Part shown: positions 1 through 64,000 of the stretch, piece by piece | Layout: every line of letters starts with the position of its first letter | How positions within the stretch are numbered: position 1 is the first letter of the stretch | Notes under the pieces: generated by a model | What the model was told of the DNA's origin: nothing | The model's input: only the letters and a program-made list of their open reading frames with translations | Database searches by the model: none | Origin: Pseudomonas triticicola | Lineage (GTDB): Bacteria; Pseudomonadota; Gammaproteobacteria; Pseudomonadales; Pseudomonadaceae | Reading direction: 5' to 3' | DNA: 64,000 nt | NCBI RefSeq assembly: GCF_019145375.1 | Contig: NZ_JAHSTX010000001.1 | Span: 2,517,001-2,581,000, forward strand | Made by a program: the position numbers and the translations under genes

Positions 1-1
1 A

Positions 2-2266
2 ATGTCCGCCCCTGAGGACCGCAGCGACCTCCAACTTCTGGCCCGCTACATTCAACCCCCCGATCGCCGCAGCGTCGTACTGTTTGCTCACCGCCTTCAA
101 GACATCGTAACTGGCGGCCGCCCCCCTGAGCCTGTTGATCGCTCTGCCGCCTTTGGACAATACGTACAAGCCGCCAACGCCGACAAGTCTGGCCAAATCT
201 CCCAATCCACTGACGGGATTGAGCATTTCTATGGCCGACACACCGATGACGTTGACCGACCTCAGTACCCTGGCTCCGGCAGAAACGGCAGTACGTCCGA
301 TCTTCAGGAGTTTTCCGGCAGTTGCAGCGCCAGCAGTGAGAAATCCGAATACGTCCAGCAGCAGATCAAATGCTGCCTCGCCATAACTGCCGGCCTGAAG
401 ATTGACTATCGCAGAACGGAAAGGAATCAGGTTCAGCAGAAAATCGTTCAAGGGCCTGGGAGCGAAATACGCATCTAACGGGGTTTGCCCGCGTGCCAAT
501 TGTTTTATTGCAGGATCATCGAGATCAAGGTGCTGGAGAAATACATCGGCAATGCAACGGGCCCGAGCGCTGTGGAAGCTGTTCAACAGCGAGTCGTTCG
601 AAGATCGCTCGTGATCGAGATCATTTCCGGTGTCTCGTGGTTTAAGCTCTTTGGTCGCAAAGTATTTGTTGGCATCTCTTGATTGCCTGCTCTTCGCTCT
701 GTACAGGTTCGCCTGTGCAATCGTACCTTTCTCGAAATTGATCTCGTACGCTTGAAAGTTTCCGCGCAACTCGGTTCTGAGGAGCAGCCAAGGCTCTTTT
801 TGTTCCGGACTATTATTGAAAAAACCGTCGGATGTATACGAACTTTCCTGGAAGAAGGTGAGTTTTGCGAATTGCAGAGTCTTCCTGTCTGCCAATGGAA
901 GCTGCGCGATCATGTGCCTGATCGTTGTAGCGACGGCAGATTTTTTTTCTCTGATTGCAGTGGCGAACTGCTCTTCGAAAACCGCCAGTACGCCAAATGT
1001 CGGATTATCGTTTACAGCGTCTAGCGGGAGGCGAGCGTCGCTTGACGTGAGGGGCCGCAGATTGGGCAGGTCCATCATCGCGTAATCCAGAAGCGAATGA
1101 GTCCCGGCGAATCCTCTTTGGCCGCTCTCCCCTCGATAGATATCTGTACTGAGCGCCTTCACTTCAAACAGCGCGCCTAGATCACCGAATCGCTTCTTCA
1201 GGATTGTCAGTGCGATTTCTCTGCGCGTTGGTAGCTCCCGGGTAAGTATGCTGGAGGCAGTAAGCCGCTCATCAAGTTGTGCGTTGAATGCGTTTCTCGC
1301 CGCTTCAAGCGTCGCGACCGTGTACGTATCATCGTGGTTTTTTTTTATCACTCCGTTGGCTATTGCCCAATCCAGTACTGAAACTGTCTGGGCGCGTTGA
1401 GTGGCGGCGGTATCGATCTCGCGAAATTGATCAGCATCACTCATGACCTGAGCGAACGTCATGTCGAGAACCTTGCCCGGGTGCAAAGCCTCTATCGTCA
1501 TTGCCGCGATCGTCACGTTGGCCCAGGCCTGACTGCCGATGGTTACATTAGGAGGAATCTTCTGAATCAACAGAGACGGGGCAATTCTGGCAATCAGGAT
1601 GCGGGCACCGACTTGTGCCATTGCGGCGCTGGTGCGACCGGTCGATCTCAAGTGCTCAGCAAGACCATCCACGACCGCGCGAGGAGCCTCTCCCCAATAC
1701 TGCTCACTGGCCAGATCAAAACCAGCGATTTTATTGCGATCGGGGGCGAAGATTGATTCAGGATCCATCTGCAGAGCAATTCCGGCCAGCAGGTAATCCG
1801 TGACGCTGCTATCGCTTTCCATGCCCTGCATTTTATGTTGCAGCGCTTTGCCCATCAGCTGCCCCTGGGGAGAACCGACCAACGCCTCCAGCATCTTCGC
1901 CGGCTCATGCTGCGCCATTATGGGGATGGGGTCGCAATAGTTCAGGAACTCCAGCACACCGCCTTTGGTTTGCATGACCAGCGGCTGATCGCCCAAATGG
2001 TGTTGATGGCTCATTGTGACAAGACGCAAGCGGCGCTGCTCGTCCGTGCTCAAGGGAATCGACCATGACAACGCTCCTCCGAGATTGCCCAAGGGGCGCA
2101 CCTCGGCGCTGGCGGTTTTGGCGAGGTCGGCAGGTAACGCACTACCGCCGTTTGATCGCTCCAGCGGGGTCAACGACTCGACTTTGTCGGGGGGTGGGTG
2201 CGCGTGGTTATCAGATGTACGGGCTACTGACGGAAGATGTGTGGGTGCTGGGGTAATGCCGGTCAT
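2..2266 (-). CDS. Large DUF6543/dermonecrotic-toxin-like protein, N-terminal part (runs off left edge)
   Basis: The reverse strand is open without a stop from an ATG at 2266 to the window edge, about 755 codons, so the protein is larger than what is seen. The start MTGITPAPTHLPS has an AGG about 8 nt upstream. No signal peptide is visible. The N-terminal half is mostly helical-looking. Near residues 615-700 it reads NDFLLNLIPFRSAIVNLQ, then GEAAFDLLLDVFGFLTAG and a Gly/Ala-rich hydrophobic stretch. I associate this segment with very large Pseudomonas proteins annotated as DUF6543 or dermonecrotic toxin domain proteins, whose toxic or membrane-targeting domain lies further C-terminal, outside this window. 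Family assignment is by recognition only. Forward-strand ORFs in this stretch are short and unlike proteins. No secretion genes are visible nearby. Confidence 0.7.
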   Translation of the reverse strand, partial: MTGITPAPTHLPSVARTSDNHAHPPPDKVESLTPLERSNGGSALPADLAKTASAEVRPLGNLGGALSWSIPLSTDEQRRLRLVTMSHQHHLGDQPLVMQTKGGVLEFLNYCDPIPIMAQHEPAKMLEALVGSPQGQLMGKALQHKMQGMESDSSVTDYLLAGIALQMDPESIFAPDRNKIAGFDLASEQYWGEAPRAVVDGLAEHLRSTGRTSAAMAQVGARILIARIAPSLLIQKIPPNVTIGSQAWANVTIAAMTIEALHPGKVLDMTFAQVMSDADQFREIDTAATQRAQTVSVLDWAIANGVIKKNHDDTYTVATLEAARNAFNAQLDERLTASSILTRELPTRREIALTILKKRFGDLGALFEVKALSTDIYRGESGQRGFAGTHSLLDYAMMDLPNLRPLTSSDARLPLDAVNDNPTFGVLAVFEEQFATAIREKKSAVATTIRHMIAQLPLADRKTLQFAKLTFFQESSYTSDGFFNNSPEQKEPWLLLRTELRGNFQAYEINFEKGTIAQANLYRAKSRQSRDANKYFATKELKPRDTGNDLDHERSSNDSLLNSFHSARARCIADVFLQHLDLDDPAIKQLARGQTPLDAYFAPRPLNDFLLNLIPFRSAIVNLQAGSYGEAAFDLLLDVFGFLTAGAATAGKLLKIGRTAVSAGARVLRSVNVIGVSAIEMLNPVSGLGDLARLVGVGGLYVLSKGGRAINRLRGAAASYDVLKAVSKQYDAAAIGGLNVAGQKLEVAAVLRGGH

Positions 2267-2430
2267 GAAAAATACCTGTCCTTGGTAAAAAGTCATCCTG
2301 CTGTACTGCTCTCAGGGAATGTACTTGCCAATCCGATATGCAGTCATCCCGCGCCCGCGGTGAATTTGATTCAAATTATCTTCGCAGTCCCTCCGGGCGA
2401 GCTTGCTCACAAGCAGCCCTCACGCTTTGG

Positions 2431-3579
2431 TCAAAGCCCCATCTGCTTGCTGATGATTTCGTTCATCACTTCCCGCGTTCCGCCGCCAATCGACAGAATG
2501 CGGTTATCCCGATACAGCCGCTCCACCAGGCTTTCACGCATGTAACCGAGCCCGCCAAGAATCTGCACGGCTTCGGTGGTGATCCGGTCCGAGGTGTCGG
2601 TGGCGAAGTTCTTCGCCATGGAAATTTCCTTGATTACGCTGTGCCCCGCCGCCATTTTCGCCGCTTGCCGATATGTGAACTCGCGCGACACTTCCAGCGC
2701 CGTGGCCATTTCGGCGAGCCGATGTTTGATCACCTGAAATTTGCCGATGGGTTTGCCGAACGCCTCACGCTCGCGCGCCCACTTCAGGCTCTCCTCCAGC
2801 GCCAATTGCGCCGTCATGTTGGCCATCAATGCCAGCGCCAGGCGTTCGCTCTGAAAATTGCCCATGATGCAGGCGAAGCCCATGTTCTCGGCGCCGATCA
2901 GGTTGCCTGCCGGCACGCGGCAATCGTCGAAGAACAATTCAGCGGTGTCCGACGCCCACCAGCCCATTTTCTTCAATTGCCGACCGACACTGAAACCCGG
3001 CGTGCCCTTCTCGATCAGCAACAAACTGATGCCGCCAAACCCCGGCGCACCGGTGCGCACCGCGACCGTGTAGAAATCCGCGCGCACGCCGCTGGTGATG
3101 AAGGTTTTGCTGCCACTGACCCGGTAGAAGTCACCGTCACGCACGGCGCGGGTTTGCAGGTTGGCGACGTCGGAACCGCCGCCGGGCTCGGTCACCGCCA
3201 GGGCGCTGATCTTTTCGCCGCTGAGCACTTGGGGGACGACCCGCTCGCGAACTTCTGGCCGCGCCCATTTGACGATCGGCGGCAAACCGATATCCAGCGA
3301 ACCCAACCCCGCCACCAGCCCGCCTGAGCCACAGCGCATCAGCTCCTCACTGGCGGCGACCTTGGCGAACAGATCGCCTTCATGGCTGCCGCCAAGCGCT
3401 TCGGGGTAACCAATACCGAGAATGCCCGCCGCACCGGCCTTGAGGTACAGCTGACGGGGAAAGCTTTCGGCTTCTTCCCACTGATTGATGTCCGGCAGGA
3501 TCTCGCGTTCGACGAAACGTCTGACGCTGTCGCGGACCAATTGGTGGCTGGGGTCGAAGTATTCCTGAAAGGCAGGCAT
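2431..3579 (-). CDS. Acyl-CoA dehydrogenase family protein
   Basis: A 382-residue flavoprotein of usual family length, expected to oxidise an acyl-CoA to the 2,3-enoyl-CoA and pass electrons to ETF. The FAD/substrate motif VTEPGGGSD lies near residues 129-137, and the C-terminal four-helix domain carries QILGGLGYMRE. The glutamate seen in the C-terminal motif of medium-chain enzymes (YEGT) is replaced: this protein has GGGT near residue 364. A glutamate is instead present in SERL (E245), the helix-G position used as catalytic base by isovaleryl-CoA and long-chain enzymes, which favours that type of chemistry. The substrate is not predictable. It is followed by a short gap before the toxin-like gene and preceded by a REP pair, so it is probably transcribed alone. 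ATG start at 3579. Confidence 0.9.
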   Translation of the reverse strand: MPAFQEYFDPSHQLVRDSVRRFVEREILPDINQWEEAESFPRQLYLKAGAAGILGIGYPEALGGSHEGDLFAKVAASEELMRCGSGGLVAGLGSLDIGLPPIVKWARPEVRERVVPQVLSGEKISALAVTEPGGGSDVANLQTRAVRDGDFYRVSGSKTFITSGVRADFYTVAVRTGAPGFGGISLLLIEKGTPGFSVGRQLKKMGWWASDTAELFFDDCRVPAGNLIGAENMGFACIMGNFQSERLALALMANMTAQLALEESLKWAREREAFGKPIGKFQVIKHRLAEMATALEVSREFTYRQAAKMAAGHSVIKEISMAKNFATDTSDRITTEAVQILGGLGYMRESLVERLYRDNRILSIGGGTREVMNEIISKQMGL

Positions 3580-3672
3580 GGGCGAGCTCCACGGAAGGGT
3601 TCGCCGACGTTAACCGAGCGCTTGCTTGGTTATCAATGAAATTGTGTGAATCAGATGGACCGCGGCGCGCCA

Positions 3673-3748
3673 TTCGCGAGCAGGCTCGCTCTCACAGGGG
3701 ATTTGTGAACGACACAAAACCAATGTGGGAGCGAGCCTGCTCGCGAAG
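3673..3748. repeat. REP pair (REPIN)
   Basis: Two inverted copies of the Pseudomonas REP core (GCGAGCCTGCTCGCG with a GTGGGA flank), at 3673-3697 and 3724-3748, between recR and the acyl-CoA dehydrogenase gene. Confidence 0.92.
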
Positions 3749-3771
3749 GCGTCAGTTCAGACGCCGCAAAT

Positions 3772-4374
3772 TCAGAGGGAAATCGGTTTACGCCCGGCAA
3801 ACGAATGCGCCAGCGTGCCGCCGTCGACCAGCTCTAGTTCACCGCCCAATGGTACGCCGTGGGCAATCCGCGAGGCGACCAGGCCTTTGTTGTTGAGCAA
3901 CTGCGCGATGTAATGCGCCGTCGCTTCGCCTTCGACCGTCGGGTTGGTGGCGAGGATGACTTCGGTAAAGGTCCCCGCCTCTTCTATCCGCGCCATCAGT
4001 TGCGGAATCCCGATCGCTTCCGGCCCCAGGCCATCCAGCGGCGACAAGTGCCCCTTGAGCACGAAATAGCGGCCACGGAAGCCGGTCTGCTCCACCGCAT
4101 AAACGTCCATCGGCCCTTCGACTACGCACAGCAGTGTGTCATCGCGGCGCGGGTCGGCGCATTGCGGGCACAGATCGTCTTCGGTCAGCGTGCGGCACTG
4201 GCGGCAATGGCCGACGCCTTCCATGGCCTGGCTCAAGGCCTGGGCCAGACGGGTGCCGCCGCTGCGATCACGTTCGAGCAACTGCAACGCCATGCGCTGA
4301 GCGGTTTTCTGACCCACGCCTGGCAAGGTGCGCAGAGCGTCGATCAGTTGGCGAATCAAGGGGCTGAAGCTCAT
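3772..4374 (-). CDS. recR: Recombination mediator RecR
   Basis: A 200-residue protein of normal RecR length. It acts in the RecFOR pathway, helping load RecA on SSB-coated gapped DNA. Visible domains in order: N-terminal helix-hairpin-helix ([16 protein letters not shown], about 15-30), the four-cysteine zinc finger ([16 protein letters not shown], 57-72), a Toprim domain ([15 protein letters not shown], with the [10 protein letters not shown] segment), and the C-terminal [17 protein letters not shown] motif. In many bacteria recR directly follows ybaB; here a 1-kb oxidoreductase gene and a REP pair separate them, although all are on the same strand. ATG start. Confidence 0.98.
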
Positions 4375-4440
4375 GGGTAAACAGTCCGACTAAACAACGA
4401 GACGCGGTTTATACCCGCGCCTCTGGCCAGCGTCAAATCC

Positions 4441-5475
4441 TCAGTCCTGGGCGACCCGGACCACCAGTTTGCCGAAGTTGCGCCCTTCCAGCAGACCGAT
4501 GAACGCCTCGGGCGCCTGCTCCAGGCCTTCGACCACATCCTCGCGGAACTTGACCTTGCCGTCGCGTACCCACGGCACCATGTGGCTGATGAATTCCGGC
4601 TGACGATCACCGTAATCGTCGAAGACGATGAAGCCCTGAATACGCACACGCTTGGTGAGCAATGTGCGTTGCAGCATCGGCAGGCGATCCGGGCCGGTCG
4701 GCGCTTCGGCGGCGTTGTAACCGGCGATCAGGCCGCACAACGGGATGCGCGCCTTGGGATTGAGCAACGGCACGACGGCATCAAAGACATGGCCGCCGAC
4801 GTTCTCATAATAAATGTCGATGCCGTTCGGACAGGCTTTGGCCAACTGTTTGGCGAAGTCATCGGCCTTGTGGTCGATGCAGGCATCAAAACCCAGCTCC
4901 TCAACGACGTATTTGCACTTCTCGGCACCACCGGCCACGCCGACCGCGCGCAGGCCTTTGATCTTCGCCACTTGCCCGACCACCGAGCCGACGGCGCCGG
5001 ACGCCGCAGCCACCACCAGGGTTTCGCCTTCTTTCGGCTGACCGATGTCCATCAGGCCCATGTACGCGGTCATGCCCGGCATGCCCAGTACGCCGAGGGC
5101 CATCGACGGGCTCGGCAGGCCAGCCGGGATCGGCATGATGTTGCGACCGTCGCTGATGCTGTGGCTTTGCCAACCGGTGGCGCCAACCACCAGATCACCG
5201 GTGTGGAATTTCGGATGATTGGACTGCTCGACCCGGCTGACCGCGCCGCCAGTCATGACTTCGCCGATTTGCACCGGCGCGGCGTAGGACGGTGCGTCGC
5301 TCATACGTCCGCGCATGTACGGGTCAAGCGACAGGTACATGGTTTTCAGCAGCACCTGACCGTCCTGCAGATCCGGCAGCGCCTCGCGCTCGAGACGAAA
5401 GTTCTCCGGGGTCGGCGCGCCGCTCGGGCGCGAGGCGAGGACGAAGCGTTGATTGAGGGTGAGAGGGTCGGACAT
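4441..5475 (-). CDS. NADP-dependent MDR-family oxidoreductase (CurA/leukotriene B4 dehydrogenase-like)
   Basis: A 344-residue zinc-independent medium-chain reductase, expected to reduce an activated double bond with NADPH in the cytoplasm. It begins with the family's N-terminal segment (LNQRFVLASRPSGAPTPENF). The Rossmann fold is marked by AASGAVGSVVGQVAKIKG near residues 155-172, and YENVGG lies near 225. The zinc-binding cysteines of alcohol dehydrogenases are absent. The length fits the curcumin/2-alkenal reductase group. It lies between ybaB and recR on the same strand, 66 nt from recR, and is separated from ybaB by a strong terminator and a REP pair. The physiological substrate is unknown. 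Confidence 0.9.
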   Translation of the reverse strand: MSDPLTLNQRFVLASRPSGAPTPENFRLEREALPDLQDGQVLLKTMYLSLDPYMRGRMSDAPSYAAPVQIGEVMTGGAVSRVEQSNHPKFHTGDLVVGATGWQSHSISDGRNIMPIPAGLPSPSMALGVLGMPGMTAYMGLMDIGQPKEGETLVVAAASGAVGSVVGQVAKIKGLRAVGVAGGAEKCKYVVEELGFDACIDHKADDFAKQLAKACPNGIDIYYENVGGHVFDAVVPLLNPKARIPLCGLIAGYNAAEAPTGPDRLPMLQRTLLTKRVRIQGFIVFDDYGDRQPEFISHMVPWVRDGKVKFREDVVEGLEQAPEAFIGLLEGRNFGKLVVRVAQD

Positions 5476-5574
5476 GTCAGCGTCTCCTGTGAATGGGGAA
5501 TTCGGTGTATAGGGAGCAGACCTTGGTAGCGGTGGTGTGTTCGATGTTTCTTCAGTTGTGCCGAGGTGAGTTCA

Positions 5575-5640
5575 TTCGCGAGCAGGCTCGCTCCCACAGG
5601 GGGATGCATTCCAAATGTGGGAGCGAGCCTGCTCGCGAAG
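5575..5640. repeat. REP pair (REPIN)
   Basis: Inverted REP copies at 5575-5599 and 5615-5640 with a short spacer, upstream of the oxidoreductase gene. Confidence 0.92.
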
Positions 5641-5679
5641 GCGTCAGTCCAGCCGGCATATGTCCATCAGGCAGAAACA

Positions 5680-5708
5680 AAAATGCCAGGCACAATGCCT
5701 GGCATTTT
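5680..5708. terminator. Bidirectional intrinsic terminator after ybaB
   Basis: A perfect 13-bp stem (AAAATGCCAGGCA with its complement) and a 3-nt loop, flanked by A-runs and T-runs so it works on either strand. It sits 30 nt beyond the ybaB stop and should end the dnaX-ybaB transcript before the oxidoreductase/recR genes. Confidence 0.85.
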
Positions 5709-5737
5709 GTGTAGCTCATCTGCCGCCCAAAGGCGAA

Positions 5738-6076
5738 TCAGAATGGCAGTTTCATACCCGCTGGCAGGTTCATGCCGGCGGTCATGCTGCCCATTTTTTC
5801 CTGGCTGTTGGCTTCGATCTTGCGCACGGCGTCGTTGACGGCGGCAGCGACCACGGCTTCCAGCATCTCTTTGTCGTCTTCGCTCAGGCCTTCGACCAGG
5901 CTTGGGTCGATGCTCACGCTTTTGACGTCGTGACGACCGGTCATCACCACGGTGACCATGTCGCCGCCGGCCTTGCCGGTGACTTCGGCGTTGGCCAGTT
6001 CTTCCTGCATCTTGGCCATTTTTTCCTGCATCTGCTGCGCCTGCTTCATCAGGCCGGCCATGCCACCTTTCATCAT
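5738..6076 (-). CDS. YbaB/EbfC nucleoid-associated protein
   Basis: A 112-residue small DNA-binding protein that forms dimers and associates with the nucleoid. The N-terminal helix is Met/Gln/Lys-rich ([20 protein letters not shown]), followed by the family core [23 protein letters not shown] and an acidic [10 protein letters not shown] helix. I chose the ATG at 6076. The upstream GTG at 6083-6085 lies inside the Shine-Dalgarno sequence GAGGTGA, which is placed ideally (6 nt) for 6076. It follows dnaX by about 65 nt on the same strand, the usual dnaX-ybaB arrangement. Confidence 0.95.
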
Positions 6077-6142
6077 GGGAATCACCTCAAACGTACTTGG
6101 ATAAAACAGCGCCCGGCCATCTTGGCCGAGTACCTTCAGTTA

Positions 6143-8227
6143 TTAGCCTTGGGTGACCAAGGCGTCGACAGGTTCAATAGTATCGCTTCGCACCACCGCG
6201 CCGAACTGCTGAACCATCTGCTGGATGAACGGATCACCGTGGATCGATTCCTCCGCCTCACGCTGGCGATTGGCGCGGCGGCGCGAGGCGGCCTGGGCCG
6301 GGGTTTCCTGCTCAGGCTTGATCAGCTCGATGGTCAGCGTCAGCGTGCGCCCGTGGAATTGGTTCAACGCGTCGTTGAGACGACGCTGTTGCGTGGCGTT
6401 GAACAGGGCGCTATGGGCCGGGTCAAGGTGCATCAGCCAGTGGTCGCCGTCGACCGCAATCAATGTGCAGTTGGCGGCGATGCTGCCGGTCATGCCGGAA
6501 ATCGGCAGTTTCGGGAACAGCTCCAGCCATTGCAGGGCCAGGCCGGTGGCCGGCGCGGCGGCAGGTTCCGGCTCGGGTTCAGGCTCAGGATCGGCGGCGT
6601 GTTCGCTGGCCAGTTCGTCGAGGTAGCTGTAGGCCGAATCCATGTCCGGCTCGATGTAGTCTTCATCCAGCGGCGGTTCGTCGTCCAGGTCCATGCCCGG
6701 CGTAGCGGCATCGACGTCGGCGACGGACGGTTCGGGAATTGGCGCAGCGGCCCACTCCGGCGCATCCGGCACCACGCTGTCCGGGGTCGGCAGCGGCATC
6801 GGCGGCAGCTCGGGCTGCTCGCCAGCGGTTTCCAGCACTGGTTCGACAGCGGGTTGCTGAACGGGCGCCGGCTCGGGCTCGGCTTCCACCGGATCGTTCC
6901 ACGGCAGATCGACCACGGCTTCGACGGCGACTGGCTCAGGCTCCGGTTGTGCTTCGACAACCGGCGCCACAGGTTCTGGCTCGGCAACCGGCGCCGCTAC
7001 TGGTGCGGGCGCAGGTGTGGGCGCAACAGCCGCAGCGACCACCGGCGCAGGCTTCGGGGCGGCAGCCACTGAGTTTGCGGAATCAACTGTGGCCTGGCTG
7101 ATCCCCACTGGCTTTAGCGGTTGCCTCGGCGCGTCCGCCGTATCCGCCGGGCGGAACGCGAGCATCCGCAGCAAGACCATTTCGAAACCGCCGCGCGGGT
7201 CCGGCGCCAGCGGCAAATCGCGGCGACCGATCAGGCCCATCTGGTAATAGAACTGCACATCTTCGGCCGGCAGTGCCTGGGCCAGGGCCAATACGCGATC
7301 ACGGTCGCCGTGGCCATTGTCGACCCCTTCCGGCAGCGCCTGAGCGATGGCCACGCGGTGCAGCACGTTAAGAATTTCCGAGAGCACGCCGTTCCAGTCC
7401 GGGCCTTGCTCGGCCAGATGCCGCACGGCTTCGAGCAGCGCCTTGGCATCGCCCTCGATCAGCGCATGCAGCACGTCATAGACCTGACCGTGATCCAGCG
7501 TGCCGAGCATCGCGCGCACGTCGGTGGCGAGGACCTTGCCTTCACCGAACGCGATGGCCTGATCGGTCAGGCTCATGGCGTCGCGCATCGAACCGTCAGC
7601 AGCGCGGCCGAGCAGCCACAGTGCATCGTCTTCGAACGGTACGTTTTCCGCAGTCAAAACGTGGGTCAAATGCTCGACCACACGCTCCGGCGTCATGTTC
7701 TTCAGGGAGAACTGCAGGCAACGCGAAAGAATCGTTGCCGGAAGTTTCTGCGGATCGGTGGTCGCCAGGATGAACTTGACGTAGGGCGGCGGCTCTTCGA
7801 GGGTTTTCAGCAGCGCATTGAAGGAATGGCTGGAAAGCATGTGCACTTCGTCGATCAGGTAGACCTTGAAGCGCCCACGACTTGGCGCGTACTGCACGTT
7901 GTCGAGCAGTTCGCGGGTGTCTTCGACTTTGGTGCGGCTGGCGGCGTCGATCTCGATCAGGTCGACAAAACGCCCCTCATCGATCTCGCGGCACACCGAA
8001 CACTCGCCGCAGGGACTGGAAGTGATCCCTGTCTCGCAGTTCAGGCACTTGGCAATGATCCGCGCGATGGTGGTCTTGCCGACCCCGCGCGTCCCGGTGA
8101 ACAGGTAGGCGTGGTGCAGCCGTTGGCTGTCCAAGGCATTGATCAGAGCCTTGAGCACATGGGTCTGGCCGACCATTTCGCGGAACGAGCGTGGACGCCA
8201 TTTACGTGCAAGAACCTGATAACTCAT
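6143..8227 (-). CDS. dnaX: DNA polymerase III subunit gamma/tau
   Basis: A 694-residue clamp-loader ATPase that couples the sliding clamp loader to the polymerase cores and helicase. The N-terminal AAA+ domain has Walker A GTRGVGKTT (about 45-53), a zinc module with four cysteines (CLNCETGITSSPCGECSVC, 64-82), Walker B LIDEVHMLS, and sensor ATTDPQKLP. Domain III ends near residue 365. A long Pro/Glu/Ala-rich linker (about 400-560) leads to the C-terminal tau domain (LQWLELFPKLPISGMTG). I saw no A-rich slippery heptamer, so a separate gamma product is not supported. ATG start; it heads the dnaX-ybaB unit. Confidence 0.98.
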   Translation of the reverse strand: MSYQVLARKWRPRSFREMVGQTHVLKALINALDSQRLHHAYLFTGTRGVGKTTIARIIAKCLNCETGITSSPCGECSVCREIDEGRFVDLIEIDAASRTKVEDTRELLDNVQYAPSRGRFKVYLIDEVHMLSSHSFNALLKTLEEPPPYVKFILATTDPQKLPATILSRCLQFSLKNMTPERVVEHLTHVLTAENVPFEDDALWLLGRAADGSMRDAMSLTDQAIAFGEGKVLATDVRAMLGTLDHGQVYDVLHALIEGDAKALLEAVRHLAEQGPDWNGVLSEILNVLHRVAIAQALPEGVDNGHGDRDRVLALAQALPAEDVQFYYQMGLIGRRDLPLAPDPRGGFEMVLLRMLAFRPADTADAPRQPLKPVGISQATVDSANSVAAAPKPAPVVAAAVAPTPAPAPVAAPVAEPEPVAPVVEAQPEPEPVAVEAVVDLPWNDPVEAEPEPAPVQQPAVEPVLETAGEQPELPPMPLPTPDSVVPDAPEWAAAPIPEPSVADVDAATPGMDLDDEPPLDEDYIEPDMDSAYSYLDELASEHAADPEPEPEPEPAAAPATGLALQWLELFPKLPISGMTGSIAANCTLIAVDGDHWLMHLDPAHSALFNATQQRRLNDALNQFHGRTLTLTIELIKPEQETPAQAASRRRANRQREAEESIHGDPFIQQMVQQFGAVVRSDTIEPVDALVTQG

Positions 8228-8372
8228 CGAAAACCGTCGCAGCGAAGGAAGCAGAAGCGGCTAATGCTAGCGGAGCAAGGGCAAAATTGCATCCGGTGTC
8301 CTCGTCTAAAATGGCTAAGCTGCATCAGCAGAGGCTTTTATCGGCTCGGGATGGGGAATTACCGGAGCGTCT

Positions 8373-9122
8373 ATGCGGTGGGCCGTGGCGGCATTGCTGG
8401 GTATCAGCCTCAACGCGATGGCAGCGCAAGCGCCGTTGCGCTTCGCCGTGCCGGACAGTTGGGCGATGCCGATGGTGCAACTGCAAGGCGGCAGACCGAC
8501 CCAGGGCATCCTGCACGACATCCTGCTCAGTCTGGCGACCCAGGTTGGCGCGCCGGCGCAATTCGTCGTCCTGCCGCGCGCGCGGGTACAGAGCGCCATG
8601 GAGCACGGCGACATCGACGTGCGCTGCTATGCCGCACAGTCGTGGCTGCCGAATCAGTCCGGCGATTACATCTGGAGCGTGCCGTTGTGGTTTCAGCGCG
8701 ACCTGCTGATCAGCCGCAAGGAACAACCGGCGCAGATCAATCCCGCCCAGTTGCCGCGCCAGGCCATCGGCACCGTCCTCGGTTACAGCTACCCTACCCT
8801 GCAACCGCTGTTCGACGCCGACCAGTTGCAACGCGAAGACGCGCGCAATCAGGAACAGGTACTGGAAAAGCTACTAGCCGGGCGATATCGCTATGCGGTG
8901 AGCAATCAGTGGACGCTGGACTGGATCAATCAGCGCCTGTTGCCGGAGCAGCAGCTGCAAGGGGTCGCGGTGCTGCAGGAACAGAATATCGGCTGCTATG
9001 TGAGAAATGATCCGAACGTGCCGGTGCAGCGGATTTTGCGCACGTTGCTGCGGATGAAAATGTCCGGCGAGATCGACGACATTATCCGGTTGTACACCGG
9101 CGCCTCTTCAACCACACCCTAA
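8373..9122 (+). CDS. Periplasmic solute-binding protein (SBP_bac_3-like)
   Basis: A 249-residue protein with a Sec signal peptide (MRWAVAALLGISLNAMAAQA, cleavage likely after AMA), then a domain like family-3 solute-binding proteins (APLRFAVPDSWAMP, GILHDILLSLATQVG, GHGDIDVR-like EHGDIDVRCYAA, and QAIGTVLGYSYPTL). It would lie in the periplasm and bind a small, perhaps amino-acid-like, solute. No permease or ATPase gene is adjacent, so it may be an orphan binding protein or act with a distant transporter or sensor. It is divergent from dnaX across 145 nt and is followed by a REP pair. Confidence 0.82.
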   Translation: MRWAVAALLGISLNAMAAQAPLRFAVPDSWAMPMVQLQGGRPTQGILHDILLSLATQVGAPAQFVVLPRARVQSAMEHGDIDVRCYAAQSWLPNQSGDYIWSVPLWFQRDLLISRKEQPAQINPAQLPRQAIGTVLGYSYPTLQPLFDADQLQREDARNQEQVLEKLLAGRYRYAVSNQWTLDWINQRLLPEQQLQGVAVLQEQNIGCYVRNDPNVPVQRILRTLLRMKMSGEIDDIIRLYTGASSTTP

Positions 9123-9127
9123 CCGCC

Positions 9128-9217
9128 TGTGGGAGCGAGCCTGCTCGCGAAAGCGGTATGTCAGGCGACACAGTTGTTGAACACGCCGACGCCTTCGCGA
9201 GCAGGCTCGCTCCCAAA
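9128..9217. repeat. REP pair (REPIN)
   Basis: Inverted REP copies at 9128-9152 and 9192-9217 between two convergent genes. The second copy ends CTCCCAAAG instead of CTCCCACAG. Confidence 0.9.
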
Positions 9218-9229
9218 GGGTTGGCCGGG

Positions 9230-11197
9230 TCAATAACCGTGCGATTCGCGGAATTTCGGCTCACGGCTGTGGTGATAATCGATCCACTCGACCACGTCGT
9301 AAGGCAGATAGAGCTGCTGCCGGGCACGAGACACGGCGATGTACACCGCGCAGATGCGCTGATCGAACTCGTAGGCATCCTTGAATTTCTCGTTACTGAG
9401 CAACGTCCGGGTCAACAGCACGCGCCTGAACTCCATGCCGCCCGCCCGCTCGGCCATCATCAACAGGCAGGCTTTACCCGGCTCGATGATCTTTTGGCTC
9501 AGTCGCGTCAGGTCGGCAATCATGAAGCCGTTTTGCAGTTGCGCTTCGATCCACAAAAACGCCTCGTCGAAACGGTTGGCCTCACGCACCTGCTGCCAAT
9601 CAGCCAAGTCGCTGAAATACGGGTGCGGTCCTTTCTCGCTGGACCCGGCATTGTAGAAATCGCGCCGGAACAGCTCGATGGCGGTGGTCATGAAATGCTT
9701 GATGTCGTCCTGTGCTTCCCTGTCGGGGAAACTGAAGGCGCAACTGGAATCGTGCAAGTGGATAGCCCACATCATCGTGTCCCACGGTGACGCGGTCAGC
9801 ACCACGCAACCTTCGGGCGGCACGAAGGCTTGCGGGTAGTACTCGATATCGACGTCGGCGTGACGAGCGCCTTCGAACGGCACTTTGCTCTTCTGCGTGT
9901 GGCGTGAGATCAGCGGGTTGACCAGGCGCTCGACATTGCGTCCCGAACGCACCGAATAGCAGATATCGCTCTGGCGAACTTCACGCTTGCGCTTGGGCGC
10001 CTCGCCCGTGGCCTGCTGATACTCATCGCCGAGGGTGATCAGCACCTGCTGCCCGCGCTCGATGATTTGCAGCAACGACGCCGGCACATCCTGGCTTTCG
10101 TCGATGATCACATGGGTGTAGCGCGGCGGGACGCGGCAACCGGCGAGACTGGCGCGTTTGATCATGAGCAACGTCGGAAAACCGCTCTGGCTGGCCCAGG
10201 CCGGATTGGCTTCCAGATACACCCACAGGCGACTGGAGTATTCCAGCAGCGCTTGCGAGTCGGCGCCGGTCAAGGGCTGCTGAAAATGCGGCAAATGCCT
10301 GGCGGACAGCGTGTGATCTCTTGAGGTGCAGTACAGCTTGAGCACGCGCAGACAAACCTCGAGGGTGCCCGGCCCGTCGTGGTGGCGAAAGCCGAAGATA
10401 TTCAGCTCCTGCGCCAGCGCCTGCTTGCTCGGGAGACGCGCCGGCGCTCTGGCCATAGGCAACCGGGGACCGAGCAGCTGAGCCTGGGCGAAATCGAAAA
10501 AGGTCTGGCCAATATCCGTGTCGTGGACCTGCACGATGTGCTTGCGCAGCGTCGCCAGTTTCGCCGGGGTGCGCGCCAGTACCAGGGTGCGTTTCGAGCG
10601 CAGGCATTCGATCAGCGCGCTGAGCATGTAGCTCTTGCCGATGCCTGCATAACCTTGCACGTGCAGGTCTTCGTCGAGGTTGGCTCGAAAGGTTCGCAGC
10701 AGTTTGTCCTGCGCCGCGCTTAACCAGTGTTCACGCTCGCGTGGCGTGACCATTTGCTGGCGAAACGGATTGTTCTGTTGCTGATGGCGGATCTTGTAGT
10801 CCACATCCCATTGCCCGCCGGGCAACAGAAATGCCTGCGCGGCGACTTCATCGGCCATGAGAAAGCGCAGGTTCAGACCTTTGAGCGCATTGAGGCCGAA
10901 ATACAATTTGCGCGAATCGAACAGACGCCGCGCCTCTGCAAGCAGTCCTGCCGATCCGGTGCGCCGGGAGGTGACAGACCAGTCAATGAGTCTGGCGAGA
11001 ATCTTCTCCGCTGCTCTGGCGCTCAAATCCTGCTCCGTGGCCTGGGCGAGGTTCTGGATGACCAGCACTGCCGCCAGTTCCGGGTCGCTCAGGCTGGCCA
11101 GTGCCGCGTCACCCTCGGGCTGCAACAGCGCCGTACACGCATCATGGGTGATGGGCAGAAATACCGGGGTGGCCAAATCAAAATGTTCCGGGTGCAT
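9230..11197 (-). CDS. UvrD-like superfamily 1 helicase/ATPase of unknown role
   Basis: A 655-residue protein. The first ~175 residues match nothing I recognise. SF1 helicase motifs then follow in order: Walker A GYAGIGKS (182-189), Walker B VIIDESQD (363-370), motif III LITLGDEYQQ (about 387-396), a motif IV-like VRSGRNVERL (416-425), motif V-like ERAGGMEFRRVLLTR (584-598) and motif VI YIAVSRARQQLYL (618-630). The spacing between Walker A and B is large, and no nuclease motif was seen, so this is not a standard UvrD, Rep, PcrA or RecB. ATG start at 11197. The same-strand gene 36 nt upstream is probably co-transcribed. It could act in DNA repair, or it could be an accessory or defence gene; the sequence alone does not decide. 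Confidence 0.78.
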   Translation of the reverse strand: MHPEHFDLATPVFLPITHDACTALLQPEGDAALASLSDPELAAVLVIQNLAQATEQDLSARAAEKILARLIDWSVTSRRTGSAGLLAEARRLFDSRKLYFGLNALKGLNLRFLMADEVAAQAFLLPGGQWDVDYKIRHQQQNNPFRQQMVTPREREHWLSAAQDKLLRTFRANLDEDLHVQGYAGIGKSYMLSALIECLRSKRTLVLARTPAKLATLRKHIVQVHDTDIGQTFFDFAQAQLLGPRLPMARAPARLPSKQALAQELNIFGFRHHDGPGTLEVCLRVLKLYCTSRDHTLSARHLPHFQQPLTGADSQALLEYSSRLWVYLEANPAWASQSGFPTLLMIKRASLAGCRVPPRYTHVIIDESQDVPASLLQIIERGQQVLITLGDEYQQATGEAPKRKREVRQSDICYSVRSGRNVERLVNPLISRHTQKSKVPFEGARHADVDIEYYPQAFVPPEGCVVLTASPWDTMMWAIHLHDSSCAFSFPDREAQDDIKHFMTTAIELFRRDFYNAGSSEKGPHPYFSDLADWQQVREANRFDEAFLWIEAQLQNGFMIADLTRLSQKIIEPGKACLLMMAERAGGMEFRRVLLTRTLLSNEKFKDAYEFDQRICAVYIAVSRARQQLYLPYDVVEWIDYHHSREPKFRESHGY

Positions 11198-11233
11198 ACA
11201 ACCTCGCCGCCTGGGCTTTAATACAACACCAGA

Positions 11234-11722
11234 TCAGTCCTGGCCATTCTCGTCGTGCATTTCATGGGACTGCGGCAAGTTTCCCTCACGGCTGGCCTCG
11301 GGGCTGATCCGCAGTTCGAAGGAGTAGCCGCCGAGCGTGCCGGACATGCCGCGTCGATCTGCTCCGCTACCCAGCGGGCCTGCATCGATTTGCGCCTGTA
11401 CTTCGTAGAGGGCCATTTCCAGCAGTTTGCGCAGATGTTCAGGGTTTTGAGCGCTGGCGTGCAGTTGCAGGTCGTACTGGCCGGCCACCGATTCAGTGAT
11501 GAGGGGCTGGTCCTGCACCGCGAGCGGCTGCGCAGTTTCTTCAGCCGCGTTGAACACGGTCGAAGCCGCCAGAATCGCGGCGTGCTCCTCATCCATCAGG
11601 TCGAGCACTCGCGACAGTTCCAGCGTGCGCTCGGGCTGATCCTGCATCTGCGCTTTGACATCCAGACGACGCAACTGCCATTCGCGCAGTTTTTCACGAG
11701 TCAGATCGTCGATTTCACCCAC
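11234..11722 (-). CDS. Hypothetical protein, partner of the downstream helicase
   Basis: A 162-residue soluble protein without signal peptide or membrane segment. The first ~55 residues are charged and helical (EIDDLTREKLREWQLRRLD, then a DEEHAAIL stretch) and may form a coiled coil. The C-terminal half is Gly/Ser-rich with GGYSFELRIS. I do not recognise a family. The start is a GTG at 11722 with GAGG 8 nt upstream. The stop lies 36 nt before the helicase ATG, which suggests one transcript starting in the 107 nt between this gene and the SRP RNA terminator. The function is unknown; context suggests it works with the helicase. Confidence 0.7.
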   Translation of the reverse strand: MGEIDDLTREKLREWQLRRLDVKAQMQDQPERTLELSRVLDLMDEEHAAILAASTVFNAAEETAQPLAVQDQPLITESVAGQYDLQLHASAQNPEHLRKLLEMALYEVQAQIDAGPLGSGADRRGMSGTLGGYSFELRISPEASREGNLPQSHEMHDENGQD

Positions 11723-11829
11723 TTGCCTTACCTCTCAATGCCAGGCGAGGGAGTATGCCACTGTTCGCGGTCGACAGCCGCACGGGCACCGGGACGCTGC
11801 GCTGCTGATCCGGCCCAAATCGCAGGCAT

Positions 11830-11863
11830 AAAAAAACCGCAGTGGGCGAAACCCATGCAGTTC
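11830..11863 (-). terminator. Intrinsic terminator of the SRP RNA gene
   Basis: On the reverse strand an AACTGCATGGG/CCCACTGCGGTT stem (one bulge) is followed by seven T. It lies about 30 nt past the mature 3' end of the 4.5S RNA. Confidence 0.8.
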
Positions 11864-11893
11864 TCTTTGAATTCTCGGTAGGTTCGTTAAGGT

Positions 11894-11991
11894 GGTGCCC
11901 CCACCAGCCACACCCCGGCACACAATGTTCCCGCTGTGGCTGCTTCCTTCCGGATCTGACCAGGTTCACGGGTAATCGTTGCGGGGGGACC
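11894..11991 (-). ncRNA. ffs: 4.5S RNA, signal recognition particle RNA
   Basis: The reverse strand contains the near-invariant SRP domain IV: CAGATCCGGAAGGAAGCAGC with the GGAA tetraloop and the asymmetric internal loop bound by Ffh. The termini pair (5' GGTCCCCCC with 3' GGGGGCACC), giving an RNA of about 98 nt, the usual small bacterial SRP size. It acts with Ffh to target nascent membrane proteins. Mature ends are inferred from pairing and may be off by a few nucleotides. A T-run terminator follows. Confidence 0.95.
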
Positions 11992-12112
11992 GATGGGGTC
12001 ACCATAACGACGCTTGCCTGTCGGCGAGCCGCGCCATTGTACCTGTCTGAGATGAACTTACAACCGTTGGTTGCAGATTAAAAATACCAACAGGTTCAAG
12101 GACATGCGCTGA

Positions 12113-12147
12113 CGGCAAAAGATCGCAGCCTGCGGCAGCTCCTACAG
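12113..12147. repeat. Single half of the GATCGCAGCCTGCGGCAGCTCC repeat family
   Basis: One arm of a dyad repeat that occurs as full pairs at 16009-16067 and 51563-51640 (core GATCGCAGCC and CAGCTCCTACAG). Here it overlaps the 3' end of the metallopeptidase gene and supplies its TAG stop. Confidence 0.8.
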
Positions 12148-13305
12148 GGCCAGGACTTCGTCTGCGCGCCCGCCGGCCTGCTGGATCACCAGATGAATGA
12201 AGTGCAACTTGGCGATCGCCGCCGCCGGCAGTACGAACGGGTAGAAATCCGGCTGGCCCATGCTGCGCGACAGTTCGTTGAGCATGCCGGCCAGTTCGAT
12301 CCACGCATTGACGAACGACAGAAATGCCGTGCCGCCGGGGTGCTCCGGGTCGTACAAGGTGCTGGTGGGAAATGGCTGATAGTCGAAGTCCATTTCCCGT
12401 GCGCTCATGCCGAAGCCCAGCGCCGTGTCGACCGCATCCATCATGTGCAGGTAATGCGCCCAGGTTTCCGCCCAGTCTTCCCACGGGTGCATGGTCGCGT
12501 AGGCACTGACGTAATGCTGCGGCCAGTCCAGCGGTGCGCCTTGCTGGTAGTGCCGGTCCAGCGCCTCGGCGTAACTGGCGCGTTCGTCGCCGAACAGATT
12601 GCGGAACGCGTCCAGCCAAGGGCCGTTGGCGATGAGGCGATCCCAGTAGTAGTGGCCGACCTCATGGCGAAAATGCCCGAGCAGCGTGCGGTAAGGTTCG
12701 TGCATTGCCGCCCTGACCTGCTCACGATGCGCATCGTCGGCCTCTTTGATGTCGAGGGTGATCAGGCCATTGGCGTGGCCGGTCATCGGCGCGTTGCCTT
12801 CCAGGTCGACACCGATGAAGTCGAACGCCAGCCCGATTTCTTCATCCGTGGTTTTCGGGATGACCGGCAAGCCGAGGGTGATCAGTTGCGCGACCAGTCG
12901 ACGCTTGGCGATTTCGACCTTGCGCCAGCGTTCGGGATTTTCCGCGACGGACAGGTCGGGAATGGTGCGGTTGAGGCTGCAAGCGATGCACAAGGTGTCG
13001 CGATCGTTGGCCGGCAGCAGCCAGTTGCACGCGGCGGGCATGTCGAGGTTGGCGCAGCGGCGGAACAGTCCGGCGTCGGGATCGGCGTCGAGCGTCCAGG
13101 TGCCCTCTTCCGGCCCCGGCTGCAGCGAGGTCAGGCGACTTTCTTCAGGGTGATAGCCGAGCAAGGCGTTACAGGCCAGGCACTGACTGTTGCGAAAGAA
13201 CAGCGACTGGCCGCAACGGCACGGCCAGACTTTGCTGTTGCGCGAGGATCCGGCCACGAACGGCGCGATGATGCGGGAACTGAGCTGCTCGAAAAAGCGG
13301 TGCAT
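12142..13305 (-). CDS. Zinc-ribbon putative zinc metallopeptidase
   Basis: A 387-residue protein of a conserved uncharacterised family (COG4307-like). An N-terminal zinc ribbon has C29, C31, C42 and C45, and further cysteine pairs lie near 84-93 and 106-109. The catalytic-type motif HEVGH (H214-H218) follows, and a second acidic/His segment EDWAETWAHYLHMMDA around 268-283 probably supplies the third metal ligand. No signal peptide is present, so it should be cytoplasmic. The substrate is unknown. ATG start at 13305. Its last codons run into a dispersed repeat. It lies downstream of ligA on the same strand but is separated by a repeat-filled gap. Confidence 0.85.
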   Translation of the reverse strand: MHRFFEQLSSRIIAPFVAGSSRNSKVWPCRCGQSLFFRNSQCLACNALLGYHPEESRLTSLQPGPEEGTWTLDADPDAGLFRRCANLDMPAACNWLLPANDRDTLCIACSLNRTIPDLSVAENPERWRKVEIAKRRLVAQLITLGLPVIPKTTDEEIGLAFDFIGVDLEGNAPMTGHANGLITLDIKEADDAHREQVRAAMHEPYRTLLGHFRHEVGHYYWDRLIANGPWLDAFRNLFGDERASYAEALDRHYQQGAPLDWPQHYVSAYATMHPWEDWAETWAHYLHMMDAVDTALGFGMSAREMDFDYQPFPTSTLYDPEHPGGTAFLSFVNAWIELAGMLNELSRSMGQPDFYPFVLPAAAIAKLHFIHLVIQQAGGRADEVLAL

Positions 13306-13397
13306 GGCGATCTCTCCCTGGGACTGGCCAAGACTAGATCATCCTGAAGACAACATCGTTCCCACCCATAACCGCGCAGCCGAGTGATAGCACCATT

Positions 13398-13568
13398 GTG
13401 GTGAGGGGATTTATCCCCGCTGGGTTGCGAAGCGACCCCCAAAACCATACAACGCGGTTAATCAGGTATACCGAGTCGTATGGTTCTGCGACGACGATGT
13501 CGCCGAACGGGGATAAATCCCCTCGCCACGGGTGTCCATCCGGAGAGGGGTAAATCCCCTCACCACAG
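13398..13568. repeat. GGGGATTTATCCCC-type palindromic repeat, inverted pair plus extra arm
   Basis: GTGAGGGGATTTATCCCCGC at 13398-13419 is inverted at 13507-13527 (GGGGATAAATCCCCTCGCCA). A third degraded arm lies at 13545-13568. It fills the gap between ligA and the metallopeptidase gene. A similar pair lies at 38419-38549. Confidence 0.85.
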
Positions 13569-13580
13569 GGGTTCATCCGG

Positions 13581-15992
<2,412 letters not shown>

Positions 15993-16008
15993 TTATCGGC
16001 GGCGTGGC

Positions 16009-16067
16009 CAAAAGATCGCAGCCTCGTTGCACTCGTCAGCTCCTACAGGCCGAAGGCTGCGATCTTT
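16009..16067. repeat. GATCGCAGCC-type dyad repeat, full inverted pair
   Basis: AAAGATCGCAGCC at 16011-16023 is matched by GGCTGCGATCTTTT near 16055-16067, with CAGCTCCTACAGG between. It lies immediately downstream of zipA. Confidence 0.82.
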
Positions 16068-16077
16068 TGATCTGGCC

Positions 16078-16941
16078 TTAGCGCTTCTGGGTCAGGGCGC
16101 GGCGTTCGAATTCGACGATGCGCTGACGGTAGTGCTCAATCGTCTGCGCGGTCAGTACGCTGCGCTGATCGTCTTTCAGTTCGCCGTTCAGTTCCTGGGA
16201 CAGCTTGCGGGCTGCCGCGACCATCACGTCGAAAGCCTGCTTCGGATGACGCGGGCCTGGCAGACCGAGGAAGAAGCTCACCGCCGGAGTGCTGAAGTGG
16301 TCGATGTCGTCCAGATCGAAGATGCCCGGCTTGACCGCATTGGCCATGGAAAACAGCACTTCGCCGTTGCCGGCCATGCTTTCGTGACGGTGGAAGATGT
16401 CCATCTCGCCGAAACGCAGGCCACTTTCGAGAATGTTCTGCAGCAGCGCAGGGCCTTTGAAGCCGGCCGGGTCGCGGCAGATCACGCTGATCACCAAAAC
16501 TTCTTCGGCTTGCGGCTGATCTTTTTCCGCCACGGCCGGTGCAGGCTTGCTGTCTTCGGCGAAATCGTCATCGCGGCTGCTGAAGCTCGGGCCGCCGTCC
16601 AGATCAAGGTCGAGGTTCAAGTCGCCCTGCGCCGGGCCGTTGCTGCCGCGCTTGCCACGTTTCGAACCGGATTCACGCGGCTCGCGGGCTTCGCGGTTGG
16701 GCATGCTCACCGACGGCAGATCGTGCTCGTCCAATTGCGGCTCTTTGTGCGTGTCCAGGACGCGGGCCGGGCCCAACAGCTCGGCGCTGGTGTCCTCGTC
16801 CGGCAGATTGGACAGGCTCCGGTCGAGACGGAATTTCAGCTTTCCCTTGCCGCCGCGCATACGGCGCCAGCCATCGAAAAGAATACCGGCTATCACAATG
16901 ATGCCGATGACGATCAGCCACTCGCGCAGACCGATTTCCAT
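16078..16941 (-). CDS. zipA: Cell division protein ZipA
   Basis: A 287-residue inner-membrane division protein that binds the FtsZ C-terminus and anchors the Z ring. An N-terminal membrane segment starts almost at once ([21 protein letters not shown], about 5-25), then come a basic patch, a Pro/Glu/Asp-rich linker (about 40-145), and the C-terminal FtsZ-binding domain ([23 protein letters not shown] onward). Length and layout are typical. It follows smc by 225 nt on the same strand. ATG start at 16941. Confidence 0.96.
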
Positions 16942-17089
16942 GTAATCCCGTGCCTCTATAAAAAATGCTGAAAAATAAGGGGTTTACACTGCGTAAACCG
17001 CTTTAAAACGTGGCGCCAACTCTATGTTCTGACAGGCGTTTTGCCCACGTATACGAAAAATTGACATTAAACTAGCACGATCAAAGGCT

Positions 17090-17160
17090 TCGCAGCTACA
17101 AGCTTTGAGCTCCAAGCCACAAGCCGTCCACTTGCAGCCTGGAGCTTGTAACCTGCAGCC
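17090..17160. repeat. Imperfect repeat of CAAGCTT/AGCTTG-type words
   Basis: The short stretch after smc repeats variations of AGCTACAAGC, GAGCTCCAAGCC and GGAGCTTGTAACC, partly self-complementary. It resembles dispersed Pseudomonas intergenic repeats, but the unit is degraded. Confidence 0.45.
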
Positions 17161-17166
17161 GCGCCG

Positions 17167-20100
17167 CTAGGCGTCCACCATCGCCATCGCCTCCTCGACA
17201 TCCACCGCCACCAGTCGCGAACAGCCCGGTTCATGCATCGTCACACCCATCAACTGCTCGGCCATTTCCATGGCGATCTTGTTGTGGGTGATGTAGATGA
17301 ACTGCACGGTCTGCGACATCTCTTTGACCAGCCGTGCGTAGCGTCCAACGTTAGCGTCATCCAGTGGCGCGTCAACCTCATCGAGCATGCAGAACGGCGC
17401 CGGGTTCAACTTGAAGATGGCAAAAACCAGGGCCAGTGCAGTCAGGGCTTTTTCGCCGCCGGAAAGCAAATGGATGGTGCTGTTCTTCTTCCCGGGCGGC
17501 TGCGCCATGATCGTCACCCCTGTATCGAGTAGATCTTCGCCCGTCAGTTCCAAATACGCGCGCCCGCCACCGAAAACTTTCGGGAAAAGCGCCTGCAAAC
17601 CGCCGTTGATCTGATCAAAGGTATCTTTGAAACGGTTGCGGGTTTCCTTATCGATTTTGCGGATGACGTTTTCCAGGGTCTCCAGCGCTTCGACCAGATC
17701 GGCGTCCTGCGCATCCAGATAACGTTTACGCTCCGATTGTTGCGTGTATTCATCGATGGCCGCGAGGTTGATCGCACCCAGGCGCTGAATCCGTGCGTTG
17801 ATGCGTTCGAGTTCTTCTTCGGCTTCGCGTTCACTGGCTTGCGCCGTCAATGTCGCGAGCACGCCGTTGAGATCGTAGCCATCCTCAAGCAATTGGTCCT
17901 GCAAGGCCTTGCGCCGTACGGTCAGGGCTTGCCACTCCATGCGCTGCTGTTCGAGCTGGCCGCGAATCAACTGCGATTGCTGCTCGGCCTGGGTGCGGCG
18001 TTTTTCCGCGTCGCGCAATTCCCGATCGGCGTCTTCCAGGGCGATCTGCGCGGTCTTGAGCTCTTCATCGACGGTCATGCGCTTGTCGAGCAACTCTTCG
18101 AGTTTCAGACGCAGCTCTTCCAGCGGCGCCTCGCCCTCCTCCAGATTCAGACTCAACTGTTCGCGCTTTTCCGTCAGGCGTTCGGCCTGCATTTCCAGAC
18201 GCTCCAGCGCCTGACGCGTGGAGTCATGCTGGGCGCGCAACGAGCCGAGGCGCACCGCCAGTTGATGGGCGTGGTCCTTGTGCTGCCGCGCTTCCTGACG
18301 CACGCGATCAAGGCGCTCGCGCAGGCTGTCGCGCTGGGCCAGCAGCAACTCGCGCTGCTCGGTGTCGAGCGCCATGGAATCCAACGCTTCCTGCAAATTC
18401 ATGCGCGCTTCGCCGACCTGCTCGTGCTCAAGCTCGCGCTGTTCGGCGAGTTCGACCAGTTCTTCATCGAGACGGGTGCGGCGCAATGTCAGCTGTTCGG
18501 CTTTGGCCTTGCCGGCGGACAACTGCGCTTTCAGTTCGCCTTGCTGGCGCGCTTCTTCCTGCAGCAAGCGGCGCAGATGTTCGCGGCCGTTTTCCTGCTG
18601 GCGCTGTTGCGCGCGCAGGGTTTGCAGGCGGGTTTCCATGGCCTCGACCGTGGCTTCGCGCTCTTCACGCTCCAGTTGCAGGTCTTCGATTTCCTGGCCA
18701 CGGGCGAGCATGCCGCTTTCCGCTTCGCTGGCGCGACGTACACGCAAGAAGTGCCGACCGACCCAATAGCCGTCTCGGCTTATCAGGCTTTGCCCGGCGC
18801 TCAACTGGCCGCGCAAAGCCAGCGCCTGTTCAAGGCTGTCGACCGGTTTGACCTGACCAAGCCACGGCGACAGATCGATCTGCGCCTCGACTTTGTCCAG
18901 CAGACTGCCGGCCACCCGCACGCCATCGCTGGCCGGGCTGAGCAGGCGCAAATCGCCTTGAGTGAAACCGGATAAATCAAAACCGCTGAAATCGTCGACC
19001 AGCACCGCTTGCAGATCGGCGCCGAGCACGGTTTCCACCGCCAGTTCCCAACCGGCCTCGACCTTAAGGCCTTCGGCCAGACGCGGACGCTCGGCGAGAT
19101 TGTGTTCCTTCAACCATTCGGCGGTGCCGGTGCCCGGATCGAGCGCCGCTTGCTGCAAGGCTTCCAGCGACGCCAGACGACCATTGAGCCGCTGCAGATC
19201 GCCCTGGGCCTGCTGCTGCGCAGTCAACGCCTGCTGTAATTCCTGACGCAGTTGTTCAAGCTTTTCGACCTGCGCTTCTTCGCTGGTCTGTAAATCTTCG
19301 AGGGTCGCTTCGGACTCGGCGAGCTGCTCGTTGAGCGCCATGATCGCCGCGTCTTCCGGGTCGGCGGACAGCAACGCACGTTCTTCGGCGAGGCGTTTCT
19401 GCCGGTCGGCCAGACGCTCCATGCTGCTTTCCAGCTGCTGAATCCGCGATTGCTGGACTTCAGCCTGACGGCGCGGTTCGGCAGCGGTCAGGTTGAAAGC
19501 ATCCCACTGCTCCTGCCAGCCGTGCATGGTGGTTTCGGCTTCTTCGAGGGCCGCAGCCGCTTCCTCGGCGGCGGCGCTGGTGACTTCCTGCTCGGGGGTG
19601 AGCATGTCCAGTTCTTCGCCGAGGGTCAGCAGCAACGTGCGGTCGTGGCCCAGGTGCGACTCGGTCTCCAGACGCGCGCGCTCGGCTTCTTTCAGATCGT
19701 CCTGCAACTGGCGTAACCGCTGCTGGCCATGCTGAATGCTCTGCTCGACCCGGGCGATGTCGCCGCCGACCGAATAGAAGCGCCCCTGCACCAGATTGAA
19801 GCGTTCGGACAGGTCGTGGTGACCGTCGCGCAGGCGCTCGATGGCCGCATCAGCGTTACGCTGTTCAGCGACCAGTGCTTCGAAGCTGACTTCCTGATTG
19901 CCGATGATCGACTCACGCTGGCCGACCTGCTCGTTGAGATCCTGCCAGCGCAGGGCCGACAGTTGCGCCTTGAGCTGACGCTCTTCGGCCTTGAGTTCCT
20001 GATACTTTTTCGCCGCCTCGGCCTGACGGTGCAGACGTTCGAGCTGGCGCTCCAGCTCTTCGCGCAGGTCGGTCAGGCGGGCGAGGTTTTCGTGGGTGCG

Positions 20101-20655
20101 GCGGATACGGTTTTCGGTCTCGCGGCGGCGCTCTTTATATTTCGAGATGCCGGCGGCTTCTTCGATGAAGTTACGCAGGTCTTCGGGCTTGGATTCGATC
20201 AGCTTGGAGATCATCCCCTGTTCGATGATCGAGTAGCTGCGCGGGCCGAGGCCGGTGCCGAGGAAAATGTCGGTGATGTCGCGTCGACGGCATTTGGTGC
20301 CGTTGAGGTAATACGTGGTCTGGCTGTCGCGGGTGACTTTGCGGCGGATGGAAATTTCCGCGTAGGCGGCGTATTCGCCGAGCAGCGTGCCGTCGGAGTT
20401 GTCGAAGACCAGTTCGATGCTCGCCTGGCTTACCGGTTTGCGGCTGGTCGAACCGTTGAAGATGACGTCGGTCATCGACTCGCCACGGAGGTTCTTTGCC
20501 GAACTTTCGCCCATCACCCAGCGCACGGCGTCGATGATGTTCGACTTGCCGCAACCGTTCGGCCCGACGACCGCCGCCATGTTACTGGGGAAGTTCACCG
20601 TGGTCGGGTCGACGAAGGATTTGAACCCCGCCAGTTTGATGCACTTCAGCCGCAC
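17167..20655 (-). CDS. smc: Chromosome segregation protein SMC
   Basis: A 1162-residue SMC ATPase that organises and helps segregate the chromosome with the ScpAB kleisin complex. The N-terminal head has Walker A VVGPNGCGKSNIID (31-44). Two very long coiled coils flank the hinge (about 510-650, including EWLKEHNLAERPRLAEGLKV and LLDKVEAQIDLSPWLGQV). The C-terminal head has the ABC signature LLSGGEKALTALALVFA and Walker B CMLDEVDAPLDDANVGR. The start is GTG at 20655, 2 nt after the stop of the upstream GntR gene, so some co-transcription is possible. Length is normal. Confidence 0.98.
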   Translation of the reverse strand: MRLKCIKLAGFKSFVDPTTVNFPSNMAAVVGPNGCGKSNIIDAVRWVMGESSAKNLRGESMTDVIFNGSTSRKPVSQASIELVFDNSDGTLLGEYAAYAEISIRRKVTRDSQTTYYLNGTKCRRRDITDIFLGTGLGPRSYSIIEQGMISKLIESKPEDLRNFIEEAAGISKYKERRRETENRIRRTHENLARLTDLREELERQLERLHRQAEAAKKYQELKAEERQLKAQLSALRWQDLNEQVGQRESIIGNQEVSFEALVAEQRNADAAIERLRDGHHDLSERFNLVQGRFYSVGGDIARVEQSIQHGQQRLRQLQDDLKEAERARLETESHLGHDRTLLLTLGEELDMLTPEQEVTSAAAEEAAAALEEAETTMHGWQEQWDAFNLTAAEPRRQAEVQQSRIQQLESSMERLADRQKRLAEERALLSADPEDAAIMALNEQLAESEATLEDLQTSEEAQVEKLEQLRQELQQALTAQQQAQGDLQRLNGRLASLEALQQAALDPGTGTAEWLKEHNLAERPRLAEGLKVEAGWELAVETVLGADLQAVLVDDFSGFDLSGFTQGDLRLLSPASDGVRVAGSLLDKVEAQIDLSPWLGQVKPVDSLEQALALRGQLSAGQSLISRDGYWVGRHFLRVRRASEAESGMLARGQEIEDLQLEREEREATVEAMETRLQTLRAQQRQQENGREHLRRLLQEEARQQGELKAQLSAGKAKAEQLTLRRTRLDEELVELAEQRELEHEQVGEARMNLQEALDSMALDTEQRELLLAQRDSLRERLDRVRQEARQHKDHAHQLAVRLGSLRAQHDSTRQALERLEMQAERLTEKREQLSLNLEEGEAPLEELRLKLEELLDKRMTVDEELKTAQIALEDADRELRDAEKRRTQAEQQSQLIRGQLEQQRMEWQALTVRRKALQDQLLEDGYDLNGVLATLTAQASEREAEEELERINARIQRLGAINLAAIDEYTQQSERKRYLDAQDADLVEALETLENVIRKIDKETRNRFKDTFDQINGGLQALFPKVFGGGRAYLELTGEDLLDTGVTIMAQPPGKKNSTIHLLSGGEKALTALALVFAIFKLNPAPFCMLDEVDAPLDDANVGRYARLVKEMSQTVQFIYITHNKIAMEMAEQLMGVTMHEPGCSRLVAVDVEEAMAMVDA

Positions 20656-20657
20656 GC

Positions 20658-21317
20658 TCAGGCAACCGTCAGCGCAGACACCACCAGATCGCAGCTGCGC
20701 TGGGCATACGCCGTGAGCACGATGCGGATCTGCGGCAAATCACGGGCGAGTACGGCGGCGAGCAAGCGTTCGAACAGTTCCAGGAATTCGCTCATTTCCG
20801 CCTTGCGCTGTTCGAGAGCAAGGAAATACGCGCGGCTCATCGCCGGCTGGAGGTTCTCGACGGTTTCTTGCAGGTACGGATTGTTGGCAAACGGATAGGC
20901 GGCGCGCATCACCGCGAAGCTGTCATCGACGAAGCTGCGGATATCGCCGCGTTCGTAATTGGCGGTCAGGCGCTGCTGGATCTGCACGAACGGCGCCATG
21001 TCCGACTGCACCTGCCAGCCATTGGCCACCGAATTGCCGAGCAGGATGTACAACTCGCTCATCAGCGTGCACAGGCTCTGCACCTTGTGCGGCGTCAGCT
21101 CGGTAACGTGGGCGCCACGACGCGGCAGGATCGCGATCAGGTGACGGCGCTCGAGGATCAGCAAGGCTTCGCGGACCGAACCGCGGCTGACGTTGAGCGC
21201 CAGCGTGACCTTCTGTTCCTGGATGCGCTCTCCCGGCTTCATTTCGCCACGAATGATGCGTTCGGCGAGGTGGTGAGCGATTTGCTCGGCGAGGCTGTCC
21301 GGCGCCTTGAACGTCAT
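20658..21317 (-). CDS. GntR/FCD-family transcriptional regulator, probable xdh regulator
   Basis: A 219-residue regulator. The N-terminal winged helix-turn-helix (EQIAHHLAERIIRGEMKPGE ... VSRGSVREALLILERRHLI, about 8-62) is of the GntR type. The C-terminal helical domain (FCD, about 85-215) would bind a metabolite. It is divergent from xdhA across 268 bp that contain three TGAC/GTCA dyads, so control of the xanthine dehydrogenase operon, and of itself, is the likely role. The ligand may be a purine intermediate, but this is inference. The stop lies 2 nt before the smc start codon. Confidence 0.9.
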   Translation of the reverse strand: MTFKAPDSLAEQIAHHLAERIIRGEMKPGERIQEQKVTLALNVSRGSVREALLILERRHLIAILPRRGAHVTELTPHKVQSLCTLMSELYILLGNSVANGWQVQSDMAPFVQIQQRLTANYERGDIRSFVDDSFAVMRAAYPFANNPYLQETVENLQPAMSRAYFLALEQRKAEMSEFLELFERLLAAVLARDLPQIRIVLTAYAQRSCDLVVSALTVA

Positions 21318-21432
21318 GGTTGTCCTTCAAACTCTATCGATCTGCACAAGCGGCGCAGTGTAGCGCAAATGCGCGGTCATGGCGGAGTGCCCACTCAGCG
21401 GTTTTTGGCACGAATCCCGCAAAAAAGCGCAG

Positions 21433-21527
21433 TGACCGATGAAGGTCAATACTGAATAGACACGCTGTTGATCGACGAATCGGATTTTCCTGACCTTTAA
21501 GTCAGAAAACCATTGACCGAAAAGTCA
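21433..21527. promoter_or_regulatory. Putative GntR operators upstream of xdhA
   Basis: Two like-spaced dyads lie at 21491-21504 (TGACCTTTAAGTCA) and 21514-21527 (TGACCGAAAAGTCA), starts 23 bp apart. A third, TGACCGATGAAGGTCA, lies at 21433-21448. All share TGAC arms pointing inwards. They sit 58-153 bp before the xdhA start and between the divergent genes, where an operator of the adjacent GntR protein is expected. Confidence 0.5.
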
Positions 21528-21585
21528 GACCTGCTAAATTCGGTTCACGTCGGTTAACAACAATAATGAGTCTGCGAGGCCTTCC

Positions 21586-23040
21586 GTGATCCAGTTTTTA
21601 CTTAACCAGGAACTCCGTAGCGAGCACGCCCTGGACCCGAATCTGACTGTGCTCAATTACCTGCGTGAACATGTGGGCAAGCCCGGCACCAAAGAAGGTT
21701 GCGCCAGCGGTGACTGCGGCGCCTGCACCGTGGTGGTTGGCGAGTTGCAGACCGATGACACGGGGCGTGAACATATTCGCTATCGCAGCCTCAACTCGTG
21801 CCTGACTTTCGTCTCGTCCTTGCACGGCAAACAACTGATCAGCGTTGAAGACCTCAAGCACAAAGGCGAACTGCACAGCGTGCAGAAAGCCATGGTCGAG
21901 TGCCACGGTTCGCAGTGCGGCTTCTGCACCCCCGGTTTCGTCATGTCGTTGTTCGCCCTGCAAAAGAACAGCGATGCGCCGGATCAGGCCAAGGCTCACG
22001 AAGCGCTGGCTGGCAACCTCTGCCGCTGCACTGGCTACCGCCCTATTCTCGCCGCTGCCGAACAATCCTGCTGCGCCAAGCCTGCGGATCAGTTCGACGC
22101 CCGCGAAGCCGAGACCATTGCCCGCCTCAAGGCCATCGCGCCGACCGATATCGGCGAACTCAACAGCGGCGACAAGCGCTGCCTGGTGCCGCTGACCGTC
22201 GCTGACCTGGCCGATCTCTACGACGCTTATCCACAAGCGCGGCTGCTCGCCGGCGGCACCGATCTGGCGCTGGAAGTCACCCAGTTCCACCGCACCCTGC
22301 CGGTGATGATCTACGTCGGCAACGTCGCCGAAATGAAGTGCATCGAAACCTTCGATGACCGCATCGAAATCGGCGCCGCCACCGCCCTCTCCGACTGCTA
22401 CGAGGCCTTGAATGCCGAGTACCCGGACTTCGGCGAACTGCTGCACCGCTTCGCCTCGTTGCAGATCCGCAATCAAGGCACCCTCGGCGGCAACATCGGC
22501 AACGCCTCGCCGATCGGTGACTCGCCACCGCTGCTGATCGCCCTCGGCGCGCAGATCGTGCTGTGCAAAGGCGAAACCCGCCGCACGCTGAACCTGGAAG
22601 ATTACTTCATCGACTACCGCGTCACCGCGCGCCAGGAAAGCGAGTTCATCGAAAAAATCATCGTCCCGCGCGCCAGCGCCGAGCAGTTGTTCCGTGCCTA
22701 TAAAGTGTCGAAGCGCCTGGATGATGACATCTCCGCCGTCTGCGCTGCCTTCAATCTGCGCGTGGAAAATGGCGTGATCGCCGACGCCCGGTTGGCCTTC
22801 GGCGGCATGGCGGCGATTCCGAAACGCGCTGCGCACTGCGAAGCCGTGCTGCAAGGCGCGCCGTTCAACAACGCCGTGATCGAGCGCGCCTGCGCCGCGC
22901 TGGCCGAAGACTTCACGCCGCTCTCGGACTTCCGCGCCAGCAAGGAATATCGCCTGCTCAGCGCGCAGAACCTGCTACGCAAATACTTCATCGAACTGCA
23001 AACACCGCACATCGAGACTCGGGTGACCGCTTATGTCTAA
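21586..23040 (+). CDS. xdhA: Xanthine dehydrogenase small subunit (2Fe-2S/FAD)
   Basis: A 484-residue subunit of the enzyme that oxidises hypoxanthine and xanthine to urate, passing electrons through two [2Fe-2S] clusters and FAD to NAD+. The N-terminal cluster cysteines are C39, C44, C47 and C72; the second set is C111, C114, C146 and C148 (CGFC ... CRC). The FAD domain has LLAGGTDLAL (about 220-229) and LGGNIGNASPIGDSPP (about 304-319). The start is GTG at 21586 (VIQFLLNQ) with GAGG 8 nt upstream. Its end overlaps the xdhB start by 8 nt, so the two are translationally coupled. Confidence 0.97.
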   Translation: MIQFLLNQELRSEHALDPNLTVLNYLREHVGKPGTKEGCASGDCGACTVVVGELQTDDTGREHIRYRSLNSCLTFVSSLHGKQLISVEDLKHKGELHSVQKAMVECHGSQCGFCTPGFVMSLFALQKNSDAPDQAKAHEALAGNLCRCTGYRPILAAAEQSCCAKPADQFDAREAETIARLKAIAPTDIGELNSGDKRCLVPLTVADLADLYDAYPQARLLAGGTDLALEVTQFHRTLPVMIYVGNVAEMKCIETFDDRIEIGAATALSDCYEALNAEYPDFGELLHRFASLQIRNQGTLGGNIGNASPIGDSPPLLIALGAQIVLCKGETRRTLNLEDYFIDYRVTARQESEFIEKIIVPRASAEQLFRAYKVSKRLDDDISAVCAAFNLRVENGVIADARLAFGGMAAIPKRAAHCEAVLQGAPFNNAVIERACAALAEDFTPLSDFRASKEYRLLSAQNLLRKYFIELQTPHIETRVTAYV

Positions 23041-25432
23041 TCATCACGCCGTAGAGAAGACCCAGGCTGAATTGGCCGAATTGTTCGCCAAGGATCTGAC
23101 CACCGGTGTCGGTCGCAGCGTCAAGCACGACAGCGCCGCCAAGCATGTGTCCGGTGAAGCGCAGTACATCGATGATCGCCTGGAATTCCCCAACCAATTG
23201 CACCTGTATGCACGCCTGTCGGACCGCGCCCACGCGAAAATTCTCAGCATCGACACGTCGCCGTGCTACGCCTTCGAAGGCGTGCGCATCGTCATCACCC
23301 ACGAAGACGTGCCGGGCCTGAAAGACATCGGCCCGCTGATGCCGGGCGATCCGCTGCTGGCCATCGATGATGTGCAGTTCGTCGGCCAACCGGTGCTGGC
23401 GGTAGCGGCGAAAGACCTGGAAACCGCGCGCAAGGCAGCAATGGCGGCGATCATCGAATACGAAGATCTGGAACCGGTGCTCGACGTCGTCGAAGCCCTG
23501 CGCAAGCGCCATTTCGTGCTCGACAGCCACACCCACCAGCGCGGCGACTCGGCCTCTGCACTGGCCACGGCTGAACACCGTATTCAGGGCACGCTGCACA
23601 TCGGCGGCCAGGAGCACTTCTATCTGGAGACACAAATCTCCTCGGTGATGCCCACTGAAGACGGCGGCATGATCGTCTACTGCTCGACGCAGAACCCGAC
23701 CGAAGTGCAGAAACTGGTCGCCGAAGTGCTCGACGTGTCGATGAACAAGATCGTTGTCGACATGCGCCGCATGGGTGGTGGTTTCGGTGGCAAGGAAACC
23801 CAGGCCGCGAGCCCGGCGTGCCTGTGCGCGGTGGTCGCGCACCTCACCGGCCAACCGACCAAGATGCGCCTGCCGCGCGTCGAAGACATGCTGATGACCG
23901 GCAAGCGCCACCCGTTCTACGTTGAGTACGACGTCGGTTTCGACAGCAGCGGCCGTCTGCACGGGATCAACATGGAGCTGGCCGGCAACTGCGGCTGCTC
24001 GCCGGACCTGTCCGCGTCGATCGTTGACCGGGCGATGTTCCACTCGGACAACTCCTACTACCTCGGCGATGCGACCATCAACGGTCACCGTTGCAAGACC
24101 AACACCGCCTCGAACACCGCTTATCGTGGTTTCGGTGGCCCGCAAGGCATGGTCGCCATCGAGGAAGTGATGGACGCGATTGCCCGGCACTTGAAGCTCG
24201 ACCCGCTGGCGGTGCGCAAGGCCAACTACTACGGCAAGACCGAGCGCAACGTCACCCACTACTACCAGACCGTCGAGCACAACATGCTCGAAGAGATGAC
24301 CGCCGAACTGGAAGAAAGCAGCCAGTACACCGAGCGCCGCGAAGCGATCCGTCGCTACAACGCCAACAGCCCGATCCTGAAAAAAGGCCTGGCGCTGACC
24401 CCGGTGAAATTCGGCATTTCCTTCACCGCCAGTTTCCTCAATCAGGCCGGTGCGCTGATCCACATCTACACCGACGGCAGCATCCACCTGAACCACGGCG
24501 GTACGGAAATGGGCCAGGGCCTGAATACCAAAGTCGCTCAGGTCGTGGCGGAAGTGTTCCAGGTCGAAATCGACCGTGTGCAGATCACCGCGACCAACAC
24601 CGACAAAGTGCCGAACACCTCTCCGACCGCTGCCTCCAGCGGCGCCGACCTGAACGGCAAAGCCGCGCAGAACGCAGCACAGACCATCAAGCAACGCCTG
24701 GTCGAATTCGCCGCGCGGCACTACAAGGTCAGCGAAGAAGACGTCGAATTCCGCAACGGCCACGTGCGGGTGCGCGAGCAGATTCTGACCTTCGAAGCGC
24801 TGATCCAACAGGCGTATTTCAATCAGGTCTCGCTGTCGAGCACTGGCTTCTACAAGACCCCGAAAATCTATTACGACCGCAGTCAGGCCCGTGGGCGTCC
24901 GTTCTATTACTTCGCTTTCGGCGCAGCCTGCTGCGAAGTGATCGTCGACACCCTGACCGGCGAGTACAAGATGCTGCGCACCGACATCCTGCACGACGTC
25001 GGCGCCTCGCTGAACCCGTCGATCGACATCGGTCAGGTCGAGGGCGGTTTCGTCCAGGGCATGGGCTGGCTGACCATGGAAGAGCTGGTCTGGAACAACA
25101 AGGGCAAGCTGATGACCAACGGCCCGGCCAGCTACAAGATCCCGGCGGTGGCGGACATGCCGCTGGATCTGCGGGTGAAACTGGTGGAAAACCGCAAGAA
25201 CCCGGAAGACACGGTGTTCCATTCCAAAGCCGTCGGTGAACCGCCGTTCATGCTCGGCATCGCCGCGTGGTGCGCGATCAAGGACGCGGTGGCGAGCCTC
25301 GGCGATTATCAGCATCAGCCGAAAATCGATGCGCCAGCCACGCCGGAGCGGGTGTTGTGGGGCTGCGAGCAGATGCGCCAGCTCAAAGCGGTGAAGGCTG
25401 TCGAAGCTGAAACCGAGCTGGCTCCGCTCTAG
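23033..25432 (+). CDS. xdhB: Xanthine dehydrogenase molybdopterin-binding subunit
   Basis: A 799-residue catalytic subunit carrying the molybdenum cofactor. Motifs: SVKHDSAAKHVSGEAQYIDD at the N-terminus, the cofactor-binding MGGGFGGKETQ near residues 245-255, the RGFGGPQGM loop containing the substrate arginine region (about 365), LNHGGTEMGQGLNTKV near 485-500, and VGEPPFMLG near 735 with the glutamate expected to activate the molybdenum-bound hydroxyl. Length is normal. It is translated in overlap with xdhA. A REP pair separates it from xdhC. Confidence 0.97.
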   Translation: MSNHHAVEKTQAELAELFAKDLTTGVGRSVKHDSAAKHVSGEAQYIDDRLEFPNQLHLYARLSDRAHAKILSIDTSPCYAFEGVRIVITHEDVPGLKDIGPLMPGDPLLAIDDVQFVGQPVLAVAAKDLETARKAAMAAIIEYEDLEPVLDVVEALRKRHFVLDSHTHQRGDSASALATAEHRIQGTLHIGGQEHFYLETQISSVMPTEDGGMIVYCSTQNPTEVQKLVAEVLDVSMNKIVVDMRRMGGGFGGKETQAASPACLCAVVAHLTGQPTKMRLPRVEDMLMTGKRHPFYVEYDVGFDSSGRLHGINMELAGNCGCSPDLSASIVDRAMFHSDNSYYLGDATINGHRCKTNTASNTAYRGFGGPQGMVAIEEVMDAIARHLKLDPLAVRKANYYGKTERNVTHYYQTVEHNMLEEMTAELEESSQYTERREAIRRYNANSPILKKGLALTPVKFGISFTASFLNQAGALIHIYTDGSIHLNHGGTEMGQGLNTKVAQVVAEVFQVEIDRVQITATNTDKVPNTSPTAASSGADLNGKAAQNAAQTIKQRLVEFAARHYKVSEEDVEFRNGHVRVREQILTFEALIQQAYFNQVSLSSTGFYKTPKIYYDRSQARGRPFYYFAFGAACCEVIVDTLTGEYKMLRTDILHDVGASLNPSIDIGQVEGGFVQGMGWLTMEELVWNNKGKLMTNGPASYKIPAVADMPLDLRVKLVENRKNPEDTVFHSKAVGEPPFMLGIAAWCAIKDAVASLGDYQHQPKIDAPATPERVLWGCEQMRQLKAVKAVEAETELAPL

Positions 25433-25448
25433 GACCGAGGCGCGGCCA

Positions 25449-25514
25449 TTCGCGAGCAGGCTCGCTCCCACATTTGGAATGCATTGCCAATGTGGGAGCG
25501 AGCCTGCTCGCGAA
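25449..25514. repeat. REP pair (REPIN) inside the xdh operon
   Basis: Inverted REP copies at 25449-25473 and 25489-25514 lie between xdhB and xdhC, so the folded element would be part of the operon mRNA. Confidence 0.92.
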
Positions 25515-25550
25515 GAGGCCGGCACAGACAACGAAGATGTCGAGGTGAAC

Positions 25551-26408
25551 ATGTACAACTGGATCGACGCCCTCGCCGACCTGCAGAATCAGGGCGAGCC
25601 CTGTGTGCTGGTGACGATCATCGAAGAACTTGGCTCGACGCCACGCAATGCCGGTTCGAAAATGGTCGTCAGTGCCGACCGCCTGTTCGACACCATCGGT
25701 GGCGGGCATCTGGAATTCAAAGCCATGCAGATCGCCCGCGAGATGCTCGCCAGCGGTAAGCAGGACACCCATCTGGAGCGCTTCAGCCTCGGTGCCAGCC
25801 TCGGCCAGTGTTGCGGCGGCGCCACGGTGTTGCTGTTCGAACCGATGGGCCGGGTGCAGGCACAGATTGCCGTGTTCGGTGCCGGCCATGTCGGTCGCGC
25901 CCTCGTGCCGCTGCTGGCCAGCCTGCCCTGCCGGGTGCGCTGGATCGATTCGCGCGAGGCCGAGTTCCCTGAACACGTCCCTAACGGCGTGCGTAAAATC
26001 GTCAGCGAAGAGCCGGTAGATGAAGTCGACGACCTGCCTGCCGGCAGCTACTGCATCGTCATGACCCACAACCATCAGCTCGATCTGGAACTGACCGCGG
26101 CGATTCTCAAGCGTAACGATTTCACTTGGTTCGGCCTGATCGGCTCGAAAACCAAACGCGCCAAATTCGAACACCGTCTGCGTGATCGTGGTTTCGACCC
26201 GAGCGTGGTGCAGCGCATGCGCTGCCCGATGGGCATCGGCGAAGTCAAAGGCAAACTGCCTGTGGAAATCGCCATCTCCATCGCCGGCGAAATCATCGCC
26301 ACTTACAACGCCAATTTCGGCCAGCACAGCGCCCGCGCCGAACCGATTGCCCGATTGCTGCCCGCCTCGCGCCGCAGCCAGTCCGCCAAACTCAAAGCCT
26401 CAAACTGA
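25551..26408 (+). CDS. xdhC: Xanthine dehydrogenase accessory protein XdhC
   Basis: A 285-residue chaperone that binds molybdenum cofactor, promotes its sulfuration and inserts it into XdhB. An N-terminal XdhC/CoxI domain has EELGSTPRNAGSKMVV and the family motif LGQCCGGATVLLFE (about 85-98). A C-terminal Rossmann domain starts with IAVFGAGHVGRALVPLLA. I chose the ATG at 25551 (MYNWIDALADLQ) because GAGGTGAAC directly precedes it and the 24 upstream codons lie in the REP element. It follows xdhB and precedes guaD by 13 nt. Confidence 0.95.
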   Translation: MYNWIDALADLQNQGEPCVLVTIIEELGSTPRNAGSKMVVSADRLFDTIGGGHLEFKAMQIAREMLASGKQDTHLERFSLGASLGQCCGGATVLLFEPMGRVQAQIAVFGAGHVGRALVPLLASLPCRVRWIDSREAEFPEHVPNGVRKIVSEEPVDEVDDLPAGSYCIVMTHNHQLDLELTAAILKRNDFTWFGLIGSKTKRAKFEHRLRDRGFDPSVVQRMRCPMGIGEVKGKLPVEIAISIAGEIIATYNANFGQHSARAEPIARLLPASRRSQSAKLKASN

Positions 26409-26421
26409 TTAGAGAACCCTC

Positions 26422-27726
26422 ATGCCTCTGACTCGCAAAGCCTACCGCGCCGCCATTCTGCACAGCATTGCCGACCCTGCCGAAGTCGGCATCGAAGCCT
26501 CCTATGAATATTTCGAGGATGGCCTGCTGGTGATCGACGATGGCAAGATCAGCGCCCTCGGCCACGCCAGCGAACTGCTGCCGACCCTGCCGGCGGATAT
26601 CGAGATCAACCATTATCAGGATGCGCTGATCACCCCGGGCTTCATCGACACGCACATTCACCTGCCGCAGACCGGCATGGTCGGCTCCTACGGCGAGCAA
26701 CTGCTCGACTGGCTGAACACCTACACCTTTCCCTGCGAAAGCCAGTTTGGTGATAAGGCTCACGCCGACGAAGTGGCCGATATTTTCATCAAGGAACTGC
26801 TGCGCAACGGCACCACCACGGCGCTGGTGTTCGGCAGCGTGCATCCGCAGTCAGTCAATTCGTTTTTCGAAGCGGCGGAAAAGCTCGATCTGCGCATGAT
26901 CGCCGGCAAGGTCATGATGGACCGCAATGCCCCGAACTATCTGGTCGATACCGCCGAATCCAGCTACGTCGACAGCAAGGCGCTGATCGAGCGCTGGCAC
27001 GGCAAGGGCCGTTTGCACTATGCGGTGACGCCGCGCTTCGCCCCCACCAGCACCCCGGAACAACTGACCCTGGCCGGGCAATTGCTGACGGAATATCCGG
27101 ATCTGTACATGCAGACCCACATCAGCGAGAACCTCAAGGAGATCGAGTGGGTCAAGGAGCTGTTCCCGGAGCGCAAGGGCTACCTCGACGTCTACGATCA
27201 TTACCAATTGCTCGGCGAACGCTCGGTATTCGCCCACGGCGTGCACCTGTGTGACGAAGAATGCGCGCGACTGGCGGAAACCGGCTCGGCGATCTCGTTC
27301 TGCCCGACCTCGAACCTGTTCCTCGGCAGCGGCCTGTTCAACCTGCCGATGGCCGAGAAACACAAGCTCAATGTCGGCCTTGGCACCGACGTCGGCGGCG
27401 GTACCAGTTTCTCGCTGCTGCAGACGCTGAACGAAGCGTACAAGGTGATGCAACTGCAAGGCGCGCGCCTGAGTCCGTTCAAATCGTTGTATCTGGCGAC
27501 CTTGGGTGGTGCGCGGGCGCTGCGCCTGGAAGACAGGATCGGTAACCTGCAACCGGGTTCCGATGCCGACTTCCTGGTACTGGATTACAACGCCACGCCG
27601 CTGCTGAGCTACCGCTTGAAACAGTCGAATAACATCGCCGAGACGTTGTTTGTGCTGATGACCCTGGGCGATGACCGCACCGTGGCGCAGACGTATGCAG
27701 CGGGGGCGCTGGTGCATCAGCGCTAG
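26422..27726 (+). CDS. guaD: Guanine deaminase
   Basis: A 434-residue amidohydrolase that converts guanine to xanthine, the substrate of the upstream dehydrogenase. Metal-ligand motifs: FIDTHIHLPQ (about 74-83), MQTHISEN with the metal-binding histidine, FAHGVHLCDEE, and LGTDVGGGTSFS with the catalytic aspartate. It closes the xdhABC-guaD transcription unit, starting 13 nt after xdhC. Length and motifs are typical. Confidence 0.96.
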   Translation: MPLTRKAYRAAILHSIADPAEVGIEASYEYFEDGLLVIDDGKISALGHASELLPTLPADIEINHYQDALITPGFIDTHIHLPQTGMVGSYGEQLLDWLNTYTFPCESQFGDKAHADEVADIFIKELLRNGTTTALVFGSVHPQSVNSFFEAAEKLDLRMIAGKVMMDRNAPNYLVDTAESSYVDSKALIERWHGKGRLHYAVTPRFAPTSTPEQLTLAGQLLTEYPDLYMQTHISENLKEIEWVKELFPERKGYLDVYDHYQLLGERSVFAHGVHLCDEECARLAETGSAISFCPTSNLFLGSGLFNLPMAEKHKLNVGLGTDVGGGTSFSLLQTLNEAYKVMQLQGARLSPFKSLYLATLGGARALRLEDRIGNLQPGSDADFLVLDYNATPLLSYRLKQSNNIAETLFVLMTLGDDRTVAQTYAAGALVHQR

Positions 27727-27738
27727 GTTTTCCTGCAC

Positions 27739-27843
27739 TGATCGTTCCCACGCTCTGCGTGGGAATGCAGCCCGTGACGCTCCGCGTCACTGGACGCGGA
27801 GCGTCCCTAGAGGCATTCCCACGCGGAGCGTGGGAACGATCAT
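27739..27843. repeat. GATCGTTCCCACGC-type dyad repeat
   Basis: TGATCGTTCCCACGC at 27739-27753 is inverted at 27828-27843 (GCGTGGGAACGATCA), with nested GC-rich palindromes between (ACGCTCCGCGTC, GACGCGGAGCGTC). It directly follows guaD and may act as a transcript end. Confidence 0.88.
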
Positions 27844-27890
27844 CCCCGGTGGTGTTTACCCGTGGGATTTTTGTTGCCGGTCAGATTGTC

Positions 27891-27957
27891 TTCGCGAGCA
27901 GGCTCGCTCCCACCTTTGAAAATGCATTGCCCTGTGGGAGCGAGCCTGCTCGCGAAA
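27891..27957. repeat. REP pair (REPIN)
   Basis: Inverted REP copies at 27891-27913 and 27933-27957, between guaD and the convergent GntR gene. Confidence 0.92.
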
Positions 27958-27976
27958 GCCGCGACTCGGTTTCAGC

Positions 27977-28741
27977 TTAGAGCTTGGCCGCTGGACGCCC
28001 CGGCTTCTTGGTCTGCAACAAATGCGAGAACACCGCATGCAGATCATCCGACGCGCCTTCCTCGTCGAGGTTGAGCTTGCTGTCGATGTGATCCATGTGA
28101 TGCATCATCAGGTTCACCGCCAGTTCGCCGTCGCGCTTTTCAATGGCGTCGATCAACTGCGTGTGTTCGTCGTACGAACAATGCGAGCGGTTGCCGCTTT
28201 CGTACTGGGCGATGATCAGCGAGGTCTGCGACACCAGGCTGCGCTGGAAGCTGATCAACGGTGCGTTCATTGCCGCTTCGGCCAGCTTCAGGTGGAATTC
28301 GCCCGACAGACGAATACCGGCACCACGATCGCCACGGGAGAAGCTGTCGCGCTCGTCGTTGACCATCTGCCGCAGTTCGGCGATCTGCTCGGCAGTGGCA
28401 TGTTGCACCGCCAGTTCAGTGATCGCCCGCTCGACCAGACGCCGGGCGAGAAACACCTGACGCGCCTCTTCAACGCTCGGGCTGGCGACCACGGCACCAC
28501 GATTGGGCCGCAACAGCACCACGCCTTCATGGGCCAGACGCGACAGCGCGCGACGAATGATGGTGCGGCTGACCCCGAAGATTTCCCCCAGCGCTTCTTC
28601 GCTCAACTTGGTACCGGGCGCCAGACGCTGTTCGAGGATGGCCTCGAAGATATGCGCGTAGACAATATCGTCCTGGGTTCCGCTGCGGCCGGCTTTGCCT
28701 GCTCGCGGTTGTTTCTTGAGGGGTTGCAACTGTTCGTTCAT
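27977..28741 (-). CDS. GntR/FCD-family transcriptional regulator
   Basis: A 254-residue regulator with a winged helix-turn-helix (VYAHIFEAILEQRLAPGTKLSEEALGE split over about 26-52, then VSRTIIRRALSRLAHEGVV) and a C-terminal FCD ligand-binding domain. I chose the ATG at 28741 (MNEQLQPLKKQ); the longer open frame runs back through noncoding and REP sequence. The C-terminus is basic (KKPGRPAAKL). It is divergent from the BenE-like transporter and close to guaD, so it may regulate the transporter or purine catabolism. The ligand is unknown. Confidence 0.9.
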   Translation of the reverse strand: MNEQLQPLKKQPRAGKAGRSGTQDDIVYAHIFEAILEQRLAPGTKLSEEALGEIFGVSRTIIRRALSRLAHEGVVLLRPNRGAVVASPSVEEARQVFLARRLVERAITELAVQHATAEQIAELRQMVNDERDSFSRGDRGAGIRLSGEFHLKLAEAAMNAPLISFQRSLVSQTSLIIAQYESGNRSHCSYDEHTQLIDAIEKRDGELAVNLMMHHMDHIDSKLNLDEEGASDDLHAVFSHLLQTKKPGRPAAKL

Positions 28742-28958
28742 GGGCACTCGAGTCGGGAAAACTGCGGCGAATAGACCGTGACTGTAATACGGCACAGTAG
28801 GTCGCTGGCAAGTATCGCGTAAAAAACAGCGCGATTGTACACAATGAATGGTGGCAACACGACTGTACGGCTGTTTGCGCCTGCGGCTGTATTGCAACGG
28901 TGAGTTACGTTTGAGTTTAGGCTTGATCGCAGAATCCGCTGCATGACCGCAATCCCCC
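28742..28958. other. Divergent intergenic region before the transporter
   Basis: With the REP pair that follows, this makes 358 nt without a gene between the GntR regulator and the transporter. It should contain the GntR promoter, but I see no operator or promoter clear enough to mark. Confidence 0.4.
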
Positions 28959-29047
28959 GTGGGAGCGAGCCTGCTCGCGAAAGCCATTTTACATTCACTA
29001 TGAATGTTGACTGACCTACCGCTTTCGCGAGCAGGCTCGCTCCCACA
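28959..29047. repeat. REP pair (REPIN)
   Basis: Inverted REP copies at 28959-28982 and 29023-29047, ending about 50 nt before the transporter start. The transporter promoter must lie inside or just beyond the element, or upstream of it. Confidence 0.9.
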
Positions 29048-29099
29048 GAGGTTCTGTGTTGTGGCGGACATCTCCATTGCTATAAGGAACATCGCCGTC

Positions 29100-30290
29100 A
29101 TGACCGACGCCACCCACGCCCGCTTGCGCCCTCTGGCCGACACATCGCCTTCCGCCATCGTCGCCGGCTTCATCGCGATGATGACCGGTTACACCAGTTC
29201 GCTGGTGCTGATGTTCCAGGCCGGGCAAGCGGCCGGCCTGAGCAGCGGGCAGATTTCCTCGTGGATCTGGGCGATTTCGATTGGCATGGCGGTGTGCTCG
29301 ATCGGCCTGTCGCTACGCTATCGCACACCGATCACCATTGCCTGGTCGACACCCGGCGCGGCGTTGCTGATCACCAGCCTGGGCGGTGTCAGTTATGGCG
29401 AGGCAATCGGCGCCTATGTCACCTGCGCGGTGCTGGTGACGATCTGCGGCCTGACCGGCAGCTTCGAACGGCTGGTAAAAAAGATCCCGGCCTCTCTGGC
29501 GGCGGCCTTACTGGCAGGGATCCTGTTCAAGATCGGCAGCGAAATCTTCGTCGCCGCGCAACACCGTACCGGGCTGGTGCTGGGGATGTTCTTCACCTAT
29601 CTGCTGGTCAAGCGCCTGTCGCCACGCTATGCCGTGCTCGCGGCGCTGCTGATCGGCACCGCGCTGTCGGGCTTCATGGGGCTGCTTGATTTCAGCGCCT
29701 TTCATCTGGAAGTGGCCACCCCGGTGTGGACCACCCCGCACTTTTCACTGGCGGCGACCATCAGCATCGGCATTCCGCTGTTCGTGGTGGCGATGACCTC
29801 GCAGAACATGCCCGGCATCGCCGTGCTGCGCGCCGATGGCTATAACGTCCCGGCCTCGCCACTGATCACCACCACCGGCATCGCCTCGCTGCTGCTGGCG
29901 TCGTTCGGCTCCCACGGCATCAACCTCGCGGCGATCAGCGCAGCGATCTGCACCGGCCCGCATGCCCACGAAGATCGCAACAAGCGCTACACCGCAGCGG
30001 TGTGGTGCGGGGTGTTCTACGGCATTGCCGGGGTGTTCGGCGCGACGTTGGCGGCATTGTTTGCGGCGTTGCCGAAAGAACTGGTGCTGTCGATTGCCGC
30101 GCTGGCGCTGTTCGGCTCGATCATCAATGGCTTGAGCATCGCCATGAACGAGGTGAAGGAACGGGAAGCGGCGTTGATCACGTTTATGGTCACGGCGTCG
30201 GGGTTGACGCTGTTTTCCATTGGTTCGGCGTTTTGGGGGATTGTTGCGGGGGTTTTGACGCTAGTGATTTTGAATTGGCGCAGAGCTTAA
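29100..30290 (+). CDS. BenE-family H+-coupled transporter
   Basis: A 396-residue inner-membrane protein with about 12 hydrophobic segments. Family marks: AIVAGFIAMMTGYTSSLVLM near the start, ITIAWSTPGAALL (about 80), and VAMTSQNMPGIAVLRADGY (about 235-253), typical of benzoate/H+ symporters. I chose the ATG at 29100 (MTDATHARLRPL), preceded by AAGGA about 9-13 nt upstream; earlier codons fall in a REP element. No aromatic degradation genes are visible nearby. The neighbouring guaD/xdh genes make import of a purine-related or other ring compound possible, but this is unproven. Confidence 0.88.
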   Translation: MTDATHARLRPLADTSPSAIVAGFIAMMTGYTSSLVLMFQAGQAAGLSSGQISSWIWAISIGMAVCSIGLSLRYRTPITIAWSTPGAALLITSLGGVSYGEAIGAYVTCAVLVTICGLTGSFERLVKKIPASLAAALLAGILFKIGSEIFVAAQHRTGLVLGMFFTYLLVKRLSPRYAVLAALLIGTALSGFMGLLDFSAFHLEVATPVWTTPHFSLAATISIGIPLFVVAMTSQNMPGIAVLRADGYNVPASPLITTTGIASLLLASFGSHGINLAAISAAICTGPHAHEDRNKRYTAAVWCGVFYGIAGVFGATLAALFAALPKELVLSIAALALFGSIINGLSIAMNEVKEREAALITFMVTASGLTLFSIGSAFWGIVAGVLTLVILNWRRA

Positions 30291-30299
30291 GATCAAAAG

Positions 30300-30449
30300 C
30301 CCTCACCCTAGCCCTCTCCCAGAGGGAGAGGGAACCGACCGTGGTGTTTTGGAAGAGGTGCGCCGACATGGGATACCGAGTCGAACTCGAATCCTGAAAA
30401 GCCCAACAATCGGCTCCCTCTCCCTCGGGAGAGGGCTGGGGTGAGGGGC
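30300..30449. repeat. CCCTCACCCTAGCCCTCTCCC-type inverted repeat
   Basis: A GC-rich arm at 30300-30332 (CCTCACCCTAGCCCTCTCCC) is inverted at 30415-30449 (GGGAGAGGGCTGGGGTGAGG). The arms also carry an internal CTCCC/GGGAG hairpin. The same family occurs at 41641-41820. Confidence 0.88.
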
Positions 30450-30493
30450 GAGTCCACCACCAAACCCAAGCCGTACCACCCAAACACCGGACG

Positions 30494-30528
30494 AAAAAAA
30501 ACGGCGACCCTCAGGTCGCCGTTTTTTT
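30494..30528. terminator. Bidirectional intrinsic terminator after yggL
   Basis: An A-run, then the CGGCGACC-CTCA-GGTCGCCG hairpin, then seven T. It lies just beyond the yggL stop codon and can serve the transporter on the other strand too. Confidence 0.88.
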
Positions 30529-30533
30529 CAGTA

Positions 30534-30878
30534 TCACTTAGCCGCGTTGATCGGCTTTTCCGGATACCACACGTCCAGCAGCGGACTGACTTCGTACTTG
30601 GTCAGCTCGGAGCGGTTTTTCAGCCAGGCTTCAACGGCAGCGCGCTGCTCTTCGTTGACCGAGCCACGCTTCTGCAGGCACACCAGACCGAAGTCGTCGC
30701 CGCCAACATAACCCAGACCGTTGGCTTCCATGGCTTCTTTGATGAATGCTTCGAGGAAAGCGTCAATGGCTTCTTCGGACAAGTCTTCTTTGAAGTCCAG
30801 GTTCAGTTCGAAACCCAGCTCTTGAAATTCATCAACGCACAGTTTTTTGCGCAGACGCTGGGAACGGTTAGTCGCCAT
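30534..30878 (-). CDS. yggL: YggL family protein (DUF469)
   Basis: A 114-residue small basic-then-acidic protein. The N-terminus MATNRSQRLRKKLCVDEFQE and the segment GLGYVGGDDFGLVCLQKRGS are characteristic of the YggL/DUF469 family, which in E. coli has been linked to ribosomal large-subunit association. The start at 30878 is supported by AGGA about 10 nt upstream and by family length; the longer frame extends 64 codons upstream. It is a single-gene unit with its own terminator, divergent from dacB. Confidence 0.9.
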   Translation of the reverse strand: MATNRSQRLRKKLCVDEFQELGFELNLDFKEDLSEEAIDAFLEAFIKEAMEANGLGYVGGDDFGLVCLQKRGSVNEEQRAAVEAWLKNRSELTKYEVSPLLDVWYPEKPINAAK

Positions 30879-31112
30879 TGGAACAATCCTCTTAAGTAAT
30901 AACGGCCGGCACTTTACCAGTTTAAGCCGGCGATTGCCCGACTCTCTGGTCGCTGCGGCCGACCGCCTGTAAAAAAATAAGCGATTGGCCGGGCCTGACA
31001 CGGCACAAGCTGTTAAAGCTTGGGGCATAATGCCGACACTTTCATGACCACTGAGGGCCTTTTCATCCATGTCCTCGTCTTTTTTCCCCTCTTTTGCAGG
31101 GTTTTATTGCAT

Positions 31113-32573
31113 ATGATCAAATCGTTGCGTCCACTGTTTCTCGCCGGCCTTCTTCTGCCTCTGGCCCTGCCTGTCTCCGCTGCCACCATCAACACTTCCC
31201 TCACCCCGAACGTCGAAAAAGCCCTCAAGGCCAGCAAGCTGCAGCCCACCGCGCTGTCGCTGGTGATGGTGCCGCTTGACGGTCCGGGCACGCCGACCGT
31301 GTTCAATGCCGACGTCTCGGTCAACCCGGCCTCGACAATGAAACTGGTCACCACTTACGCGGCGCTGGAAATGCTCGGCCCCAACCATCAGTGGAAAACC
31401 GAGTTCTATACCGACGGCGATCTGAGCGGCGGCATTCTCAACGGCAACCTCTACCTCAAGGGCGGCGGTGACCCGAAGCTGAACATGGAAAAACTCTGGC
31501 TGCTGATGCGCGACCTGCGCGCCAACGGCGTGACCCAGATCACCGGCGACCTGATCCTCGACCGCAACTTCTTCGTGCAGCCGCAACTGCCGGAATTCAA
31601 CGATGACGGTAACGACGACAACAAGCCGTTCCTGGTCAAACCCGACTCATTGCTGGTCAACCTCAAGGCCCTGCGCTTTGTTGCGCGCAATGACGGTGGC
31701 CGCGTACTGATTTCGGTTGAGCCGCCGATTGCCAGCATCCGCATCGAAAACACCGTCAAGGCGCTGCCGTCCAAGCAATGCACCGGCGGCGTGCGCTACA
31801 ACCCGGTGCCGCAGGCCGATGGCAGCGTGACCGTGACCGTCGGCGGCCAGTTGGGCGAAGGCTGCAGCTCGCAGACTTACCTGTCGCTGCTCGACCATGC
31901 GACCTACACCGCCGGCGCCGTGCGGGCGATCTGGAAGGAGCTGGGTGGCAGCATTCAGGGCAAGGATCGTCTGGCACCGACGCCGAGCGGCGCCAAACTG
32001 CTCGCCCGCGCGTACTCGCCGGATCTGGCCGAGATCATCCGCGACATCAACAAATACAGTAACAACACCATGGCCCAGCAGCTGTTCCTCAGTCTTGGCC
32101 AGCGTTTCCGCAACGATGCCGATGGTGACGACGCCCGGGCTGCGCAGCGCGTGGTGCGGCAGTGGCTGGCGAAGAAAGGCATCACCGCGCCGCATCTGGT
32201 GATGGAAAACGGCTCTGGTCTGTCGCGGGCCGAGCGGGTCAGCGCGCGTGAGATGGCCAACATGCTGCAAGCCGCCTGGCACAGCCCGTACGCCGCCGAG
32301 TACATCAGCTCGCTGCCGATTGCCGGCACCGACGGCACCATGCGCAAACGTCTCAAAACCACGGCGATGCGCGGTGAGGCGCATGTCAAGACCGGCACCC
32401 TGAATACCGTGCGCGCGATCGCCGGTTTCAGCCGTGATGTGAATGGCAATACCTGGGCGGTGGTAGCGATCCTCAACGACAAGGCCCCGTTCGGCGCCTC
32501 GTCGGTGCTCGATCAGGTGCTGCTGGATCTGTACAAACAGCCGAAACTGCCGCAGACCGCTTCGGTGCTGTAA
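31113..32573 (+). CDS. dacB: D-alanyl-D-alanine carboxypeptidase/endopeptidase (PBP4 type)
   Basis: A 486-residue periplasmic class C penicillin-binding protein that trims and cleaves peptidoglycan peptides. A signal peptide (MIKSLRPLFLAGLLLPLALP, ending VSA) is followed by the three active-site motifs: S74-T-M-K77 (in NPASTMKL), S316-N-N318 (in KYSNNTM) and K426-T-G (in HVKTGTL). The long insertion between the first two motifs is typical of DacB. I chose the ATG at 31113 because it begins a normal signal sequence. It lies alone, followed by a REP pair. Confidence 0.93.
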   Translation: MIKSLRPLFLAGLLLPLALPVSAATINTSLTPNVEKALKASKLQPTALSLVMVPLDGPGTPTVFNADVSVNPASTMKLVTTYAALEMLGPNHQWKTEFYTDGDLSGGILNGNLYLKGGGDPKLNMEKLWLLMRDLRANGVTQITGDLILDRNFFVQPQLPEFNDDGNDDNKPFLVKPDSLLVNLKALRFVARNDGGRVLISVEPPIASIRIENTVKALPSKQCTGGVRYNPVPQADGSVTVTVGGQLGEGCSSQTYLSLLDHATYTAGAVRAIWKELGGSIQGKDRLAPTPSGAKLLARAYSPDLAEIIRDINKYSNNTMAQQLFLSLGQRFRNDADGDDARAAQRVVRQWLAKKGITAPHLVMENGSGLSRAERVSAREMANMLQAAWHSPYAAEYISSLPIAGTDGTMRKRLKTTAMRGEAHVKTGTLNTVRAIAGFSRDVNGNTWAVVAILNDKAPFGASSVLDQVLLDLYKQPKLPQTASVL

Positions 32574-32589
32574 GCGCGGCAGATTCATT

Positions 32590-32680
32590 TGTGGGAGCGA
32601 GCCTGCTCGCGAAGGCGTCAGTTCAGGCAGCATGTTCAGTGACTGTCACACCGCTTTCGCGAGCAGGCTCGCTCCCACAG
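32590..32680. repeat. REP pair (REPIN)
   Basis: Inverted REP copies at 32590-32614 and 32655-32680, between the convergent dacB and diguanylate cyclase genes. Confidence 0.92.
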
Positions 32681-32732
32681 AAAATCAGCGCCAGGTCCCC
32701 TCTGCCCCACAGGGTCAGGTGTCAGGTTGGAA

Positions 32733-35123
32733 TCAGCTCATCTCCCGCTCAACCCGATCCCGGCCATTCTGCTTCGCCGCGTAAACCCCTGAATCAGCGC
32801 GCAGCAACAACGCATCCGCGCCCTCCCCCGGGCGCCAGCTGGCGATGCCGAAACTCGCGGTGACCACGCCGACCACGTCCACCGGCGCGCTACGCAAACC
32901 TTCCCACAACTCCATCGCCAGCATATAGGCGTGTTCACCGTCAATGTCCGGGCACAGCACCATGAACTCTTCGCCGCCCAACCGACAGAACACGTCGGTG
33001 CGGCGCAGGCGATGGCCGATCCGCTCGCAGACTGCCTGCAGCACGCGGTCGCCGACGGCGTGGCCGAACTGATCGTTGATGCGTTTGAAGTGGTCGATGT
33101 CGAGCATGATCACCGACAACTCACCGCCGCCACGCTCGACCCGGGCCATTTCGGTGGTCAGGCGTTCCTGGAAATAGCGGCGGTTGTGAATGCCGGTCAG
33201 CGAGTCGGTGATCGACAACGCGCGCAATTCTTCTTCCACGCGCTTGAGATCGGAGATATCCGAGATATAACCGTGCCACAGCACTCCGCCGCCCGGCAGC
33301 TCTTCCGGTGTCGCCTCGCCGCGCACCCAGCGCAGACCGCGCTCGGGCAGTTGCACGCGGTACTCCTCGCGCCAGGGGCTGAGGTTTTCCGCCGATTCGC
33401 GGATCGAGCTGCGCACGCGAATCGCATCCTGCGGGTGGATACGACTGAAGATCGCCTCGGAGTCGAGCAGCAGCACATCCGGCTCCAGCTCGTAGATTTC
33501 GCGGATACCATCGCTGGCGTAGATCACGCTGAAGCGTCCGTCGAATTCCATCTTGAATTGGTAGATGCCACCGGGAACATGGGCGCTGAGCTTCTTCAGC
33601 AATGTGTCACGTGCTGCCAGCACTTCGTGCACGCGTTTGCGCTCGGTGATGTCGATGCAGATCGCCAGATGACCGACCCACAGGCCTTGCTCGTCAAGCA
33701 CCGGGGTGGCGAGCATGTTCACCGGCAGGTGACTGCCATCGCTGCGCACCAGCGTCCACTCGCGCGCTTCATGGCCGCCGACTTCGCCGCCCTCGACCAG
33801 CATCGCGTGGCAAGTCGGAATACTTTTGCCGTAGCGCGCACTCAACTCTGCCGAACGCGCCGCCAATTCCCGGGGCAAATGCAGGTTCTCCAGGGTCATC
33901 CGCCCGACCACTTCGGCGCTGCTGTAGCCGAGCATCTGCTCGGCGCCGGGGTTGAAGGTGTTGATCACCCCGCGCAGATCTGTGGCGATGATCGCGACCT
34001 GAGTGGCGGCATTCAGCACGCCGCGCAACTGACCGTGGGTGCCGCGCAGTTCCTGCTCGCGCTCGTGCAATTCCTGGGTGCGCACCTCGACCAGCCGCAC
34101 CGCGCGCTGGCGCTGGCTGACCAGCACGTAAAGCAAGGCGCTGAGCAGTGCGCTGAGCAAGCCGCCCAGAATGATCACGCTGCCCACCGACGAATGGTTG
34201 GCCTGCATGAACGCTTCGCTCGGCAGGATATCGACCTGATAGTCGTGATCGGCCATGCGCAGCAAACGCGTCGCCGCCAGATCGCCGGGCACCGCCTCGT
34301 TGCTCGATTCGAACAGCGCTTCGTGCTGATCCTGGGTCGACAGGTCGAGAATGCGCACCGACAGGTAATCGTGCAGGGCATCGGGCAGTCCGTCGGCGAG
34401 CAACTGGCGCATGCTGATCACCGCCATCACATAGCCGAATGGCTGCGACTCTCCAGCGCGACTGACCGGCGCCAGCAGCAGCACACCACGCGCATACGAC
34501 GGCTCGATCCCGACCAGATGCATCGGTTGCGACACCGCCATGCTGCCGAGCTGGTCGGCGCGTTGCAGGGTTTCGCGGCGCAAGGGTTGGGCGAGCAAGT
34601 CGTAGCCCAGCGGTGGCGCCAGTCGGCTTTGGGTTTGCGTGTAGAGCACCGGCACGTATTCCTCGCGCGGCGCCGCCAGTTGCAGCTCGCCCTTGGCGTC
34701 CAGTTCGCGAATCGTGAACTCGCTCAGGCCTTCGTCACGCACGCGTTGTTCGAACGCGGCCCGATCGGCGCCAGCGACTCTCGGGGCGTAGGTGTAGGCC
34801 TGGGTGCGCAGCAACAAGGGGCGGGAGTAACCGTCGAATTCGGCGCGGGACACCGATTCGGAGTTGGCGAAGAACCGCCGCAGACCATCGAGACGTTGCT
34901 CCTGGTCCTGAAAACGTTCGGCGATGCGGCTGTAGCGTTCGTTGGCCAGCAGTTGAAAGCGCTGACGCGATTGTTGCTGAAACTGGTTGAAAGTGCCCCA
35001 CGCGAGCAGCCCGGTGAGAATCCCGCCGGCAAGCAACACCAGCAAAGCGACCAGCCAGGCTGAGACGTCTTCACTGATGAAACCGAGGATTTTCGGGCGC
35101 ACGGGGTGCAACGGCATAAGCAC
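32733..35123 (-). CDS. Membrane-bound diguanylate cyclase (CHASE-PAS-PAS-GGDEF)
   Basis: A 796-residue sensor that should make cyclic di-GMP. A first membrane segment (LVALLVLLAGGILTGLLAWG, about 26-45) and a second near 310-330 (SVIILGGLLSALLSALLYVL) bracket a periplasmic CHASE domain. Two PAS domains follow (about 365-480 and 500-610), then the catalytic domain with GGEEF (about 715-719) and an intact inhibitory RxxD (RRTD) five residues before it. No EAL domain is present. The GTG at 35123 has GGAG at proper distance; an ATG two codons later is the alternative. It is a single gene; its signal is unknown. Confidence 0.93.
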   Translation of the reverse strand: MLMPLHPVRPKILGFISEDVSAWLVALLVLLAGGILTGLLAWGTFNQFQQQSRQRFQLLANERYSRIAERFQDQEQRLDGLRRFFANSESVSRAEFDGYSRPLLLRTQAYTYAPRVAGADRAAFEQRVRDEGLSEFTIRELDAKGELQLAAPREEYVPVLYTQTQSRLAPPLGYDLLAQPLRRETLQRADQLGSMAVSQPMHLVGIEPSYARGVLLLAPVSRAGESQPFGYVMAVISMRQLLADGLPDALHDYLSVRILDLSTQDQHEALFESSNEAVPGDLAATRLLRMADHDYQVDILPSEAFMQANHSSVGSVIILGGLLSALLSALLYVLVSQRQRAVRLVEVRTQELHEREQELRGTHGQLRGVLNAATQVAIIATDLRGVINTFNPGAEQMLGYSSAEVVGRMTLENLHLPRELAARSAELSARYGKSIPTCHAMLVEGGEVGGHEAREWTLVRSDGSHLPVNMLATPVLDEQGLWVGHLAICIDITERKRVHEVLAARDTLLKKLSAHVPGGIYQFKMEFDGRFSVIYASDGIREIYELEPDVLLLDSEAIFSRIHPQDAIRVRSSIRESAENLSPWREEYRVQLPERGLRWVRGEATPEELPGGGVLWHGYISDISDLKRVEEELRALSITDSLTGIHNRRYFQERLTTEMARVERGGGELSVIMLDIDHFKRINDQFGHAVGDRVLQAVCERIGHRLRRTDVFCRLGGEEFMVLCPDIDGEHAYMLAMELWEGLRSAPVDVVGVVTASFGIASWRPGEGADALLLRADSGVYAAKQNGRDRVEREMS

Positions 35124-35261
35124 GACTCACTCCGCCAGATTTGCGGGAAAACCCCATTGGCGGTGTGTGAGTTATAGCTATTAGCCACTAATTTAGCTAG
35201 CACCGCTGGATCCACCGAGCCGTTAAAAATCAACGCTCTGTGGATCCAACCAGTGAAAGCG

Positions 35262-37532
35262 TCAACGAGCCGTGATTTTCCAGGCGCGGTGGATCTTGGT
35301 ATTGCGGGCGAAATCCGGATCAATGGTCTGCGCACTGATTTCCTCGACCGCATAACGCTCGGCGAGGTTTTCCTCCAACTGGAACTTGCGGAAGTTGTTG
35401 GAGAAATACAGCACGCCACCCGGTGCCAGACGCGCCATCGCCAGATCGATCAACTGCACCTGATCGCGCTGCACATCGAAAATGCCTTCCATGCGCTTGG
35501 AGTTGGAGAACGTCGGCGGGTCGATGAAGATCAGGTCGTATTCGTCGCGACTGCTTTCCAGCCACGCCATCACATCGCCCTGCTCCAGACGGTTCTTGTC
35601 CGAGAAGCCGTTCAGCGACAGGTTGCGCCGCGCCCAGTCCAGATAGGTTTTCGACAGGTCGACGCTGGTGGTGCTGCGCGCCCCGCCCTTGGCCGCGTGC
35701 ACGCTGGCGGTCGCGGTGTAGCAGAACAGATTGAGGAAGCGTTTGCCGGCCGCCTCTTTCTGAATGCGCATGCGCATCGGCCGGTGATCGAGGAACAGGC
35801 CGGTATCGAGGTAGTCGGTGAGGTTGACCAGCAACTTCACGCCACCTTCATTGACCTCGACGAACTTGCCCTGCGCCGCCTGACGCTCGTACTGCTTGGT
35901 GCCGCTCTGCCGCTCGCGGCGCTTGACCACCACGCGGTTCTTGTCGACGTTCAACGCTTGCGGAATGGCCGCCAGCGCATCGAACATGCGCGCCGAGGCT
36001 TTTTCCGGGTCGATGGATTTCGGCGCGGCGTATTCCTGAACGTGCACCCAGTCGTGGTACAGGTCGATGGCCATCGCGTATTCCGGCATGTCGGCATCAT
36101 AGACGCGGTAGCAATCGATGCCTTCGCGCTTGACCCACTTGCCCATCGCCTTGAGATTTTTCTGCAAGCGATTGGCAAACATCTGCCCACCTTCGCTCAG
36201 GCGCGGCTGCTCGATCACTGGCGCCGGGGCTGGCGTCGGCTTGATCGGGTTGCCGTTCTTGTTGAACTTGCGCTCTTGCGGCTCGTCCGGGGTCTGATCG
36301 TAAGCCGCTTGCTCGCGCTCGGCCTGACGCTGTTCCGGAGTGCGGCGTTCGCCAGTGACGAACTGATCGGGCAGAACCTTGATCAGCAGCAGCTTGCACG
36401 GCAGCGCGCCGTTCCAGAACGAATACTGCTTATGGCTGCGGATACCCATGCGTTTGCCCAGATCCGGGGCGCCGGTGAACACCGCCGCTTCCCAGTTCAG
36501 GCAGGCCTGACGCAGACGCTCGCCCAGATTCTGGTAGAGATACAGCAGGCTGGCTTCGTCACCGAGACGCTCGCCGTACGGCGGGTTACAGATGACCAGA
36601 CCTTTCTGGTTCTGATCCGGGCGCGGCTCGAAGGTTGCCACTTCGCCCTGGTAGATCTTGATCCACTCGCTGAGGCCGGCGCGCTCAACGTTGTTGCGGC
36701 CCGGCTGAATCAATCGTGGGTCGGCTTCGTAACCGCGAATCCACAGCGGTGGCTTGGCCAGACCGGCAGCGGCACGCTCGACGGCTTCTTCGTGGAGTTT
36801 TTTCCACAGTGCCGGCACATGACCGAGCCACGCGGTGAAACCCCACTGCTCGCGACGCAGGTTCGGCGCCATGTCGGCGGCAATCATCCCGGCTTCGACA
36901 AGGAACGTACCGACACCGCACATCGGGTCAGCCAGTGCGCCACCTTCGGCGGCAATGCGCGGCCAGCCGGAACGGATGAGGATGGCGGCGGCGAGGTTTT
37001 CCTTCAGCGGCGCCGCGCCCTGCTGCAAGCGATAGCCGCGCTGGTGCAGGCTGTGGCCGGAGAGGTCGAGGGACAGAATCGCTTCGCCGCGATCCAGACG
37101 CAGGTGAATGCGCAGGTCCGGGTTGAGTTTGTCGATGGATGGACGATCGCCCTGCGGCGTGCGCAGTTTGTCGACGATGGCGTCTTTGACTTTCAGCGCG
37201 CCGAAGTGGGTGTTGTCGATGCCCGAGCCGTGGCCGCTGAACTCGACGGCCAGGGTGCCGTCGCTGAGCATGTGATCCTGCCAGTCGATGTCGAGCACGC
37301 CGTGGTAGAGGTCTTCGGCGTCCTTCATCGGGAAACGCTTGAGCACCAGCAACACACGGTTGGCCAGACGCGACCAGAGGCACAGGCGATAGGCGGTTTC
37401 CATGGTCGCCATGCCACGCACGGCGGAGGTGTGCTCGCGCGCTTCTTCAAGGCCAAGCCCGACGGCTTCCTCGATGAGCAGGCCTTCAAGGCCTTTGGGG
37501 CAAGTGAGGAAGAGTTCGAAACGATCGGACAT
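35262..37532 (-). CDS. rlmL: Bifunctional 23S rRNA methyltransferase RlmL/RlmK
   Basis: A 756-residue fusion enzyme that methylates 23S rRNA at G2445 (N2, N-terminal half) and G2069 (N7, C-terminal half; E. coli numbering). A THUMP domain (about 50-155) precedes the first SAM domain with DPMCGVGTFLVEA (near 200) and catalytic VICNPPYGERL (near 305). After a Pro/Gln-rich linker (about 390-440), the second SAM domain has FLNLFCYTATASVHAAKGGA and FIDPPTFSNSKRM. Length is usual for gamma-proteobacteria. ATG start; transcribed towards the diguanylate cyclase gene. Confidence 0.97.
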   Translation of the reverse strand: MSDRFELFLTCPKGLEGLLIEEAVGLGLEEAREHTSAVRGMATMETAYRLCLWSRLANRVLLVLKRFPMKDAEDLYHGVLDIDWQDHMLSDGTLAVEFSGHGSGIDNTHFGALKVKDAIVDKLRTPQGDRPSIDKLNPDLRIHLRLDRGEAILSLDLSGHSLHQRGYRLQQGAAPLKENLAAAILIRSGWPRIAAEGGALADPMCGVGTFLVEAGMIAADMAPNLRREQWGFTAWLGHVPALWKKLHEEAVERAAAGLAKPPLWIRGYEADPRLIQPGRNNVERAGLSEWIKIYQGEVATFEPRPDQNQKGLVICNPPYGERLGDEASLLYLYQNLGERLRQACLNWEAAVFTGAPDLGKRMGIRSHKQYSFWNGALPCKLLLIKVLPDQFVTGERRTPEQRQAEREQAAYDQTPDEPQERKFNKNGNPIKPTPAPAPVIEQPRLSEGGQMFANRLQKNLKAMGKWVKREGIDCYRVYDADMPEYAMAIDLYHDWVHVQEYAAPKSIDPEKASARMFDALAAIPQALNVDKNRVVVKRRERQSGTKQYERQAAQGKFVEVNEGGVKLLVNLTDYLDTGLFLDHRPMRMRIQKEAAGKRFLNLFCYTATASVHAAKGGARSTTSVDLSKTYLDWARRNLSLNGFSDKNRLEQGDVMAWLESSRDEYDLIFIDPPTFSNSKRMEGIFDVQRDQVQLIDLAMARLAPGGVLYFSNNFRKFQLEENLAERYAVEEISAQTIDPDFARNTKIHRAWKITAR

Positions 37533-38061
37533 GGTAATTCCAGAGCCTTTGGCTAGTGGGCCGGCAACGCATTGCCGACCCGGTTTTCAATCAGGCGCTT
37601 TTCTGAAAGAGCGCCCGCGTGGCACGAAGGTGTGCCGTTCCACCCCGCTGCTCGGGTTAAAAGAGCTTAGATGCCGGGACAGATAAAAAAGTTGGTGCAA
37701 CAAAAAGACTGAAAGCGACCCTTCGTCGAATAGTACCCAAGCGCAATCGTGGGTCATTCTCACTAAAGGATTAACCCGCTGACTCAGCGGGGCGCCGATC
37801 ATACCGGGGTTTGTGCATTGAACGTTGAATAAATACGCGGTTACTTATCGCCATAGCATCCTTTACGTTACGTGCTTATGACAAAACGATCATTCCCTCG
37901 GTGTGACTCATTGGTTAGAACTGAGCACAGGTTGACGTCGCAACGGCGTCAACACCTTGGCTCGCCACGCCGGCAGCGAGCCGCACGATGGCAGGTTATT
38001 TCTGCCAGACCTCAATTGAGGTCAACGCGACACTACAGTCAACAAGTGAGGGAAACACCCT
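37533..38061. other. Long divergent intergenic region upstream of rmf
   Basis: 529 nt between rlmL and rmf with lower GC than its surroundings. A short reverse-strand frame at 37587-37802 lacks family features and a convincing ribosome-binding site. The region should hold the rmf and rlmL promoters and a long rmf 5' leader, but I could not mark a promoter with confidence. A small RNA here is possible but unsupported. Confidence 0.4.
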
Positions 38062-38277
38062 ATGAGAAGACTTAAGCGTGATCCGTTGGAAAGAGCATTT
38101 TTGCGCGGATATCAATATGGCGTTGGTGGCAAATCCCGTGAGCTTTGCCCATTTACTCTACCGTCGGTACGTCAAGCCTGGATCAACGGCTGGCGAGAAG
38201 GACGCGGCGACAACTGGGACGGTATGACCGGCACTGCGGGAATCCACAGACTCAACGAACTTCACGCCGTCGGCTGA
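38062..38277 (+). CDS. rmf: Ribosome modulation factor
   Basis: A 71-residue basic protein that converts 70S ribosomes to inactive 100S dimers in stationary phase. The sequence has the family signature RDPLERAFLRGYQYGVGGKS followed by LPSVRQAWINGWREGRGDNW, which is near the full length of the family. GAGGGAA upstream serves as ribosome-binding site. It is a single gene with a hairpin terminator about 90 nt downstream. Confidence 0.97.
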   Translation: MRRLKRDPLERAFLRGYQYGVGGKSRELCPFTLPSVRQAWINGWREGRGDNWDGMTGTAGIHRLNELHAVG

Positions 38278-38363
38278 CACAGGGCATTTATTCCGACACG
38301 ACAATCTGAATTTGCAATGAATTAACCACGCACGTCCTTCCCGGACGGCGGGCTACGGCCCAG

Positions 38364-38387
38364 GGGCTCCTTCGAGGAGCCCTTTTT
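38364..38387 (+). terminator. Intrinsic terminator of rmf
   Basis: An 8-bp stem GGGCTCCT/AGGAGCCC with a 3-nt loop, followed by TTTTTATT, 87 nt after the rmf stop codon. Confidence 0.88.
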
Positions 38388-38418
38388 ATTGCCTGAAAAC
38401 AGGGTTAACAGAGATCCA

Positions 38419-38549
38419 TGTGGCGAGGGGATTTATCCCCGCTCGGCTGCGCAGCAGTCGCGAAGTCCGAACTTCAATTTACCCGGCATATCAATGTGCA
38501 AGGTTTGGGGCTGCTGGGCAGCCCAGCGGGGATAAATCCCCTCGCCACA
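38419..38549. repeat. GGGGATTTATCCCC-type palindromic repeat, inverted pair
   Basis: GTGGCGAGGGGATTTATCCCC at 38419-38441 is inverted at 38526-38549. It belongs to the same family as 13398-13568, between the convergent rmf and pyrD. Confidence 0.88.
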
Positions 38550-38575
38550 AAGGCTCCGACAAGCCTCGGCAATCC

Positions 38576-39595
38576 TCAGCGCAACGCAGCGATCGCATCC
38601 ACCGATTCACGAATCAGCGCCGGGCCTTTGTAGATGAAGCCCGAATAGATCTGCACCAGGCTTGCACCGGCAGTGATTTTCTCTGCCGCGTGCTTGCCCT
38701 CGGTAATGCCGCCAGCGGCAATGATCGGCAAACGCCCGGCCAATTCGCCCGCCAGCACTTTCACGGTATGGGTGCTCTTCTCACGCACCGGCGCACCCGA
38801 CAGACCGCCCGCCTCGTCGCCATGCTCCATGCCTTCAACACCGACACGGCTCAAAGTCGTATTGGTGGCGATGACCGCGTCCATGCCGGTTTCGATCAAC
38901 GCCTGGGCAACCTGCGCAGTTTCTTCGTCGGTCATGTCCGGCGCGATCTTGATCGCCAGCGGCACATGCTTGCCGTGACGCAGGGCCAGTTCGGCGCGAC
39001 GGGTGGCCAGATCAGCGAGCAATTGCTTGAGCGAGTCACCGAACTGCAGGCTGCGCAGGCCCGGGGTGTTTGGCGAGCTGACGTTGACGGTGACGTAGCT
39101 GGCGTGGGCGTAAACCTTGTCCAGGCAGATCAGGTAATCGTCGACCGCACGCTCGACCGGGGTATCGAAGTTCTTGCCGATGTTGATGCCCAGCACGCCT
39201 TGGTATTTTGCCGCAGCGACCCGCGCCAGCAGGTTATCCACACCGAGGTTGTTGAAGCCCATGCGGTTGATGATCGCCTCGGCTTCCGGCAGGCGGAAGA
39301 TCCGTGGTTTCGGGTTACCCGGCTGCGGACGCGGGGTCACGGTGCCGATTTCGACAAAACCGAAACCCAGTTGCGCAAAGCCGTCGATGGCCGCGCCGTT
39401 CTTGTCCAGACCTGCCGCCAGCCCCACCGGGTTCGGGAACTCCAGCCCCATGACGGTCACCGGCATTTTCGCCGGCGCCTTGCACAGCAAGCCGTTGAGG
39501 CCCAAACGTCCACCCGCGCCGATCAGATCCAGCGACAGATCGTGGGAGGTTTCCGGAGAAAGTTTGAACAACAGCTGACGGGCCAGGGTGTACAT
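38576..39595 (-). CDS. pyrD: Dihydroorotate dehydrogenase (quinone), class 2
   Basis: A 339-residue FMN enzyme of pyrimidine synthesis that oxidises dihydroorotate with ubiquinone at the inner membrane. The N-terminal helix [20 protein letters not shown] is the membrane/quinone-facing extension typical of class 2. Other marks: [46 protein letters not shown] (with the catalytic serine region) and IIAAGGI near the C-terminus. I chose the ATG at 39595 by family start; the 17 upstream in-frame codons are outside the family. It is divergent from nasS. Confidence 0.96.
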
Positions 39596-39684
39596 GGGCG
39601 GCAATGACTCGGGCGGCGAAAAGAGGCGGCGATTATAGCCGGGCATCGTCCCCCGGCGCGAGGCGCCTGCGCGAATCAGGCGAC

Positions 39685-39700
39685 TGGCATATGCCTTGCA
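39685..39700 (+). promoter_or_regulatory. Sigma-54 promoter of nasS
   Basis: TGGCATATGCCTTGCA has GG at 39686-39687 and GC at 39698-39699 with exactly 10 nt between, and matches the -24/-12 consensus TGGCAC-N5-TTGCA at all but one position. Transcription would begin near 39711, about 100 nt before the nasS start. Confidence 0.75.
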
Positions 39701-39754
39701 CCACCCCGCTCATCAGTCTGCCGACCAATGACGGCGCGCAGGCCAGGACAATGG

Positions 39755-39803
39755 CGTCGTCCCCGGGTTTTGCCTGCGCAGAATCCGCGACGACGTTTTT
39801 TTT
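39755..39803 (+). terminator. Leader terminator (attenuator) before nasS
   Basis: CGTCGTC (39755-39761) can pair with GACGACG (39789-39795), directly followed by eight T. It ends 10 nt before the start codon, against the GAGG ribosome-binding site. A terminator between promoter and gene points to attenuation. I did not find a clear pair of hexaloop hairpins here. Confidence 0.6.
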
Positions 39804-39813
39804 GAGGTAGCGT

Positions 39814-41025
39814 ATGAACGAAACGTCCTTGGGGCCTCTGGCCTGGGTCAATGGCAGCGATGCGCCGGAAAAGAGCGCGATCAATCTCGGCTTCATGGCG
39901 CTGAGCGACTGCGCCTCGGTGGTGGTCGCCGCCACTCAGGGCTTCGCCCAGCCCTACGGCCTGACCCTGAACCTCAAGCGTCAGGCATCATGGGCCAACC
40001 TGCGCGACAAACTGGTCAGCGGCGAACTGGATGCCGCGCACAGCCTGTACGGGCTGATTTATGCGGTGCACCTGGGCATCGGCGGCGTCGCCCCGACCGA
40101 CATGGCGGTGCTGATGGGCCTGAACCAGAATGGCCAGAGCCTGAACCTGTCCCATGGTTTGCAACAGGCTGGCGTGAACAGTCCTGAAGCGCTCGATCGG
40201 CATGTGCACCAAAGCCGCGCAAAACTGACCTTCGCCCAGACCTTTCCCACCGGCACCCATGCGATGTGGCTTTATTACTGGCTGGCGAGCCAGGGCATTC
40301 ATCCATTGCAGGACGTCGACAGCGTGGTGGTGCCGCCGCCGCAAATGGTTGCGCACCTGCAAGCCGGGCGCATCGACGGCTTTTGCGTCGGCGAACCGTG
40401 GGCGGCCAGCGCCGTGCAGCAGGATCTTGGCTTCACCCTGGCGACCAGCCAGAGCATCTGGCCCGACCACCCGGAAAAAGTCCTCGGCTGCACCCGGGAA
40501 TTCGTCGAGCAATACCCAAACACCGCGCGGGCGCTGGTCATGGCCATTCTTGAGGCCAGTCGCTTCATCGAAGAAAGCCCGGAAAACCGCCGCAGTACCG
40601 CGCAATTGCTCAGCGCCACCGAATACCTCGACACCCCCGCCGCGTGCATCGAGCCGCGTTTTATGGGTGACTACGCCGATGGCCTCGGCAATCGCTGGCA
40701 GGATCCGCATGCGCTGCGTTTTCATGGCGATGGCGAGGTCAATCTGCCCTACCTTTCCGACGGCATGTGGTTCATGACCCAGTTCCGTCGCTGGGGTCTG
40801 TTGCGCGAGGATCCGGATTATCTGGCCGTCGCCCGCCAGGTTCAGCGTCTGGATCTGTATCGCGAGGCAGCGAGCGCTGTCGGTATTGCGGCTTCGCACG
40901 CCGACCTGCGCAGCAGCCAGTTGCTCGACGGCAAGGTCTGGGACGGCAGCGATCCGGCGGGCTATGCGCGCAGTTTCAAACTGCATGCCCTGAACGACGC
41001 CGCCCCCCTTCTCGCCCAGCGCTGA
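39814..41025 (+). CDS. nasS: Nitrate-sensing regulator NasS
   Basis: A 403-residue protein of the NrtA/CmpA nitrate-binding fold (INLGFMALSDCASVVVAATQGF, FAQTFPTGTHAMWLYYWLASQG, GRIDGFCVGEPWAASAV). It lacks a signal peptide or lipobox, so it is a cytoplasmic sensor and not a transport component. In studied bacteria NasS holds NasT inactive without nitrate or nitrite and releases it when they bind. nasT starts 15 nt downstream. A sigma-54 promoter and a leader terminator precede the gene. ATG start at 39814 with GAGG 6 nt upstream. Confidence 0.9.
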   Translation: MNETSLGPLAWVNGSDAPEKSAINLGFMALSDCASVVVAATQGFAQPYGLTLNLKRQASWANLRDKLVSGELDAAHSLYGLIYAVHLGIGGVAPTDMAVLMGLNQNGQSLNLSHGLQQAGVNSPEALDRHVHQSRAKLTFAQTFPTGTHAMWLYYWLASQGIHPLQDVDSVVVPPPQMVAHLQAGRIDGFCVGEPWAASAVQQDLGFTLATSQSIWPDHPEKVLGCTREFVEQYPNTARALVMAILEASRFIEESPENRRSTAQLLSATEYLDTPAACIEPRFMGDYADGLGNRWQDPHALRFHGDGEVNLPYLSDGMWFMTQFRRWGLLREDPDYLAVARQVQRLDLYREAASAVGIAASHADLRSSQLLDGKVWDGSDPAGYARSFKLHALNDAAPLLAQR

Positions 41026-41040
41026 CAGGAGACCGCGAAC

Positions 41041-41616
41041 ATGTTGCGCATTCTGCTGATCAACGACACCGCGAAAAAAGTCGGACGCCTCAAAGCGGCG
41101 CTGACCGAGGCCGGCTTCGAGGTAATCGACGAGTCCGGCCTGACCATCGACCTGCCGGCGCGCGTCGAAACGGTGCGCCCGGACGTGATCCTGATCGATA
41201 CCGAGTCACCGAGCCGCGATGTCATGGAGCAAGTGGTACTGGTCAGCCGCGACCAGCCCCGGCCGATCGTGATGTTTACCGACGAACATGACCCGGGGGT
41301 GATGCGTCAGGCGATCAGGTCCGGGGTCAGTGCCTACATCGTCGAAGGCATTCACGCACAACGGTTGCAGCCGATTCTCGATGTGGCGATGGCGCGCTTC
41401 GAGAGTGACCAGGCTTTGCGCGCGCAATTGCAGGCCCGTGACCAGCAACTGGCCGAGCGCAAGCGCATTGAACTGGCCAAGGGTTTATTGATGAAGATGA
41501 AGGATTGCAACGAGGAAGAGGCCTATACGCTGATGCGCCGCCAGGCCATGAGCCGCCAGCAGAAGCTGATTCAGGTGGCGGAGCAGATCATTGCCATGAG
41601 TGAGTTGCTGGGCTGA
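41041..41616 (+). CDS. nasT: ANTAR-domain antiterminator NasT
   Basis: A 191-residue response-regulator-like protein. The N-terminal receiver-type domain (MLRILLINDTAKKVGRLKAAL, with VILIDTES at the phosphoacceptor position) is followed by a C-terminal ANTAR RNA-binding domain (KRIELAKGLLMKMKDCNEEEAYTLMRRQAMSRQQ split over about 140-175). It is expected to bind paired hexaloop hairpins in leaders and prevent termination; two such leaders are found in front of nasA and nirB. It is co-transcribed with nasS. The acidic pair of classical receivers is partly replaced (IND), in line with control by NasS and not by phosphorylation. Confidence 0.93.
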   Translation: MLRILLINDTAKKVGRLKAALTEAGFEVIDESGLTIDLPARVETVRPDVILIDTESPSRDVMEQVVLVSRDQPRPIVMFTDEHDPGVMRQAIRSGVSAYIVEGIHAQRLQPILDVAMARFESDQALRAQLQARDQQLAERKRIELAKGLLMKMKDCNEEEAYTLMRRQAMSRQQKLIQVAEQIIAMSELLG

Positions 41617-41640
41617 AATCTTCGCTGCAAATCAAGAGTC

Positions 41641-41820
41641 CCCTCACCCTAGCCCTCTCCCGGGGGGAGAGGGGACCGATCGGGGGATGCTCTCGAAGTA
41701 CGCCAACCAGTGATTTCTGCAGTGAATCCATAATCGACTCGGTCGTTCAGGTCGATGTTTGACGTCAGACACCTCAAGTCAGTCCCCTCTCCCTCAGGGA
41801 GAGGGTTAGGGTGAGGGGCT
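41641..41820. repeat. CCCTCACCCTAGCCCTCTCCC-type inverted repeat
   Basis: Arms at 41641-41674 and 41782-41820 are near-perfect complements (CCCTCACCCTAGCCCTCTCC and its inverse). Same family as 30300-30449. It separates nasT from the nasA promoter and may act as the nasST transcript end. Confidence 0.88.
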
Positions 41821-41836
41821 TTTGCTTTTCAGCTGT

Positions 41837-41852
41837 TGGCACAAATCTCGCT
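41837..41852 (+). promoter_or_regulatory. Sigma-54 promoter of nasA
   Basis: TGGCACAAATCTCGCT has GG at 41838-41839 and GC at 41850-41851, 10 nt apart, with a perfect TGGCAC -24 element and a weaker -12. The start of transcription would be near 41863, just before the first leader hairpin. Confidence 0.7.
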
Positions 41853-41866
41853 ATGTAAACCGCACA

Positions 41867-41907
41867 GGTAACCAACGGCGGTTGCCCCACCTACGACAAA
41901 GACGTCG
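41867..41907 (+). promoter_or_regulatory. NasT (ANTAR) two-hairpin RNA target in the nasA leader
   Basis: Hairpin 1 has stem GGTAACC (41867-41873) with GGTTGCC (41880-41886) and hexaloop AACGGC. After a 7-nt linker, hairpin 2 has stem CGAC (41894-41897) with GTCG (41904-41907) and hexaloop AAAGAC. Both loops have A at position 1 and G at position 4, the known ANTAR recognition rule. Hairpin 2 shares bases with the terminator stem that follows, so the two cannot form together. Confidence 0.72.
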
Positions 41908-41958
41908 CTCACCCCGTTCGCCCCCCCGGCGAATCAGGTAGCGGCGTTTTTGCGTTTT
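41898..41958 (+). terminator. Leader terminator (attenuator) before nasA
   Basis: AAAGACGTCGCT (41898-41909) pairs with AGCGGCGTTTTT (41940-41951), including two G-U pairs, enclosing a TTCGCC/GGCGAA inner hairpin. It is followed by GCGTTTT. It lies about 90 nt before the nasA start and overlaps ANTAR hairpin 2. Confidence 0.68.
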
Positions 41959-42050
41959 GGCCCCACAGAGCGGGGCCGGTGGTGCGGCCGTGAGGCGCTC
42001 CACCTGCTGTGCATGACTCCTTTCGAGACTCTTTTCAGCCGAGGTGCGCG

Positions 42051-43262
42051 ATGAATTCAAGCTTCTGGAAATCCGGCCATACCCCGACCCTGTTCGCGGC
42101 CTTCCTGTATTTCGACCTGAGCTTCATGGTCTGGTACCTGCTCGGCCCGCTGGCGGTGCAGATTGCCGCCGACCTGCACCTGACCACCCAGCAGCGCGGC
42201 CTCGTCGTCGCCACGCCGATTCTCGCCGGCGCGGTGTTGCGCTTCGCCATGGGCATGCTCGCCGATCGCTTGTCGCCGAAGACCGCCGGGCTGATCGGCC
42301 AGGTCATCGTCATCTGCGCGCTGTTCGGCGCCTGGAAACTGGGTATCCACAGTTATGAACAGGCGCTGATCCTCGGCCTGTTCCTCGGCATGGCCGGCGC
42401 GTCGTTCGCCGTGGCCCTGCCGCTGGCCTCGCAATGGTATCCGCCAGAGCACCAAGGCAAAGCCATGGGCATCGCCGGCGCGGGCAACTCCGGCACCGTG
42501 TTCGCCGCGCTGCTGGCGCCAGTGATTGCCGCCGCGTTCGGCTGGAGCAATGTCTTCGGTTTCGCCCTGATCCCGCTGGTTTTGACCTTGGTGCTGTTCG
42601 CCCTGTTGGCAAAAAACGCCCCGCAGCGGCCGAAACCGAAAGCCATGGCCGACTACTTCAAGGCCCTCGGTGATCGCGACAGCTGGTGGTTCATGTTTTT
42701 CTACAGCGTCACCTTCGGCGGCTTCATCGGCCTGGCCAGCGCCCTGCCCGGTTACTTCAACGATCAATACGGTCTGAGCCCGGTGACCGCCGGCTACTAC
42801 ACCGCTGCCTGCGTGTTCGGCGGTAGCCTGATGCGGCCATTGGGTGGCGCGCTGGCCGATCGCTTCGGCGGCATCCGCACTTTGCTGGCGATGTACACCG
42901 TCGCTGCCATCTGCATTGCAGCGGTGGGCTTCAATCTGCCAAGTTCCTACGCTGCGCTGGCGCTTTTCGTCTGCACCATGCTCGGCTTGGGCGCCGGCAA
43001 CGGTGCGGTTTTCCAACTGGTGCCGCAGCGTTTTCGTCTGGAGATCGGCGTGATGACCGGGCTGATCGGCATGGCCGGCGGTATCGGCGGCTTCGCCCTC
43101 GCGGCGGGCATGGGCGCGATCAAGCAAAGCACCGGCAGCTATCAACTGGCGCTGTGGTTGTTCGCCAGCCTGGGTGTGTTGGCTTGGTTTGGCCTGCACG
43201 GCGTCAAGCGTCGCTGGAGAACCACCTGGGGCTCGGCGGCAGTCACAGCGGCGCGGGTCTGA
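42051..43262 (+). CDS. nasA: Nitrate/nitrite MFS transporter
   Basis: A 403-residue inner-membrane carrier of the NarK/NasA branch of the major facilitator superfamily with about 12 hydrophobic segments. It shows the nitrate-carrier motifs around LRFAMGMLADRLSPKTAGL (about 65-83), the Gly-rich AGAGNSGTVFAALLAPV (about 142-158) and a second Gly-rich segment GLGAGNGAVFQLVPQRF (about 315-331). It should import nitrate for the reductases downstream. I chose the ATG at 42051 (MNSSFWKSG) with GAGGTG 8 nt upstream. A 190-nt attenuated leader precedes it. The kinase gene starts 7 nt downstream. Confidence 0.93.
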   Translation: MNSSFWKSGHTPTLFAAFLYFDLSFMVWYLLGPLAVQIAADLHLTTQQRGLVVATPILAGAVLRFAMGMLADRLSPKTAGLIGQVIVICALFGAWKLGIHSYEQALILGLFLGMAGASFAVALPLASQWYPPEHQGKAMGIAGAGNSGTVFAALLAPVIAAAFGWSNVFGFALIPLVLTLVLFALLAKNAPQRPKPKAMADYFKALGDRDSWWFMFFYSVTFGGFIGLASALPGYFNDQYGLSPVTAGYYTAACVFGGSLMRPLGGALADRFGGIRTLLAMYTVAAICIAAVGFNLPSSYAALALFVCTMLGLGAGNGAVFQLVPQRFRLEIGVMTGLIGMAGGIGGFALAAGMGAIKQSTGSYQLALWLFASLGVLAWFGLHGVKRRWRTTWGSAAVTAARV

Positions 43263-43269
43263 GGCCTCA

Positions 43270-44940
43270 ATGGCTCTGCAACTGAGCTTCGCCGAAGCCA
43301 GCGCCACCGGCCCGCGCGCGGAGAATCAGGACGCCCTGCGCTCGGTGACACCGGCGCCGGCACTGGCGGTGAGCAAGGGATATCTGTTCGCCATCGCCGA
43401 CGGCGTCAGCCAGTGCGCCGATGGCGGCCTCGCCGCGCGTTCGACCTTGCAGGCGCTGGCGCTGGACTACTACGCGACATCGGAAACCTGGAGCGCGGCC
43501 CAAGCGCTGGATCGCCTGCTGCTCGCGCAAAATCGCTGGCTGCAGGCCAACGGCGGCGGGCAACCGTTGCTGACCACAGTCAGCGCGCTGGTGATGCGCG
43601 GTCGACGCTTCACCCTCGCCCACGTCGGCGATTGCCGGGTCTATCGCTGGCACGCCGAGCGCTTGCAGCGCATCAGCGAGGATCACGTCTGGGAGCAACC
43701 GGGCATGCAACACGTGCTCAAGCGTGCGCTCGGGCTCGATCAGCATCTGGTCCTGGATTTCCTCGACGGCGAACTGCGTGAGGGCGAAAGCTTCGTGCTG
43801 CTCAGCGACGGCGTCTGGTCGACCCTGGGCGATACCGCGATCGCCGCGATTCTGCGCGATCAAGTGGATCTGCCCAGCGCGGCGCAAACCTTGGTCAACG
43901 CCGCGCATCTGGCCGGCAGTCAGGACAACGCCAGTGCCCTGCTGGTGCGCGTCGATGCGCTGGGCGAAGCGAGCATCGGCGATGCGCTGGTGCAATTGCA
44001 GCAATGGCCACTGCCGCCAACGCTGAAACCCGGGCAAGCGTTTGAAGGCTGGCAGGTGCAAGGCATCATCGGCCAGAGCCAGCAATCACTGCTGTATCGC
44101 GTGCTCGATAGTCAGGGCCAGCCTTGGCTATTGAAGACGTTGCCGGCGCGGCTCGCCGACGACCCGCAGGCCGGGCAGGCGCTGCTGTCGGAAGAATGGT
44201 TCCTCAAGCGCGTGGCCGGCCGGCATTTTCCGCAAATCCATGCCTGCACTCAGCGTCAACATTTGTATTACGTGATGCGCGAATACGCCGGGACGACGCT
44301 GGCCGACGTGTTTCAACACAGCGGCCCGTTGCCTTTGGCGCAGTGGCTGGACATCGCCGAACGGCTATTGCGCGCGGTCGGGCTGCTGCATCGGCGGCAG
44401 ATTCTGCATCGCGACATTAAACCGGAAAACCTGCTGCTGGATGACGACGGCGAGCTGCGCCTGCTGGATTTCGGCCTGGCTTATTGCCCGGGACTGTCCG
44501 AGGACGCGCCGTCGACCCTGCCAGGAACACCTAGTTTCATCGCCCCGGAAGCGTTTCGCGGCGAACCACCGAGTGCACAACAGGATTTGTATTCTGTCGG
44601 TGTCACTCTCTATTACCTGCTCACCGGGCATTTTCCCTATGGCGAAATCGAGGCGTTCCAGCGGCCCCGATTTGGCGTACCGGTGAATGCCAGTCGCTAT
44701 CGCCCGGACCTGCCGGAATGGCTGGCGCAAAGTCTGGAACGCGGCGTCGCCGCCGATCCGCAGCAACGCTTTGAAACCGCCGAAGAGTGGCTGCTGGTGC
44801 TGGAACAGGGTGAGCGGCAAAGTTTGAGTGTGCGGCCCCGGCCTTTGTTGGAACGGGAGCCGTTGAAGGTCTGGCGGACCATGGCGCTTCTGGCATTGCT
44901 CGGGAATGTGGTGCTGCTGGTTTTGTTGTTTCACAGTTGA
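43270..44940 (+). CDS. Fused PP2C phosphatase / serine-threonine protein kinase
   Basis: A 556-residue membrane-anchored regulator. Residues 1-235 are a PP2C phosphatase (ENQDAL, FAIADGVSQCADGG, LAHVGDCRVYRW, VLLSDGVWSTL, SQDNASALLVRVD; the metal-binding aspartates are present). Residues about 260-530 are a Hanks-type kinase: degenerate Gly loop IIGQSQQSLLYRV, lysine in WLLKTLPARL, catalytic HRDIKPENLLLDD, DFG in LLDFGLA, and IAPEAF. A C-terminal membrane segment (ALLALLGNVVLLVLLF) anchors it with the catalytic domains in the cytoplasm. The ATG at 43270 follows GAGG. It lies 7 nt after nasA, so it is co-transcribed with the nitrate transporter; its targets are unknown. A similar gene lies in this position in other pseudomonads. 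Confidence 0.93.
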   Translation: MALQLSFAEASATGPRAENQDALRSVTPAPALAVSKGYLFAIADGVSQCADGGLAARSTLQALALDYYATSETWSAAQALDRLLLAQNRWLQANGGGQPLLTTVSALVMRGRRFTLAHVGDCRVYRWHAERLQRISEDHVWEQPGMQHVLKRALGLDQHLVLDFLDGELREGESFVLLSDGVWSTLGDTAIAAILRDQVDLPSAAQTLVNAAHLAGSQDNASALLVRVDALGEASIGDALVQLQQWPLPPTLKPGQAFEGWQVQGIIGQSQQSLLYRVLDSQGQPWLLKTLPARLADDPQAGQALLSEEWFLKRVAGRHFPQIHACTQRQHLYYVMREYAGTTLADVFQHSGPLPLAQWLDIAERLLRAVGLLHRRQILHRDIKPENLLLDDDGELRLLDFGLAYCPGLSEDAPSTLPGTPSFIAPEAFRGEPPSAQQDLYSVGVTLYYLLTGHFPYGEIEAFQRPRFGVPVNASRYRPDLPEWLAQSLERGVAADPQQRFETAEEWLLVLEQGERQSLSVRPRPLLEREPLKVWRTMALLALLGNVVLLVLLFHS

Positions 44941-44953
44941 ACCGCACCGCGCC

Positions 44954-45030
44954 ATTCGCGAGCAGGCTCGCTCCCACAGAGGATTTGTGAACACCACAGC
45001 CCCCTGTGGGAGCGAGCTTGCTCGCGAAGG
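44954..45030. repeat. REP pair (REPIN)
   Basis: Inverted REP copies at 44954-44979 and 45005-45030 between the kinase gene and the nirB promoter. The second copy has a T in place of C (GAGCTTGCTCGCG). Confidence 0.9.
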
Positions 45031-45153
45031 CGGCAGCCCAATCACCACAACTCTATGTGCCTGAACGCTCCACGAACGGGCAACCCGCTTCGATTCGGTG
45101 CAAAAAATCAACGCTATAACCGCGCCTAACCAATAAAACCGCGCTTCGCGTAG

Positions 45154-45170
45154 TTGGCACAACCACTGCA
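45154..45170 (+). promoter_or_regulatory. Sigma-54 promoter of nirB
   Basis: TTGGCACAACCACTGCA has GG at 45156-45157 and GC at 45168-45169, 10 nt apart, with a perfect TGGCAC. Transcription would start near 45181, about 20 nt before the first ANTAR hairpin. Confidence 0.77.
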
Positions 45171-45199
45171 TTACCCTTTTCACCATACATAAAGCCCAA

Positions 45200-45238
45200 C
45201 CTTCAACGACGAAGGCTGCGCTTCCCGAGAGAACGGGA
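45200..45238 (+). promoter_or_regulatory. NasT (ANTAR) two-hairpin RNA target in the nirB leader
   Basis: Hairpin 1 has stem CCTTC (45200-45204) with GAAGG (45211-45215) and hexaloop AACGAC. After a 7-nt linker, hairpin 2 has stem TCCCG (45223-45227) with CGGGA (45234-45238) and hexaloop AGAGAA. Both loops have A1 and G4. The linker length equals that in the nasA leader. In P. aeruginosa the equivalent leader has been reported as the nitrate-assimilation RNA NalA (from memory). Confidence 0.8.
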
Positions 45239-45245
45239 CCAGGAC

Positions 45246-45287
45246 AAAGGCGTCCTCGCTAGGCAACTAGCGGGACGCCTTTTTTTG
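45246..45287 (+). terminator. Leader terminator (attenuator) before nirB
   Basis: AAAGGCGTCC-T-CGCTAG pairs with CTAGCG-GGACGCCTTT around a GCAA tetraloop (16 bp with one bulge), followed by a run of T. This strong terminator lies 70 nt before the nirB start and directly after the two hexaloop hairpins. Confidence 0.88.
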
Positions 45288-45356
45288 TTTGCGCAAAATT
45301 TGTCGAGCAAGGCCCGACGGCCCACCAGAGGCCAGCCGCAGCTCCCGGAGAACCTG

Positions 45357-47810
45357 ATGAAAAAACTCAAACTGGTGATGATCGGCAATGGCATGGCCGG
45401 GGTGCGTACCCTGGAAGAACTGCTCAAGCTGAGCGACGAGCTCTACGACATCACCGTCTTCGGCGCCGAACCGCACACCAACTACAACCGCATCCTGCTG
45501 TCGCCGGTGCTGGCCGGCGAGCAGACGTTCGAAGAGATCGTCCTCAACGACCTCGACTGGTACCTGGAAAACAACATCAAATTGCTGCTCAACCGCAAAG
45601 TGGTGGAGATCGACCGGGTCAAACGCCGAGTGATTGCCGAGGACGGCACCGAAGCCGAGTACGATCGCCTGCTGATCGCCACCGGCTCGACCCCGTTCAT
45701 CCTGCCAATCCCCGGCAACACTTTGCAGGGCGTGATCGGTTACCGCGACATCGCCGACACCCAGGCCATGATCGACACCGCCAGGACCCACAAGCACGCC
45801 GTGGTCATCGGCGGCGGCCTGCTCGGCCTCGAAGCGGCCAACGGCCTGATGCTGCGCGGCATGCACGTCACCGTGGTGCACCTCGGCGAATGGCTGCTGG
45901 AGCGGCAACTGGACAAGACCAGCGGCCAGCTTCTCCAATCGGCGCTGGAATCCCGTGGCCTGCATTTTCGCCTGTGCGAACAGACCCAAGCCTTGCACGA
46001 CGCCGGCAATGGCCGGGTCGGGTCGGTGCAGTTCAAGAACGGCGACATCATTCCTGCCGATCTGGTGGTGATGGCCGCCGGCATTCGCCCCAACACCGAA
46101 CTGGCAGAAAAGGCCGGCATTCCGTGCAATCGCGGGATTCTGGTCAACGACACCCTGCAAACCTACGACCCGCGCATCTACGCAATCGGCGAATGCGCCA
46201 GCCATCGCGGCATCGCCTACGGTCTGGTTGCGCCGCTGTTCGAACAAGCCAAGGTCTGCGCCAATCACCTCGCGCAACTGGGTTTCGCTCGCTATCAGGG
46301 CTCGGTGACTTCGACCAAATTGAAAGTCACCGGCATCGACCTGTTCTCCGCTGGCGACTTCATGGGCGGCGAAGGTACCGAGACCATCACCCTCTCCGAC
46401 CCGATCGGCGGCGTGTACAAAAAACTGGTGATCAAGGATGACGTGCTGGTCGGCGCCTGTCTGTATGGCGATACGGCAGATGGTGGTTGGTATTTCCGGC
46501 AGATTCGTGAGAATCACGCCATCGGCGAGATCCGCGATCACCTCATGTTCGGCGAAAACGCTTTAGGCGACGTAGGACATCAGGGCCAGGACAAAGCCAT
46601 GGTCATGGCCGACAGCGCCGAAGTCTGCGGCTGCAACGGTGTGTGCAAGGGCACCATCGTCAAGGCGATTCAGGAACACGGCCTGTTCAGCGTCGATGAA
46701 GTCAAGAAACACACCAAGGCTGCCAGCTCCTGCGGTTCCTGCGCCGGCCTTGTTGAACAGATCCTGATCAATACGGTGGGTGGCGCGGCCGACGTCAAAC
46801 CGAAAAGCGAAAAAGCCATCTGCGGTTGCAGCGACCTCAACCACGGGCAGATTCGTCAGGCGATCCGTGAGGAACACCTGCTGACCATCGCCGAGACGAT
46901 GAGTTACCTGAACTGGCGCACACCCAATGGCTGCGCGACCTGTCGCCCGGCGCTCAACTACTACCTGATTTCCACCTGGCCGGGCGAGGCCAAGGATGAT
47001 CCGCAATCGCGTCTGATCAACGAACGCGCCCACGCCAACATCCAGAAGGACGGCACCTATTCGGTGGTGCCGCGCATGTGGGGCGGCGTGACCAACCCAT
47101 CGGAACTGCGGCGGATCGCCGATGTGGCCGACAAGTACAACGTGCCGATGGTCAAGGTCACCGGCGGTCAGCGCATCGACTTGCTGGGGATCAAGAAACA
47201 GGATCTGCCCGGCGTCTGGAAAGACCTCGACATGCCGTCCGGCCACGCCTACGGCAAATCCATCCGCACCGTGAAAACCTGCGTCGGCAGCGAGTTCTGC
47301 CGCTTCGGCACGCAGAACTCGACGCAACTGGGCATCGAACTCGAGCACGACCTGTTCAACATGTGGTCGCCGCACAAAGTGAAGCTGGCCGTGTCCGGTT
47401 GCCCCCGCAACTGCTCGGAAGCGGGCATCAAGGACGTAGGAATTATCGGCGTCGACTCCGGCTGGGAGATGTACATCGGTGGCAATGGCGGGATCAAGAC
47501 CGAAGTCGCCGAGTTCTTCGTCAAGCTCAAGACTGCCGAAGAAGTCCGTGAATACAACGGCGCGTTTCTGCAGCTCTACCGCGAAGAAGCCTTCTACCTC
47601 GAGCGCACCGTGCATTACCTGCAACGGGTCGGCATGGAGCACATCAAGAAGAACGTGCTCGAAGACGCCGAGCGGCGCAAGGCCCTGAATGAGCGCCTGC
47701 AATTCTCCCTGTCGTTCGAACAGGACCCATGGAAAGAGCGCCTGGCGCAGCCGCAACTGAAGAAAGAATTCGACGTGATCCCCGTGAAAAACCTGGAGGT
47801 GCCCGCATGA
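45357..47810 (+). CDS. nirB: Assimilatory nitrite reductase, large subunit
   Basis: An 817-residue cytoplasmic enzyme that reduces nitrite to ammonium with NAD(P)H. An FAD/NAD module comes first (MIGNGMAGVRTLEELL, then VVIGGGLLGLEAANGLMLRG). Two BFD-type [2Fe-2S] modules follow (CGCNGVC ... CGSC near 424-463; CGCSDLN ... CATC near 495-545). The sulfite/nitrite reductase domain ends with CVGSEFCRFG and CPRNC, which bind the 4Fe-4S/siroheme pair. I chose the ATG at 45357 with GGAG upstream; earlier codons lie in the leader. Its stop overlaps the nirD ATG by 4 nt. Confidence 0.96.
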   Translation: MKKLKLVMIGNGMAGVRTLEELLKLSDELYDITVFGAEPHTNYNRILLSPVLAGEQTFEEIVLNDLDWYLENNIKLLLNRKVVEIDRVKRRVIAEDGTEAEYDRLLIATGSTPFILPIPGNTLQGVIGYRDIADTQAMIDTARTHKHAVVIGGGLLGLEAANGLMLRGMHVTVVHLGEWLLERQLDKTSGQLLQSALESRGLHFRLCEQTQALHDAGNGRVGSVQFKNGDIIPADLVVMAAGIRPNTELAEKAGIPCNRGILVNDTLQTYDPRIYAIGECASHRGIAYGLVAPLFEQAKVCANHLAQLGFARYQGSVTSTKLKVTGIDLFSAGDFMGGEGTETITLSDPIGGVYKKLVIKDDVLVGACLYGDTADGGWYFRQIRENHAIGEIRDHLMFGENALGDVGHQGQDKAMVMADSAEVCGCNGVCKGTIVKAIQEHGLFSVDEVKKHTKAASSCGSCAGLVEQILINTVGGAADVKPKSEKAICGCSDLNHGQIRQAIREEHLLTIAETMSYLNWRTPNGCATCRPALNYYLISTWPGEAKDDPQSRLINERAHANIQKDGTYSVVPRMWGGVTNPSELRRIADVADKYNVPMVKVTGGQRIDLLGIKKQDLPGVWKDLDMPSGHAYGKSIRTVKTCVGSEFCRFGTQNSTQLGIELEHDLFNMWSPHKVKLAVSGCPRNCSEAGIKDVGIIGVDSGWEMYIGGNGGIKTEVAEFFVKLKTAEEVREYNGAFLQLYREEAFYLERTVHYLQRVGMEHIKKNVLEDAERRKALNERLQFSLSFEQDPWKERLAQPQLKKEFDVIPVKNLEVPA

Positions 47811-48124
47811 ACTGGCTCGATATCTGTGCGCTGGAAGAGATCAACGCCCTCGGTTCGCGGATCATTGCCGGGCCGAAAGGTGACATCGCGATTTTTCGTA
47901 CAAGCGACGACGAGGTTTTCGCCCTCGATGACCGCTGCCCGCACAAGGGCGGCCCGCTGTCGCAGGGCCTGATCTATGGCAAGCGCGTGGCCTGCCCGCT
48001 GCACAACTGGCAGATCGACCTGGAAACCGGCGAAGCCCAGGCGCCGGACATCGGCTGTGCGCACCATCATCCGGCGCGGGTCGAGAATGGCCGGGTGCAA
48101 CTGGCCCTGCGGGACGCCATCTGA
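47807..48124 (+). CDS. nirD: Nitrite reductase small subunit (Rieske-type)
   Basis: A 105-residue Rieske-fold subunit. The ligand set CPHKG and CPLHNW (about 44-66) is present, although NirD homologues do not always bind a cluster. It partners NirB in nitrite reduction. The ATG overlaps the nirB stop (ATGA) and the stop overlaps the next start (TGATG), so nirB-nirD-nasC are translationally coupled. Confidence 0.95.
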   Translation: MNWLDICALEEINALGSRIIAGPKGDIAIFRTSDDEVFALDDRCPHKGGPLSQGLIYGKRVACPLHNWQIDLETGEAQAPDIGCAHHHPARVENGRVQLALRDAI

Positions 48125-50835
48125 TGAACCGCCAGACGACCGCCTCGACCTGCTGTTACTGCGGGGTCGGCTGCGGCGTACTGATCGAGCATGACGGCGA
48201 GCGCATCCTCGGCGTCAGCGGCGATCCGGCGCACCCGGCCAACTTCGGCAAACTGTGCAGCAAAGGCTCGACGCTGCACCTGACCGGCGACCTCGCCGCC
48301 CGCGCCTTGTACCCGGAACTGCGCCTGGGCAAAGGCCTGGCGCGCAGCCGTACTGACTGGGATACCGCCCTCGACCACGCGACCAACGTGTTCGCCGAAA
48401 CTATCGCCGAGCACGGCCCGGACAGCGTGGCGTTCTACATCTCCGGGCAGTTGCTCACCGAGGACTACTACGCCTTCAACAAACTGGCGCGGGCGCTGGT
48501 GGGCACCAACAACATCGACAGCAATTCGCGGCTGTGCATGTCTTCGGCGGTGGTCGGCTACAAACGCAGCCTCGGCGCCGACGCGCCGCCGTGCAGTTAC
48601 GAGGATCTGGAGCTGAGCGACTGCGTGATGATCGTCGGCAGTAACATGGCCTACGCCCATCCGGTACTTTTCCGTCGGCTGGAGGAAGCCAAATCCCGTC
48701 GCCCGCAGATGAAAGTCATCGTGATCGACCCGCGTCGCACCGACACTTGCGATTTGGCTGACCTGCATCTGGCGATTCTTCCGGGCACCGATGTCGCGTT
48801 GTTCCATGGGATTTTGCATCTGCTGTTGTGGGAAGACTGGATCGATCGCGATTTCATCAAGGCGCACACCGAAGGCCTCGCCGAACTCAAGACGCTGGTC
48901 CGCGATTACACCCCGCAAATGGTTTCGCAGCTGTGCGGCATCAGCATCGAGCAACTGCAGCAATGCGCAGAATGGGTCGGCACTGCGCCGAGCTTCCTGT
49001 CGCTGTGGTGCATGGGCCTGAATCAGTCCAGCGCCGGCAGCGCAAAGAACAGCGCGCTGATCAATCTGCACCTGGCCACCGGGCAAATCGGCCGGCCCGG
49101 TGCAGGACCTTTCTCCCTCACCGGTCAGCCAAATGCCATGGGCGGGCGGGAAACCGGCAGTCTGTCCAATCTGCTGCCCGGTCACCGCGATGCCGCCAAC
49201 CCGGAGCATCGCGCCGAGGTGGCGGCGTATTGGGGCGTGGAGAGCTTGCCCGAGGCGCCGGGCCTGAGCGCCATCGAGCTGTTCGAGAACTTGCGCAGCG
49301 GCAAAATCAAAGCGCTGTGGATTGCCTGTACCAACCCGGCGCAATCGATGCCCGATCAGAGCGCAGTCCGCGCAGCGCTTGAGGCCTGCCCGTTTGTGGT
49401 GTTGCAGGAAGCCTTTCGCACCACCGAAACCGCTGCGTTTGCCGATCTGCTATTGCCGGCCGCCAGTTGGGGCGAGAAGGAAGGTTCGGTGACCAACTCC
49501 GAGCGGCGCATTTCCCACGTGCGCAAAGCGGTTGTCGCACCGGGCGAAGCGCGACCGGACTGGGCCATCACGGTGGATTTCGCACAGCGTCTGGAGAAAC
49601 GTCTGCGCCCCAAGCAGCCAAGCCTGTTCGCTTTCGATCAACCTTCGCAGTTGTTTGATGAATTCAAAGCGCTGACCCGTGGGCGAGACCTGGATCTGTC
49701 CGGGATCAGTCATGCCTTGATCGACGAGATCGGTCCGCAGCAATGGCCCTTCCCTGCCGGCGCCCGCCAAGGCACGCCACGCTTGTACGGCGACGGCATT
49801 TTTCCTACAGCCAATGGTCGCGCGCGGTTCATTGCCGATCCGTACCGCGCCGCCAAGGAACAACGCGACGCGCGCTTCCCGCTGACTTTGATCACCGGTC
49901 GCCTGCGTGACCAGTGGCACGGCATGAGCCGCACCGGCACCGCCGCGCAATTGTTCGGCCACGTCAGCGAAGCCGTGCTGAGCCTGCACCCTGACGAAAT
50001 GCGTCGGCACCGCTTGCAGCCCGGCGATCTGGTCAATCTGAAAAGCCGCCGTGGCGCGGTGATTGTTGCGGTCGGCAACGACGACAGCGTGCGTCCGGGC
50101 CAGGCGTTTCTGCCGATGCACTGGGGCGATCGCTATCTCAAGGGCGGCGTCAACACGCTGACCTTGCCGGCGTTTGATCCGCTGTCCAAACAACCGGAGC
50201 TCAAGCACAGCGGCGTGCGTCTGGAGGCAGTCAATCTGCCGTGGCAACTGTTCGCCTTGATTGAGGGTGATGTTCAACGGCATTTCGAGACGCTACGACC
50301 GCTGTGCGAGGCGTTTTCCTACGTGAGCCTCAGCCTTGTCGGTCGTGAGCGGCCAGCGTTGCTGATACGCGCTGCACACGGCAAGGCGCCGGATCCACAG
50401 TTGCTGGGTGAGATCGACCAGTGCTTGTCACTGCTGGATGGCCCGGTTCTGGCCTATGACGATCCGCGTCGCGCCATTGGCAAGCGAGTGCGCATCGAAA
50501 ACGGCCGTATCACTGCGATTCGCCTGGCCGGCGAAACCCTTGCGCAACACTGGTTGCAGAGCCTGTGGCTGGAGGGCCGCGCCGACCAACAACTGCGGCG
50601 CTGGCTGCTCGCACCGATGAGCGCGCCACCGGGCGCTGTCGGCGCCATTGCGAGCGACAAGACCTTGTGCAATTGCGAAAACGTCAGTCTCAACACGGTC
50701 TGCGCCGGCATTCGCCAAGGCCTGGATCTGCAAGGCCTGAAAAAAACTCTCCGATGCGGTACGCAATGCGGTTCCTGCGTGCCGGAAATCAAGCGTCTGC
50801 TGGCTGCCGAAGCGCGGCCGGTCGCGGTCATTTAA
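48124..50835 (+). CDS. nasC: Assimilatory nitrate reductase catalytic subunit
   Basis: A 903-residue molybdopterin enzyme reducing nitrate to nitrite in the cytoplasm. The N-terminal 4Fe-4S site is CCYCGVGCG (C10 or C11, C13, C17) plus a cysteine in GKLCSKGS. The Mo-coordinating cysteine is likely in NSRLCMSSAVVGYK (near 140). A dinucleotide-binding C-terminal domain (RLRDQWHGMSRTG) follows. The last ~60 residues form a BFD-like [2Fe-2S] domain (CNCENVSLNTVCAGI ... CGTQCGSCVPEIKRLL), a common electron entry site in single-chain Nas enzymes. It overlaps nirD and precedes cobA by 13 nt. Symbol usage varies (nasA, nasC, nasB). Confidence 0.94.
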   Translation: MNRQTTASTCCYCGVGCGVLIEHDGERILGVSGDPAHPANFGKLCSKGSTLHLTGDLAARALYPELRLGKGLARSRTDWDTALDHATNVFAETIAEHGPDSVAFYISGQLLTEDYYAFNKLARALVGTNNIDSNSRLCMSSAVVGYKRSLGADAPPCSYEDLELSDCVMIVGSNMAYAHPVLFRRLEEAKSRRPQMKVIVIDPRRTDTCDLADLHLAILPGTDVALFHGILHLLLWEDWIDRDFIKAHTEGLAELKTLVRDYTPQMVSQLCGISIEQLQQCAEWVGTAPSFLSLWCMGLNQSSAGSAKNSALINLHLATGQIGRPGAGPFSLTGQPNAMGGRETGSLSNLLPGHRDAANPEHRAEVAAYWGVESLPEAPGLSAIELFENLRSGKIKALWIACTNPAQSMPDQSAVRAALEACPFVVLQEAFRTTETAAFADLLLPAASWGEKEGSVTNSERRISHVRKAVVAPGEARPDWAITVDFAQRLEKRLRPKQPSLFAFDQPSQLFDEFKALTRGRDLDLSGISHALIDEIGPQQWPFPAGARQGTPRLYGDGIFPTANGRARFIADPYRAAKEQRDARFPLTLITGRLRDQWHGMSRTGTAAQLFGHVSEAVLSLHPDEMRRHRLQPGDLVNLKSRRGAVIVAVGNDDSVRPGQAFLPMHWGDRYLKGGVNTLTLPAFDPLSKQPELKHSGVRLEAVNLPWQLFALIEGDVQRHFETLRPLCEAFSYVSLSLVGRERPALLIRAAHGKAPDPQLLGEIDQCLSLLDGPVLAYDDPRRAIGKRVRIENGRITAIRLAGETLAQHWLQSLWLEGRADQQLRRWLLAPMSAPPGAVGAIASDKTLCNCENVSLNTVCAGIRQGLDLQGLKKTLRCGTQCGSCVPEIKRLLAAEARPVAVI

Positions 50836-50848
50836 CGAGGACAACACC

Positions 50849-51610
50849 ATGAATGCGAAAGTCTGGCTGGTGGGCGCAGGCCCTGGCGATCCAGAGTTGC
50901 TGACGCTTAAAGCGGTGCGCGCATTGCGCGAGGCCGATGTGGTGATGATCGATGATCTGGTCAACGACGCCGTGCTGGAACACTGCCCGACTGCGCGGGT
51001 TATTCCCGTTGGCAAGCGCGGCGGCTGCCGCTCGACGCCGCAGGCATTCATTCATCGCCTGATGCTGCGTTATGCACGCCAGGGCAAATGCGTCGTGCGC
51101 CTCAAGGGCGGCGATCCGTGCATTTTCGGCCGAGGTGGCGAAGAAGCGCAGTGGTTGCGCGAGCGTGGCGTTGAAGTGGAACTGGTCAATGGCATCACCG
51201 CTGGGCTGGCCGGGGCGACCCAGTGCGATATTCCGCTGACGTTGCGGGGCGTGGCGCGCGGAGTAACGTTGGTGACTGCGCACACCCAGGATGACAGCCA
51301 GTTGAACTGGCAGGCGCTGGCGCAAGGCGGGACGACGCTGGTGATCTATATGGGGGTGGCCAAACTGGGCGAGATTCGTGATCAGCTGCTCGCCGGAGGG
51401 ATGGCGGCGGATACGCCGGTGGCGATGATCGAAAACGCCTCTTTGGCGCATCAGCGTGAATGTCGCAGTGATTTGACTGCGATGGCTGAGGATGCCTCGG
51501 CGTTTGAATTGAAAAGCCCGGCGATTCTGGTGATTGGTGCGGTGGCTGCTGTCGTGGAAGAGCAAAAGATCGCAGCCTTCGGCAGCTCCTACAGGACACA
51601 TATGATCTGA
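50849..51610 (+). CDS. cobA: Uroporphyrinogen-III C-methyltransferase
   Basis: A 253-residue SAM-dependent enzyme that makes precorrin-2, the siroheme precursor needed by NirB. Motifs: VGAGPGDPELLTLKAVRAL (8-26), VVRLKGGDPCIFGRGGEEAQ (about 82-101) and GITAGLAGATQCDIPLT. It is the last gene of the nirBD-nasC-cobA unit. The last ~14 residues, from KIAAFGSS to the stop, are encoded by a dispersed palindromic repeat, so the natural C-terminus has been replaced or extended. The catalytic domain is complete. Confidence 0.95.
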   Translation: MNAKVWLVGAGPGDPELLTLKAVRALREADVVMIDDLVNDAVLEHCPTARVIPVGKRGGCRSTPQAFIHRLMLRYARQGKCVVRLKGGDPCIFGRGGEEAQWLRERGVEVELVNGITAGLAGATQCDIPLTLRGVARGVTLVTAHTQDDSQLNWQALAQGGTTLVIYMGVAKLGEIRDQLLAGGMAADTPVAMIENASLAHQRECRSDLTAMAEDASAFELKSPAILVIGAVAAVVEEQKIAAFGSSYRTHMI

Positions 51611-51640
51611 ATGTAGGAGCTGCCGCAGGCTGCGATCTTT
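51563..51640. repeat. GATCGCAGCC-type dyad repeat overlapping the cobA 3' end
   Basis: AAAAGATCGCAGCC and GGCAGCTCCTACAGG at 51563-51595 are inverted at 51612-51640 (TGTAGGAGCTGCCGC, GGCTGCGATCTT). It covers the cobA stop codon and folds as a long hairpin that may also end the nir transcript. Confidence 0.87.
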
Positions 51641-51668
51641 CAAGATTCAAAGCCAAATCGCAGACAAA

Positions 51669-51696
51669 GAAAAGCCCGGCCTGAGCCGGGCTTTTC
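51669..51696. terminator. Bidirectional intrinsic terminator between oprF and cobA
   Basis: AAAAGCCCGGC-CTGA-GCCGGGCTTTT, an 11-bp perfect stem with a 4-nt loop, placed just after the oprF stop. Confidence 0.9.
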
Positions 51697-51712
51697 CATC
51701 AGCGGCAGCTAA

Positions 51713-52747
51713 TTACTTAGCTTGAGCTTCAACCTGCGCTTCTACGCGACGGTTTACAGCGCGGCCAGCGTCAGTTTTGTTGTCAGCAACTGGGCGGGAT
51801 TCGCCGTAGCCAACAGACTGAACGCGGGACGATTCAACACCGTACTGGTTGGTCAGAACTTGCTTAACGGCGTTTGCACGACGCTCGGACAGTTTCTGGT
51901 TGTAAGCGTCAGGACCGACGGAGTCAGTGTGACCTTCAACAGTAGTGGTGGTGGATGGGTACTGCTTCATGAAGTCAGCCAGGTTCTTGATGTCGCCGTA
52001 GCTGTTAGGCTTGACTACCGACTTGTCGAAGTCGAATTTCACGTCCAGCTCAACACGAACAACTTCAGCAACTGCTGGGCAGCCATCAGCGTCAACGGTT
52101 ACGTTGGCTGGGGTGTCCGGGCACTTGTCAACGTTGTCGCAAACGCCATCGTTGTCGCTGTCGGAGCAGACTTCAGCAGGTGCTGGAACTGGAGCAGCAG
52201 CTGGCTTGGAGCCGCCACCGAAGTTCACACCGATACCGACGCTAGGAGCCCACTCGGTGTCGCCCTGGTCGATGTTGTACTGAGCTTCAACGCCGGCACG
52301 GGCGTAGAAGTTCTCGGTGAAGTACAGCTTGGCACCGCCGCCAACGTTGGCGAAGGTGGAACGGTTACGACCGTTCGAACCGTTCTGGTCGATGCTCTGG
52401 TCAGAGAAACCGGCCGAAACGTATGGACGAATCATGTCGCCTGGGTTGTTGAAGTGGTACAGAGCGTCCAGAGCGGTGTTAGCGCCTTTGACGTTCTTGC
52501 CATCGTCGGCACGTACGTTGTGCACTTCGTCGTAGCCCAGACGCAGTTCAACGTCGTCGGTCAGGAAGTAACCGATCGAACCGCCGAACAGGTTGCCGTT
52601 GTTCTTGAAGTTACGAGCGCTGTCGAATTGTTCTTTCTTAGCGAAGCCTTCGATTTCAACTGCGCCTTGGCCTTGTGCCAGAGCGCCGAACGAAGTGGCG
52701 GCAATCAGAGAACCAATGGCCAAGCCCAAGGTGTTTTTCAGTTTCAT
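51713..52747 (-). CDS. oprF: Major outer membrane porin OprF
   Basis: A 344-residue outer-membrane protein. The signal peptide MKLKNTLGLAIGSLIAATSF ends near GALA. Residues about 25-180 form the N-terminal eight-strand barrel. A linker follows with a Pro/Ala stretch and a thrombospondin type 3-like SDNDGVCDNVDKCPDTP repeat (four cysteines overall). The C-terminal OmpA-like domain (KFDFDKSVVKPNSY, EGHTDSVGPDAYNQKLSERR) binds peptidoglycan. It is the structural porin of pseudomonads and an ECF sigma SigX target; sigX lies upstream on the same strand. Confidence 0.98.
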   Translation of the reverse strand: MKLKNTLGLAIGSLIAATSFGALAQGQGAVEIEGFAKKEQFDSARNFKNNGNLFGGSIGYFLTDDVELRLGYDEVHNVRADDGKNVKGANTALDALYHFNNPGDMIRPYVSAGFSDQSIDQNGSNGRNRSTFANVGGGAKLYFTENFYARAGVEAQYNIDQGDTEWAPSVGIGVNFGGGSKPAAAPVPAPAEVCSDSDNDGVCDNVDKCPDTPANVTVDADGCPAVAEVVRVELDVKFDFDKSVVKPNSYGDIKNLADFMKQYPSTTTTVEGHTDSVGPDAYNQKLSERRANAVKQVLTNQYGVESSRVQSVGYGESRPVADNKTDAGRAVNRRVEAQVEAQAK

Positions 52748-52854
52748 CCGTTAAATCCCCATCTGGTGATTGTGAAGCAGTCCCGCAAACCGGGGGACAA
52801 CTCGGCGGCAAGTCTATCAGAACTTGCCTACACGTAAGAGATATTTGCGCTGAA

Positions 52855-53445
52855 CTAAGTTTCAGCAATGCCTGCAAATTTCTCACGCAATTTATCTAGA
52901 GCGCGTTTGTAACGCATTTTTGTCGCACTCAAACCCATGTGCATGATGTCTGCGATCTCCTGAAACTCCAGCTCTGCGACAAATCGTAGCACCAGAATTT
53001 CGCGGTCAATCGGATTCACATACACCAGCCAGCGATCAAGCCCACCCTTCTCCTCCGGCTTCGGCGCCTTTTCTTCAGACGCTTCTTCAAGAGGGTCCAG
53101 ACTGAGAGCGTCCATCAAGCGACGCTTACGCCGTTCCTTCCGATACTGCGTGATGCATTCGTTGTAAGTGATGCTGTAAAGCCAGGTTTTGAACTTCGAT
53201 TTCCCCTCGAAGTTCTTCAGGCCGTACAGCACCTTCAGCATCACTTCCTGACAGACATCGTCTGCGTCGCGATCGTTCCCGAGATATCTCGCGCAGACGT
53301 TAAATAATGTTCGCTGGTAACGCCGCATCAACTCTTCGTAGGCGCGCGTTACGTGAAACAGCTCGGTATGCGAGCGCGCGACCAACTCCTCATCAGAGAG
53401 CTCGCGGGGGTCGTAGCGCGTGGATAGCGGTTGGGCTTTATTCAA
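52855..53445 (-). CDS. sigX: ECF sigma factor SigX
   Basis: A 196-residue ECF sigma factor. Region 2 (YEELMRRYQRTLFNVCARYL ... FKTWLYSITYNECITQYRKE, about 36-102) and region 4 (IDREILVLRFVAELEFQEIADIM, about 142-165) are intact, separated by an acidic linker. SigX controls envelope and fatty-acid genes and oprF in Pseudomonas. The start is a TTG at 53445, the family-consistent N-terminus, with a weak ribosome-binding site. No anti-sigma gene is adjacent; upstream on the same strand is the cmpX channel gene. Confidence 0.95.
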   Translation of the reverse strand: MNKAQPLSTRYDPRELSDEELVARSHTELFHVTRAYEELMRRYQRTLFNVCARYLGNDRDADDVCQEVMLKVLYGLKNFEGKSKFKTWLYSITYNECITQYRKERRKRRLMDALSLDPLEEASEEKAPKPEEKGGLDRWLVYVNPIDREILVLRFVAELEFQEIADIMHMGLSATKMRYKRALDKLREKFAGIAET

Positions 53446-53535
53446 AACAAGTCGTGCCGACAGTCAGGTCAATGTCCGCCACAACCAGCCTCGGCTGGCA
53501 TTTTGCGGCGGCATACATTAGCAGGGTTTGCCGGT

Positions 53536-54360
53536 TTAGCGGCTACTCACATGCTGTTCCAGCAGGATCCGATTGGAGAGAGAGACTAGCTCACCCTCAT
53601 CGGTCAGCAATGTGGTTTTAACCGTGCCGATCTCTTCGATCTGGCCTTCGACCTCGCCAACACGCACTTGTTGCCCAACCTCGTACAGCTCACGCACATA
53701 GATTCCCGCAAGAATCTGACCGGCAATTTCCCGGCTTCCCAAACCCATGGCCAGCGCAACTGCCAGACCAACGGTAATCAATACGATGACGATCACATGG
53801 TTCAGCAGGTCGGTCTTGACCTCGAGCTGGCTGATCGCCACCGAGATGCTGATGATGATCACCAGTCCCTGCGCGATTCGTCCCAACCCCGAAGCGTAGT
53901 CCAGGCCTACGCCTTCTGCTGCGCCGCGCACCAGCCCGTTGGCCAGTTGCGCCAGCAGGACACCGACCAGCAGCACCAGCGCGGCGCCGAATACTTTCGG
54001 CAGATACAACGCCAGCATGTCCAGCGTAGCTGAAACTCGCTCAAGGCCAAGGGATTCTGCCGCAGATACCAGAAAAATCAGCAGAACGAACCAGTAGACG
54101 ATTTTACCGATCAGCGTCGAGATCGGCACCTGCAGCCCGGCACGCGACATCAGCTTGGTCAGCCCGGTGCCGCCCATCAGGCGATCGAGGCCGAGTTTTG
54201 CGAGCAATTTGGAGAGCAAGGTGTCGAGCAGCTTGGCCACGACGAAACCCAACAGCAGCACAACCAGTGCGCCGAACAGATTCGGAATGAAGTTAGCGAC
54301 TTTGGTCCACAACGCAGTCATTGCAGTGACGAGGCTCTGAGTCCAGAGATCAAGTTCCAT
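53536..54360 (-). CDS. cmpX: Small mechanosensitive channel-like protein CmpX
   Basis: A 274-residue inner-membrane protein. Hydrophobic segments lie near 15-40 (ANFIPNLFGALVVLLLGFVV), 85-105, 125-150 and 165-205, followed by an MscS-like beta domain (GVYVRELYEVGQQVRVGEVE, IEEIGTVKTTLLTDEGELVS). It has been linked to membrane tension and SigX activity in Pseudomonas. I chose the ATG at 54360; the in-frame TTG two codons upstream is less likely. It follows cfrX by 2 nt. Confidence 0.93.
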   Translation of the reverse strand: MELDLWTQSLVTAMTALWTKVANFIPNLFGALVVLLLGFVVAKLLDTLLSKLLAKLGLDRLMGGTGLTKLMSRAGLQVPISTLIGKIVYWFVLLIFLVSAAESLGLERVSATLDMLALYLPKVFGAALVLLVGVLLAQLANGLVRGAAEGVGLDYASGLGRIAQGLVIIISISVAISQLEVKTDLLNHVIVIVLITVGLAVALAMGLGSREIAGQILAGIYVRELYEVGQQVRVGEVEGQIEEIGTVKTTLLTDEGELVSLSNRILLEQHVSSR

Positions 54361-54362
54361 AT

Positions 54363-54611
54363 TCAATCAGCCTTATCAGCAGTGCGAGCAGTGGTTTTAC
54401 GAAGACGGGAAACCGGCGAGACATGCGCCGAGCCATTGTTCAGGGCGATCATCAGCGCGGGCAGCCAGCGGCCCAGCAGGCTGAACAGATCACCGGCGCC
54501 GACCTGGCGGTTGGCGGTTTTGAGTACGCGGCCAAGGCACGCATCGTCGTCGCGGCTGGACGGCGAAGCGTTGAGCATGTCGCGCAAAGACTGTTCAAAC
54601 GGATCGTGCAT
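54363..54611 (-). CDS. cfrX: CfrX, small conserved protein
   Basis: An 82-residue protein of unknown biochemical role found with cmpX, sigX and oprF in pseudomonads. It begins MHDPFEQSLRDMLNASPSSR and has a moderately hydrophobic centre (LGRWLPALMIALNNG) that could touch the membrane. I chose the ATG at 54611 because GAGG lies 5 nt upstream; a GTG two codons earlier overlaps that site. Its stop lies 2 nt before the cmpX ATG, so the two are coupled. Confidence 0.85.
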   Translation of the reverse strand: MHDPFEQSLRDMLNASPSSRDDDACLGRVLKTANRQVGAGDLFSLLGRWLPALMIALNNGSAHVSPVSRLRKTTARTADKAD

Positions 54612-54674
54612 ACGCACCTCTCGTGATGTCTGTGAAAGACGCGGGCAGATTTACTCGGGTCACATGCGCCATGT

Positions 54675-55670
54675 TCACACCCAGCGCAATCGACGGAACA
54701 ACCACCACTGGCCGAATGCCAGGGCGAGCACCGTCAGACAGGCGATCAGGAAGCCATACGGGCTTTCGGCGAAGGGAATACCGCCGACATTTATCCCGAG
54801 CAGACCGGTGATGAAACTCATCGGCAAAAAGATGCAGGTAATGATGCCGAAGCGATACATGGTGCGGTTCATGTGCACGCTCAGACGCCGGTCTTCGGCC
54901 TCCAGCACAAGCCCCACGCGCTCTCGGGTCAATTCCAGCTCTTCCAGATAACGGGTCAGGCTGTTGTTCAATTCGTTCCAGTAGTCGGCGTCGTCTTCGA
55001 CGAACCACGGCAGTTTGATCCGCGTCAGCTGTCCGAAAATATCCCGCTGTGGCGCGAGAAAACGCTTCAGCCCAGCGGCTCTGCGGCGGATGTGCAAAAT
55101 CGCCCCATGCTCAGGCGTATACCGTTCGTCGGCGTCGAGCTTTTCTTCTTCCTCATCGACCACTTCCGACAGGCATGTGACCAGATCCTGCACTTTATTA
55201 GTGAGGAACTGCGCCAGATACAGCATCAATTCCGAGGAAGTTCTCGGCCCTTTGCCCTCACCCAGCAGCGCCAGCAACTCATCCGTAGCGCGCAACGGAC
55301 GCAAGCGCAGGGAAATCACTCGCTGAGCCGAGGCGAAAATCCGCACCGAAACCATGTCTTCCGGCTCGGCGCCCGGGTTGAGATTGACCCCGCGCAGAAA
55401 CAGCAACAGCTCGGAGTCGGGCAATGGCAACAGACGCGGGCGGGTATTCTCTTCCAGCAACAGATCGCAGGTGAATTCATTGAGCCCGCTGGATTTGCGC
55501 AGCCAGGTCTGGGTCTGCGGATGGCTGCGATCCCAGTGCAGCCACAGGCTTTCATGGGCCTGCAGCTGCAAATCGTCGAGCTCAGTCCGGGCTATCGAAC
55601 GCGCACCGCCCTTGCCGTCCAGCACCAGGGCATGCACCAGCCCCCATTGCGCGTTTTCTTCCTCGAACAT
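54675..55670 (-). CDS. cmaX: CorA/ZntB-family divalent cation transporter CmaX
   Basis: A 331-residue membrane protein with a large cytoplasmic N-terminal domain and two C-terminal membrane helices. The channel signature is GIN (in FITGLLGINVGGIP, about 278-291) where CorA has GMN, a variant typical of ZntB-like members. The second helix is FLIACLTVLALAFGQWWLF. It likely moves Mg2+ or another divalent cation. I chose the ATG at 55670 with AAGGG 6 nt upstream; the ATG at 55676 overlaps that site. It lies upstream of cfrX-cmpX-sigX on the same strand. Confidence 0.9.
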   Translation of the reverse strand: MFEEENAQWGLVHALVLDGKGGARSIARTELDDLQLQAHESLWLHWDRSHPQTQTWLRKSSGLNEFTCDLLLEENTRPRLLPLPDSELLLFLRGVNLNPGAEPEDMVSVRIFASAQRVISLRLRPLRATDELLALLGEGKGPRTSSELMLYLAQFLTNKVQDLVTCLSEVVDEEEEKLDADERYTPEHGAILHIRRRAAGLKRFLAPQRDIFGQLTRIKLPWFVEDDADYWNELNNSLTRYLEELELTRERVGLVLEAEDRRLSVHMNRTMYRFGIITCIFLPMSFITGLLGINVGGIPFAESPYGFLIACLTVLALAFGQWWLFRRLRWV

Positions 55671-55691
55671 CCGCATCCCTTGTCGAAAAGC

Positions 55692-56183
55692 TTATTCAGG
55701 CATTTTCAGCGGGCTCGGCGACACGATCACGCCGTTGTTGTCCGCATAAATGTACTGGCCCGGGTGGAACGTCACGCCGGCGAAAGTCACCGGGACGTTG
55801 AGGTCGCCAATGCCGCGCTTGTCGGTTTTCATCGGATGGCTGGCCAGCGCCTGCACGCCGAGATCGGTCTGGGCGATGACGTCGACGTCACGGATGCAAC
55901 CGTAGATGACCAGCCCTTCCCAGCCATTCTGCGCAGCCTTGGCGGCGATCATGTCGCCCAGCAGGGCGCGGCGCAGCGAACCGCCGCCATCAACCACCAA
56001 CACCTTGCCCTTGCCATTGAGTTCGGCCTGCTCCTTGACCAGCGAATTGTCTTCGAAGCATTTGATGGTCACGATTTCGCCGCCGAAGGAATCCCGGCCG
56101 CCGAAATTGCTGAACATCGGTTCCAGCACCTGCACCAGCTCCGGGTAGGCGTCGCACAGGTCAGGCGTAAGGTAATGTTCCAT
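55692..56183 (-). CDS. rraA: RraA family protein (RNase E inhibitor / HMG aldolase fold)
   Basis: A 163-residue protein close to E. coli RraA in length and motifs ([54 protein letters not shown]). RraA binds RNase E and modulates RNA decay; related proteins are 4-hydroxy-4-methyl-2-oxoglutarate aldolases that use the conserved Arg-Asp (here RD in GCIRD). The sequence cannot separate the two roles. It is upstream of cmaX by 16 nt and probably co-transcribed. Confidence 0.92.
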
Positions 56184-56393
56184 CGAAAAACTCCTGTAAC
56201 AAGGAAGACGATCAAGGATGCCGCATTCTGATGAGACGAGTTCCGGCGGTCGCTGTTTACCTTAGCCCATGCCATGGTCGCTGAGCGAACCTGAACCGCG
56301 GCTGAAACGTTATCGCTAAACAGTCACGAAATATGACCGGAACCGCACAATGCGTCATATCTTAGCCGCAAGCCAGGCTGAACGGAACGCCCC

Positions 56394-57383
56394 TCACACT
56401 GCAGCGGCCAGATCCGTCGTCTGCGCCAGCAATGGCGTCTGCTGATCGTTCAACCAGCGCGCCACCAGCGGCCACACCTCAGCCTGCGCCGCTTTGCTCA
56501 CCAACATTTCGACATGGCCGAAATTGTCCGAGAAGCCCTGCTCGCGGCCCAGGTTGATGAACTGCTTGTGCTCGGAGCCGATCTGCTCGAACAGCTTGCG
56601 GCAGGCCCATGCCGGATCCTGATGATCGCCCGCTGCGGTCACGGCCAACACCGGCACCTGCACCTCGGCAAGCCCGGCCCACCAGTCCTTGTCCTTGTCG
56701 CCGAAGCGGCCGAACAAGCCGTACCAGCGCATGCTTTCGATGGCCAGGCCGATCGGCTCGTCTTCCGGGCCGCGTTTGAGGCGTGAGCCGGACAACTGCG
56801 CGAAACGCTTGAGAATAAAGCGCCCGCCCCACTCCACCGGTGGGATTTTCAACGGCCAGTAGGTGCGGCTGACCTGAGTGCCGAAAAACGCCGCCGAGGC
56901 CACGGCCGGTCCACCGAGATACTCGCCGCCGAGCGCTGCTGCCAGGGTGATGCCGCCCAGCGAATGGCCGATCCAGTGCGGGATCTGTCCGCTCTGTTCA
57001 CGCACGAACGCGGCAATCGCCGGCAGATCGTAGCGGGCGTAGTCGGCCACACGATTGCGCCGGTAGTCCTCATTGCGCTGGGACAGGCCGTGACCGCGCA
57101 TTTCCGGGATCCACACGTCGAAGCCCAGCCGCGTCAGATACGCGCCGAGCCCGAGGCCTTTGGGGGAAAACCAGAAGCGCCGATTGGAAAAGCTGCCGTG
57201 CAACAGAATCACCGGCACGCCGCGTGGCGCCGTGTCATCGGCCATGCCCAGGCGGGTGACGGCGATTTCCACGGACCAGTCCGGGCTGTTGCCGGGTTTC
57301 AATCGATAGACGTCTTCGCTCAGATCGCCGCGCCGCTCGGCGCTGATCAGCGCGACAGGAAACAGGTTGCTGCTGCTTTGCAT
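56394..57383 (-). CDS. Alpha/beta hydrolase (esterase)
   Basis: A 329-residue hydrolase. The nucleophile elbow GHSLGG places serine at S141, the oxyanion-side motif is LLHGSF (61-66), and a catalytic acid and histidine are expected in AAGDHQDP and DNFGHVEM near the C-terminus. No signal peptide is clear. The ATG at 57383 has AAGAG at proper spacing; the upstream TTG-started extension falls in the ppsA terminator. It lies between ppsA and rraA. The substrate is unknown. Confidence 0.88.
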   Translation of the reverse strand: MQSSSNLFPVALISAERRGDLSEDVYRLKPGNSPDWSVEIAVTRLGMADDTAPRGVPVILLHGSFSNRRFWFSPKGLGLGAYLTRLGFDVWIPEMRGHGLSQRNEDYRRNRVADYARYDLPAIAAFVREQSGQIPHWIGHSLGGITLAAALGGEYLGGPAVASAAFFGTQVSRTYWPLKIPPVEWGGRFILKRFAQLSGSRLKRGPEDEPIGLAIESMRWYGLFGRFGDKDKDWWAGLAEVQVPVLAVTAAGDHQDPAWACRKLFEQIGSEHKQFINLGREQGFSDNFGHVEMLVSKAAQAEVWPLVARWLNDQQTPLLAQTTDLAAAV

Positions 57384-57396
57384 AATGCTCTTGCAC

Positions 57397-57427
57397 AAAA
57401 AAGGGCGGCATCCGCTGGAGCCCGCCC
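57397..57427 (-). terminator. Intrinsic terminator of ppsA
   Basis: The reverse strand reads GGGCGG, a loop, CCGCCC and then six T, about 55 nt after the ppsA stop and before the esterase start. Confidence 0.78.
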
Positions 57428-57481
57428 TACTTAAATCTCAAGGCCCGCTCCCACATGGGGCGCGGGCCAATTACATACTGA

Positions 57482-59851
<2,370 letters not shown>

Positions 59852-60025
59852 GGTGATCTCTCCACTAACTGTGTTGGAAAAGCTCAGAAACCGGCGGCCC
59901 GGGGGAGCCTTGGCCGGTTGTATGGCCTGGACCTGGAAAATAAGTGAGAATGCGGGCCAATGGCGGCCGGCAAATCGCGCCTATCATATCCAAGATTCGT
60001 TACTAGCTTAAGGCCCAAGGTGCAA

Positions 60026-60844
60026 ATGAAACGATCTGCTTTCTTCATCTCCGATGGCACCGGCATTACCGCCGAAACCCTGGGTCAAAGCCTGTTGGCG
60101 CAGTTCGAAAACATTACCTTCAGCAAATTCACGCGGCCCTACATCGACAGCGTGGAAAAAGCGCGGGCCATGGTACAACAAATCAACAAAGCCGCTGAAA
60201 CCGACGGCTTTCGCCCGATCATCTTCGACACCATCGTCAATCAGGACATTCGTGAGATTCTCGCAACGTCCAATGGTTTCATGATCGACATTTTCTCGAC
60301 CTTCCTCGCGCCGCTCGAACAGGAGCTCACCGAGCACTCTTCCTACACCGTCGGCAAGTCCCATTCCATCGGGCACAACTCCAATTACATGGAGCGCATC
60401 GAGGCGGTGAACTTCGCCCTCGACAACGATGACGGCGCGCGCACCCACTATTACGACAAAGCCGATCTGATACTAGTGGGCGTGTCGCGATGCGGCAAAA
60501 CGCCGACGTGTCTGTATATGGCCATGCAGTTCGGCATCCGCGCGGCCAACTATCCGCTGACCGAAGACGACATGGAGCGCCTGACCCTGCCGACGGCCCT
60601 GCGCGCCCATCAGCACAAGCTGTTCGGCCTGACCATCGACCCCGACCGCCTCACGGCGATCCGCAATGAGCGCAAGCCCAACAGCCGTTATTCGAGTTAT
60701 GCCCAATGCGAATTCGAAGTGCGCGAAGTGGAGAACCTGTTCCGCCGCGAGAACATTCCGCACATCAATTCCACGCATTTCTCGGTGGAAGAGATTTCGG
60801 CGAAGATTCTCGTGGAAAAAGGCGTTGAGCGGCGGTTCAAGTAG
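60026..60844 (+). CDS. ppsR: PEP synthase regulatory kinase/pyrophosphorylase (PpsR, DUF299)
   Basis: A 272-residue bifunctional regulator that inactivates PEP synthase by ADP-dependent threonine phosphorylation and reactivates it by Pi-dependent dephosphorylation. Motifs: [19 protein letters not shown] at the N-terminus, the P-loop-like [16 protein letters not shown] (about 150-165), and [14 protein letters not shown] chose the ATG at 60026 (MKRSAFFIS) with AAGG 6 nt upstream; the longer frame starts in the promoter region. It is divergent from its target ppsA. Confidence 0.96.
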
Positions 60845-60867
60845 TCCGGCGTCGCCTGATCTGACGC

Positions 60868-60938
60868 CTTCGCGAGCAGGCTCGCTCCCACAGTGGACCT
60901 GCATCGTAACGACTGTGGGAGCGAGCCTGCTCGCGAAG
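60868..60938. repeat. REP pair (REPIN)
   Basis: Inverted REP copies at 60868-60893 and 60913-60938, between convergent ppsR and prpD. Confidence 0.92.
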
Positions 60939-60955
60939 AACGATAACGCGGTCTG

Positions 60956-62440
60956 TCAGATCACAAACAGGTCGATGAATCGATTCACCGCTGTGGCTTC
61001 CAGCCGCGCCTGATCCTCACAGAGCGCAAATATTTCAGCGCAACGCTGCCCGGCAAACCGCGTGGCCAGATTGGCCTTGAATTTGTCCTCCAGCAACGGA
61101 ATGCCCTCGGCGCGGCGGCGGCGATGGCCGATCGGGTACTCCACTACGACGTTGTCGGTGCTGCTGCCGTCCTTGAAAAACACCTGCACGGCGTTGGCAA
61201 TCGAGCGTTTGTCAGGCTCAAGGTATTCGCGGGTGAAGCGCGGTTCTTCAACGATGAGCATTTTTTCGCGCAGCACATCGATGATCGGATGCGCCTTGTG
61301 GAAGTCGTCTTCGTAGTGCTCCGCCACCAGATTGCCGAATGCCAGCGGCACGGCGGTCATGTATTGCAGGCAATGATCGCGGTCGGCGGCGTTGGCGAGC
61401 GGGCCGACCTTGGAAATGATGCGGATCGCCGATTCATGAGTGGTGATGACGATGCCGTCGATCTCATGCAGCCGATTGCGAACCAGCGGATGCAAGGTCA
61501 CCGCCGCCTCGCACGCCGTCTGCGCATGGAATTCGGCGGGGAAACTGATCTTGAACAGCACGTTTTCCATCACGTAACTGCCGAACGGCCGGGAAAAGCT
61601 GAAAGCGCGCTTGTCCTCGGGCTTGAGCGCCAGATCGTTGTTGCTGTGGCTGAACGATACGTCATAGAAACCCCACTGCTTCGCGCTCAACACACCGGGA
61701 ATGCCCATCTCGCCGCGCATGGCGATGTCGGCCAGACGCACGCCGCGACTCGCCGCATCCCCCGCCGCCCAGGATTTGCGCGAGCCGGCGTTGGGCGCAT
61801 GGCGATAGGTGCGCAGAGCCTGACCGTCGGCGAAGGCGTGGGACAGTGCCGACAACAGCTGCTCGCGATTGGCGCCCATCAGTCGGGCACTGACGGCCGT
61901 CGAGGCGACTTTCACCAGAATGACGTGATCCAGTCCTACCCGGTTAAAGGAGTTTTCCAGAGCGATCACGCCTTGAATCTCGTGGGCCATGATCATTGCT
62001 TCCAGCACATCGCGGACCCTCAGCGGTGCCTCACCGTTGGCGATGCGTTTCTGTGACAGGTGATCGGCCACGGCGAGGATGGCACCGAGGTTGTCCGATG
62101 GATGCCCCCATTCGGCGGCGAGCCAGGTGTCGTTGTAGTCGAGCCAGCGGACAATGCAGCCGATATCCCAAGCGGCTTTGACCGGATCGAGGCGATAAGG
62201 GGTACCTGGCACTCGTGCACCGAACGGTACAACCGTGCCTTCAACGATCGGGCCGAGGTGTTTCGTGCATTCGGGGAAACGCAGGGCCAGCAGACCGCAG
62301 CCCAGCGTGTCGATCAGGCAATTGCGCGCGGTGTTCAGCGCCTCGGCGGATTCGGGCTTGAAGGTGAGGACGTAGTCGGCGATGTCCTGCAGGACTGCGT
62401 CGTAATCGGGGCGGTTGTTCAGGTCGACGTTGGCGCTCAT
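60956..62440 (-). CDS. prpD: 2-methylcitrate dehydratase PrpD
   Basis: A 494-residue MmgE/PrpD-family enzyme that dehydrates 2-methylcitrate in propionate catabolism. Family marks: [20 protein letters not shown] (28-47), [20 protein letters not shown] (about 118-137), [20 protein letters not shown] and [16 protein letters not shown]. Length is normal for PrpD. It is the last gene of the acnD-prpF-prpD run on this strand. Because AcnD/PrpF can replace PrpD in the same step, PrpD may serve a second or overlapping role here. ATG start at 62440. Confidence 0.96.
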
Positions 62441-62521
62441 GTTCGATTCACTCGTGAAGTGGTTCGTTGATGGGACCTCGGTTCAGGGCTAACGATTTCT
62501 TATGATTGAAATGCAATCCCC

Positions 62522-62610
62522 TGTGGGAGCGAGCCTGCTCACGAAGGCTGAGCGTCAGTCAACATTTGCATGTCTGATGCATCGCTTTCGCGAGCAGGCT
62601 CGCTCCCACA
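62522..62610. repeat. REP pair (REPIN) between prpF and prpD
   Basis: Inverted REP copies at 62522-62545 (with one A for G: CTGCTCACGAA) and 62587-62610, inside the presumed prp operon. Confidence 0.9.
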
Positions 62611-62626
62611 AGAATATTGCTGTTGC

Positions 62627-63817
62627 TTAAAAGCAATCGCCGGGCACGCGGACATAGCCTTCCATTAGCACCCGCGCACTGCGGCTCATGATGGCTTTCT
62701 TCACCACCCATTCGCCATTCTCCAGCGTCGCCTCGGCGCCCACGCGCAACGTACCGGACGGATGTCCAAAGCGCACGGCATTGCGTTCAACGCCACCAGC
62801 AGCAAGATTGACCAACGTCCCGGAAATCGCCGCCGCCGTGCCGATCGCCACTGCTGCCGTGCCCATCATCGCGTGGTGCAGTTTGCCCATCGACAACGCG
62901 CGCACCAGCAGATCAACGTCACCAGCGGCAATCGCTTTTCCACTCGACGCTACGTAATCCGCTGGCTTGGCAACGAACGCAACTTTCGGCGTGTGTTGCC
63001 GCTTGGCGGCTTCTTCCAGATTGGCGATCAGGCCCATGCGCAACGCACCGTAAGCGCGAATGGTCTCGAACATCAGCAGCGCTTGCGGATCACTGTTGAT
63101 TGCGCCTTGCAGTTCGGTGCCGGTGTAACCGATGTCTTCGGCGTTGACGAATATCGTCGGGATCCCGGCGTTGATCATCGTCGCCTTGAACGTGCCGACA
63201 CCCGGTACTTCCAGCTCATCGACCAGATTGCCGGTGGGGAACATCGAGCCACCGCCGCCCTCTTCTTCCGCCGCCGGATCCATGAATTCGACCTGCACTT
63301 CGGCCGCCGGAAAGGTCACGCCGTCGAGTTCGAAATCACCGGTTTCCTGCACTTCGCCGTCGGTGATCGGCACGTGGGCGATGATGGTCTTGCCGATGTT
63401 GGCCTGCCACACGCGCACCACCGCGACACCGTTTTGCGGGATGCGGCTGGCGTCGACCAGACCGTTGCTGATGGCAAACGAACCGACCGCCGCCGAGAGG
63501 TTGCCGCAGTTGCCGCTCCAGTCGACGAACGGCTTGTCGATCGACACCTGACCGAACAGGTAGTCGACGTCGTGATCGGCACGGGTGCTTTTCGACAGGA
63601 TCACGGTTTTGCTGGTGCTCGACGTCGCACCGCCCATGCCGTCGATCTGCTTGTCGTAGGGATCGGGGCTGCCGATCACTCGCAGCAACAAAGCGTCGCG
63701 CGCCGGGCCTGGAACCTGCGCTGCTTCGGGCAGATCCTTGAGGCTGAAGAACACGCCTTTGCTGGTGCCGCCGCGCATGTAGGTGGCAGCGATTCTGATT
63801 TGTGGTGCGTGAGCCAT
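62627..63817 (-). CDS. prpF: PrpF, AcnD accessory isomerase
   Basis: A 396-residue protein with the diaminopimelate-epimerase-like fold. It acts with AcnD in the 2-methylcitrate cycle, probably isomerising trans- to cis-2-methylaconitate. Marks: IRIAATYMRGGTSKGVFF at the N-terminus, GGATSSTSKTVILSKS (about 65-80), and VDWSGNCGNLSAAVG with the conserved cysteine. I chose the ATG at 63817 (MAHAPQIRIA) because it starts the family domain and has AAGGAG upstream; the longer frame runs into the acnD gap. It follows acnD and precedes prpD. Confidence 0.95.
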   Translation of the reverse strand: MAHAPQIRIAATYMRGGTSKGVFFSLKDLPEAAQVPGPARDALLLRVIGSPDPYDKQIDGMGGATSSTSKTVILSKSTRADHDVDYLFGQVSIDKPFVDWSGNCGNLSAAVGSFAISNGLVDASRIPQNGVAVVRVWQANIGKTIIAHVPITDGEVQETGDFELDGVTFPAAEVQVEFMDPAAEEEGGGGSMFPTGNLVDELEVPGVGTFKATMINAGIPTIFVNAEDIGYTGTELQGAINSDPQALLMFETIRAYGALRMGLIANLEEAAKRQHTPKVAFVAKPADYVASSGKAIAAGDVDLLVRALSMGKLHHAMMGTAAVAIGTAAAISGTLVNLAAGGVERNAVRFGHPSGTLRVGAEATLENGEWVVKKAIMSRSARVLMEGYVRVPGDCF

Positions 63818-63869
63818 GGTGCTCCTTACCGAAGGCATGGGACTTGAAATCCCATGCCCACACGTTGAT

Positions 63870-64000
63870 TTAAACGGCGACCGCCGATCCTTCGAGGAAG
63901 TCCTGAGCAAAGCGCTGCAACACGCCGCCGGCCTCGTAGATCGACACTTCTTCAGCGGTATCGAGACGGCACGTCACTGGCACTTCGACGCGCTCGCCGT
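63870..64000 (-). CDS. acnD: Fe/S-dependent 2-methylisocitrate dehydratase AcnD, C-terminal end only
   Basis: The reverse strand from the window edge to a TAA at 63870 encodes the last ~43 residues, including VPVTCRLDTAEEVSIYEAGG and VLQRFAQDFLEGSA. This is the aconitase-family C-terminus (CRLDT and GG.L motifs). AcnD, rather than an ordinary aconitase, is assigned because prpF starts 52 nt downstream and prpD follows. The rest of the gene lies to the right of the window. Confidence 0.88.
   Translation of the reverse strand, partial: GERVEVPVTCRLDTAEEVSIYEAGGVLQRFAQDFLEGSAVAV

Follow-up and report, generated by a model that had tools for sequence, protein, structure and literature searches.

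The nitrate assimilation locus of Pseudomonas triticicola raises the question of how its nitrate transporter gene nasA is switched, and whether the short leader in front of it is read by the regulator NasT encoded next door. In the window (the whole stretch of 64,000 nucleotides analysed here, from a genome of 5.82 Mb) the genes stand in the order nasS, nasT, nasA, a PP2C-protein kinase gene, nirB, nirD and assimilatory nitrate reductase; from their domains, gene order and general knowledge we take three of them to be nasS, nasT and nirD. The NasS-NasT pair is encoded just upstream of the nasA leader, and NasT gave the single ANTAR match of the whole genome.

39814..41025, + strand: nasS, nitrate sensor (NMT1_2; domain match and gene order)
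41041..41616, + strand: nasT, receiver-like and ANTAR domains (receiver match sub-threshold, 29.4 bits against a cut-off of 30.2)
42051..43262, + strand: nasA, NarK-family nitrate/nitrite transporter (TIGR00886, 312.2 bits against a cut-off of 311.7)
45285..47810, + strand: nirB, nitrite reductase large subunit (open reading frame as listed)

The true start of nirB probably lies further inside than the listed 45285. The protein encoded between nasA and nirB (43174-44940) carries PP2C phosphatase and Ser/Thr kinase domains. Elsewhere in the window the rmf RNA (RF01755) was found at 37911-38043 (118.6 bits) and the bacterial small SRP RNA (RF00169) at 11899-11995 on the - strand (75.3 bits). A plasmid search with the nasT-nasA region as query returned zero matches.

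The first-pass annotation of this DNA had described, within 41837-41958, a promoter, two A1/G4 hexaloop hairpins joined by a 7-nt linker, and a terminator whose stem shares 41898-41907 with hairpin 2. All these elements were found at those places: the linker was read at 41887-41893, and RNAfold of 41863-41951 started the terminator stem at 41898.

41837..41852, + strand: sigma-54-type -24/-12 promoter of nasA, TGGCAC-N5-TCGCT, one mismatch to TGGCAC/TTGCW (sequence; GG-N10-GC in relatives)
41838..41908, + strand: Rfam RF03032 narK RNA (79.7 bits); the initial 25 nt of the match precede the predicted start of the transcript
41867..41886, + strand: hairpin P1, 7 bp, GGTAACC/AACGGC/GGTTGCC, hexaloop AACGGC with A1 and G4 (sequence, fold, covariation)
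41887-41893, + strand: linker, 7 nt (sequence)
41894..41907, + strand: hairpin P2, 4 bp, CGAC/AAAGAC/GTCG, hexaloop AAAGAC with A1 and G4, overlapping the terminator (sequence, fold)
41898..41951, + strand: intrinsic terminator ending in a T-run; it and P2 exclude each other (folds)

In the RNAfold structure of 41863-41951 (-40.6 kcal/mol) P1 was accompanied by the long terminator stem, which began at 41899 when one T fewer was included, whereas the leader part ending at 41907 folded alone into P1 and P2 (-13.9 kcal/mol). The terminator spans about 41898-41946 and is followed by T-runs at 41947-41951 and 41955-41958. P2 alone was worth -3.1 kcal/mol against -29.4 kcal/mol for the terminator stretch, hence P2 would have to be held by a protein, a requirement of the attenuation model. 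A scan with a simple terminator rule found nothing at the nasA leader, in our opinion because its T-run comes after an outer stem interrupted by an internal loop, a layout outside the rule. The leader has the features of a two-hairpin ANTAR target, i.e. stems of at least 3 bp, hexaloops with A at position 1 and G at position 4, and a P2 that overlaps an intrinsic terminator; its 7-nt linker falls within the functional range of 5-12 nt given for Enterococcus faecalis eut leaders in the passages available from PMC3369931.

Taken by itself the sigma-54 motif was discounted as evidence, since three sites with at most one mismatch were found in the window and 3.15 were expected; all three stand directly before the nasA, nasS and nirB leaders. 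Of the 162 copies detected by RF03032, a model that itself includes the promoter, 160 have GG-N10-GC; with the RNA-only model R1, 52 of 56 fetched loci have TGGC-N9-GC, three of the four misses being R1 matches without a T-run that were discarded as chance. The predicted transcript start is 41863, 12 nt past the -12 element and approximately 4 nt before P1. In P. stutzeri the NfiR start was mapped 29 bp, not 12 bp, from the sigma-54 site (PMC6606865, seen in part); this spacing applied to nasA would place the start inside P1, unless the NfiR end is due to processing. A consensus scan for sigma-70-pattern promoters gave nothing at the nasA leader.

NtrC-like activator sites were sought within 300 bp of each promoter. 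The best one at nasA matched 8 of 12 positions, which 89% of shuffles equalled, none at nasS beat the shuffles, and the best at nirB (9/12) was equalled by 31% of them; across the window 9 such sites were found and 12 expected. Among relatives the nasA, reductase, nirB and unassigned classes exceeded shuffles in NtrC-like scores, these being related and not independent sequences, and the nasS class did not. In the eight best-scoring rows of the class with near-identical cores (one of them L262) the NtrC-like site starts 102 bp before the promoter. In P. stutzeri, footprinting placed NtrC in front of nfiR, called a P11 homologue (PMC6606865, in the part seen). Control of most leaders by NtrC, the nasS class excepted, is thus plausible, and at nasA NtrC may bind further away than 300 bp. 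Between nasT and the nasA promoter lies a repeat element of approximately 180 bp with inverted ends (CCCTCACCC...), at about 41640-41819, which stops approximately 17 bp before the promoter; as a genome query it gave 115 matches in both directions, with some 40 long copies by reading of the list. In some relatives the gap from nasT to the promoter is only about 3-8 bp, and the element may have displaced an activator site. MIR1858 and Antizyme matches on its inverted ends were far below cut-off and were dropped.

We consider it very likely that the nasA element is a nitrate-gated transcription-attenuation leader read by the ANTAR protein NasT; NasT binding, termination and the activator are what we infer for this organism. 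Under nitrogen limitation sigma-54 RNA polymerase would start approximately 4 nt before P1. Without nitrate NasS would hold NasT, P2 would yield to the stronger terminator and transcription would stop. With nitrate NasS would release NasT, which would bind the A1/G4 loops of P1 and P2, and a P2 held by NasT would keep its own 3′ arm out of the terminator, so that nasA is transcribed. According to the passages cited, nitrate-driven release of NasT from NasS, binding of NasT to the nasA leader and the need for a leader hairpin are established in other species: NasT shifts nasA leader RNA (PMC3795266), Paracoccus no longer grows on nitrate once hairpin HI of its nasA leader is mutated (PMC5424462), and the two-hairpin model of ANTAR targets has been set out (PMC3369931). 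Further sources, likewise seen in part, are PMC6759348, PMC7261876, PMC12316311 and PMC10977744.

RF03032 is a cis-regulatory Rfam family. The nasA leader matched it over the full length (71 nt, positions 1-72; 79.7 bits, E 5.2e-15, curated cut-off 43.2) and was the best match of the genome; 13 weak ones among its 16 matches were set aside (including loci L003, L004, L005, L007 and L008). The Rfam model includes the promoter, pairs only P1, leaves P2 unpaired and stops before the terminator, whereas we read the element as promoter plus NasT target: with the predicted start, about 25 of the 71 matched nt would be promoter DNA. RF03032 matches occurred in 83 of the 119 family genomes (77 over cut-off) and in 22 of 398 genomes of a phylum sample (17 over cut-off), NasT in 83 of the 119 (E up to 1e-10) and in 116 of the 398 (E up to 1e-20). 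Within the family 80 genomes had both, three NasT only, three RF03032 only and 33 neither (Fisher p 1.7e-22, a value overstated by the relatedness of the genomes). The three with RF03032 only all scored below its cut-off; in the three with NasT only the R1 candidates reached 40.7 bits, 29.5 bits and, in one, nothing above 20.3. Of the 22 phylum-sample genomes with RF03032, 21 had NasT at the cut-off applied, the exception (G318) carrying the element before a nasS-like gene. No RF03032 match was found in 95 of the 116 phylum-sample NasT genomes, therefore this form of leader belongs mainly to one family.

The genes behind the leader were classified for 162 copies, namely 150 family matches listed, 10 from the phylum sample and two weak ones of the own genome (before nasS and nirB). 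Among these matches listed the next gene was nasA in 79, nasS in 43, nitrate reductase in 22, nirB in two and another gene in 16. Twelve of the 16 are near-identical in the core (five variants: L057, L135, L136, L138-L140, L143, L149, L150, L153, L154, L156); three of the genes behind them were read, and part of one matched the Alginate_exp outer-membrane family in Pfam, perhaps a nitrate porin. The remaining copies (L141, L145, L155, L167) precede a PilJ-domain protein in one case, a PilJ-HAMP protein in two (one tested) and, in the fourth, a protein with a chemoreceptor-like stretch below the Pfam cut-off. These neighbours hint that in some relatives NasT may control nitrate entry and sensing as well.

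A failure of the stems to covary in relatives had been named in the first-pass annotation as a refuting condition; P1 covaries strongly, against that condition, whereas P2 varies too little for covariation to speak for or against it. Covariation was examined in 59 cores, chosen by a rule requiring A1 and G4, so that their loops are no evidence. In P1 7 of 8 pairs were double-changed. In P2, a nearly invariant stem, one of the four pairs was double-changed, two never vary and one departs only through unpaired A.C cells; the second P2 pair is A.C in 8 of 59 rows, and the RNAalifold consensus omits P2. The whole structure had 148 double-change cells against 43 in shuffles, and its covariation score was 0.54 against 0.14, far above slid versions; neither value was reached in any of 500 shuffles. 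Counted by pairs, 8 had a double change, no better than the 7.7 of the shuffles. P1 exceeded the shuffle maximum (n=300) in each of four leader classes, with 106 double-change cells against 56 before nasS, 42 against 27 before nasA, 17 against 12 before the reductase and 16 against 11 before nirB, in a test that placed the loops by pairing, which favours structure.

When hairpins were picked ignoring loop letters, loop 1 had A1 in 176/189 and G4 in 176/189 leaders (25 of 214 gave no 4-bp P1 under the picking rule), and loop 2 had A1 in 209/214 and G4 in 214/214, the picking of P2 requiring flanking GAC and GYC. These counts are partly built in, as the leaders were found with models favouring A1/G4 loops. 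In 177 of the 181 leaders with a T-run the 3′ arms of P2 and of the terminator pair with each other, compared to 38% when the intervening stretch was shuffled; this count excludes by rule 33 of 214 leaders without a T-run, although several among 12 inspected have a shorter one. Three R1 matches without a sigma-54-type site or T-run (L265-L267) were kept out of the loop, overlap, NtrC and co-occurrence counts, and in one leader (L049) the P2 form sought was absent. Reductase-class leaders have C in the middle of the P2 3′ arm, pairing as C-G in the terminator in 23/23, whereas other classes have U. In leaders of this class such as L250 the C weakens P2 (A.C at the second pair), a change that may shift the balance towards termination, with the balance tuned gene by gene.

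Two further leaders, not mentioned in the first-pass annotation any more than the Rfam entries were, occur in the same locus. The one before nasS was recognized from a sub-threshold Rfam score, relatives and folds.

39685..39803, + strand: second leader, before nasS (RF03032 25.8 bits, below cut-off)
39685-39700, + strand: its sigma-54-type site, one of three in the window
about 39716-39743, + strand: P1, loop AATGAC (fold)
39747-39758, + strand: P2, weak, 3 bp, loop AATGGC (fold)
to 39803, + strand: terminator and T-run (fold, -27.1 kcal/mol)

Its 25.8 bits are the second best RF03032 score of the genome, under the cut-off of 43.2, and it is no member of that family. With R1 it scored 22.2 bits (rank 6 of the genome); a genome without NasT, RF03032 or RF00625 match (G001) reached 25.9 bits and a genome with a NasR-type protein (G105) 27.6, therefore a value near 22 bits is within background and the nasS leader rests on context, not on score. 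Its antiterminator part prefers a different hairpin in folding. The context consists of the 43 copies before nasS among the 162, which include its own and three from outside the family, and of 17 R1 matches in the genus, chosen for lying one nasST length before a nasA leader, all of which (17/17) precede nasS. The nasS leader probably acts by the same mechanism as that of nasA, and nasST would then be autoregulated through its own leader, making the operon self-activating when nitrate is present. Among the papers listed by our literature search, which had limited coverage and missed key papers, none dealt in its title or opening abstract with a NasT leader before nasST, an absence that proves little.

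The third leader, before nirB, coincides with an RNA that Rfam files as a small RNA gene, sRNA P11.

45143..45288, + strand: third leader, before nirB, Rfam RF00625 sRNA P11 (133.4 bits, full-length, cut-off 70)
45155-45170, + strand: its sigma-54-type site, one of three in the window
45200-45215, + strand: P1, loop AACGAC (fold)
45223-45238, + strand: middle hairpin Pm, loop AGAGAA (fold)
45241-45256, + strand: P2, loop AAAGGC (fold)
45280-45286, + strand: terminator T-run (fold)

The RF00625 match itself spans 45143-45279 of the window. Of the 119 family genomes 83 contain an RF00625 match, which is over cut-off in 70; the best 30 loci all lie directly before nirB on the same strand, and the overlapping terminator was present in 19/19 nirB leaders tested. 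The nirB leader very probably works like that of nasA, which differs from RF00625 P11 in having no middle hairpin and no match over the cut-off. Pm, picked ignoring loop letters, has A1 in 46/47 and G4 in 45/47 P11 leaders while positions 2, 3 and 6 vary; the 47 were not de-duplicated, comprise 12 different loops and were found with models favouring A1/G4. Judged from the letters, this conservation is the ANTAR pattern. Twenty more distant P11 leaders comprised 17 from NasT genomes and three from genomes with a NasR-type protein, and in 18 of the 20 the fetched stretch also matched nirB. Among the 17, seven had an exact A1/G4 hexaloop Pm, the hairpin being altered, lengthened or missing elsewhere and having C1 in one; four of those seven, from one genus, have the Pm stem CCTG/CAGG instead of CCCG/CGGG, changed on both sides. 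The spacing from P1 to Pm is 4-8 nt (7 in the window) and from Pm to P2 only 2-4 nt. In E. faecalis eut leaders linkers of 5-12 nt functioned and 3 or 14 nt worked poorly (PMC3369931, in the part seen), so P1-Pm, in the published range, looks the better two-hairpin site. Such a P1-Pm site would survive termination, and terminated P11 could bind and sequester NasT.

That the narK RNA and sRNA P11 form one sigma-54-driven class of NasT leaders, P11 being both the attenuated nirB leader and a NasT decoy, is a proposal that we make tentatively and with more doubt than confidence. EutX/Rli55-type RNAs reportedly sequester an ANTAR protein; P11 would resemble them in that its terminated form could keep the A1/G4 hairpins P1 and Pm, and differs from them in that sequestration of NasT by it is hypothetical. 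If the decoy reading is true, it would form with the nasST leader a nitrate-gated loop of self-activation and titration, in which nitrate sets the P11 level.

A natural comparison is offered by five family genomes of four genera (G007, G013, G039, G046, G105) that have a narK or P11 match without NasT. Each of them has a protein that combines NIT and ANTAR domains, the arrangement of NasR. Their six leaders (L151, L157, L158, L326, L327, L328) keep P2, promoter and terminator, and five of the six lack, ahead of P2, any hairpin of 3 bp or more with an A1/G4 hexaloop, L328 having a weak one of 3 bp. Elsewhere 198 of 211 leaders have such a hairpin and 13 do not; the scan covered 62 nt in the six NasR-type leaders and 45 nt in the others. 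Few as five genomes are, this comparison speaks in favour of NasT reading the P1 loop.

Several observations count against the NasT mechanism, namely the near-invariant P2, nasA and nasS promoters without a clear NtrC-like site, the weak nasS leader, the NfiR start mapped 29 bp from the sigma-54 site and the 95 NasT genomes of the phylum sample lacking RF03032. Other explanations were weighed as well. The leader could consist of conserved promoter DNA and an ordinary terminator that cuts short transcripts running in from the repeat element or from nasT, its hairpins having no regulatory role. The repeat directly upstream, the little covariation of P2 and the portion of the Rfam match taken up by promoter are what such an arrangement would bring with it, but P1 covaries in four separate leader classes, its loop keeps A1/G4 while the stem changes, and the element tracks an ANTAR protein. 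None of these is expected of a passive terminator, therefore they count against it, and we regard it as highly improbable. An unlikely but less remote reading lets the regulator target P2 alone, P1 only protecting the 5′ end of the transcript. It would explain why P2 is near-invariant, why P2 survives in NasR-type genomes where P1 is without A1/G4, and why P1 begins so close to the predicted start; it does not account for the retention of A1 and G4 in loop 1, and in the EutV system deletion of P1 abolished induction (PMC3369931, as far as seen).

It is also very unlikely that NasT acts elsewhere and the element serves as a metabolite riboswitch or, in the way described for P11 and NfiR, as a trans-acting small RNA. 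The filing of RF00625 as a small RNA gene suits the latter, and so do the published accounts, in the parts seen: P11 has been called a regulator of the nitrogen assimilation operon and reported to influence Caenorhabditis elegans behaviour in P. aeruginosa PA14 (PMC12080996), and NfiR, said to be its P. stutzeri homologue, was described as pairing with nifD mRNA (PMC6606865). The title of PMC11942167 reports failure to replicate part of the P11/C. elegans behaviour work. Against this reading stand the uniform position of the best RF00625 loci before nirB, the A1/G4 hexaloops in P11-type leaders and the overlapping terminator in every nirB leader tested; a role in trans would moreover be compatible with one in cis. 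The metabolite riboswitch was dropped, as the ANTAR signature leaves nothing further to explain.

As a kind, the proposed nasA switch is ordinary, ANTAR attenuation by NasS-NasT being already established in other species. It resembles the targets of EutV, NasR and AmiR (passages of PMC3369931) in its two short A1/G4 hexaloop hairpins, the terminator overlap and an ANTAR protein in the genome, and is unlike them in that P1 has 7 bp and lies close to the predicted 5′ end, downstream of a sigma-54-type promoter; the distance from GG to loop 1 varies little in the nasA class (33-37 nt). With the nas leaders of Azotobacter vinelandii, Paracoccus denitrificans and P. aeruginosa, the subject of papers cited by PMC3795266, PMC5424462 and PMC12316311, it shares the regulator pair, the kind of target genes and the leader hairpins, but here three leaders stand in one locus, one of them before nasST. 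The same limited search, with key papers outside its coverage, found no paper on narK RNA or RF03032, which again proves little.

What this analysis adds is the tie of two Rfam families to one regulator, a probable leader of nasST itself, the third hairpin of P11 and a wider list of possible targets. Both narK RNA and P11 look like NasT leaders by sequence, and the link to NasT gives P11 a testable mechanism: it predicts that nitrate acts on the expression of P11 and of nasA by way of NasT. Should the leader before nasST function as a NasT target, induction by nitrate would reinforce itself.
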